Shown here piece after piece: positions 1 through 36,953 of a stretch of DNA of 36,953 nt (position 1 is its first letter; each line of letters begins with the position of its first letter). This DNA comes from Methylacidiphilaceae bacterium (GTDB taxonomy: Bacteria > Verrucomicrobiota > Verrucomicrobiia > Methylacidiphilales > Methylacidiphilaceae), in contig JAQTUK010000003.1 of NCBI GenBank assembly GCA_028710285.1, positions 1-36,953 of the forward strand, written 5' to 3'. The notes under the pieces are model-generated. The model saw only the letters and a program-made list of their open reading frames with translations. It was not told where the DNA came from and searched no databases. The position numbers were made by a program, and so were the translations under genes.

Positions 1-862
1 GGTCGTACTGGAGAGCCTCCAGCACCAAGGCCGTTGTGCCGACCTTCAACCAGGTCGCATACTCCGAAAGGTTGGAATCGCCCACGATGACGTGGAAGCG
101 ACGGTAGAGCTTGGGATTCGCGTGGGGCTCGTCCCGCGTATTGATCAGCGGCCGCCGATTCATCGTGTCGATGCCGACCAGCTCCGTGAAGAAGTCGGCT
201 CGCTGGGAAATTTGAAAGCCTCCGACCATTCCTTGGTCTTCCTTCTCCCAGCCCAGCTTCCCCGCCCCGCCAAAGATTTGCCGCGTGACCAGGAACGCCA
301 TCATCCCTTCGACGATGCGGTCCCAGGGAATCATCCGCGGGATCAGGTAGTTCTCGTGACAGCCGTAACTGTGCCCGGCGAAGTCGGTATTGTTCTTGTA
401 AAGGCAGATCGTATGGTTGCGCTTCCGGCTCGCCGCCCGAGCACACTCTTCCAAGATCCTTTCGCCCGCCTTGTCCTGCGCCACGAGCTCCAGGAGGGTC
501 GAGCATTCCGGGGTGGAATATTCCGGGTGCGTGTGATCATTGTAAAAACGCGCCCCGTTGCGCAGGACGAAGTCGCTCTTGATCTCCTCGAAGCTGTAGG
601 GCCTCTGGCGATCTTGGGAAAAGAAGTTCGCTTCGTCCCCGTCCTGGCGCAGATCCTTCGCCCGGAAGCCGCGGGCATCGCGGTGAGGATCTTCCCGGGT
701 ATAATCCCAGAGATTGGGGCTACCAAGCTGGGCGGCCGCCCGCACCAGATGGATCGACTCCTCGACCACGTCGATTTCCGCATTTTCCCGAACGGCGATC
801 CCGAATTCGGTTTCCAATCCAAAGTAGATCGGCCACGCTCGAATTGGTCTTTGCTTGTCCAT
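1..862 (-). CDS. dop: Depupylase/deamidase Dop of the Pup-proteasome system (3' end outside window)
   Basis: The first 287 codons are visible; a full Dop is about 500 residues. The product belongs to the Dop/PafA carboxylate-amine ligase-like family, which deamidates Pup or removes it from substrates using an ATP site. Visible motifs are FGLETEFGIAV (residues 14-24), a WDY...RDARGF stretch (52-66), NDHTHPEYSTPECS (108-121), a YKNN...HSYGCHENY segment and INTRDEPHANP (240-250). The H-x-HPEYS form and the roughly 35-residue insert after RDARGF resemble Dop more than PafA, which normally lacks that loop. The ATG at 862 was chosen because the FGLETEFG motif should lie close to the N-terminus; a GAGGAG sits 11 nt upstream, slightly far. 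It starts 37 nt after the ARC stop on the same strand, so one operon is likely. Pup and the 20S subunits, if present, should lie left of the window. The ORF track lists only a shadow here because this frame is open at the edge. Confidence 0.9.
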   Translation of the reverse strand, partial: MDKQRPIRAWPIYFGLETEFGIAVRENAEIDVVEESIHLVRAAAQLGSPNLWDYTREDPHRDARGFRAKDLRQDGDEANFFSQDRQRPYSFEEIKSDFVLRNGARFYNDHTHPEYSTPECSTLLELVAQDKAGERILEECARAASRKRNHTICLYKNNTDFAGHSYGCHENYLIPRMIPWDRIVEGMMAFLVTRQIFGGAGKLGWEKEDQGMVGGFQISQRADFFTELVGIDTMNRRPLINTRDEPHANPKLYRRFHVIVGDSNLSEYATWLKVGTTALVLEALQYD

Positions 863-899
863 GGCGCCGCGCTCTCCTCGGTATCTTGTTCCCGAACGC

Positions 900-2624
900 T
901 CAAACGACCTGCCGCACCGTCGCTTCCTCCCTTCGCAGTACGGGCGACAGCCGGACCACATTCTGCGGATCGTAGTCCACGAGCTTCAGCCAGTCTTCCG
1001 TAATGTCGGACGGTGGGAAGATGTCATTCTCAAGATACTCGATCTCGAGCGCTGTCAAAAGATCCTCCAGCTCCAAGCCGTGATTCGACGGATCGGAGAT
1101 CGCCCGCTTGATCGCCAGCTCTTTGGCTCGTTCGACGATGGAAGCAATGATCGCTCCGCTGATGAGGTCGCCCCGATAGAGGTATTCCTTCCTCCCGCTC
1201 CGAAAGGTGACTTCCAAGAACCGGTTCTGCTCCGTCCGAGAAAACTGGGCGTCCAACACCCCTTCGATCAGGATGTCGATCGCCTTCCCGCGATCCTCGC
1301 CCGCCTTCTCCAAGAGTCCGGGAGAATAGGGGAGATCCCGCTCCAGGTAGATCCGGTAGATTTCGGATGAGCCCGCGCGATCCGGACGATTGACCTTGAT
1401 CTTCCGATCGATCCGGCCCGGCCGAAGAATGGCCGGATCAATCAGGTCCGCTCGATTGGAGGCGAGGATGAGCACCACCTCCCTCATCGACTCGATGCCG
1501 TCCATCTCGGCGCAGAACATGGGGACGAGCGTATTGAGGATGCTGTTGAACCGCCCTGCCCGCCGGGTGCCCAGGATCGATTCCGCCTCGTCGATGAAGA
1601 TGAAGGGAAGGAATCCTTCCCGTGCCAGCTCCCGGGCCTGCTCGAAAAGCTCGCGCACCTGCCGCTCCGATTCCCCGACCCACATGTTCAGAATCTCCGG
1701 ACCCTTCACGTGGAGGAAGAACTCCTTGCGCTCCTCTCCGGTCTCTTCTTGAAGCTTGCGAGTCAGGTTGTAGGCGGTCGCTTTCCCCAAGAGCGTCTTC
1801 CCGCATCCGGGCGGCCCATGGAGCAAAAATCCTTTCGGCACATGGTGGTGATACTTGGCGAAGAGGTCTGAATGGAGGAAAGGCAACTCGACCGCGTCCC
1901 GTATGGCGCCGACCGCCTCTTTCTGGCCGCCCACCTTCTCCCACGGCAGCTCCGGAACCTGATCGAGCAGCCGGTGCTTGGTCTTCGAGGTCGCCACGAC
2001 CTCCAGAGCAACCCGGGAGGCACCATCAACCCGGACTTCCAGCCCCGCCTTGAGCCGCTCTTTGGCCAGCGGAGTCGAGCGAATCACCACGAAGCTTCCT
2101 CCCACCCCTTCGTGGCCCACGCGAAGCCGGTTGTCCGGCAAGACGTCGACAACCTTCACCACGGGGCCGGAAAAGTCGAAGCCCAGATCGCCCACGACGG
2201 CAAAGGCCTCGTTGAGCAGCACTCTGGTTCCGATCAGGAGCGTCTCATGACCCAGCCGCGGATCGATGCTGCAATAGAACTCGGTTCCGCCCTGGACGAC
2301 CAGGGCGATCTCTTTCTTGGGCAGGCCGAGAAGGGTGCCGACCCGATTCGCCGGGGCGGAGAGCTTCTCCACCGCCTCGTTGAGCTTTTCCAATGCCTGG
2401 CGAGCCTGCTCGCCCGTCTCTTCCAGCTCGGCAACTCGTCGACGAAGGTAGAAGAAGGCCTCCCGGGAGACCGCGTCGAAGGAAAGCGATTGTCCGATCA
2501 GGTCGACGACCTGCAAGGCGGAAGCTGATTCTAAGTTTTCGAAAGGCACAGGCATCTCCGCTCCGAGTCCTTTTTCTTTTCTCGCCATGCTTCCAACAAT
2601 AGGCGCATGCGCTATTCTCCGCAA
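900..2624 (-). CDS. arc: Proteasome-associated AAA+ ATPase ARC/Mpa
   Basis: This is the ring ATPase that unfolds pupylated proteins and feeds them to a bacterial 20S proteasome. In order, the protein shows an N-terminal coiled coil (about 55-90; the region that binds Pup in the family), a tandem OB-fold interdomain (about 95-225), and one AAA module with Walker A GPPGCGKT (about 270), Walker B FIFIDEAES and the arginine-finger region RPGRIDRK. Length (574 aa) fits the family. The start is uncertain. TTG at 2624 has a perfect AGGAGG five nt upstream, overlapping the pyrF stop; an in-frame ATG at 2588 (MARKEKG) has only a weak GGAA. The protein ends in VRQVV and lacks the penultimate-tyrosine QYL tail that mycobacterial Mpa uses to dock on the 20S core. 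It follows pyrF by 9 nt and precedes dop. Confidence 0.93.
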   Translation of the reverse strand: MRRIAHAPIVGSMARKEKGLGAEMPVPFENLESASALQVVDLIGQSLSFDAVSREAFFYLRRRVAELEETGEQARQALEKLNEAVEKLSAPANRVGTLLGLPKKEIALVVQGGTEFYCSIDPRLGHETLLIGTRVLLNEAFAVVGDLGFDFSGPVVKVVDVLPDNRLRVGHEGVGGSFVVIRSTPLAKERLKAGLEVRVDGASRVALEVVATSKTKHRLLDQVPELPWEKVGGQKEAVGAIRDAVELPFLHSDLFAKYHHHVPKGFLLHGPPGCGKTLLGKATAYNLTRKLQEETGEERKEFFLHVKGPEILNMWVGESERQVRELFEQARELAREGFLPFIFIDEAESILGTRRAGRFNSILNTLVPMFCAEMDGIESMREVVLILASNRADLIDPAILRPGRIDRKIKVNRPDRAGSSEIYRIYLERDLPYSPGLLEKAGEDRGKAIDILIEGVLDAQFSRTEQNRFLEVTFRSGRKEYLYRGDLISGAIIASIVERAKELAIKRAISDPSNHGLELEDLLTALEIEYLENDIFPPSDITEDWLKLVDYDPQNVVRLSPVLRREEATVRQVV

Positions 2625-2633
2625 ATCGACCTC

Positions 2634-3332
2634 CTAAGCGAGGCCACTCTCCTCTTGAAGCAAGTTCCGCACCAAGTTGACCGGGTCCTCCGCTTCCAGC
2701 ACCGGACGGCCCACCACGATGTGGGTCGCTCCAAGGGCAAACGCCTCCCGGGGAGAAACGGTGCGACGCTGGTCATCCCCCTCCCTCCGCGCCAGCCGGA
2801 TCCCCGGGGTCACGACCACTTCCGGCAGGATCCCGGCTTTCCGCAGGGAGGCGAGCTCGAGCGCGGAGCAGACGATGCCGCGAATACCACAATCTCCGGC
2901 AAGCTCCGCAAGGGAGCAGACACGCTCCGAAAGGCTTCCGCTCACGCCGACCTCCGAGAGATCCGCCTCCTCCAAGCTCGTCAGCACCGTCACCGCGAGG
3001 ACCCTGGTCTTGCTGCCCGCAGCCGCCTCCGCGGCAGCCGCCAGCATCCTTCTCCCCCCGAGGGCATGCACGGTCAGCAAGCCGACGTCCATCTGCACGC
3101 AAGCTCGGACGGCTCGCTCGACGGTGGCCGGGATATCGTGAAACTTCAGATCCAGAAAGACCTGCGCGCCCAGAGAGCGAAGCTCCTCCACCACTCTTGG
3201 TCCACCGCGCAAGAAGAGTTGACTTCCCACCTTGAACCAACTGACATACCCGCGAAGGCGACGCGCCAGAAGGAGCGCATTCTCCACCTCGAAGAGATCC
3301 AAGGCCACAATGAGCCCATCCGCTAAGGGCAT
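2634..3332 (-). CDS. pyrF: Orotidine 5'-phosphate decarboxylase
   Basis: PyrF decarboxylates OMP to UMP, the last step of pyrimidine synthesis, in the cytoplasm. The N-terminus PLADGLIVALDL carries the first beta strand of the TIM barrel. FLDLKFHDIPATV is the catalytic D-x-K-x-x-D block, and VVTPGIRL and GATHIVVGRPV form the phosphate-binding end. At 232 aa it has the usual length. The ORF track extends it to 3395, but homology begins at LIVALD, so ATG 3332 is preferred. That ATG shares the tetramer CATG with the divergent ispE start, and I see no Shine-Dalgarno sequence in front of it. A TAG stop lies inside the AGGAGG used by the downstream ARC gene, which suggests coupled translation. Confidence 0.93.
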   Translation of the reverse strand: MPLADGLIVALDLFEVENALLLARRLRGYVSWFKVGSQLFLRGGPRVVEELRSLGAQVFLDLKFHDIPATVERAVRACVQMDVGLLTVHALGGRRMLAAAAEAAAGSKTRVLAVTVLTSLEEADLSEVGVSGSLSERVCSLAELAGDCGIRGIVCSALELASLRKAGILPEVVVTPGIRLARREGDDQRRTVSPREAFALGATHIVVGRPVLEAEDPVNLVRNLLQEESGLA

Positions 3333-4209
3333 GGAGGACACTTCAAAAGGAATTGAACTCTTCGCCCCGGCGAAAATCAACCTCGACCTGCGCATCCTCG
3401 GGCGTCGCGCCGATGGATTTCATGAGCTCTCGACGCGAATGGCCCCGGTCTCTCTGTACGACCGGCTCCGGATCGCCCCACATCCCGGACAAGAAATCTC
3501 GTTTCGATGCGACGATCCTCGCATCCCGGCGGGAGAGGAGAATCTGGCCTGCCGGGCGGCGCGCCTCTTCGCCGAGACCTTCGGGCTCCCCCGCGGCTTG
3601 GAGATCTCGTTGGAAAAGCGGCTCCCCGCAGGAGCCGGATTGGGGGGCGGCAGCAGCGATGCCGCCGCCACGCTCTCGGCCCTCCGCAGCCTCCTGGGCC
3701 ATCCTGCTTCCCGGGACGCACTTCTACCGCTGGCCGCCTCCCTGGGCAGCGACGTTCCCTTCTTTCTCGCCCGCAAGCCGGCGCTCTGCCGCGGCCGAGG
3801 GGAGATCGTCTCCCCGGAGCCATGGCTCGGTCCGCAGCATGGGCTCCTCCTCTTCCCGGGATTTTCCGTTGCCACTTCGTGGGCCTACCAAGCCTATGCC
3901 AGGAAGCCTCTCCCGGGAGACGAGCGCGGCACTCCGCCCTGGGGGCCGGTCCGGAACGATTTGGAGCCCGCCGTCTTCGAGAAGTATTTGTGGATCGCCG
4001 CAGCCCGAAACTGGCTCCAAGAGGAAGCGGGCGCTCAACTGGCCATGATGAGCGGAAGCGGAAGCTCGGTGTTCGGCCTTTGGGAAAGCCTCCCCGGCCC
4101 GGAGCTCGTGGAGCGAGCCCGACTCTTCTTTGGGCCGGAAGCCTGGATCCGAACCTTTTCCATCCTGAGCGGCGAAACCTCGCACCCCCCCCCGGCCCCG
4201 ACCGCCTGA
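3331..4209 (+). CDS. ispE: 4-diphosphocytidyl-2-C-methyl-D-erythritol kinase
   Basis: IspE is a GHMP kinase that phosphorylates CDP-methylerythritol in the MEP pathway to isoprenoid precursors. The start APAKINLDLRILGRRADGFHE is the substrate-binding signature, PAGAGLGGGSSDAAATL is the GHMP ATP-binding loop (about 96-112), and MSGSGSSVFGL near the C-terminus is GHMP motif III. At 292 aa it is full length. ATG 3331 is preferred over the track start at 3232 because the extra N-terminus only mirrors pyrF; an ATG at 3310 is a weaker alternative. The sequence just upstream (TAAGGGC) is a poor Shine-Dalgarno. The start overlaps the divergent pyrF start, so its promoter must lie inside pyrF. Confidence 0.95.
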   Translation: MEDTSKGIELFAPAKINLDLRILGRRADGFHELSTRMAPVSLYDRLRIAPHPGQEISFRCDDPRIPAGEENLACRAARLFAETFGLPRGLEISLEKRLPAGAGLGGGSSDAAATLSALRSLLGHPASRDALLPLAASLGSDVPFFLARKPALCRGRGEIVSPEPWLGPQHGLLLFPGFSVATSWAYQAYARKPLPGDERGTPPWGPVRNDLEPAVFEKYLWIAAARNWLQEEAGAQLAMMSGSGSSVFGLWESLPGPELVERARLFFGPEAWIRTFSILSGETSHPPPAPTA

Positions 4210-4267
4210 CGGATGTTTCCTGCCCGAGTCGATCCCACGGCAATCTCCACACCCCTCTCTGGAAAAC

Positions 4268-4295
4268 TGGACTCGTCGGCAAAAAACACTATAAT
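4268..4295 (+). promoter_or_regulatory. Candidate sigma-70-like promoter of the flavoprotein gene
   Basis: TATAAT at 4290-4295 is a perfect -10 hexamer in an unusually AT-rich island (CACTATAATTATAATTG). A TGGACT 16 nt upstream matches TTGACA at four of six positions. It lies in the 133-nt gap between ispE and the flavoprotein gene and would give a leader of about 40 nt. A second overlapping TATAAT at 4296 has no matching -35. Confidence 0.45.
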
Positions 4296-4342
4296 TATAA
4301 TTGAAACGAGAAGCCCTTTTCTCCATCGCCTTATTTTTTCCT

Positions 4343-5518
4343 ATGCCAAAATATACGTATCTGATTGTGGGCGGCGGAATGACAGCCGATGCCGCCGTCC
4401 GCGGCATCCGGGAAATCGACCCGGACAGGTCGATTGGAGTGCTGACGACCGAGCCGGAATTTCCCTATAATCGCCCGCCACTCTCCAAAGGCCTCTGGAA
4501 GGGGGATTCTCTCGACTCCATCTGGTGTCGCACGCCCGGGGCGGGGGTGGTTTTCCACCGAGGGTGTACCGCCCGCACTCTGGACCTCCGGTCCAAAACG
4601 GTCACGGCCGAAGGGGGCATGACCTTCTCGTTCGACAAGCTCCTTCTGGCGACAGGAGGCGACGCGCGCCGCCTCTCGACCGCCAGCCAGAAGATTCTCT
4701 ACTTCCGGACGCTGGCAGACTATCGGAAGCTGCGCTCGTGGAGTGAATCCGAAGAGCGGATCTGCGTCCTCGGAGGGGGCTTCATCGGCTCGGAGATCGC
4801 CGCGGCGCTTGCCCTCAACGGGAAGCGCGTTACGCTCCTCTTCGCGGAGGCGGGAATTGGCGGCAGAATCTTCCCGGAGGAACTATCTCTTTTCCTGAAT
4901 GACTATTACCACCAGAAGGGCGCAGAAGTCCTGGCCCGGCAGACGGTCTCGGCGGCGGAAGATCAAGAGGGCGTCCTGACCATCCGGCTCGCCCAAGGGA
5001 CCCTTTCGGTCAACGCTCTTGTCGCGGGAATCGGCATCTCCCCTAACGTTGGGCTGGCCAAGGATGCCCAACTGGCGGTCGAGAACGGCATTGTCGTCGA
5101 CGAGTTTCTCTGCACGGCCCATCCGGATGTCTACGCGGCGGGAGACGTGGCGGCTTTCTTCAATCCCGCGCTCGGGCAGCGGGTCCGCTTCGAGCATGAG
5201 GACAATGCCCGCCATATGGGCATCCTGGCCGGCAGGAACATGGCCGGAAGCCAGGACAAGTACGATCACATTCCCTTTTTCTACTCCGATCTCTTCGATC
5301 TCGGCTACGAAGCGGTCGGCCTGATCGACAACCGCCTCGAAGTCTTCTGCGACTGGAAGGAACGCTTCCACGCCGGGGTGATCTACTACCTGGACCGGCG
5401 GAGGGTTCGCGGAGTCCTGCTCTGGAACGTCTGGGGCCAGGTCGATGCGGCGCGGGCGCTTCTCTCCGAACCCGGCCCATTCCAGCCCGCTGATCTCCAA
5501 GGTCGGATTCCTGCTTAA
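4343..5518 (+). CDS. FAD/NAD(P)-dependent oxidoreductase, AIF / ferredoxin-reductase-like
   Basis: This is a two-dinucleotide-binding-domain flavoprotein (391 aa). The N-terminal FAD Rossmann motif is YLIVGGGMTADAAVRGI, followed by PYNRPPLSKGLWKG, typical of the apoptosis-inducing-factor-like and rubredoxin/ferredoxin reductase families. The NAD(P) motif is VLGGGFIGSEIAAALAL (about 145-160), and YAAGDVAAF is the second FAD-binding block. The C-terminal LLWNVWGQVDAARAL segment fits the AIF-like C-terminal domain. The physiological electron acceptor cannot be read from sequence. ATG 4343 is preferred over the track start 4301 because the FAD motif should lie about 10 residues from the N-terminus. 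It follows a good TATAAT and precedes queE by 24 nt on the same strand. Confidence 0.88.
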   Translation: MPKYTYLIVGGGMTADAAVRGIREIDPDRSIGVLTTEPEFPYNRPPLSKGLWKGDSLDSIWCRTPGAGVVFHRGCTARTLDLRSKTVTAEGGMTFSFDKLLLATGGDARRLSTASQKILYFRTLADYRKLRSWSESEERICVLGGGFIGSEIAAALALNGKRVTLLFAEAGIGGRIFPEELSLFLNDYYHQKGAEVLARQTVSAAEDQEGVLTIRLAQGTLSVNALVAGIGISPNVGLAKDAQLAVENGIVVDEFLCTAHPDVYAAGDVAAFFNPALGQRVRFEHEDNARHMGILAGRNMAGSQDKYDHIPFFYSDLFDLGYEAVGLIDNRLEVFCDWKERFHAGVIYYLDRRRVRGVLLWNVWGQVDAARALLSEPGPFQPADLQGRIPA

Positions 5519-5542
5519 GCGGCTCGGGTTCCCCGCGGCGTC

Positions 5543-6223
5543 ATGGACGAGTCTTCTTCCCATTCCCCGAGCCAAGAGCCTGGGGTCGTCGTCAACGAAG
5601 TCTTCCACAGCATCCAGGGAGAGAGCACGTTTGCCGGGGAGCCCTGCGTCTTCCTCCGGCTCACGGGATGCGATCTCCGCTGCCGCTGGTGCGACACCCC
5701 ATATGCGTTTTTCGAAGGGAGGAGAACACCTCTGAGCCAGCTCTTGAAAGAGGTGGAACGATTCGGCTGCGGACTCGTCGAGGTGACCGGCGGGGAGCCG
5801 CTTCTTCAGAAACACAGCCGCCTTCTGCTCCGGCTTCTCTGCGACGCGGGCTACACCGTTCTCCTGGAAACCAGCGGAGCCCACTCGATCGCGGAAATCG
5901 ATCCGCGCGTTCACCGCATCGTCGACTGCAAGTGCCCCTCCAGCGGGGAATCCTCCCGGAATCTCCCCGGCAACCTGGATCTGCTGGGCTCGCGAGACGA
6001 GGTCAAGTTTGTGATCGGCACGGAACTGGATTACGAGTGGGCTCGAGACCGTGTCCGCCAGGCTCCTTGGAGAAGGCTGGTGCGAGCCATCCACTTTTCC
6101 CCGGTGCATGGGCAGCTATCCTTGCAGACGTTAGCGGAATGGCTGCTGCGGGATCGCCTGCCCGTCCGCCTGGGCTTTCAGCTCCACAAGTGGATCTGGG
6201 ATCCCGGCCGCCGAGGGGTATAG
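5543..6223 (+). CDS. queE: 7-carboxy-7-deazaguanine synthase (radical SAM)
   Basis: QueE ring-contracts 6-carboxytetrahydropterin to 7-carboxy-7-deazaguanine on the way to queuosine. The sequence NEVFHSIQGEST is the QueE N-terminal signature. CDLRCRWC (about residues 44-51) is the C-x3-C-x2-C [4Fe-4S]/SAM motif, followed by the DTPYAF segment. VEVTGGEPLLQ is the SAM-binding GGEP block, and the C-terminal FQLHKWIWDP is also family-typical. At 226 aa it has normal length. It sits 24 nt after the flavoprotein gene, probably in the same transcript. QueD, the preceding enzyme of the pathway, is encoded about 4 kb away at 10155; queC is not seen in the window. Confidence 0.95.
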   Translation: MDESSSHSPSQEPGVVVNEVFHSIQGESTFAGEPCVFLRLTGCDLRCRWCDTPYAFFEGRRTPLSQLLKEVERFGCGLVEVTGGEPLLQKHSRLLLRLLCDAGYTVLLETSGAHSIAEIDPRVHRIVDCKCPSSGESSRNLPGNLDLLGSRDEVKFVIGTELDYEWARDRVRQAPWRRLVRAIHFSPVHGQLSLQTLAEWLLRDRLPVRLGFQLHKWIWDPGRRGV

Positions 6224-6240
6224 CGGGCATTTCCTAGCCA

Positions 6241-6267
6241 TTTCCCTGCCAAGATCCCGCAGGGAAA
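6241..6267. terminator. Candidate bidirectional terminator hairpin
   Basis: A perfect 9-bp inverted repeat, TTTCCCTGC / GCAGGGAAA with a 9-nt loop, lies in the 70-nt gap between the convergent queE and lipoprotein genes. The A/T-flanked stem could end transcripts from both sides. A long U tract is absent, so efficiency is uncertain. Confidence 0.55.
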
Positions 6268-6293
6268 CGCTTGCGAAGAAGTGCCGCTTACGC

Positions 6294-6518
6294 TTAGTAA
6301 GGCGCTCCGGGGGTGGTTCCCATTCCTCCCAGGTAGGCGCCCGCCGCACCCGCCTGCTGCCAGGACGGAGGACGATTCCACGGCAGGTCGGAGACCTGTT
6401 TCCCCTGTTTCGCAGCCTGTTTTTTCGCCGCCGATTGGTTTTGATCGGAGGAAGCGCATCCTCCGAGCACGATCGCCCCGGCGACCAGAATGAGACCGAA
6501 CTTGGCCTTTGTGTCCAT
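6294..6518 (-). CDS. Small predicted lipoprotein
   Basis: The product is a 74-aa protein with a lipoprotein signal peptide: MDTKAKFG, a hydrophobic run LILVAGAIVLGG, then Cys in the lipobox LGGC-ASS. The mature part is polar and Lys/Gln-rich, then has a Pro/Trp/Gly-rich tail (WNRPPSWQQAGAAGAYLGG). I do not recognise a family and assign no function. The ORF track extends it to 6635, but the signal peptide makes ATG 6518 the likely start. No clear Shine-Dalgarno precedes it; instead the upstream DNA is a dense series of hairpins (6535 onward) that could form a structured leader. Confidence 0.7.
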   Translation of the reverse strand: MDTKAKFGLILVAGAIVLGGCASSDQNQSAAKKQAAKQGKQVSDLPWNRPPSWQQAGAAGAYLGGMGTTPGAPY

Positions 6519-6534
6519 CACTTTGCGCGGGAGA

Positions 6535-6937
6535 CCCCGGCGTTCAGGCCGGGGAGGGATAGCGCGGCAGGCGAAGCCTGCCCCTTTCCCGCTTCTCCTT
6601 GTCTTAATGCTATCTTCGTCAGCGTGTATCCACACCCCTGATCAAGCTGATGCCGCGCCCGATTTTCCGAGCGCGGCATCCATTGCGCGTAAGCGCCTAA
6701 TGACACCCCTTTCGGGGTCTCCCCTCGGGATTGTCTGAAACCGGCTCCATCCTTTCGGATGCGGCGAAGACCTTCGGGCCTTTGCCTTTGCCCAGCATGA
6801 TCCCCGCCTTGCAGAGCGGCGAACTGAGGAAGCATTCGCCGGTGCGTCTTTTCGAGCTGTTCCCAACGTTTGCGCATATTTCTATGTGCCCCCTGGTCAA
6901 CCTAGCCTGTTTTCACAAGCTCCGGCCTTCAGGCCGG
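6535..6937 (-). ncRNA. Candidate structured RNA or hairpin-rich mobile-element remnant
   Basis: This is part of the 540-nt space between the lipoprotein and coiled-coil genes and holds no recognisable protein gene. It contains a close series of inverted repeats: 6535-6554 (7-bp stem), 6566-6582 (7 bp), 6649-6680 (10 bp), 6685-6696 (4 bp), 6705-6718 (5 bp), 6748-6761 (5 bp), 6818-6840 (6 bp), 6875-6886 (4 bp), 6922-6937 (6 bp). Read on the minus strand, three of them close on GAAA tetraloops (stems CCCC/GGGG, CATCC/GGATG and CATA/TATG), which points to the minus strand as the RNA strand. It would be a free ncRNA or the leader of the small lipoprotein. I could not match it to RNase P RNA, tmRNA, 4.5S RNA or a riboswitch I know. 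The outer hairpins share TTCAGGCCGGGG, so an IS200/IS605-type remnant is the alternative. Confidence 0.45.
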
Positions 6938-7058
6938 GGTAGTTGACCTTCCGCATTTGTTCTTCAAGTCCAGGGTGAACATCACACCCCTTGTTTGGGC
7001 CGGAGCAGTCTGCCTGACTACTCAGTCGGCTTTGTGAAGGGCTATCAGAATCTGAAGA
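6938..7058. other. Intergenic spacer with one imperfect hairpin
   Basis: This stretch downstream of the coiled-coil gene contains an imperfect inverted repeat around 7012-7030 (GACT-ACTC-AGTC within GCC...GGC) and no U tract. I see no gene or clear terminator in it. Confidence 0.3.
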
Positions 7059-7799
7059 TCAGTTCAAGATATCATCGCCGGGCTGAATCCCTCCGGAATT
7101 CGTTCCGCCCTCCACGTCGGCCACCGCCGTATTTGCCTCGGTGGAAACGATTTTCACCTTACCGACCGGCTGGCCGCTTCGATAGACGTTGAGCACGCCA
7201 TTTTCCACCAAGCCATCCTTTTCTCCGACATTCAAGACGACGAAGTTCCAATTGCGGTTGACCGATACAACCTTGCCTCGAATGCCCGATCGCATCGATA
7301 CCGCTCGGGCGGTCGAGGGGGAAACTTCGCGCATCCGCCCAAGTTCCGAAGTCAACTTGGCCAGATTTTCCTCCAATCCGTGCTTCTCCTTCAGCAGGCT
7401 TTCCACCTTGGCCGTTGCTGCCTCGCTTGCGGCTTTCTCCGATTCGAGCTTGCTCCCCAACTCTTCGATTTCCGCCTTCTCCTGCTGCGCGCGTTGCTCG
7501 GCTTCCTTGGCGCGCTTCTCCGCCTCCTCGACCCGGCTGTCTCCGCTGCCCGCCTGACTCTCTGCCTGAGCCAGCTTTTCGGTGGCTTCGGCCATCTTGG
7601 CGCGGGTCTCCTCCCACTTCTTCTGGGTCTCGGCCGCCAGAACCTTGCTCTCCTCCGCCTGCTCGGTCACCGCCTTGAGCTGAGCAGCCGTTTTCTCATA
7701 GTCCCGGCGATAGCTGTTCCGCTGATTTGCCACCAGATACCCGAGCACCGCCGTCGCCAAGCTGCCGATCAACGCAATTCCCAAAAAAAACTTGATCAC
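7059..7799 (-). CDS. Membrane-anchored coiled-coil protein with C-terminal beta domain
   Basis: The product is a 246-aa protein with an N-terminal transmembrane anchor (FFLGIALIGSLATAVLGYLVA, residues 4-24) and then a long Glu/Lys/Ala-rich coiled coil (about 30-155). A compact C-terminal domain (about 165-246) contains GKVVSVNRNWNFVVLNVGEKDG and ends in GGIQPGDDILN. The C-terminal part recalls the beta domains of MreC or flagellar FlgT-like proteins, where a VNxxxNFVVLNVG motif precedes a regulated-output pattern. That link is a resemblance only. Topology suggests most of the chain is outside the cytoplasm. Start ATG 7799 immediately precedes the anchor. The PDZ gene upstream on the same strand ends 102 nt before it, so co-transcription is possible. 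Confidence 0.75.
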   Translation of the reverse strand: MIKFFLGIALIGSLATAVLGYLVANQRNSYRRDYEKTAAQLKAVTEQAEESKVLAAETQKKWEETRAKMAEATEKLAQAESQAGSGDSRVEEAEKRAKEAEQRAQQEKAEIEELGSKLESEKAASEAATAKVESLLKEKHGLEENLAKLTSELGRMREVSPSTARAVSMRSGIRGKVVSVNRNWNFVVLNVGEKDGLVENGVLNVYRSGQPVGKVKIVSTEANTAVADVEGGTNSGGIQPGDDILN

Positions 7800-7901
7800 G
7801 AAGATTTCTCCCTTTCCCTTCGCTCCGACCTGCTATTGGCCTTTTTACTCATCCATTCTCCAAAATCCATCGGAAACCATCCGCCTGCGCCCTCCCGAGG
7901 G

Positions 7902-8732
7902 TCATTCGGAATGTCCGCGTCCCATTTCGGGTGAAAAGTCCAAGAGGCTCTGCTGCAGGCTGGGAGGAAGCGGAAGAGAGACGGAGACCGGTTCCGCGCT
8001 CCCGGCTCGGTAGACCGTAAAGCTCAGCGCCTTGCTTTCGCCGGATTTTCGGCCGAGGTTGGCTCTCCGATAGACTTCCAGGAACTCGTCCAGCGTTCCC
8101 ATGAAGGGCTGCCCGCCGATGGTGATCACGCGATCCCCCGGCTGGAAGCCCCCCCGCTCCCCTTTCTCCCCCGACTGAACGGCCAAGATCGTGATGCGTC
8201 CGTCGACGGCAGCCAGCAAGAGGCCGGCAGGCAGGCTCACCGGCTCGTCACAGATCTTGTCCTCTTCCGCTCTCTGAAAAACCAGCCGCAGATCGGCTCC
8301 GTTCAACACCTCGAGAGCCTGAAGAAACGTCGTCTTGGAAGGCCAGACCGTGCGGGTGAACTTCTTGAGCGCCCGCTCCGCCGGAGTTTCGCTGAGCGGG
8401 TCGGGTGTCGACTTTCGCGAGTAGGCCGCCTCTTTGTGCGCCGTATTCTGCTGCGCTTCCTCGACCTTTTCCTCGAGATCGGGCTTCACGTAGAGGGTGC
8501 GAAGCGTGTCTTTGGGAAGAACTACGGTCATCTCGTTGATGGCGACAGGATACTGAAAATGGACGGCGCCTTGCCCATCCTCCACTGGGAAAACAGCGAT
8601 GATGGGGGGATTGGTGACAAGCGGGCCTTCGGCCGCCCGAGCGGCGCCGAGCGGGTCGCTCCAGCCCGTCAGCAGGAGCGCGGCGGACCAGGCCGCAAGC
8701 GACGGTCTCTTCCTCCACCCGACGAGGTTCAT
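7902..8732 (-). CDS. Exported protein with a PDZ domain
   Basis: The product is 276 aa with an N-terminal signal peptide (basic RKR, hydrophobic SLAAWSAALLLTGW, then AARAA before the mature part). The middle is unrecognised. The C-terminal third (about 160-260) reads as a PDZ-like domain, with LAVQSGEKGERGGFQPGDRVITIGGQ holding the usual GxxxGDxIxxxxG pattern. No protease triad is visible, so it is a binding or scaffold protein rather than an HtrA. The track extends it to 9257, but that frame runs through DUF167 and the reductase. ATG 8732 overlaps the DUF167 stop (ATGA), which supports it strongly and implies translational coupling. Confidence 0.75.
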   Translation of the reverse strand: MNLVGWRKRPSLAAWSAALLLTGWSDPLGAARAAEGPLVTNPPIIAVFPVEDGQGAVHFQYPVAINEMTVVLPKDTLRTLYVKPDLEEKVEEAQQNTAHKEAAYSRKSTPDPLSETPAERALKKFTRTVWPSKTTFLQALEVLNGADLRLVFQRAEEDKICDEPVSLPAGLLLAAVDGRITILAVQSGEKGERGGFQPGDRVITIGGQPFMGTLDEFLEVYRRANLGRKSGESKALSFTVYRAGSAEPVSVSLPLPPSLQQSLLDFSPEMGRGHSE

Positions 8733-9079
8733 CGACGCACACCCCCCTGACCGGAAGCCCGCGCCAGCCAGCGCGCCACGTAGTCTTCGGCCGACTCTCC
8801 GTTTCCCTCCCAGCCCCGGATTTCGAGCGATTTTTCCCGCGATTTCTCCCCGCTCACGAGCACGACCTGGGATCGCCGCGTGCAGAACACCTTGGCAAAC
8901 AGCCGCAGGAGCTCCTCGTTGGCCCGCCCTTCGGATGGCGGGGCCTGCAGCCGCACCCGCACGACCCCATCCGCAAATCCCGCAATTTCGGTTTTCCGGG
9001 CGTTGGGAACCACTCGGACGACAAGACGGTTCCGATTCCCAGGGACCACTCTGGTCAGAACGGTTCCTTTGGCCGTCAT
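8729..9079 (-). CDS. DUF167 / YggU family protein
   Basis: This small protein (116 aa) carries the DUF167 core: VVRVVPNARKTEIAGF, then VRVRLQAPPSEGRANEELLRLFAKVF, then SQVVLVSGEKSREKSLEIRG. The family is widespread and has no established biochemical role. The family start near the first beta strand favours ATG 9079 over 9094. ATG 9079 overlaps the stop of the aldo/keto reductase (ATGA), and its own stop overlaps the start of the PDZ gene in the same way, so three genes are chained by 4-nt overlaps. Confidence 0.9.
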   Translation of the reverse strand: MTAKGTVLTRVVPGNRNRLVVRVVPNARKTEIAGFADGVVRVRLQAPPSEGRANEELLRLFAKVFCTRRSQVVLVSGEKSREKSLEIRGWEGNGESAEDYVARWLARASGQGGVRR

Positions 9080-10002
9080 CGCAAGGCTCCCCATTTTTCT
9101 CCCGACCGGCTCTCCGCCTGGCCAAAGGCCTGGCGCAGCCGGTCCACCATCTCCTTGGGCAAGGGACCCCGCCGGGCGGCTTGCAGGTTATCAAACAGAT
9201 GCTCGAAGCGGGCGCTTCCGGCCAAGGCAACATGGACCCCGGGCTGGGCGAGAGCAAAACGGAGGGCCGCCTCGGCCCATCTCATCTCCGTAGCCCCCCA
9301 TTCCGCGAGCTTTACTCCCATCGTCCGAAAGCGATCGGCATACGGCCGTACGTACTCGCGATAGGCAGGATGGATTTCCTCGAGCGGCCGCCAGGCTCCA
9401 TTGGCCAGCGGGCGCTTGGCCAATACCCCGACATGGGCCTTCCGAGCCGCGGGCAAAACCGTTTCGATGTTCGCCTGGTCGCAGATGTTGATGCTTGTCT
9501 CGATGACCGATACTTCCTCCAGCCGGCACGCGAATTCCGCGGCTTCGCCATCCCCGGAATAGCCAATGAACCGGACCTTGCCCGCCTCCTGCGCCTTCCG
9601 CAAGGCCGCCAGAGCTTCGCCGCGTTCGAGAACCGGACGATCGCACGAGTGGAGAAGCATGACATCGACATGATCGGTTCGCAATCGCGCGAGCGAGCGG
9701 TCAATCGAGCGGCCAATGCTTTCCTCCGTCCAGGATGCCGGGCTCGTTTCCCCCTCCTCCGCCCAGCCGCATTTCGAGACGAGGACGCACTGCCGTCGCC
9801 GCGGGCCCAGCGCGCTGCCGATCCGCTCCTCGGAGGTTTCGTAACCCGCTGCGGTGTCGATCACGTTGATCCCGTGATCGATGGCAAAGTGGAGCAGTTC
9901 GGTGGCCGCCGCCTGTCCCATTCCCGTAAAGCCGATCTCGGCGGCTCCCAAGCCGAGCGAAGAGACCGGCAATCCGGTCTTCCCAAGAGGCTGGAGTCGC
10001 AT
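9076..10002 (-). CDS. Aldo/keto reductase
   Basis: The product is a 308-aa TIM-barrel NADPH-dependent oxidoreductase. The start LGKTGLPVSSLGLGAAEIG is typical of AKRs of the YajO/Tas/general-stress type. The catalytic tetrad can be read as Asp and Tyr in DTAAGYETSEERIG (about residues 49-62), Lys in VLVSKCGW and His in VMLLHSCD. The C-terminal LRFALAQPGVHVALAGSA matches the cofactor-binding end of the barrel. The substrate is unknown. It leads a coupled trio with DUF167 and the PDZ protein. A 152-nt gap separates it from the divergent queD and should hold both promoters; I saw no convincing hexamers there. Confidence 0.9.
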   Translation of the reverse strand: MRLQPLGKTGLPVSSLGLGAAEIGFTGMGQAAATELLHFAIDHGINVIDTAAGYETSEERIGSALGPRRRQCVLVSKCGWAEEGETSPASWTEESIGRSIDRSLARLRTDHVDVMLLHSCDRPVLERGEALAALRKAQEAGKVRFIGYSGDGEAAEFACRLEEVSVIETSINICDQANIETVLPAARKAHVGVLAKRPLANGAWRPLEEIHPAYREYVRPYADRFRTMGVKLAEWGATEMRWAEAALRFALAQPGVHVALAGSARFEHLFDNLQAARRGPLPKEMVDRLRQAFGQAESRSGEKWGALR

Positions 10003-10154
10003 TCGGATCCGAAGTGTATGGCAAAGGAAGAAATCTGGCGATCCGGATCTTTCGGTGGGAAACCGATGAGCCGCCGCAAATTTTCTTCCTCTTCCCGGGC
10101 TTGCACGCCTGCCGCCTTCCGCGGATAAGGTGGCACTTGGTCTTCTTTCTTTCT

Positions 10155-10538
10155 ATGCGCGTAACGATTGAAAAGGATTTCCGCTTCGAAGCGGCCCAGC
10201 AGCTGCCCGGGTTTCCGGAAGGCCACAAGTGCCGCCGGTTGCACGGCCACAGCTTTGAGGTGCGAGTGGCGGTCGAGGGCGAGGTGGATCCGGCAACCGG
10301 CATTCTCTACGATCACGCGCGGATCTCCCGGGCGGTGGAGCCTCTGCTGGCACAGTTGGACCATCGCTTTCTCAACGAAATTCCGGGCCTCGAAAATCCA
10401 ACCATCGAATCCATGGCCCACTGGTTTTGGGAAAGGCTCGTTTCTCTTCTCCCAGGACTTACCCAGATCAGCATTTGCGAAACACCCCGGGTTCGCTGTC
10501 TCTATCGCGGTCCCGCTCCCTCTCCATCCCGCTCATGA
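10155..10538 (+). CDS. queD: 6-carboxy-5,6,7,8-tetrahydropterin synthase QueD, with first zinc His replaced
   Basis: QueD converts dihydroneopterin triphosphate to 6-carboxytetrahydropterin for queuosine synthesis. The sequence is very close to the classical enzyme: KDFRFEAA, FPEGHKCRRLHGHSFEV (catalytic Cys26, zinc His30 and His32), LDHRFLN and GLENPT (DH pair), and the C-terminal ICETPRVRCLYRG (active-site Glu). Length (127 aa) is normal. The odd point is residue 15: the family motif FEAAH supplies the first zinc ligand, but the codon here is CAG, giving FEAAQQL. Either another residue such as His24 fills in, or metal binding is changed. ATG 10155 matches the family N-terminus. Its TGA overlaps the lysS ATG (ATGA). 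Confidence 0.9.
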   Translation: MRVTIEKDFRFEAAQQLPGFPEGHKCRRLHGHSFEVRVAVEGEVDPATGILYDHARISRAVEPLLAQLDHRFLNEIPGLENPTIESMAHWFWERLVSLLPGLTQISICETPRVRCLYRGPAPSPSRS

Positions 10539-11989
10539 GCGAGACCCAAGAACCAAGCGAGCTCCTCCGACTGCGCCGAGAAAAGTTGGCCGCTTGGCGC
10601 AGCCGCGGCATCGACCCATTCGGCGGCGCCTTCCCCGACACGACATCCATCGCCGAGATCCTGACGAATTTCGCCGAGGGACGAAAAGCCCGGCTCGCGG
10701 GCCGGCTCCTCTCCATCCGGGAGATGGGCAAGAGCCTCTTCGCCCATCTCCAAGACGCAAGCGGCAGGATGCAGATCTATGCCAACCTCCAATCGGTGGG
10801 GGACCGGTTCGCCGACCTGAAGCTCCTCGACTTGGGAGACATCGTCGGAGTCGAAGGCGACTGCTTTCAGACGAAGACCGGCGAGAAGACCTTGCGGGTG
10901 CGCCATTTCGATCTTCTTTCCAAGTCCCTCCGCCCGCTCCCCTCGAAGTGGCACGGCCTCCACGACGTGGAGGCTCGCTACCGGCAGCGCTATCTCGATC
11001 TGGTCGCCAACCCGGAGGTCCGGGAGATCTTTCATCAGCGGATCCGGATCGTCCGCGAGATTCGCCGCTTCCTCGAGGAGCGCGGATTCCTCGAGGTGGA
11101 AACCCCGATGATGCAGCCGATTCCCGGTGGAGCAGCAGCCACGCCCTTTTCGACCTTCCACGAGGCGCTGGGCATCCCGCTCTACCTCCGGATCGCCCCG
11201 GAACTCTACCTCAAGCAGCTTCTGGTGGGAGGGTTCGAGCGCATCTTCGAACTCAACCGAAACTTTCGAAACGAGGGTCTCTCCCGCAAGCACAATCCCG
11301 AGTTCACGATGCTCGAAGCCTATTGGGCTTATGCGGACTTCCCGCGGATGGCGGAGCTTCTCGAATCCCTCATCTGCCATCTGGCCGAGAAGGTCTGCGG
11401 AGGGCTTCGTCTTTCCTCGCCGACCGGGGCTTTCCCCTCGATCGATCTGACCCCTCCCTGGCCGAGGAAGAGCTTTGCCGACTGCCTGCGGGAAGCGACG
11501 GGGAAGGACTGGTTTTCCCTCGGCGCCGAGGAGCGCCGCAGGCTCGCCGAAGAACTCGGCGTCGAGCTTCTGCCGAATGCCGAGGAAATCGACGTGACCC
11601 GGCATACCTTCGAAAAGCTCGTCGAGGCGCGCACCGCCGGGCCCCTTTTCGTGACGCACCTTCCGACGGAACTGGTGCCGCTCGCCCGGCAAAACCGGGA
11701 AGATCCCTCGGTAGTCGATGTCTTCGAGCTCATCATCGGCGGCCAGGAGGTCGCCCCCGGCTATAGCGAACTCAACGATCCGATCGTCCAGCGCGAGCGG
11801 CTCGAGCATCAGGCGGGGGAAGAGAGGCAGAAGCTCGACGAGGACTTCCTCGTGGCCCTCGAACATGGGATGCCTCCCGCCGGAGGCATCGGCTTGGGCA
11901 TCGATCGGCTCGTGATGCTCCTCACGGGGAGCGAATCGATTCGCGACGTGATCTTCTTCCCCCTCCTCCGGCCCAAGGAGGCGCCCTAG
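10535..11989 (+). CDS. lysS: Lysyl-tRNA synthetase, class II
   Basis: LysS charges tRNA-Lys in the cytoplasm. The 484-aa protein has an N-terminal OB fold (about 55-160, with LAGRLLSIREMGKSLFAHLQD). The class II catalytic core follows: motif 1 around FLEVETPMMQPIPGGAAATPF, motif 2 FRNEGLSRKHNPEFTMLEAY and motif 3 GGIGLGIDRLVMLLT. Length and motif order are those of bacterial LysRS. ATG 10535 overlaps the queD stop by 4 nt (ATGA), which argues for coupled translation and fixes the start over the longer track ORF from 10427. A tRNA gene follows 85 nt downstream. Confidence 0.97.
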   Translation: MSETQEPSELLRLRREKLAAWRSRGIDPFGGAFPDTTSIAEILTNFAEGRKARLAGRLLSIREMGKSLFAHLQDASGRMQIYANLQSVGDRFADLKLLDLGDIVGVEGDCFQTKTGEKTLRVRHFDLLSKSLRPLPSKWHGLHDVEARYRQRYLDLVANPEVREIFHQRIRIVREIRRFLEERGFLEVETPMMQPIPGGAAATPFSTFHEALGIPLYLRIAPELYLKQLLVGGFERIFELNRNFRNEGLSRKHNPEFTMLEAYWAYADFPRMAELLESLICHLAEKVCGGLRLSSPTGAFPSIDLTPPWPRKSFADCLREATGKDWFSLGAEERRRLAEELGVELLPNAEEIDVTRHTFEKLVEARTAGPLFVTHLPTELVPLARQNREDPSVVDVFELIIGGQEVAPGYSELNDPIVQRERLEHQAGEERQKLDEDFLVALEHGMPPAGGIGLGIDRLVMLLTGSESIRDVIFFPLLRPKEAP

Positions 11990-12074
11990 TCGGCGGATGC
12001 CGGCTTGCGGGGCCTGATGCGAAATTGCGGTTCCCAACCGCTGATTTGTTTTGTAGAGTTCACGGTAGGTTCTT

Positions 12075-12147
12075 GGGGGTTTAGCTCAGTTGGTAGAGCG
12101 TCTCGTTCGCAATGAGAAGGTCGGGGGTTCGAATCCCCCAACCTCCA
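12075..12147 (+). tRNA. tRNA-Ala (anticodon CGC)
   Basis: A full cloverleaf folds by hand: acceptor GGGGGTT/AACCTCC, D arm GCTC...GAGC, anticodon stem TCTCG/TGAGA around the loop TTCGCAA (anticodon CGC, reads GCG), and T arm GGGGG-TTCGAAT-CCCCC. The G3:U70 wobble, the identity element for alanyl-tRNA synthetase, is present. The discriminator is A; CCA is not encoded. Length is 73 nt. Confidence 0.95.
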
Positions 12148-12289
12148 CAGGTCCCGCGCGAGGGACAGGGAGTCATTCTCCGATCACCGCAAGGGTTCGA
12201 AGGAAATTTGGGGGATTCCCCGGATTGGCTTGCGGGGAATGCCTCGGGCGGGAAACCCTCTCCAAGGCTCTGCAGGCCTCCTTCTGACC

Positions 12290-12844
12290 ATGGCCATGGC
12301 TTCCCTGCTCGATCGCGTGGAGATCCTCTTTGGAGACATTACCCGTCTTCCGGTCGACGCGGTCGTCAACGCGGCCAATTCGAGCCTCCTGGGCGGAGGA
12401 GGAGTCGATGGGGCGCTCCATCGCGCCGCCGGCCCCGAGCTTCTCGAAGAATGCCGCACGCTCGGCGGCTGCCCCGTAGGCAAGGCCAAGGTTACCAAGG
12501 GCTATCGCCTTCCGGCCAAATGGGTGATCCATGCGGTGGGTCCTTTTTGGCAGGGCGGCGAGCAAGGGGAGGATGCCCTTCTGGCCAGCTGCTATCGCGA
12601 AGCCCTTGGCCTCGCAGCCACGCTTCCCGCCCGCTCCGTCGCCTTTCCCGCGATCAGCACGGGGGCCTATCGTTTCCCCGCCGATCGGGCGGCCCTCATC
12701 GCCCTGAGAGAGGTCGCAGCCTTTCTCGCCGGCAGCCCGCTTCCGGAAAAGGTCTTTCTGGTCTGCTTCCGCGACGAGACCCTGGTTGCCTGCCGAAGGG
12801 CCTTCGCCCTGCTCGGCTCTGGGAATCGGGAACCCGGCGCCTAG
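12290..12844 (+). CDS. Macrodomain protein, O-acetyl-ADP-ribose deacetylase type
   Basis: The product is a single macrodomain of 184 aa that binds ADP-ribose and in this subgroup (MacroD/YmdB) hydrolyses O-acetyl-ADP-ribose or ADP-ribosyl ester bonds. The motifs are LFGDITRLPVDAVVNAANSSLLGGGGVDGALHRAAG (about 13-48, holding the catalytic Asn/Asp region and the distal-ribose loop), VIHAVGPFW, and the diphosphate loop FPAISTGAYRFP. ATG 12290 or 12296 fits the family; no good Shine-Dalgarno is visible and the longer track start at 12230 adds no recognisable sequence. It lies between two oppositely oriented tRNA-Ala genes. Its physiological substrate is not readable from context. Confidence 0.92.
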   Translation: MAMASLLDRVEILFGDITRLPVDAVVNAANSSLLGGGGVDGALHRAAGPELLEECRTLGGCPVGKAKVTKGYRLPAKWVIHAVGPFWQGGEQGEDALLASCYREALGLAATLPARSVAFPAISTGAYRFPADRAALIALREVAAFLAGSPLPEKVFLVCFRDETLVACRRAFALLGSGNREPGA

Positions 12845-12860
12845 TACGGAGGGAATCCTC

Positions 12861-12933
12861 TGGAGCCTAGGGGATTCGAACCCCTGACCTCCTCAATGCC
12901 ATTGAGGCGCTCTACCAACTGAGCTAAGACCCC
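12861..12933 (-). tRNA. tRNA-Ala (anticodon GGC)
   Basis: On the minus strand the sequence folds as acceptor GGGGTCT/AGGCTCC, D arm GCTC...GAGC, anticodon stem CCTCA/TGAGG around the loop ATGGCAT (anticodon GGC, reads GCC and GCU), and T arm AGGGG-TTCGAAT-CCCCT. G3:U70 is present. The discriminator is A; CCA is not encoded. It points toward tRNA-Ala(CGC), with the macrodomain gene between them. Confidence 0.95.
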
Positions 12934-13023
12934 GGCTAAGATCTCCATCCCTGCCACCGTTCCCGCCTCCTGTCAAGGGAAAGCCCGTCTCTGTGCCCGG
13001 GCCCATCAACGCTCCGCTTCGGG

Positions 13024-14235
13024 TCAGCGGTGGGAAGGCTTGGCGGCCTTTTCCAAAAGCGAGAGCTCCTCCTTGGCTTCCGGATCCCCCTGTCCGGCCG
13101 CTTTTTCGAGCCAGGCCTCAGCCTCTTCTCGATTGGCCTTGACTCCCTCTCCGGAGCGATAAAGGCGGCCGAGCTCGCGTTCCGCAACGACGTCTCCCAT
13201 TTCCGCCGCCTTCCGATACCAGAGCGCCGCTTCCGCAGGGTCCCGCGGGACTCCTTTCCCCTCCTCGTAGAGGCGCGCCAAGTGGCGGGCCGCCGGCGGA
13301 TAGCCATGGTCGGCCGCCTTCCGATACCATGCCGCCGCCGTCTTGGCATCCTGCAGAACTCCCTGTCCGATTTCGTAGGACGTCCCTAGGTTGTCTTGCG
13401 CCTTGAGCTCCCCCTGCTCGGCGGCCTTTTGCCACCAGGAGGCCGCTTGCGCGGGATCCTGCGTGACCCCCTTCCCTTCGGCATAGAGCACCGCAAGATC
13501 CGACTGCGCAAAGGGATCGCCCGCTTCCGCGGCCTTCTTGAGCCAGAAGGCTGCCTGCGCATAATCCTGGGGCACTCCCTCGCCCTTCACGTAGGCGACG
13601 CCCAGGCGAAACTGGGAAGGACAGTACCCCTGCTCGGCGGCCTTCCGATACCAGGAAGCGGCGGCGGCTGGATCGGCTCCGACTCCCCTTCCTTTGGCAT
13701 ACATGCGCCCCAAGCTGTGCTGCGCCTCCGGCTGCCCCGCTTCCGCCGCTTTTCGATACCAACGGGCCGCCTGCTCGTCGTTCTGCTCCACCCCAAGACC
13801 ATGTGCATAGAGGACGCCAAGGCTCCACTCTCCCAAAGGGTCGCCATGCTGGGCCGCCCGTCCGCTCCAATCAAAGGCCTGGTGGAAATTACGCTCGACG
13901 CCTTGGCCGACCGAGTAAAGCAGTCCGAGAGCGGCCTCTGCGGGCGCCGACCCGTTCCGGGCCGCCTTTCTGTACCATTCGACTGCTTTTTTCGCGTCGG
14001 GCTTCACTCCCAGGCCCTCCAGATAGGCGGCGCCCAATCGATATTGCGCGTCCGCCTCTCCGCGCTGCGCGGCTCGCTCCAGCCTTTGCCAGACTTCGGA
14101 GGTGATCTCCCGGTCTCCCGTCGGAGCCCCGGTGGACGCCTGGATCCCATCGGCGCAAGAAAGAACCAAGGCAGAGCCGATGAAAAAAAGGATGAGAAAC
14201 CGCTGGGGAGACGACAGCCGCGCCAATAGGGTCAT
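13024..14235 (-). CDS. Exported Sel1-repeat (TPR-like) protein
   Basis: The product has 403 aa. An N-terminal signal sequence (FLILFFIGSALVLSCADG; the Cys could also be a lipid site) precedes about nine consecutive 36-residue Sel1-like repeats. They follow the pattern xxAQxxLGxxYxxGxGVxxDxxxAxxWYRKAAExGD, for example AEAGQPEAQHSLGRMYAKGR. A partial tenth repeat closes the protein. Sel1 repeats form alpha-solenoids that act as protein-interaction scaffolds; the partner is unknown. The start ATG 14235 directly precedes the signal sequence. It stands alone between tRNA-Ala(GGC) and the DAHP synthase gene, 52 nt from the latter on the same strand. The internal repetition shows at protein level; the DNA repeats are diverged. 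Confidence 0.9.
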   Translation of the reverse strand: MTLLARLSSPQRFLILFFIGSALVLSCADGIQASTGAPTGDREITSEVWQRLERAAQRGEADAQYRLGAAYLEGLGVKPDAKKAVEWYRKAARNGSAPAEAALGLLYSVGQGVERNFHQAFDWSGRAAQHGDPLGEWSLGVLYAHGLGVEQNDEQAARWYRKAAEAGQPEAQHSLGRMYAKGRGVGADPAAAASWYRKAAEQGYCPSQFRLGVAYVKGEGVPQDYAQAAFWLKKAAEAGDPFAQSDLAVLYAEGKGVTQDPAQAASWWQKAAEQGELKAQDNLGTSYEIGQGVLQDAKTAAAWYRKAADHGYPPAARHLARLYEEGKGVPRDPAEAALWYRKAAEMGDVVAERELGRLYRSGEGVKANREEAEAWLEKAAGQGDPEAKEELSLLEKAAKPSHR

Positions 14236-14287
14236 CTTTGTGAATGAGGGATTCCTTAAGAGAAAAATCCCGCAGGCTCCTGCCGGC

Positions 14288-15352
14288 TCAGGACTCGCCC
14301 GAAAGCGCTTCCCGAATGCGCCGACTGCTCTGGCGGAGCATCTTTTCGGTCGTCTCCCAGGAAAGGCAAGGGTCCGTCACGGAGAGCCCGTAGCGAAGCT
14401 GCGTGAGATCTTCGGGAATCCTCTGGTTCCCTTCGTAGAGGTAGCTCTCGAGCATCGCTCCAAGGATCGCCGCGGTTCCCCGCACCCGCTGCTCGAGGAT
14501 GCTCCCCAGCACGACTTCCTGCACCGCCGGCCGCTTCGCCGAGTTCGCATGGCTGCAATCGACGATGAGCCGCTTGGGCAGCCCCCCTTTGAGAAGCCGC
14601 ATGCAAGCTTCCTGGATGCTCTCCGGATCATAGTTGCTTCGTTTGTGCCCACCCCGCAGGACCAGGTGACCCCAGGGGTTCCCGCAGGTCCGGATGACGC
14701 TGGTGAAGCCTTCCTGGTCGATTCCGACAAAGCTGTGTGGTTGGAGCGCGGCGCCCAGGGCGTCGACGGCGATCTGCAACGAGCCATCGGTCCCGTTCTT
14801 GAAGCCGACCGGCATGGAGAGCCCGCTCGCCATCTCCCGATGGAGTTGGGATTCGGTGGTCCGAGCCCCGATGGCCGCCCAGCTAACCAGGTCATCGATG
14901 TACTGCGGCGTGATTGAATCGAGGAATTCGCTCGCGGTCGGAAGTCCCAATTCGTTGATCTGAAGAAGGAGCTTCCTGGCCAGCCGCAATCCTTCCTGGA
15001 TATCGCACGAGCCATCGAGGAGGGGATCGTTGATGAGTCCCTTCCAGCCGATCGTCGTCCTCGGTTTTTCGAAATAGGCCCTCATCACGAGGAAGAGCTC
15101 CCCCTTGAGCTCATCCTGCAAGCCCCGAAGCCTCCGGGCGTAATCCAAAGCAGCCACCGGATCATGGATCGAGCAGGGGCCGACGATCACCAGAAAACGC
15201 CTGTCCTCGCCTGACAAAACTTGCTGAATGGTGACGCGGCCCTCATAGACGGTCTGCTTCGCCGCCTCGGTCAAGGGAAGGCTCTCCTTGAGGGCACGCG
15301 GGGCGACCAGGCGCTCGACGGAACGGACGCGCAGGTCCTGTATTGGCAACAT
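14288..15352 (-). CDS. 3-deoxy-7-phosphoheptulonate (DAHP) synthase, class I AroG/AroF/AroH type
   Basis: This enzyme condenses PEP and erythrose 4-phosphate, the first step of the shikimate pathway. The 354-aa protein shows VIVGPCSIHDPVAALDYA, MRAYFEKPRTTIGWKGLINDP (PEP-binding KPRT block), GFKNGTDGSLQIAVDA, VLRGG and IVDCSHANS, all characteristic of the E. coli-type enzyme. The N-terminal 50 residues that carry the allosteric region are present, so feedback by an aromatic amino acid is likely, but which one cannot be read. ATG 15352 gives the expected N-terminus. It begins 13 nt after the mutY stop, so both are probably on one transcript. The chorismate mutase-like gene lies 20 kb away. Confidence 0.95.
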   Translation of the reverse strand: MLPIQDLRVRSVERLVAPRALKESLPLTEAAKQTVYEGRVTIQQVLSGEDRRFLVIVGPCSIHDPVAALDYARRLRGLQDELKGELFLVMRAYFEKPRTTIGWKGLINDPLLDGSCDIQEGLRLARKLLLQINELGLPTASEFLDSITPQYIDDLVSWAAIGARTTESQLHREMASGLSMPVGFKNGTDGSLQIAVDALGAALQPHSFVGIDQEGFTSVIRTCGNPWGHLVLRGGHKRSNYDPESIQEACMRLLKGGLPKRLIVDCSHANSAKRPAVQEVVLGSILEQRVRGTAAILGAMLESYLYEGNQRIPEDLTQLRYGLSVTDPCLSWETTEKMLRQSSRRIREALSGES

Positions 15353-15365
15353 GATCGTCGAGACC

Positions 15366-16421
15366 TTACTTCCCGACCGGCGAAAAAGCAACCGCTTCTC
15401 CCTTCCTGGCAGACGGCATGGGCAAGGCCGGCGGCGAAGCAGAGCACGGCGTCGCCATGTCCAGGGCTCTTCGATGGGGCGTGGGGAGCGGCAGCCCTCG
15501 CAGATCCTCCGGAGAGACCCATCTTCCCTCGCCACTCTCTTTCTCTCGCCAATCGGCCCAATAGACGACGAGGTGGACTCGGTATCGGGTAATGGAATAG
15601 GAGAGGCGGCAAGCTTCCCCAAGATTGCTCATCCGGCCGGAATCGAACATGGGCAGCCGCCAAAATCCGCGATATCGCCCTTTTTGCGAAGGCTCCAGCC
15701 AGGCCCGGCCGCCCTGGACAATCAAGGCGGCGGACTCCTCGCACCGAGTCGGCGAGGGTTTCGGCGCCAAGGAGACCTGCCCACCGCGGCTCCGGCAGAG
15801 GTCTGACACCGGACAGCGCGGGCAATCGGCCTTTCGCGGCATGCAGACGGTGCGACCCATCTCCATCAGGGCCGAATTGTGAGCCGCGCAATGCCGGGGA
15901 GAAGGCAGGAGGACTTCCGCAATCTCCCAGAGGCGATCGGCAGGGGTCTCCGCAGGCAGGGCAAAGAGACGATGAAAGAGACGGCGGACATTCCCATCGA
16001 CCAGAGGCGATCTCTTCCCAAAGGCAAGACTGGCGATGGCCCCTGCCGTGTAACGGCCTACTCCCGGAAGGCGCTCGAGGTCCTCGACCCGTGAAGGGAG
16101 TCGCCCTCCATGCTCCGCCACTAAAAGCCGCGCTATTCTGTGCAGGTTTCTTGCGCGGGCATAGTAGCCGAGCCCTTCCCAGGAGCGGAGGACCTCCTCT
16201 TCCGAAGCTTTCGCCAAGGCCGAGACGTCCGGGAAACGCTCCATCCAGCGGTCGTAGTAGGCCACGACCGCCGCGACGCGGGTCTGTTGCAACATGAACT
16301 CGGATACGAGAACCGAATAGGGGTTCGGCACCCGACGCCACGGGAGGTCTGCTGCATGTTCGCGGTACCAGGTGAGCAGCCGCCTCCCCAACTCTTGACG
16401 CAATTTCCTCTCGATCCTCAT
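15366..16421 (-). CDS. mutY: A/G-specific adenine DNA glycosylase
   Basis: MutY removes adenine mispaired with 8-oxoguanine. The 351-aa protein has the HhH-GPD core with the catalytic Glu in SEFMLQQTRVAAVVAYY, the helix-hairpin-helix LPGVGRYTAGAIASLAFG, the catalytic Asp in LVDGNVRRLFHRL, and a [4Fe-4S] site C-x6-C-x2-C-x5-C (CMPRKADCPRCPVSDLC, about 195-211). A C-terminal NUDIX-like recognition domain (about 230-330) includes RYRGFWRLPMF. Start ATG 16421 matches the family. It is divergent from rnhC with only 22 nt between starts, so the promoters must overlap the genes. Confidence 0.95.
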   Translation of the reverse strand: MRIERKLRQELGRRLLTWYREHAADLPWRRVPNPYSVLVSEFMLQQTRVAAVVAYYDRWMERFPDVSALAKASEEEVLRSWEGLGYYARARNLHRIARLLVAEHGGRLPSRVEDLERLPGVGRYTAGAIASLAFGKRSPLVDGNVRRLFHRLFALPAETPADRLWEIAEVLLPSPRHCAAHNSALMEMGRTVCMPRKADCPRCPVSDLCRSRGGQVSLAPKPSPTRCEESAALIVQGGRAWLEPSQKGRYRGFWRLPMFDSGRMSNLGEACRLSYSITRYRVHLVVYWADWREKESGEGRWVSPEDLRGLPLPTPHRRALDMATPCSASPPALPMPSARKGEAVAFSPVGK

Positions 16422-16443
16422 CGGGATGCGCTAGGCTCTCCCC

Positions 16444-17604
16444 GTGTACTTCCTTCTGACGCGGATGCTCTGCCGATCCAAGGACTTTTTCTCGCCGGGA
16501 AGCGCCTCGGCCGGGCACGGCTCCTCCCCTATCCACCCCCCTGCTCCCCGACCCTCGACTTTTTCCTTCTCTCTCTCGCCCGGGCAGATCGAGGAGCTCC
16601 GGGAGCGCCTGCGGGAAAAGGGATTTGAGATGAGGGCGCTCGAGCATGGCTTGTTCGATGGCCGGGGGCCCTCGGTAATCGTCCGCGCTTACCGGAGCGG
16701 GAAGGTCCTGGTCCAAGGGAGCGGCGCCGCGGATTTCGTGGAAATGGTCCTGGAGCCGGAGGTCCTGCGGGAAGCGCGAATGGGTTACGAAGAAACCTGG
16801 GATCCGGAAGAGTGCCTTCCGCACGCCGGCTCGGACGAGTGCGGAAAGGGAGACTTTTTCGGGCCGCTGGTCGTCGCGGCGGCTTATGTCGATCCCGAAG
16901 TAGCCCGCGTCCTTCGCCGACTTGGAGTGCGGGATAGCAAGGAAGTAAAGAACGATCTGCGCGCCATTCGTCTGAGCGAGGAGATCCGCAAAGCGGTCCG
17001 CGGCCTCTACTCGGTTGTTGCCCTCGGACCGGCCAAGTACAATGAACTCTACTGCCGTTTCGGCAACCTCAACCGGCTGCTTGCCTGGGCTCATGCCACG
17101 GCACTTGCCGAGCTCCTGCGCAAGATCCCCTCGTGTCCGCGGGCACTGGTCGATCAGTTCGCCAAAGCCCCTGTCCTCGAGCGGGCTCTCCAGGGGCAGG
17201 GGCTTTCTCTTCGCGTGGAGCAAAAGCCCCGAGCGGAATCCGACATCGCCGTGGCCGCCGCCTCGCTTCTGGCTCGAGGGGAGTTCCTCCGCCGGCTCGC
17301 CCTTCTCGGCAAGGAAGCCGGAATGACGCTTCCCAAGGGGGCCTCGTCTCCCGTCCTGAAAGCGGCTCGCGAAATTGTGCGCTGTCAGGGTGCCGAGCGG
17401 CTCCACAGCCTGGCCAAAGTGCACTTCCGTACCTTTGCCCAAGTGACGGGTGCGGTCGGATCTTCTCTCGCGCAGACAGGGGTTGCCGGAGGTTCGGACG
17501 CCACGTCGGCCACGCCCTCCTCTTGCGCGGCTCCGCCCAGCGGGTATGATAGAGTAGGCTGGTTGGAAGAAGAAGGGGTCGGGAAGCCCTCGCAAGACGC
17601 TTGA
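16444..17604 (+). CDS. rnhC: Ribonuclease HIII
   Basis: The enzyme cleaves RNA in RNA-DNA hybrids. An N-terminal TBP-like substrate-binding domain (about 42-115, FSLSPGQIEELRERLREKGF...) precedes the RNase H core. That core has GSDECGKGDFFGPLVVAAAYV (about 128-148; the DE pair and the HIII-type GKGDFFGP), RDSKEV and ESDIAVAAASLLARGEF, together supplying the acidic active site. The presence of HIII rather than only HII is common in Firmicutes, Chlamydiae and Verrucomicrobia. The start is unsure: GTG 16444 as in the track, or ATG 16465; neither has a Shine-Dalgarno. The last 45 or so residues (Ser/Ala/Gly-rich) are not part of the domain. Confidence 0.92.
   Translation: MYFLLTRMLCRSKDFFSPGSASAGHGSSPIHPPAPRPSTFSFSLSPGQIEELRERLREKGFEMRALEHGLFDGRGPSVIVRAYRSGKVLVQGSGAADFVEMVLEPEVLREARMGYEETWDPEECLPHAGSDECGKGDFFGPLVVAAAYVDPEVARVLRRLGVRDSKEVKNDLRAIRLSEEIRKAVRGLYSVVALGPAKYNELYCRFGNLNRLLAWAHATALAELLRKIPSCPRALVDQFAKAPVLERALQGQGLSLRVEQKPRAESDIAVAAASLLARGEFLRRLALLGKEAGMTLPKGASSPVLKAAREIVRCQGAERLHSLAKVHFRTFAQVTGAVGSSLAQTGVAGGSDATSATPSSCAAPPSGYDRVGWLEEEGVGKPSQDA
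17523..17550 (+). promoter_or_regulatory. Candidate promoter of the first htrA gene, inside the rnhC 3' end
   Basis: TTGCGC (17523-17528), 16 nt, then TATGAT (17545-17550) resemble a sigma-70 promoter. It lies at the very end of rnhC, about 115 nt before the htrA start, in a sequence otherwise rich in G+C. A perfect TTGACA at 17601 has no fitting -10. Confidence 0.35.
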
Positions 17605-17665
17605 CAATATGGGCGCAGATTCGCTTGCTCGATCTGGCTTCTCAACTTGAAGATCAAGAACGACG

Positions 17666-19312
17666 ATGTTTCGCGTGCGGGGACCGCGGCGCGTGGGATC
17701 GACCGGATCCCCCAGTAGCCTCCGCAGGAAATGGATTGTGGGTATGTTGCGCCTTATGGAAGGGCATGCGCCGCTCAAGGGGCCTTGGAAACAGGGAGGT
17801 CTGCTGCTCGCAGTGGCGCTCTTGGGAGTTGCGCTCGGGCTGGGGATCCGCGAGCTTTTCCTGCCGTCTCCCAAGCCCGCACCTCCACCGCCCGCCGCCT
17901 CGGAGCCTTTGATTCCCCGCGCCATCCCGGTGCCGCACGGCTTGGAGCCGCACACGACCGCCGGTGGGCTGCTGCAAGAGATCAATCGGGAATACGTGGA
18001 CGTCCTCTCGCGGATTCTCCCCAGCGTTGTGAACATCTTCTCCGCGCGACCCGTCAGCGCCGACTCCGGAGAGGCGGTTCCCTCCACGGACTCGGAGACC
18101 CGCAACTCGCGACGCACACCCGTGGACGAAGAAACCTCCCTGGGCTCCGGTGTGATCCTCAGCCCGCAGGGACACATCTTGACCAACGCTCACCTGGTCA
18201 AGAATGCTCGAGAAATTCGCGTGCAGCTCTTCGACGGCCGACGTTATCAGGCCAAGCTCCTCGGGCTCGACGAGCCGGCCGATGTCGCCGTGCTCAAGGT
18301 GGAAGCCAAGGGGCTTGTGCCCGCACTTTGGGGAGACTCCGACCGGCTCGAAGTGGGCGAGCAGGTTTTCGCCGTCGGCAACCCGTTTGGCCTCAGCGGA
18401 TCGGTCAGCCGCGGCATCGTGAGCGCCAAAGGCCGCAACCCGAATCTTTCCGCCTCTGGCTTCGAGAACTACATCCAGACCGATGCCGCCATCAACCCAG
18501 GCAATTCCGGCGGAGCCCTGATCAACGTGGAAGGGTTCCTGGTGGGCATCAACACGGCCATTTATTCGCGGAGCGGCGGATCGAACGGCATCGGCTTCGC
18601 GATCCCGAGCAAGCTGGCTCGCTTTGCCTACGAGAGCCTCGTCGCCCGAGGGAAAGTCGTTCGCGGATTCCTGGGCGTTGAGGCCCAAGAAGTGGATGAA
18701 GACATGCAGCAGGCCTTCAGCCTGCCCGACACCTCGGGAGCGCTCGTGACGCGGGTCGAGCCGGGCTCCCCGGCGGCAAAGGCGGGGATCCGTCGTGGAG
18801 ACGTGATTGTCCGGTATCACGGGATGAATGTGCGCGATCCGGCGGAGCTACGGCTCTATGTTTCCGAGACGTCGGCTTCCGCCGAAATCCCCATCATCTT
18901 TTATCGGGACGGCCGGTCCCTGACGGTGCAGGCTCAAATTACAGAACAGCCGGAGCAAGGCAGCCGCACCGAGGAAGGCTCTCGGTGGCAAGTCGTCCGA
19001 ACCGGGGATCTCGGCAACGCTTTCGCCGGCCTGCAGATCGTCAACCTGGACGAGGGCTTGCGCGCGCAATTGGGGCTTCAGCCCCATGCCGCCGGCGTCT
19101 ATGTCGTCGACGTCGAGGAAGGGGCGCCGTCTCTGGACCTCCTTCAACCCGGGGATGTCATCGAGGAGATCCGCAAGGTCGGCAAGCCCTCGGACAAGGT
19201 CCGCAACATCGGAGATCTCCTCCGGATCGCCGCAGGGGAGCATGGCAAGGAGCCGGTTCTTTTCTACATCCGCCGGGGCGGCGCGCAGACTTTCGTGCTT
19301 GTTCGACCCTGA
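17666..19312 (+). CDS. HtrA/Deg-family serine protease with two PDZ domains (first copy)
   Basis: This is a membrane-tethered periplasmic quality-control protease. A transmembrane anchor (LLLAVALLGVALGLGIREL, about 45-63) is followed by a Pro-rich linker. The trypsin-like domain has His in LTNAHLV, Asp in ADVAVLKV and Ser in NPGNSGGALIN. PDZ1 (about 330-420, RGFLGVEAQEV...GIRRGDVIVRYHG) and PDZ2 (about 445-545, LQPGDVIEEI) follow. Length from the track start is 548 aa; ATG 17744 (MLRLMEGH) or 17756 would equally keep the anchor and may be the true start, since the first 26 residues are nondescript and basic. A second HtrA is encoded at 30656-32215. A rhomboid-like gene follows 95 nt downstream. 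Confidence 0.9.
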   Translation: MFRVRGPRRVGSTGSPSSLRRKWIVGMLRLMEGHAPLKGPWKQGGLLLAVALLGVALGLGIRELFLPSPKPAPPPPAASEPLIPRAIPVPHGLEPHTTAGGLLQEINREYVDVLSRILPSVVNIFSARPVSADSGEAVPSTDSETRNSRRTPVDEETSLGSGVILSPQGHILTNAHLVKNAREIRVQLFDGRRYQAKLLGLDEPADVAVLKVEAKGLVPALWGDSDRLEVGEQVFAVGNPFGLSGSVSRGIVSAKGRNPNLSASGFENYIQTDAAINPGNSGGALINVEGFLVGINTAIYSRSGGSNGIGFAIPSKLARFAYESLVARGKVVRGFLGVEAQEVDEDMQQAFSLPDTSGALVTRVEPGSPAAKAGIRRGDVIVRYHGMNVRDPAELRLYVSETSASAEIPIIFYRDGRSLTVQAQITEQPEQGSRTEEGSRWQVVRTGDLGNAFAGLQIVNLDEGLRAQLGLQPHAAGVYVVDVEEGAPSLDLLQPGDVIEEIRKVGKPSDKVRNIGDLLRIAAGEHGKEPVLFYIRRGGAQTFVLVRP

Positions 19313-19378
19313 AATGTTGTTTTTCCGCTTGTTCAAAAACCGCTGAAGCTGTTTTTCTTAAGAAAACGGAATTTACGA

Positions 19379-19394
19379 CCGAATCAAGATTCGG
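19379..19394. repeat. Inverted repeat upstream of the rhomboid-like gene
   Basis: CCGAATC-AA-GATTCGG is a perfect 16-bp inverted repeat 13 nt before the ATG at 19408. A CTTAAG palindrome lies just upstream (19357-19362). It may be an operator or a short hairpin that controls translation; the gene has no evident Shine-Dalgarno. Confidence 0.4.
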
Positions 19395-19407
19395 CAGACT
19401 TAAGCTC

Positions 19408-20244
19408 ATGGGATACTGGCCTGGAGATGGCCGGGGAGAACCGGTTTTTCGATTACAGAATCGTCCGGTCTACCTGACCGACATCTTCATTGCATTTCAT
19501 TGTCTTTCGTTCGTGGTCGGCGTCTTGTCGGTCGCGACCTATCGGCTCGCCTGGTTCCAAGAGCTCTCCTTGAGCCCTCAGGCGGTGCTTTCCCAGGGCA
19601 AGGTCTGGCAGGTCTTCACCTATGCCTGGGTTCATTCCCCCTCCCTCTGGTTTGCTCTCTGGATGCTGATGTTCTTCTGGTTCGGGCGTGAAGTGGAGTT
19701 CGCTCTCGGGACGAAGAAGTATTTTTTCCTCTATTTCTCGCTCATCCTGGCTCCGGCGCTCTGCGCGGTCCTCTTCAGCCTGATCGACTCGAGCGGAGGC
19801 ACCTATTACGGTCCGGATGAGGCTCATATGGCAATCTTCGTGGCCTTTGCCGCACTGTCGCCTGCCGCCGAGCTCATCTTCGGCATCACGGCGAAGTGGT
19901 ATGCCATCGTCCTGTTGGCTCTATACGTTCTCATCGACATCTCCGCTCACGCCTGGACCCCGCTGCTCATGCTCAGCGTGGCTTCCGGCATCGCCTACCT
20001 CTCTGTTCGCATGCCGGATGTCTCCTGGATGCGTTTCTGGGGGCGGGAGTGGAGAAGGCGGACCCGCTCCCTCGCTTCTGCCCGCGCCCCGGCGCGGCAG
20101 AAGGGTACGAAAGCACCGCTCGAGTCGATCGACACAATTCTCGACAAGATCTCCCGAAACGGCATCGGCAGCTTGACCAAGTCGGAGCGGGAGGCCCTGG
20201 AGCGCGCGCGCAAGGCTCTTCTTCGGAAGGAAGAGCGGAAATAG
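19408..20244 (+). CDS. Rhomboid-like membrane protein without catalytic motif, DUF6576-like C-terminus
   Basis: The product has 278 aa with about six hydrophobic segments (about 22-205) and a cytosolic tail. The fold is suggested by VWQVFTYAWVHSPSLWFALWMLMFFWFGREVE, the rhomboid loop-1/TM2 region, and by the tail IDTILDKISRNGIGSLTKSEREALERARKAL, which resembles the DUF6576 helix pair of Bacteroidota/Planctomycetota/Verrucomicrobia rhomboids. The rhomboid nucleophile motif GxSG is replaced by YYGPDEAHMA, and the TM2 HxxxN pattern is also lost (HSPSLW). It is therefore probably a pseudoprotease (iRhom/derlin-like in concept). The start was taken at ATG 19408; the longer track frame overlaps htrA. 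It is convergent with the bd-like genes. Confidence 0.75.
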   Translation: MGYWPGDGRGEPVFRLQNRPVYLTDIFIAFHCLSFVVGVLSVATYRLAWFQELSLSPQAVLSQGKVWQVFTYAWVHSPSLWFALWMLMFFWFGREVEFALGTKKYFFLYFSLILAPALCAVLFSLIDSSGGTYYGPDEAHMAIFVAFAALSPAAELIFGITAKWYAIVLLALYVLIDISAHAWTPLLMLSVASGIAYLSVRMPDVSWMRFWGREWRRRTRSLASARAPARQKGTKAPLESIDTILDKISRNGIGSLTKSEREALERARKALLRKEERK

Positions 20245-20445
20245 CGCAAGGGCTCCACGCTCCTGTGGCCTGGCAGCCAGGGTTTCCCCAGAACCTTGCC
20301 ACCCAGGCTCTGGCGGTTAGGCAGGGGAAAAGAGTCCTGGCGGCCAAAGGGGAGATACAGCGGAATATCTGTCCGGAGCCCCTTGTCCGGCCTATCCCGC
20401 GCACCGCTTGAGGGAAGAGACCGGCGCGGCGACAATCCGGGCCGT
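20245..20445. terminator. Convergent intergenic region with weak terminator hairpin
   Basis: The 201-nt gap between the 3' ends of the rhomboid-like gene and the bd-like genes holds CCTGG-CAG-CCAGG (20269-20281), followed by GTTTCCCC, and several other short G+C stems. No gene is recognisable. It may end transcription from the plus strand, but the U tract is poor. Confidence 0.3.
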
Positions 20446-21678
20446 TCAGTGAAAATTGCGCACCCAGACGGTAATGCCGACCCCGAAAAAGACGGCAATC
20501 CAAATCAAGACGATGGCCAGGGCGTAGTTGGAGAGGCGGGCAACCGTCTTCCCGGCCACGTAGGTTCCCTCGGTCCTTCCCGCCTGCCAGAGCATGGCCA
20601 GAAGGAACGCGAGCCCAATGCCTCCGACGCCCAGAAATGTAGTAAAAAAGAGGAGCGTCGAGGACAAATCGAGATTCACCTTGTAGGTCATCGGATCATA
20701 TCCGAGCGGCAGGAGAGCGCCCAGGCGGATCTCCTCCCGGGCAATGCCAACGATCAGGGCGTAGAAGACAAAGATGCTCTGAGCGACGTAGCCCTTCCCG
20801 ACCAGCGATTCGGGCTTTCGATTCCAGAGCAGGAGAAGGATGGCGAGCAACGTCAGTAGCGTGATCCAGAGGAAGGGTCGCGCCACAGCCCTCTCGACTC
20901 CCGCAAACCAGAGGACGGCCAGGATGGACTGCGCCAGGAACCCCCACCGCGCCCATTGCCAGCCGATCCTCCGGCAAAACTCCCGATAGGGCGCGGGAAA
21001 GTCGCGTCGCGGGCCAAAATAGTCGGCGTAAGCCAAGAGAAAGATCCCTGTGCCGGCGGCAGCGGCGGCAAAGAAAAAGGCGAAGCGCGGAAAGGAAAAC
21101 GCATGCACTTTCAAGCCCGACATGTCGGGCACGCCCTGCGGCGCATACCACTCCAGCCATTTGGCGGGGAGGATCGACTGAACGGAGAGGACGTGCATCA
21201 CGAACCCGTTCAGCGCAAAGAGGAGGATCGCCGCCACGGCCCAAAGGAGCTCGGCGGCGCCGGCCCCCTCCTTGTTGCGGAAGGAAAAGATAAACCAGCA
21301 GGTGTATCCGAGCCCAAGCGCATAGATGAATCCCATGACCCATGCTGCGGAGAGAACATTCGACGCGTACCACATCGGATCATAGATAACCTGGGTGAAG
21401 AGCAGCGGAGCCACGCCCACGACGATCGCCAGGGAGAGCGCCACCTTGGTAACCTGGGTCATCGCCCGGGATAGGCGACCCCATAAGGGGTCCTCTCGCC
21501 GGAGATACCCGGCGATCGCCAGCGCTGCTCCTCCCAGGACCAGGTTGACGAAGACAATGTGGATCGCCCAGGTGAACACCATGAGCCACTGGAAAAGAAC
21601 CGGCGGCGCCGGAATCCCCACGGGATCGCGCAAGAGATTGAGGATAGATCCAAGATCGGCATGGGAGGATGAATTCAT
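20446..21678 (-). CDS. Multi-haem-type membrane subunit, cytochrome bd (CydA)-like, partner subunit
   Basis: The product is a polytopic membrane protein (410 aa, about nine hydrophobic segments). The N-terminal part repeats the plan of CydA-like proteins: a His-bearing helix AIHIVFVNLVLGGAALAIAGY, then VGVAPLLFTQVIYDPMWYASNVLSAAWVMGF (helices 3-4 region), and LNGFVMHVLSVQSILP. No CxxCH is present. It looks like a distant paralogue of its upstream neighbour rather than a classical CydB. Start ATG 21678 has AAAGGAGAA about 10 nt upstream. It begins 33 nt after the haem-c-containing subunit, in one operon. It probably forms a membrane complex passing electrons between quinol or cytochrome c and an acceptor; oxygen reduction is not proven. 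Confidence 0.7.
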   Translation of the reverse strand: MNSSSHADLGSILNLLRDPVGIPAPPVLFQWLMVFTWAIHIVFVNLVLGGAALAIAGYLRREDPLWGRLSRAMTQVTKVALSLAIVVGVAPLLFTQVIYDPMWYASNVLSAAWVMGFIYALGLGYTCWFIFSFRNKEGAGAAELLWAVAAILLFALNGFVMHVLSVQSILPAKWLEWYAPQGVPDMSGLKVHAFSFPRFAFFFAAAAAGTGIFLLAYADYFGPRRDFPAPYREFCRRIGWQWARWGFLAQSILAVLWFAGVERAVARPFLWITLLTLLAILLLLWNRKPESLVGKGYVAQSIFVFYALIVGIAREEIRLGALLPLGYDPMTYKVNLDLSSTLLFFTTFLGVGGIGLAFLLAMLWQAGRTEGTYVAGKTVARLSNYALAIVLIWIAVFFGVGITVWVRNFH

Positions 21679-21711
21679 CGCCTGCGTTCTCCTTTGCTCT
21701 CGCCTGGGCGG

Positions 21712-23100
21712 CTAGCGGATTTCCGGGGATTTTGGTTTCACGGCGGAAAGAGTTGCCGGCCCTTCGGAGGAATGGGCGATAAAGTAGGCGAGCGCGTCTC
21801 TCTCCTTTTCCGAAAGAGGAATTGCCGGCATGTACGGAATGGCGCCGGTGTAGAGCGGCCCATCGAGAAACGCCCGCACGACTCGGGGATCCGTCGTCCC
21901 TCCAAACTTCGCCGGCAGCGGCCGCAGAAGGCCCGTTTTTTCGAGGCTGTGGCAATTGGAGCAGGCGATCGCGGCGATGACCCGGCCGGCCTCCAAGCGG
22001 TTCTGAGGGGTAATCTCCTTCAAATCGGCGGGAACGAAGGGATGGAGCGCAAGCAGCCCATGCTCCCGCATGGCGGGGATCTCGGATCTGACCCCTTTCC
22101 CCGGGACATCGCGGGAGATCACCTGGTTGCCATAGATGTACTGTCCGGCCACGTACGGCTTTCGCAGGCTCTCGCGCGCTCGTTCCTCCGGCCAAAGGCC
22201 GAAGAGGAGAAGGAACGCCGTCATCGCGGCCGCCACGGGCCCGGGCAGCCAGGTAGGTTTCCAGGCGAGCCAGACAAGATAGAACGCCGTAGTCGCCAGA
22301 ATTCCGATGAGAAGTTGTGGCGTGTAGGCGGGGAGGCGGGCCGCCAGGATGATCTTGGCGTTCGGCGGCAGCGTCTGGACATACCAAAAAAAGAGCGGGA
22401 TGAGGGCGACCAGGCCAACCCCCCCCATCTTCGCGATGAACCGGGCGATCTCGGTCCGCTGTGCCCTGTCCTTGACGCCCGCAACGACGATGCTCCCGAC
22501 GATGGCGGCCGCCACGCACATGAAGGCCGCCCTCATCGACATCTGCGCGAAGATGTTGAGGTTGTAAAACCCGTCGAGCACCGATCCCGTTCGATACCAG
22601 CGATCCCCTCCGGGCCACATCATGAAGGAGAGGATTCCGATGATCAGGAGCAAGGTTTCCAGGGAAGCGATGGCGAAGAGCCAAGTGAGCTTGAGGTGGG
22701 TCTTCGCGTCGATCTTGCCGATCGTGTAGACCAGGGCATAAACCCCGATGACCTCCGTGACGAAGAAGACCCATTCGGTGGCCCAGACCCAGACGAAGTT
22801 GTGAATCAGGCCCGAGATGCCGCGTGGACTGGCCACCGTCGTGGAGTACCAGATGCCGGGACCGGTGACCGATCCCCAGATGTAGGAAAAGATCAGGAGA
22901 AAGATCCCGTACCGCCGAATGTAATCGAGCAGCCAGGGCTTGCCCTCGCGATATGCCTTGGTTTCCAGAAGCGCAAAGAGGAAGGCCGCCCCGATCGAGG
23001 TGTGGGAAGCCAAGATATGAATGGTTCCGGTGATCCCCATCACCCATCCCGACCCGATGTAGGGCACATACCAGGTCGGATACATTCCCAAGATTTCCAT
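21712..23100 (-). CDS. Cytochrome bd-like subunit I with fused C-terminal cytochrome c domain
   Basis: The product has 462 aa. The N-terminal membrane part resembles CydA: GTIHILASHTSIGAAFLFALLETKAYR (His-bearing helix), FSYIWGSVTGPGIWYSTTVASP (compare GVATG in CydA), then HNFVWVWATEWVFFVTEVIGVYAL with Glu residues at the oxidase-like position. The long Q loop of true CydA is not seen. A C-terminal soluble domain (about 380-462) carries one CSNCH haem-c motif and a downstream Met-containing YMPAIPLSEKERDAL segment, a monohaem cytochrome c. Similar fusions are known among bd-like proteins of Nitrospira and Aquificales type genomes. ATG 23100 has GGAGGGA upstream; the track extension to 23496 is rejected. 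A palindrome and promoter-like hexamers lie 70-110 nt upstream. Confidence 0.78.
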   Translation of the reverse strand: MEILGMYPTWYVPYIGSGWVMGITGTIHILASHTSIGAAFLFALLETKAYREGKPWLLDYIRRYGIFLLIFSYIWGSVTGPGIWYSTTVASPRGISGLIHNFVWVWATEWVFFVTEVIGVYALVYTIGKIDAKTHLKLTWLFAIASLETLLLIIGILSFMMWPGGDRWYRTGSVLDGFYNLNIFAQMSMRAAFMCVAAAIVGSIVVAGVKDRAQRTEIARFIAKMGGVGLVALIPLFFWYVQTLPPNAKIILAARLPAYTPQLLIGILATTAFYLVWLAWKPTWLPGPVAAAMTAFLLLFGLWPEERARESLRKPYVAGQYIYGNQVISRDVPGKGVRSEIPAMREHGLLALHPFVPADLKEITPQNRLEAGRVIAAIACSNCHSLEKTGLLRPLPAKFGGTTDPRVVRAFLDGPLYTGAIPYMPAIPLSEKERDALAYFIAHSSEGPATLSAVKPKSPEIR

Positions 23101-23166
23101 CTCGAATCCCTCCAATGGCAGGGCGCGGAATCTGCCGCCTCTTCCCGCCCGGTTTCCCTCGTCTGT

Positions 23167-23180
23167 CTTGTCATGACAAG
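23167..23180. promoter_or_regulatory. 14-bp perfect palindrome, candidate operator of the bd-like operon
   Basis: CTTGTCATGACAAG is perfectly self-complementary and lies 67 nt upstream of the bd-like start. On the minus strand it follows TTGACG (-35-like, 23201-23206), 17 nt and CTAACT (-10-like), so it would cover the -10/+1 region, where a repressor would act. The symmetry (TTGTC-AT-GACAA) does not fit the spacing of FNR/CRP or Rex sites. Confidence 0.55.
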
Positions 23181-23388
23181 TTAGGACGCCGGCGCGTAAT
23201 GCGTCAAGCAAGGCTCTCTGCCGACGCTCACGATGTGACAGTTTTTTCAAGTCCGGACCACGGAAGCACCGTTCCGCTCTTCCACTTCCCGTTCGGCGCA
23301 CCGCCCGAGACGAGGTTCCGATGAAGAAGAGCCGCCGCTTTCCGCTTGCGCTTTGGCCCCGCTCAGGGAAGGGTTCGCTGTCGTTAAG

Positions 23389-24168
23389 ATGGCAAAGGTC
23401 CTTGTGATCGACATCGGAGGCCGCAACGTAAAGTTGCTGGCTAGCGGCCAAAAGGAGCCGCGGAAGATCCCTTCGGGGCCCGCCTTCACCCCGCAAGATT
23501 TGGTTGCGCGTCTTCCTGAGGCCGTGGCCGGATGGTCTTTCGAGGCGATTTCGGTCGGCTATCCTGGACCGGTGTCCGGAGGGAGACCCGCTGCGGAGCC
23601 GCGCAACCTGGGGTCCGGTTGGCTCGGGTTCGACTTTGCAGAAGCCTTAGGGACCCCGGTCAAGCTGGTGAATGATGCCGCGATGCAGGCCTGGGGGAGC
23701 TATTCCGGTGGACGGATGCTCTTCCTCGGCCTGGGAACCGGCCTGGGAACCGCCCTCATCCTCGACGGCCTTCTCCATCCTCTGGAAGCAAGCCATCTCC
23801 CCTACAAGAAGGGGTTGACGTACGAGGAGGTGTTGGGAGATGCGGGGCTCGCGCGCTTAGGAAAGAAGCGGTGGCGCGCGGAAGTCCGATGTGTCGTCAA
23901 GCTCTTCCGGGAAGCCTTTCAAGTCGATTACCTCGTGATTGGCGGCGGCAACCGCAAGCTCCTCCGTTCCTTGCCGCCTTACGTGCGCCTCGGAGACAAC
24001 TCCTTCGCCTTTCTCGGGGGATTCCGCCTGTGGGAGGACGCGGCGCTGGAAGCCGCTCCCCATGCGGATCCGGCCCCCGCCTTGGACTCGGGGGAGCCCT
24101 CCTCGATCGCCCGCCAACCCTCCTGCGAGATTCCCTCCCCGGAAGATCCTGCTTCCTCCTCGGCATAG
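23389..24168 (+). CDS. ROK-family kinase, polyphosphate-glucokinase-like
   Basis: The product is a 259-aa sugar kinase of the ASKHA fold. The motifs are LVIDIGGRNVKLLASG (phosphate 1 loop), ISVGYPGPVSGG, LVNDAAMQAWGSY (catalytic Asp) and FLGLGTGLGTALILDG (phosphate 2 loop). VDYLVIGGGNRKLLRSLP is the adenosine loop. The overall pattern resembles polyphosphate/ATP glucokinases more than NagC repressors, since no DNA-binding domain is present. The last 45 or so residues are Pro/Ser/Asp-rich and outside the domain. ATG 23389 is chosen by the position of the phosphate loop; the track start at 23353 is a TTG. It is divergent from the bd-like operon and is followed by dinB 97 nt downstream. Confidence 0.82.
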   Translation: MAKVLVIDIGGRNVKLLASGQKEPRKIPSGPAFTPQDLVARLPEAVAGWSFEAISVGYPGPVSGGRPAAEPRNLGSGWLGFDFAEALGTPVKLVNDAAMQAWGSYSGGRMLFLGLGTGLGTALILDGLLHPLEASHLPYKKGLTYEEVLGDAGLARLGKKRWRAEVRCVVKLFREAFQVDYLVIGGGNRKLLRSLPPYVRLGDNSFAFLGGFRLWEDAALEAAPHADPAPALDSGEPSSIARQPSCEIPSPEDPASSSA

Positions 24169-24265
24169 AGCAGGCGCCGACCTCCCGCTCCCAAGACGCC
24201 ATGCGCCTGCGGCGGCGACGATGCGACAGAGGAGAGGGGCCAAACCGGAAACCGAGCAAACCTCA

Positions 24266-25330
24266 ATGGCCTGGGTGCTGTTCCTCGACTTGGATGCCTT
24301 CTTCGCCGCGGTTGAGCTTTTGCGCCGCCCTTCCCTGCGGACCGAGCCCGTGGTCGTTGCAGTCGGCCATCCGGGAGGACGAGGAGTCGTCTCGACGGCA
24401 AGCTATCCCGCCCGCCGCTTTGGGATTCGCAGCGGCATGCCGCTGCGGCGCGCCATCGCGCTCTGCCCGCACCTCCTTGTCCTCCCCGCTCGCCATCATC
24501 TCTACTCGGCCTATTCGGAGAAGGTTCGGCGCCTGCTGCGCGCCCGTTTCGGCAAGGTGGAAGCTCTCTCGATCGACGAAGCCTGCGCCGAGCTGCCGGA
24601 GGGCGCAGATCCGAAAAGGGTCGCCCAATCGGTCCAGGATGAGGTGGCGCGCGATCTCGATCTTTCCTGCACCGTCGCCGTCGCCGCGAACAAGCTTGTC
24701 GCCAAGGTCGCCTGCGATACGGTGAAACCGCACGGAACGATCGTGGTCCCCCAGGGCGCGGAGGAGGGGTTCCTCGCCCCGCTTCCCGTGGAAAAGCTTC
24801 CAGGCGTCGGCCCGAGAACCCATGCACGCCTACGGGAGATGGGTGTCCGGACGATCGGCGAGCTGGCCGCCCGGTCTCGGGAGATGCTGGTTCGGGAGTT
24901 CGGGAAGCAGGGGGCTTACCTATGGGAGGCCGCCCACGGTATCGATACGACGCCCGTTCAGCCGGAATGGGAGCCCAAGTCGATCAGCCGCGAAACCACC
25001 TTCGAACGGGATCAGGCGGATTGGGTTCTTTTTCGCCGGGTCTTGGATCAGTTCGGCCGTGAGGTGGCCGAAGAGCTCCAAGGGGATCGCCTCCTGGCGA
25101 AGACGGTCACGGTGAAGCTCCGCTATGGCAATTTCGAAACTCTCTTCCGCCAGATGACGTTGCCCGTGGCCACAGCCAACCCGAAGGAGATCGCCGAATG
25201 CGCCGTCCGCCTGCTCCAGGCGGCATGGCAGGGGCAGAGACCGCTCCGGCTTGTCGGCTTGGCGGTGCATGGGCTGGTTCGTCCCTGGCCAAAAGATGTT
25301 TCCGACTCCCGGGGACTCTGGCAGGGGTGA
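24266..25330 (+). CDS. dinB: DNA polymerase IV (Y family)
   Basis: This is a translesion polymerase of 354 aa. The palm has VLFLDLDAFFAAVELLRRP (first Asp) and ALSIDEACAELPEG (SIDE motif). RGVVSTASYPARRFGIRSGMPLRRA is the Y-family fingers segment, and VEKLPGVGPRTHARLREMGVRTIGEL holds the thumb helix-hairpin-helix. The little-finger domain covers about 235-345. No beta-clamp-binding peptide is obvious at the C-terminus (SDSRGLWQG), although VRPWPK nearby is odd. ATG 24266 matches the family; a second ATG at 24221 would add 15 residues. I see no LexA box in the 97-nt gap upstream. Confidence 0.93.
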   Translation: MAWVLFLDLDAFFAAVELLRRPSLRTEPVVVAVGHPGGRGVVSTASYPARRFGIRSGMPLRRAIALCPHLLVLPARHHLYSAYSEKVRRLLRARFGKVEALSIDEACAELPEGADPKRVAQSVQDEVARDLDLSCTVAVAANKLVAKVACDTVKPHGTIVVPQGAEEGFLAPLPVEKLPGVGPRTHARLREMGVRTIGELAARSREMLVREFGKQGAYLWEAAHGIDTTPVQPEWEPKSISRETTFERDQADWVLFRRVLDQFGREVAEELQGDRLLAKTVTVKLRYGNFETLFRQMTLPVATANPKEIAECAVRLLQAAWQGQRPLRLVGLAVHGLVRPWPKDVSDSRGLWQG

Positions 25331-25392
25331 GCAGGGAGGGCGGACGGCGAAGGTTGTCTAGTTCCCTTTCCGACGATAGATTTAGGCCTATC

Positions 25393-28724
<3,332 letters not shown>

Positions 28725-28795
28725 ACGCTCCGCCTCGCGTCCCCTCTCGCATTTTCCGGGTTGCTCGACGGTCCTCCTCCGTGGAAACTGAACGC

Positions 28796-29281
28796 ATGCC
28801 CTCGTTCGATATCGTTTCGGAAGTAGATGAGCAGGAGGTGGCGAATGCGCTCAATCAAGCGCGCAAGGAAATTACCAATCGCTTCGACCTCAAAGGGGCG
28901 GGCGCCGAAATCGACTACGAGCGCCCTGCCCTCCGTTTGCGAGCAAACGATGCATTCAAACTTTCGGTGATCCGGGAGATCCTGCTGGGCAAGCTGGCCC
29001 GCCGGAACGTGAGCCTGAAGAATATCGAAATCAAGCCTCCTTCGGTTTCTTCCACGGGAAAGGCGTCTCAAGAGCTCGTAGTCAAGCAGGGTCTGGACTC
29101 GGATGCCGCCCGGGTCCTCACCCACGCCGTACGCGAAACGGGCCTGAAGGTCCAAGCGCAAATCCAAGGGGAGCAGGTGCGCGTCACCGGAAAGAACCGA
29201 GACGATCTGCAGCAGGTCATCACCGCCTTGCGCGGCAGGGACTTCCCCCACGCGCTCTCCTTTCAAAACTTTCGCGATTAG
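28796..29281 (+). CDS. yajQ: YajQ family nucleotide-binding protein
   Basis: The product has 161 aa. MPSFDIVSEVDEQEVANALNQARKEITNRFDLKG is the family signature; it is followed by IREILLGKLARRNVSLKNIE and the closing VRVTGKNRDDLQQVITALRGRDFPHALSFQNFRD. YajQ proteins adopt a double ferredoxin-like fold. In Xanthomonas and Pseudomonas, members bind cyclic-di-GMP; whether this one does is not known. The track start at 28781 is a GTG; ATG 28796 is the conserved start. It is convergent with coaX across a 63-nt gap that contains the hairpin CTTCC-GACG-GGAAG (29288-29301). Confidence 0.95.
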   Translation: MPSFDIVSEVDEQEVANALNQARKEITNRFDLKGAGAEIDYERPALRLRANDAFKLSVIREILLGKLARRNVSLKNIEIKPPSVSSTGKASQELVVKQGLDSDAARVLTHAVRETGLKVQAQIQGEQVRVTGKNRDDLQQVITALRGRDFPHALSFQNFRD

Positions 29282-29344
29282 CCGCTGGCTTCCGACGGGA
29301 AGCTTTCCTGGGAAGGAGCATCGAAACGCGGGCCGTGCCGTCCT

Positions 29345-30133
29345 CTACCGCGAGCGGGGAGAAGCCCTATTTCCGGGACGAGGCGGGATGAGCCATCGTT
29401 CTCCCAGGATTCGCAACCCTTGCAAGGTCAAATTCGGCCGCACGCCGCAGACTTCGGGCAGTCCGCGCACCACCAAGGCCGCATGTCCCCCGGTCGCCAC
29501 GGCGGTCAATCGGTTCACGCCAAGCTCCTTGCGGATGCCCTCGAGCAGGCCGTGGATCATTCCTCGATACCCGTGAATGGCCCCAACCCGAATGGCTTCG
29601 ACGGTGCTCCGGCCGAAACCCCGATTGGGCTCCGCGAGACGGACTTTCGGTAAAAGCGCGGTTCGCTCGTGCAGGTAACGGGTCATCAGGTCGAGTCCGG
29701 GAGCGATGACTCCTCCACAGAAGGCGCCCGAGGCACTCACGATATCGAAGTTGGTAGCGGTCCCGAAATCGACGACGACGACCGGAGGATGCCAGAAATG
29801 GAGCGCTGCGGCCGCGTTGGCCAGCCGATCCGCCCCAATCTCCGCTGGATTGGGATAATCGAGGGGGAAGCCGAGCGGCGCCCGTCCATGGACAAGAAAA
29901 AGGCTCTTGGCAAAAACCGAGCGAAACAAGCTGGTTCGGGAGGGAACCACGCTTCCCAGCACAAGAGGAACCGATGGATATCGAGCGGCTAGGGAAAGAA
30001 GGTATGGCTCGTCGACGTCCGCCGTGGCTTTCCGTTGAAGTTCGCAGAGCCGGCCCTTCCGAACTGCCGCGATTTTCGTAAAGGAATTGCTGACGTCAGC
30101 GACGAGAAAGATCGCCGGCAAGCTTTCTCCCAT
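29345..30133 (-). CDS. coaX: Type III pantothenate kinase
   Basis: CoaX phosphorylates pantothenate at the start of CoA synthesis and differs from CoaA in fold and in feedback. The 262-aa protein shows LVADVSNSFTKIAAV (P-loop-like start, D-x-S/G-N), GADRLANAAAALHF, VVVDFGTATNFDIV, GGVIAPGLDLMTRYLHERTALLP and TGGHAALV. The G-T-A-T-x-x-D block and the GADR motif are diagnostic. The N-terminus overlaps the end of the FabZ-like gene by 38 nt on the same strand. ATG 30133 was kept because the first beta strand starts 7 residues later. Confidence 0.93.
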   Translation of the reverse strand: MGESLPAIFLVADVSNSFTKIAAVRKGRLCELQRKATADVDEPYLLSLAARYPSVPLVLGSVVPSRTSLFRSVFAKSLFLVHGRAPLGFPLDYPNPAEIGADRLANAAAALHFWHPPVVVVDFGTATNFDIVSASGAFCGGVIAPGLDLMTRYLHERTALLPKVRLAEPNRGFGRSTVEAIRVGAIHGYRGMIHGLLEGIRKELGVNRLTAVATGGHAALVVRGLPEVCGVRPNLTLQGLRILGERWLIPPRPGNRASPRSR

Positions 30134-30620
30134 CCCCGTTCTCCTCGAGGAGGATCAGTGTGAGCCGCTTCACCCGCGCGACCTCTTCCCCTCGAACCGA
30201 GACTTTGCCCGAAAAGGTGGCCACTCGCCCTAAGGTTCGCAGAAGGACGACTTCCAGCGCAAGCCGATCTCCCGGGCACGTCTTTCGAAAGAAGCGGGCG
30301 CCATCGGACGCAGCGAAGAGGATCTCCCCCGAAGCCCGCTTGTCCCCGACGGCCCGAAGCCAAAGGCAGCCCGCCTGGCCCAGGGCCTCGAAGACGATGG
30401 CGGCTGGGGTGGTTGGATTTCCCGGGAAGTGGCCGCGAAAGAAGTCTTCCTCCCCTCGGAGCAGGTAGCTCGCCCGCACCCGTCGCTCTTCGAGATCGGC
30501 CTCGTCTAAAAAGAGGAAGGGTGGCTTTTGCGGCAGGAGCTTTTCGATCTGGTCGCGGGAGAAGGTCCTCGTCGCGGCTTCGCTCGCCGAAGCCGCCTGC
30601 CCAGGTCCTCTTTCTCCCAT
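30096..30620 (-). CDS. FabZ-like hotdog-fold 3-hydroxyacyl-ACP dehydratase
   Basis: The product has 174 aa. The core resembles FabZ: IEKLLPQKPPFLFLDEADL, then FFRGHFPGNPTTPAAIVFEALGQAG, where His and Glu of the HFPGxPxxP...E motif act in dehydration. ARFFRKTCPGDRLALEVVLLRTLGRVATFSGK follows. The usual PVMPGVL is changed to PTTPAAI, so this is probably a specialised dehydratase or thioesterase-like paralogue rather than the main FabZ. ATG 30620 is preferred over the longer track frame. It lies 35 nt after the second htrA and overlaps coaX; the three minus-strand genes form a likely operon. Confidence 0.8.
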   Translation of the reverse strand: MGERGPGQAASASEAATRTFSRDQIEKLLPQKPPFLFLDEADLEERRVRASYLLRGEEDFFRGHFPGNPTTPAAIVFEALGQAGCLWLRAVGDKRASGEILFAASDGARFFRKTCPGDRLALEVVLLRTLGRVATFSGKVSVRGEEVARVKRLTLILLEENGDGRKLAGDLSRR

Positions 30621-30655
30621 TCCCCAGTCTTTTCCCGCTCTCTGGTGGCAAGCCG

Positions 30656-32215
30656 CTATCGCTTCACCACGACAAACCGCGTCATCCCTCGCGACCAGAC
30701 TTGCAGGAGCACGTCTCCCTGGCTCGCTTTTACCGCCTCCAAAGCCTCGCGGACGGCGTGCACGGGACGGTGGTTCACTTGAAGAACGACATCGCCGGGT
30801 TGCAGTTGGTTCCGCCCGGGACGCGCGGCAGGCGACTCCGGATCGACATTGGTCACCAGGACCCCTTGAACTTCCGTCGGAATCTCCAGCTGCTGGCGAG
30901 CCGCGCTGTTGATCTCGGTAATCTCGACTCCGGGGAAGAATGTCCCCTGCTCCGAGCCTCCGGGAGCGCCGCTGCTGGCAACCGGTTCGTTCGGCCGTTC
31001 CTTGAGAACGGTTTGGACGGTCATTTCCTTTCCGTCGCGCCAAATCTTTAAGGAAACCTTCGATCCGGGAGGCGTCTGCGATACCGCCAAGCGGAAGACT
31101 CGGGGATCGATCACCTTCTGCCCGTTGTATCCGATGATCACATCCCCGTCCTTGACGCCGGCCTGAGCAGCGGGCGCGCCTGGAGTCACTTGCTCGACCA
31201 GGGCGCCGATCGGTTCGGGCAGCTTAAAGGCCCGTGCCAGGTCCGGGGTGACTTCCGAAATCGTCACGCCCAGGAACCCGCGAATCACCCTTCCGTGGGT
31301 CACTAGCTCCTGCATGGCATAGCGAGCCATGTTCGCAGGAACGGCAAATCCGATTCCCAGATTGCCGACACGACCGGGACTCACGATCGCCGTATTGATC
31401 CCAACCAGCCGACCCTCGACGTCGACGAGGGCTCCTCCAGAATTCCCGGGGTTGATCGCCGCGTCGGTCTGAATGAAATCCTCGTACTCTTCGATGCCGA
31501 CGTCTTTCCGTCCCTTGCCGCTGACGATCCCCATCGTCACGGTCTGACTCAACGCGAAGGGGTTGCCCACCGCCAGGACGATGTCCCCGACCTCGACCTT
31601 GTCGCTATCCGTAAACACGACCGCTGGCAGATCGTTCGCCTCGATCTTGACGAGCGCGATATCGCTGTAGGGATCCTTCCCGACCACCTTGGCGGCATAT
31701 TCTTTCTTCGCTTCGCCCACCAGGACCTTGATCTCTTCGGCAACCTCCACGACGTGGTTGTTCGTCAGGATGTAGCCGTCGGGGGAAACGATCACTCCGG
31801 ATCCAAGCCCGCTCTGACGGCGAGAGCGAGGCGGCTGCGAGGGAGCTTGCCGCCTTCCCCCTTGATCTTCCCCTTCCGGGGGTCCGAAAAAGCGGCGGAA
31901 CGGAGGCTCATTAAAAAAGGGAGGGAAGGGGAAAGGCCAGCCTTCCGGTGTCTTGACCCGCTGGGTCGTCGTGATCTGCACGACGCTCGGAACCACTTTC
32001 TTGACGATCGGTGCGAAGCTGCTCAGGAGGCCTACCCCCTGTCGGGGAAGTGCGGCGTCGTCGACTTGGATGGAGAATGACGTCTCCTTAGCCTGCTTGG
32101 AGGGGCTCGCCAACGAGAGCGACTGGACGGTCGCAGCCGAGCGGACGGGAAAGGACAGGAGGCAGTAGGCAAAAAACGCGGCTAGGCTTGCGCCCGCTCG
32201 CCAAGGGGATTTCAT
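30656..32215 (-). CDS. HtrA/DegP-type serine protease with two PDZ domains (second copy)
   Basis: This is a periplasmic protease-chaperone of 519 aa. A signal peptide (GASLAAFFAYCLLSFPVRSA, about 7-26) precedes a trypsin-like domain with the LA-loop-like insert FFNEPPFRRFFGPPEG. The catalytic residues are His in LTNNHVV, Asp in YSDIALVKI and Ser in NPGNSGGALVD. PDZ1 (about 300-390) has RGFLGVTISEV and GVKDGDVIIGYNGQ. PDZ2 (about 420-515) ends with LQPGDVVLQVNHRPV. It is closer to the classical DegP/MucD plan than the first HtrA. ATG 32215 starts a normal signal peptide; the 58 residues added by the track frame are rejected. It leads the minus-strand run with the FabZ-like gene and coaX. Confidence 0.95.
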   Translation of the reverse strand: MKSPWRAGASLAAFFAYCLLSFPVRSAATVQSLSLASPSKQAKETSFSIQVDDAALPRQGVGLLSSFAPIVKKVVPSVVQITTTQRVKTPEGWPFPFPPFFNEPPFRRFFGPPEGEDQGGRRQAPSQPPRSRRQSGLGSGVIVSPDGYILTNNHVVEVAEEIKVLVGEAKKEYAAKVVGKDPYSDIALVKIEANDLPAVVFTDSDKVEVGDIVLAVGNPFALSQTVTMGIVSGKGRKDVGIEEYEDFIQTDAAINPGNSGGALVDVEGRLVGINTAIVSPGRVGNLGIGFAVPANMARYAMQELVTHGRVIRGFLGVTISEVTPDLARAFKLPEPIGALVEQVTPGAPAAQAGVKDGDVIIGYNGQKVIDPRVFRLAVSQTPPGSKVSLKIWRDGKEMTVQTVLKERPNEPVASSGAPGGSEQGTFFPGVEITEINSAARQQLEIPTEVQGVLVTNVDPESPAARPGRNQLQPGDVVLQVNHRPVHAVREALEAVKASQGDVLLQVWSRGMTRFVVVKR

Positions 32216-32394
32216 GCGTGGATGGATGCGTTGGTTTTCGTCGATCTTCCGATTTTTCCGCTGAAGTTGAACGGAAACGCGCGCACCTTTCAAGCGATAA
32301 AGCAGTGGAGATCTCCGCGAGCCGCAGATGCGAAAGCTTCTCAAGCAGTTGAGCCTTGACAGAGAGGCCGAGGTTGCGCCCACTAACACGAATC

Positions 32395-32502
32395 GTGAGC
32401 AAACAGTGGAATAAGTTCGAAAAGCGGAGACGCCGCAAGGCTTATCTCAAGCGAAGACGCGAGAAATCTGCGAGCCCTCAGCCTACACCAGGAAGAAGAT
32501 GA
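32395..32502 (+). CDS. Very small basic protein (35 aa), absent from ORF track
   Basis: The frame GTG-AGC-AAA-CAG... reads MSKQWNKFEKRRRRKAYL, continues KRRREKSASPQPTPGRR and ends in TGA. About 15 of 35 residues are Arg or Lys. I recall short MSKxWxxxEKRRRRxAYLKR-type proteins from chlamydial and verrucomicrobial genomes, which makes it a credible gene; function is unknown, with nucleic-acid or ribosome binding the obvious guess. It ends one nt before the ATG of the NYN gene, so the pair is probably co-translated. A TTGACA at 32356 could be its -35, but the -10 is poor. It is divergent from the second htrA across 179 nt. Confidence 0.65.
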   Translation: MSKQWNKFEKRRRRKAYLKRRREKSASPQPTPGRR

Positions 32503-32503
32503 G

Positions 32504-32989
32504 ATGAAGACCAAGGCCGCCATCGCCCGGGTGCGTTCCACCGCTCCGGCGCTGGTCGTCGACGGTCACAGCGTAATTTTCGCATGGAAGGAGTTGCGAG
32601 AGCTTCATGCACGCTCGCCCGGGCAGGCTCGCGGGCTTCTCGCCGGGCGGCTCCAGCAGATCCACGACGCGGGAGCATGGTCGGTGATTCTCGTCTTCGA
32701 TGGACGTTTCGGTTCCCGACGGGATCGAATCGAGTCTTCGTCCGACGACATGGTGATCGCCTACTCCGGGCCCGATTGCACGGCGGACTCGATGATCGAA
32801 GCCTTTATTGCCCAACGGAAGGATCGAGAGCAAGTGACGGTGGTTACCGCGGATCAGGCAGAGCGGCGTTCCGTCGAAGCGATGGGCGGCTGGTGCTCCT
32901 CGCCCGAATGGCTCGCTTCCGAACTGGCTCAGCTACAGGGCAACCTCGGGGAAACCTTGAGTCGAGTTCACCGGAAGGCCCAATGGTGA
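32504..32989 (+). CDS. NYN-domain (PIN-like) ribonuclease, YacP-like
   Basis: The product has 161 aa. ALVVDGHSVIFAWKEL places the first acidic residue, WSVILVFDGRFGSRRDRIES the second, and SDDMVIAYSGPDCTADSMIEAFI and VTVVTADQAERRSVEAMG give the third and fourth strands of the PIN/NYN fold. In Bacillus, the YacP homologue (Rae1) cleaves mRNA on the ribosome; a related role is possible but unproven. ATG 32504 follows the preceding TGA by one nt and has AGGAAG upstream. trpS follows after 101 nt. Confidence 0.85.
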   Translation: MKTKAAIARVRSTAPALVVDGHSVIFAWKELRELHARSPGQARGLLAGRLQQIHDAGAWSVILVFDGRFGSRRDRIESSSDDMVIAYSGPDCTADSMIEAFIAQRKDREQVTVVTADQAERRSVEAMGGWCSSPEWLASELAQLQGNLGETLSRVHRKAQW

Positions 32990-33090
32990 CCGCGTCTTGG
33001 CGGCGAGTTTGCCTTCCCCCCACGAGACGGCGGGTCACGGACCATCGACTCCACAGAACTTTTTTCCGGCAATCCTGAGGGCCGTTGCTC

Positions 33091-34053
33091 ATGCGCATCT
33101 TGTCTGGTATTCAACCCAGCGGGTTCCTTCATCTGGGAAACTTCTTCGGCATGATGCAGCGGGGAATCCGATGGCAGGAAAAAGGGGAAGTCTTCTTCTT
33201 CATTGCCGATTTCCATGCCCTGACGAGCCTGGTCGACCCCGAAGCCTTGCGCCGTAACATCCGGGAAGCGGCGCTTGCGTTCTTGGCATGCGGACTCGAT
33301 CCGAAGCGGGCGGTCTTTTTCCGACAGAGCGCGGTCCCGGAAGTCATGGAGCTCTCGTGGCTCCTATCCACGGTGACCCCGGTCGGTCTCCTGGAAAGGT
33401 GCCATAGTTACAAAGATAAGTTGGCCAAGGGGATCGCTGCGACGCATGCCCTTTTTGCCTATCCGGTCCTGATGGCGGCCGATATCCTGCTTTACCAGGC
33501 GGATCTGGTTCCGGTGGGCATCGACCAGAAACAGCATCTGGAAGTGACGCGCGATCTGGCCGTGAAGTTCAATCAAGCCTTCGGACCCGTGTTCGTCGTT
33601 CCGAAGGAAGACATCGAGGAAGGCGTGTCCACGATTCCGGGAATTGACGGGCAGAAGATGTCGAAGTCCTACGGAAACACGCTGGAACTCTTCGGGGACC
33701 GGGAAGAGTTCCGCAGGAGGGTGATGGCCATTCGCACCGACTCCACCCCCGTCGGAGAGCCGAAGCCGGTTGCCGGCTCGGCGCTGGTCTCCCTCTATCG
33801 ACTGGTCAGCGAGCCGCAGGAACTCGAGGAATTCGTCTCCTCCATGCGGCGAGGAGGCGTCGGTTACGCGACTCTCAAGAAAGAGCTTCTCGCCAAGCTT
33901 GAGCGCTTTCTGGCGCCTTTCCGCGAGCGGTATGAGGAGCTGAAAGCCAAGCCGCACCTTGTGGATGAGGTTTTGGAGGAAGGCGCTCGCTTGGCTCGGG
34001 CAGCGGCCGCTCCGACATGGGAATCGGCGCGGCGGGCGGTTGGCCTGCTCTAG
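33091..34053 (+). CDS. trpS: Tryptophanyl-tRNA synthetase
   Basis: TrpS is a class I synthetase of 320 aa. ILSGIQPSGFLHLGNFFGM holds the HIGH-like motif, FIADFHALTS and QADLVPVGIDQKQHLEVTRD are substrate-site blocks, and GQKMSKSYGN is the KMSKS loop (about 190-199). Length is normal for the bacterial enzyme. The track start at 33085 is a TTG; ATG 33091 matches the family. The leader of about 100 nt shows no attenuator that I can support. Confidence 0.97.
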   Translation: MRILSGIQPSGFLHLGNFFGMMQRGIRWQEKGEVFFFIADFHALTSLVDPEALRRNIREAALAFLACGLDPKRAVFFRQSAVPEVMELSWLLSTVTPVGLLERCHSYKDKLAKGIAATHALFAYPVLMAADILLYQADLVPVGIDQKQHLEVTRDLAVKFNQAFGPVFVVPKEDIEEGVSTIPGIDGQKMSKSYGNTLELFGDREEFRRRVMAIRTDSTPVGEPKPVAGSALVSLYRLVSEPQELEEFVSSMRRGGVGYATLKKELLAKLERFLAPFRERYEELKAKPHLVDEVLEEGARLARAAAAPTWESARRAVGLL

Positions 34054-34106
34054 TCAAAGCGTGATTGGCAAACGGCTGGACCAAGGCCGTAGCGAGAGGG
34101 ATCGCC

Positions 34107-34862
34107 ATGAGGCATCCGAGCGAAAGCGAAACGGGCTGCCGGGTTGCCCTCCCGTTTTTTGAGGGCCCACTGCCGCTGCTCCGTCTCCTGATCCGTCAGC
34201 GGGAAATCGAGATCCTCGATCTCCCGCTCGCATTCCTCGCCGACCAGTACAGCCGTCACGTGGAGGGAATCGTCCCGGATGATTTGACGACGGCTGGCGA
34301 GGATCTCGCCACGATATCGACGCTTCTTCACTGGAAAAGCAGCTCGATCCTCGGAGAGACGCAGCCGGAGGAGCCGGCAACCAGGGAGGAACCAAGTTCC
34401 GCGCCGTGGCTTTGCCAGCTTTTTACATACAAGAAGCTCCGCGATGCGCTCTCCCTGCTCGCAGGCGAGGCCTCCCTTTCCGAAGACTGCTTCCCCTCCG
34501 GCTGGTCTCCCGAAAACAAAGAGCCCAAGGAGTCTCCCTCTCGTCCGGACCCGGGTCTTCTCGATCTGGCTTTCGAACGGGTGAAGACCCTTCTGCAAAG
34601 AACCGGACCGGCTTGGGAACTCCCCCGCGATTCCTCTCCGAGCGTGGACGAACAGGCCCGATGCCTTCGCGACTCTCTGCTGCAGATCGATCGGCAAGGA
34701 GGTGTCGAGCTCAAGGAGCTTCTCGGCGCAGAGGCCAGCCGGATGGTTCTTGCCGTCTCTTTCTTGGCGCTTCTCGAGCTCGTCCGCTCCCGGGTGATTC
34801 GAGCGGAACAGGACAAGCCCTTCGGGAGCATTTTCCTCTGGATGAAACGTTCTTCGGCATGA
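34107..34862 (+). CDS. scpA: Segregation and condensation protein A
   Basis: ScpA is the kleisin that bridges the SMC dimer. The 251-aa product has the N-terminal kleisin motif FEGPLPLLRLLIRQREIEILDLPLAFLADQY (about 17-47). A variable, Pro/Ser-rich middle follows, then the C-terminal winged-helix segment VLAVSFLALLELVRSRVIRAEQDKPFGSIFL. ATG 34107 is chosen because GAGAGGG lies six nt upstream and the motif then starts at the usual distance; the longer track frame from 34065 is rejected. The stop overlaps the scpB start (ATGA). Confidence 0.9.
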   Translation: MRHPSESETGCRVALPFFEGPLPLLRLLIRQREIEILDLPLAFLADQYSRHVEGIVPDDLTTAGEDLATISTLLHWKSSSILGETQPEEPATREEPSSAPWLCQLFTYKKLRDALSLLAGEASLSEDCFPSGWSPENKEPKESPSRPDPGLLDLAFERVKTLLQRTGPAWELPRDSSPSVDEQARCLRDSLLQIDRQGGVELKELLGAEASRMVLAVSFLALLELVRSRVIRAEQDKPFGSIFLWMKRSSA

Positions 34863-35467
34863 GACCAAACTCCGAACCTCAAGAGGTTCGCCTGGCTCCC
34901 CTCCTCGAAGCGATCCTCTTCGCCACGCGCGAACCTCTCAGTTCGGCCCGTATCCTCTCGATCTTGCGCGAAACTCCGACGAAGCCTCTCGACGCGGGGG
35001 CGGAAATCAGCGAGGAAACGGTTGCTCGCGAACTCGAGTGCCTCGCGACTTCCTACGCGACCAAGGGCGCGGGACTTTGGATTCGCAAGATGGGCGGCCG
35101 GTACCGGATGATGACCCGACCGGAATTCGAACCGTGGCTCCGCCGTCTCCTCGGACCCCAAAGAACGCCTCGGCTGGGCCCGGCGAGCTTGGAAACACTC
35201 CTGGTGATCGCCTACGGTCAACCCATCTGCCGCAGCGAAATCGAAGCGATTCGAGGATCGGCTCCGGACGCCGGCATGACTATCCTGGCGGAGAAGGAGA
35301 TGATCGCCTCGTGTGGCCGCCTGGATGCCCCCGGCCGCCCCATTCTCTGGAAAACGACGCCAAAGTTTTTAGAATACATCGGGTTGCGCCGGCTGGAAGA
35401 TCTCCCAAACTTTGAGCAGATCCGCAGCTTGATACGACCACAACGGGAAGCGCCCCATGGATCCTGA
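34859..35467 (+). CDS. scpB: Segregation and condensation protein B
   Basis: ScpB dimers bind ScpA and regulate the SMC ring. The 202-aa product has two winged helices: LAPLLEAILFATREPLSSARILSIL and, later, LGPASLETLLVIAYGQPICRSEIEAIRG. It then has the signature ILWKTTPKFLEYIGLRRLEDLP, the counterpart of YGTTxxFLExFGL. The ATGA overlap with scpA fixes the start. The chorismate mutase-like gene begins inside its last 11 nt. The order scpA-scpB is the usual one. Confidence 0.92.
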   Translation: MRPNSEPQEVRLAPLLEAILFATREPLSSARILSILRETPTKPLDAGAEISEETVARELECLATSYATKGAGLWIRKMGGRYRMMTRPEFEPWLRRLLGPQRTPRLGPASLETLLVIAYGQPICRSEIEAIRGSAPDAGMTILAEKEMIASCGRLDAPGRPILWKTTPKFLEYIGLRRLEDLPNFEQIRSLIRPQREAPHGS

Positions 35468-36332
35468 CACCACCTGCACAGGGGAGATCGACCAGCTTCG
35501 TCGAAAACTCGACGAGATGGACCGCCATCTACTCGCTCTCCTCAACCAGAGGATGGAGGTAGCGAAACAGATCGGAGAGCGCAAGCGTCAGGAAGCTCAG
35601 CTCATTTTCGATCCCATTCGTGAGGAAGCCGTGATCACAGATCTCGTCACGCAGAATGCCGGCTCTCTCTCCGCCCTGGGGATTCGGGCCATCTTCCAGG
35701 AAATCTTTTCCAGTTCGCGTGCCCAGCAAGGCGTCCTTCGGATCGGCTGCTGTGGGGGAGCCGCCGGTCTGCTAGCCGCCCATCGACGTTTCGGCTCCTC
35801 TGACACGTATCGAATGGTCCGCTCGGCGGAGGAAGGCAGGCGACGGCTGGCCGAGGAATCGATCGACATCCTCGTTCTCCCCAAGCAACGACTGCTCGAT
35901 CTGTCCCGCTGGCGCCCGCGCAAACCCGACGCCCAATTGCCCTTGACCGTCTGCGGAGAGAGCGATCTACCGCACCTGCTCGCGAACCGCTGGATGGGGC
36001 GATGCTCCCGCTTTTATATCGTCCGGCTCGGAGCGGAGCCGCTGCGGCCGCATGACCACCCCAAAAGACAGAAGTCCGTCTTCCTGGTGGCTGGATGCTC
36101 GCCGGAGGCGGCGGACCGGTGGCGGCAGCGCTTCGGCGGCTGCTGGGCCCAAACGAATCGATGCGTCGGGACGGACGGGTCGCCGGATGGAGGCAGGGTC
36201 GTTGGCCTCTGGGAAGCGTTCGATGCCCCATCGCTGGAGGTGCTGCAGGAGAGCTGCCGCACCCTCTGTGGAGATTCCGCTTGGATCGTGCGCCTGGGCG
36301 CTTACCCTGTATCGTCAGGCAGCCACTTATGA
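35457..36332 (+). CDS. Chorismate mutase (AroQ) fused to a reduced prephenate-dehydratase/ACT-like region
   Basis: The product has 291 aa. The N-terminal AroQ domain (about 10-92) is convincing: EIDQLRRKLDEMDRHLLALLNQRMEVAKQIGERKRQ, then LIFDPIREEAVI and AIFQEIFSSSRAQQ. It should convert chorismate to prephenate. The rest aligns in places with PheA but is short and eroded. LRIGCCGGAAGLLAAHRRFG stands where GPxGTFTHQAA should be, and GRCSRFYIVR replaces the catalytic N-x-TRF segment. WIVRLGAYPV is the ACT-domain ending (LGSYP). At about 200 aa, that region lacks roughly a third of a dehydratase plus ACT. ATG 35457 has GGGAAG upstream and overlaps scpB by 11 nt; its stop overlaps the next ATG. 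Confidence 0.82.
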   Translation: MDPDTTCTGEIDQLRRKLDEMDRHLLALLNQRMEVAKQIGERKRQEAQLIFDPIREEAVITDLVTQNAGSLSALGIRAIFQEIFSSSRAQQGVLRIGCCGGAAGLLAAHRRFGSSDTYRMVRSAEEGRRRLAEESIDILVLPKQRLLDLSRWRPRKPDAQLPLTVCGESDLPHLLANRWMGRCSRFYIVRLGAEPLRPHDHPKRQKSVFLVAGCSPEAADRWRQRFGGCWAQTNRCVGTDGSPDGGRVVGLWEAFDAPSLEVLQESCRTLCGDSAWIVRLGAYPVSSGSHL

Positions 36333-36953
36333 GCACTCGACCCAGCAAGGCGGACCCTTCTTTCGGTTCGGAGGAGTCGGGCTCCCGGAACGATCGGCCT
36401 CCCCTCGCCTCCCGACGCGGACCCAAAAGCAAAGCTCCGCCCTGGATGGCCGCCGGAAGGGGGACTCACCGCCCGCCCCGCTCCCTGTCCGGGTCGGCTG
36501 CCCAAGAGGCCGACACGAAAAGCAAGCCTCCTCCCGCCCCGGGTGGCCGCAAGAGCGGCTCCGCCGATGCCGACCCGCTCCCTTCTCCCGTCGCCTGGGA
36601 CCCGGAAACGGCGGACCCCCGGCCCTCGACCGCAGTCTCCGACGAAGAGTTTCGCGAGGAACTGCTCGGCGAGGAAAAGACGCCTTCTTTCGGTTCGGAG
36701 GAGTCGGGCTCCCGGAACGATCGCCCTCCCCTCGCCTCCCGACGCGGACCCAAAAGTAAAGCTCCGCCTTGGATGGCCGCCGGAAGGGGGACTCACCGCC
36801 CGCCCCACTCCCTGTCCGGGTCGGCCGCCCAAGAGGCCGACACGAAAAGCAAGCCTCCTCCCGCCCCGGGTGGCCGCAAGAGCGGCTCCGCCGATGCCGA
36901 CCCGCTCCCTTCTCCCGTCGCCTGGGACCCGGAAACGGCGGACCCCCGGCCCT
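36329..36953 (+). CDS. Disordered protein made of 109-aa repeats (3' end outside window)
   Basis: The frame opens at ATG 36329, sharing ATGA with the previous stop, and stays open to the edge, so the track omits it. At least 208 codons are seen. It is rich in Pro, Ser, Arg, Gly and Ala, and looks disordered, with motifs such as SFGSEESGSRNDRPPLASRRG, WMAAGRGTHRPP and SDEEFREELLGEE. I recognise no domain. Codons from 36356 repeat after 327 bp. The five differences between copies are four synonymous changes and one Arg-to-His, which supports translation in this frame. Larger repeat numbers may follow beyond the window. Function unknown; its coupling to the chorismate mutase-like gene may be positional only. 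Confidence 0.7.
   Translation, partial: MSTRPSKADPSFGSEESGSRNDRPPLASRRGPKSKAPPWMAAGRGTHRPPRSLSGSAAQEADTKSKPPPAPGGRKSGSADADPLPSPVAWDPETADPRPSTAVSDEEFREELLGEEKTPSFGSEESGSRNDRPPLASRRGPKSKAPPWMAAGRGTHRPPHSLSGSAAQEADTKSKPPPAPGGRKSGSADADPLPSPVAWDPETADPRP
36356..36953 (+). repeat. 327-bp direct tandem repeat, one full and one partial copy
   Basis: Copy 1 runs 36356-36682 and copy 2 from 36683 to the window edge (271 bp seen). They differ at five positions in the visible overlap. The unit is a multiple of three, so the reading frame is kept. Confidence 0.95.

What the first reader, a model, noticed from the sequence alone, without database searches (positions are those of the whole stretch)
6535..6937. 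Undescribed hairpin-rich region with three GAAA tetraloops on the minus strand
About 400 nt without a convincing gene contain at least nine inverted repeats. On the minus strand, three stems (CCCC/GGGG, CATCC/GGATG, CATA/TATG) close with GAAA, and a 10-bp stem GATGCCGCGC/GCGCGGCATC stands in the middle. GAAA loops are typical of structured RNAs with tertiary contacts. The region directly precedes a small lipoprotein, so it could be a regulatory leader or a separate ncRNA. I could not assign a known class.
Basis: partly seen in the sequence, partly recalled or inferred. Interest (0 to 1): 0.7.

Follow-up and report, generated by a model that had tools for sequence, protein, structure and literature searches.

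The report
IscB-less mobile element carrying guide RNA
The hairpin-rich stretch is a small mobile DNA element that has lost its nuclease gene but still encodes the guide RNA (HEARO/omegaRNA) of IscB, a relative of Cas9, and it sits, like its sister copies, exactly in front of the start codon of a host gene.

Summary
The hairpins are real, but the RNA is not undescribed. Window 6714-6947 (-) matches Rfam HEARO (RF02033, 96.6 bits, E 9e-19), the omegaRNA of IscB. It lies in a 429-bp element, 6519-6947, with IS200/IS605-type hairpin ends. The genome (genus Methylacidimicrobium) holds four copies of this short form, all with the same internal deletion of iscB, and IscB-coding relatives. The central 10-bp stem is leftover iscB codons, not part of the RNA core. 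Same-genus species show the empty site. The first 16 nt outside the element would be the guide.

Best explanation: a non-autonomous element whose omegaRNA guides IscB supplied in trans to cut the empty site, favouring element retention. Identity is shown; activity is inferred.

Unexpected: all 12 element boundaries found in this genome lie directly before a host start codon (including dapA, ksgA, miaB), and 22 of 27 IscB elements from other bacteria precede an ORF of at least 60 codons. This fits the reported NTGA target motif of the related nickase IsrB. In many copies the IscB frame ends in a TGA overlapping that start (ATGA or TGATG), which suggests that host translation survives by termination-reinitiation. 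I found no published statement of this, but key primary papers were not readable.

The parts
6519..6947 (-). whole non-autonomous element (429 bp), oriented with the omegaRNA 5' end at 6947
   Evidence: Copies of 428-429 bp at C213, C176 and C170, 92-93% identical, end at the same bases. Empty sites of all four insertions in same-genus genomes run through the junction.
6714..6947 (-). HEARO RNA (IscB omegaRNA scaffold), full model 1-211
   Evidence: Rfam RF02033, 96.6 bits against a gathering score of 83; covariation on 23 homologues.
6706..6717 (-). CCCC-GAAA-GGGG hairpin overlapping the 3' end of the HEARO match, probably still part of the omegaRNA
   Evidence: Loop is GAAA or GCAA in own-genome copies; stem is CCTC/GAGG in C170, a compensatory change.
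6948..6963 (-). predicted 16-nt guide, AGAACAAATGCGGAAG, read from host DNA just outside the element
   Evidence: Scaffold starts with GTCAAC at the element end. The exact 16-mer occurs only here in the genome. Guide position and length rest on general knowledge of IscB, not tested.
6516..6518 (-). ATG start codon of the host lipoprotein gene and first bases of the predicted target-adjacent motif (ATGG here, ATGA in the other copies)
   Evidence: Junction alignments with empty sites; boundaries of all copies.
6294..6518 (-). host gene: 74-aa lipoprotein-like protein MDTKAKFGLILVAGAIVLGGC...
   Evidence: ORF from the junction ATG; homologous ORF at the empty site in same-genus genomes; only a sub-threshold Pfam match, DUF6491.
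6518..6679 (-). 53-codon relic frame of iscB (in-frame deletion derivative) whose TGA stop overlaps the host ATG (TGATG)
   Evidence: Frame open in all four short copies; matches codons of the IscB PLMP region and the C-terminal tail. Translation is not shown.
6649..6680 (-). the 10-bp stem GATGCCGCGC/GCGCGGCATC: remains of the iscB codons for LMPCSEKRAR
   Evidence: 85% identity to the C226 iscB 5' coding region.
6534..6552 (.). left-end hairpin, the cleavage-end structure typical of IS200/IS605 elements
   Evidence: Pairs with and resembles the right-end hairpin at 6922-6940; shared with all copies and, at 78-82%, with tnpA-type elements of the genome.
6922..6940 (.). right-end hairpin, also the guide-adaptor stem-loop of the omegaRNA

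Best explanation
A 429-bp non-autonomous element of the IS200/IS605 (ISC) type that keeps both ends and a HEARO omegaRNA but lost most of iscB by an internal deletion. The RNA is read on the minus strand, most likely from the promoter of the host lipoprotein gene, because its guide lies 5' of the scaffold, outside the element. IscB made by full-length sister elements would bind it in trans and cut the empty insertion site (guide sequence followed by NTG[A/G]), so that repair restores the element. The element lies exactly between the host leader and the start codon. Shown: identity, ends, deletion, multicopy state, empty sites, start-codon placement. Inferred: transcription, binding by IscB, cleavage, mobilisation by a Y1 transposase, and preservation of host translation by stop-start overlap.
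For: HEARO match above gathering score and nine HEARO loci in the genome. Four short copies share one deletion and sit at four unrelated sites. IscB frames next to five other HEARO copies, named RNA-guided endonuclease IscB by NCBIfam at 417 bits. Precise empty sites in same-genus species. Compensatory changes in 20 of 44 pairs. The junction motif agrees with the NTGA motif measured for IsrB (PMC9581776). Intact Y1 transposase gene in the genome, with a similar end hairpin.
Against: No transcript data. The full-length iscB copies are split by contig ends, so no complete iscB was read in this genome. The window copy has ATGG, not ATGA; for DtIsrB an ATGG target was not cut (PMC9581776). The intact TnpA belongs to an element with a different target sequence. 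A complete Methylacidiphilaceae genome (G012) keeps five HEARO loci without any IscB, so the RNA can persist without the nuclease.
Confidence: 0.78

Rival explanations
1. Inert relic: a MITE-like remnant that spreads or spread only through its ends; the RNA is no longer made or used.
For: Only four short copies. ATGG instead of ATGA at this site. HEARO copies persist in G012, which has no IscB, and several elements in G009 and G007 have degraded IscB frames.
Against: The RNA fold is kept, with compensatory changes between copies, and the window copy still scores 96.6 bits.
Confidence: 0.15
2. A regulatory leader or riboswitch of the lipoprotein gene.
For: It is directly upstream of, and co-directional with, the lipoprotein ORF.
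Against: The same unit precedes unrelated genes (Bactofilin, NUDIX, alcohol dehydrogenase), and orthologous lipoprotein genes in the genus lack it.
Confidence: 0.03
3. Domesticated RNA-guided regulator: the omegaRNA with IscB acts on the host gene or on other loci rather than serving element retention.
For: Placement at start codons and persistence without IscB in G012.
Against: Closest other guide match in the genome has 2 mismatches, and the number of weaker matches equals the control. IscB copies keep the HNH and RuvC motifs.
Confidence: 0.04

Closest known systems
HEARO RNA (Rfam RF02033) / IscB omegaRNA
   Same: Full-length covariance match above the gathering score, 5' scaffold start at the element end, homologues directly upstream of iscB in the same genome.
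   Different: No iscB gene follows this copy; it would have to work in trans.
ISC / IS200-IS605 IscB elements
   Same: Hairpin ends, no target duplication, fixed target motif, omegaRNA at one end.
   Different: iscB reduced to a 53-codon relic frame; no tnpA in the element.
Non-autonomous IS200/IS605 derivatives (MITE-like elements)
   Same: Short, multicopy, internally deleted, dependent on proteins supplied in trans.
   Different: Carries a complete guide RNA, so it could also use the nuclease in trans; solo omegaRNA loci have, from memory, been noted in Ktedonobacter racemifer (Altae-Tran 2021, not readable here).
DtIsrB omegaRNA nickase system (PMC9581776)
   Same: NTGA target-adjacent motif agrees with the ATGA next to nearly all copies; omegaRNA architecture.
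   Different: Sister proteins here contain HNH (IscB), and the window site reads ATGG.

Membership tests
HEARO RNA (RF02033) | score above the curated gathering threshold over the whole model | tested here: met
   96.6 bits against 83, model 1-211 of 211
HEARO RNA (RF02033) | conserved paired regions supported by covariation | tested here: met
   20 of 44 pairs with double-sided changes on 23 sequences; sequences are related, so counts are not independent events
HEARO RNA (RF02033) | associated HNH endonuclease ORF downstream | tested here: not met
   Only a 53-codon relic at this copy; five sister copies in the genome do have iscB
IscB OMEGA system | IscB protein with RuvC and HNH motifs in the same genome | tested here: met
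   NF040563 IscB at 417 bits; PF14239 in five places; copies broken by contig ends
IscB OMEGA system | RNA-guided DNA cleavage with guide taken from flanking DNA | not testable with these tools
   needs expression and cleavage assays
IS200/IS605 element | hairpin ends and precise insertion next to a fixed short motif without duplication | tested here: met
   12 of 12 own-genome boundaries follow the same motif; empty sites
IS200/IS605 element | mobilisation by a Y1 transposase (TnpA) | tested here: inconclusive
   One intact Y1 gene in the genome, in an element with another target motif
non-autonomous derivative | several copies with the same internal deletion at different sites | tested here: met
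   four copies; junction mapped against full-length pieces for the window and C170 copies

The most novel reading that the evidence does not exclude
IscB/HEARO elements of this group are start-codon elements. The NTGA motif makes them land between a host leader and its ATG/GTG/TTG, in the sense direction, so the host promoter makes the omegaRNA with the host leader as guide; and the IscB (or relic) frame ends in a TGA overlapping the host start codon (ATGA or TGATG), so termination-reinitiation keeps even essential host genes translated. This would explain why the target motif is NTGA.
Probability: 0.4. Interest if true: 0.75.

Novelty: new member of a known kind. Interest (0 to 1): 0.5.

Why it matters
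It closes the question of an 'undescribed' RNA by giving it a family, ends and a mechanism. It adds a multicopy, nuclease-less guide-RNA element, a natural test of whether omegaRNAs work in trans. The start-codon placement, if general, would explain the NTGA motif and show how a guide-5' RNA element gets a promoter and avoids killing essential genes.

Tried and rejected
Regulatory leader of the lipoprotein: rejected by empty sites and by copies before unrelated genes. The 10-bp stem as RNA core: rejected, it is iscB relic sequence, though two copies reach perfect pairing in different ways (CCGCGC/GCGCGG and CCGTGC/GCACGG). GNAS-AS1_3 hit at 7035-7056: chance, far below its gathering score. Loss of the Shine-Dalgarno by insertion: tested by anti-SD duplex energy, inconclusive (mean -3.7 empty, -5.2 occupied, p 0.13). 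A promoter inside or near the element: no consensus site found. Other guide targets in the genome: none beyond control. Literature on start-codon insertion or coupling of IscB: nothing found; Weinberg 2009, Altae-Tran 2021, Kapitonov 2016 and one further IscB/TnpB paper tried by DOI were not held. First regular-expression search for element ends gave mostly noise and was replaced by blastn.

Full report
Observation. The region is one end-to-end unit, 6519-6947.

Identity of the RNA. Rfam finds HEARO, RF02033, over the full model at 6714-6947 (-), 96.6 bits, gathering score 83, E 9e-19 (alignment). HEARO is the omegaRNA that guides IscB (stated in PMC9755519). The genome has nine HEARO loci over the cut-off. 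On 23 homologues from this genome and four others where HEARO was tested, 20 of 44 predicted pairs keep pairing through changes on both sides. GAAA loops alternate with GCAA in sister copies, and the stem at 6706-6717 is CCTC/GAGG in the C170 copy.

The element. Four copies of 428-429 bp occur (window, C213, C176, C170). Five more HEARO copies are followed by iscB frames; the protein is named IscB by NCBIfam NF040563 at 417 bits. Further contigs hold only one end, as expected if the longer IscB elements break the assembly. The short form equals the omegaRNA, a piece of iscB codons (LMPCSEKRAR...) and the iscB C-terminal tail; the joins are the same in the two copies mapped and the four short copies align throughout. 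One deletion, four sites, means that the short form moved, so its proteins came in trans (inference). Related short elements occur in Methylacidiphilum sp. Yel (G009, identified through contig NZ_LXQB01000063.1), 70-73% identical, and more distant ones in G007. The window's genome belongs to the genus of G003, which matches the Methylacidimicrobium cyclopophantes record.

Empty sites. Joined flanks of all four short insertions match through the junction in same-genus genomes. The junction is flank | ATG. Orthologues show ATG or GTG (C170 site) and ATG or TTG (C176 site) at that codon, the pattern of a start codon. Some relatives differ or carry a small indel at the junction (L190, L191, L204).

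Start-codon placement. In this genome all 12 boundaries found are followed by an ATG that opens a gene. Pfam domains begin near residue 1 in most: DapA (residues 3-287), MiaB-type (14-), RrnaAD/KsgA (18-), tetrapyrrole methylase (9-), tubulin-like (7-), aminotransferase (36-), response regulator (25-); one (C9) had no family. Counting whether a long ORF starts there, including G009 (2 of 7), G007 (6 of 8) and G012 (4 of 5) gives 24 of 32. In IscB loci from other phyla, 22 of 27 with a recognisable end open an ORF of at least 60 codons, against 37% of ATGA sites in the same loci (P 3e-6). In this genome 12 of 12 against 50% gives P 2.7e-4. The ORF test is crude in GC-rich DNA, copies are not independent, and removal of harmful insertions by selection would also produce some of this bias. 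The motif agrees with the NTGA motif measured for IsrB (PMC9581776).

Stop-start overlap. In full-length elements of this genome the IscB frame ends ...AAC TG|A TG, the A being host DNA; in the short copies the relic frame ends in the same way. In the second genus the tail frame ends ...GGA TGA, overlapping as ATGA. Fifteen IscB frames from other bacteria read through the element end and stop in this overlap; others stop before the end. ATGA and TGATG are the two overlaps associated with termination-reinitiation (abstract of PMC6728339). The tail frame has no stop in 16 copies, with only a modest excess of third-position changes. Coupling is therefore a hypothesis. The anti-Shine-Dalgarno comparison was inconclusive.

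Mechanism. Inferred chain: host promoter transcribes leader and element; omegaRNA forms with the leader as guide (AGAACAAATGCGGAAG, unique in the genome); IscB from sister elements binds it and cuts sites lacking the element; repair from an occupied copy restores the element. The window site reads ATGG, which DtIsrB did not cut, so this copy may be weak or inactive.

Limits. No expression data, fragmented assembly, no complete iscB read in this genome, primary HEARO/IscB papers not held. From memory, HEARO insertion before ATGA/GTGA and solo omegaRNAs were noted earlier; I could not check this, so I do not claim priority for the motif.

Noticed in passing
G012 loci L085, L088, L090, L093, L097: A complete Methylacidiphilaceae genome (G012) has five HEARO loci over the cut-off but no IscB by family or protein search; the only protein hit was a 59-residue match in the query's HNH region.
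   Followed up: partly
L063 and L075; L104 and L097; L041 and L064: Different element subtypes sit before the same orthologous gene in different species (for L063/L075 host DNA is 94.7% identical, elements 68%). Independent insertion or replacement, unresolved.
   Followed up: partly
G000:C188:18016-18459 and C128:17690-18128: Y1 transposase (tnpA) elements, one intact and one in two frames, share the end hairpin but insert next to a different motif.
   Followed up: no
window 5543-6223 (+): ORF with the CxxxCxxC-type start of a radical SAM protein, probably queE (7-carboxy-7-deazaguanine synthase); seen in the sequence, not searched.
   Followed up: no
window 12075-12148 (+) and 12861-12933 (-): Two tRNA-Ala genes (anticodons CGC and GGC) on opposite strands within 900 bp.
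   Followed up: no
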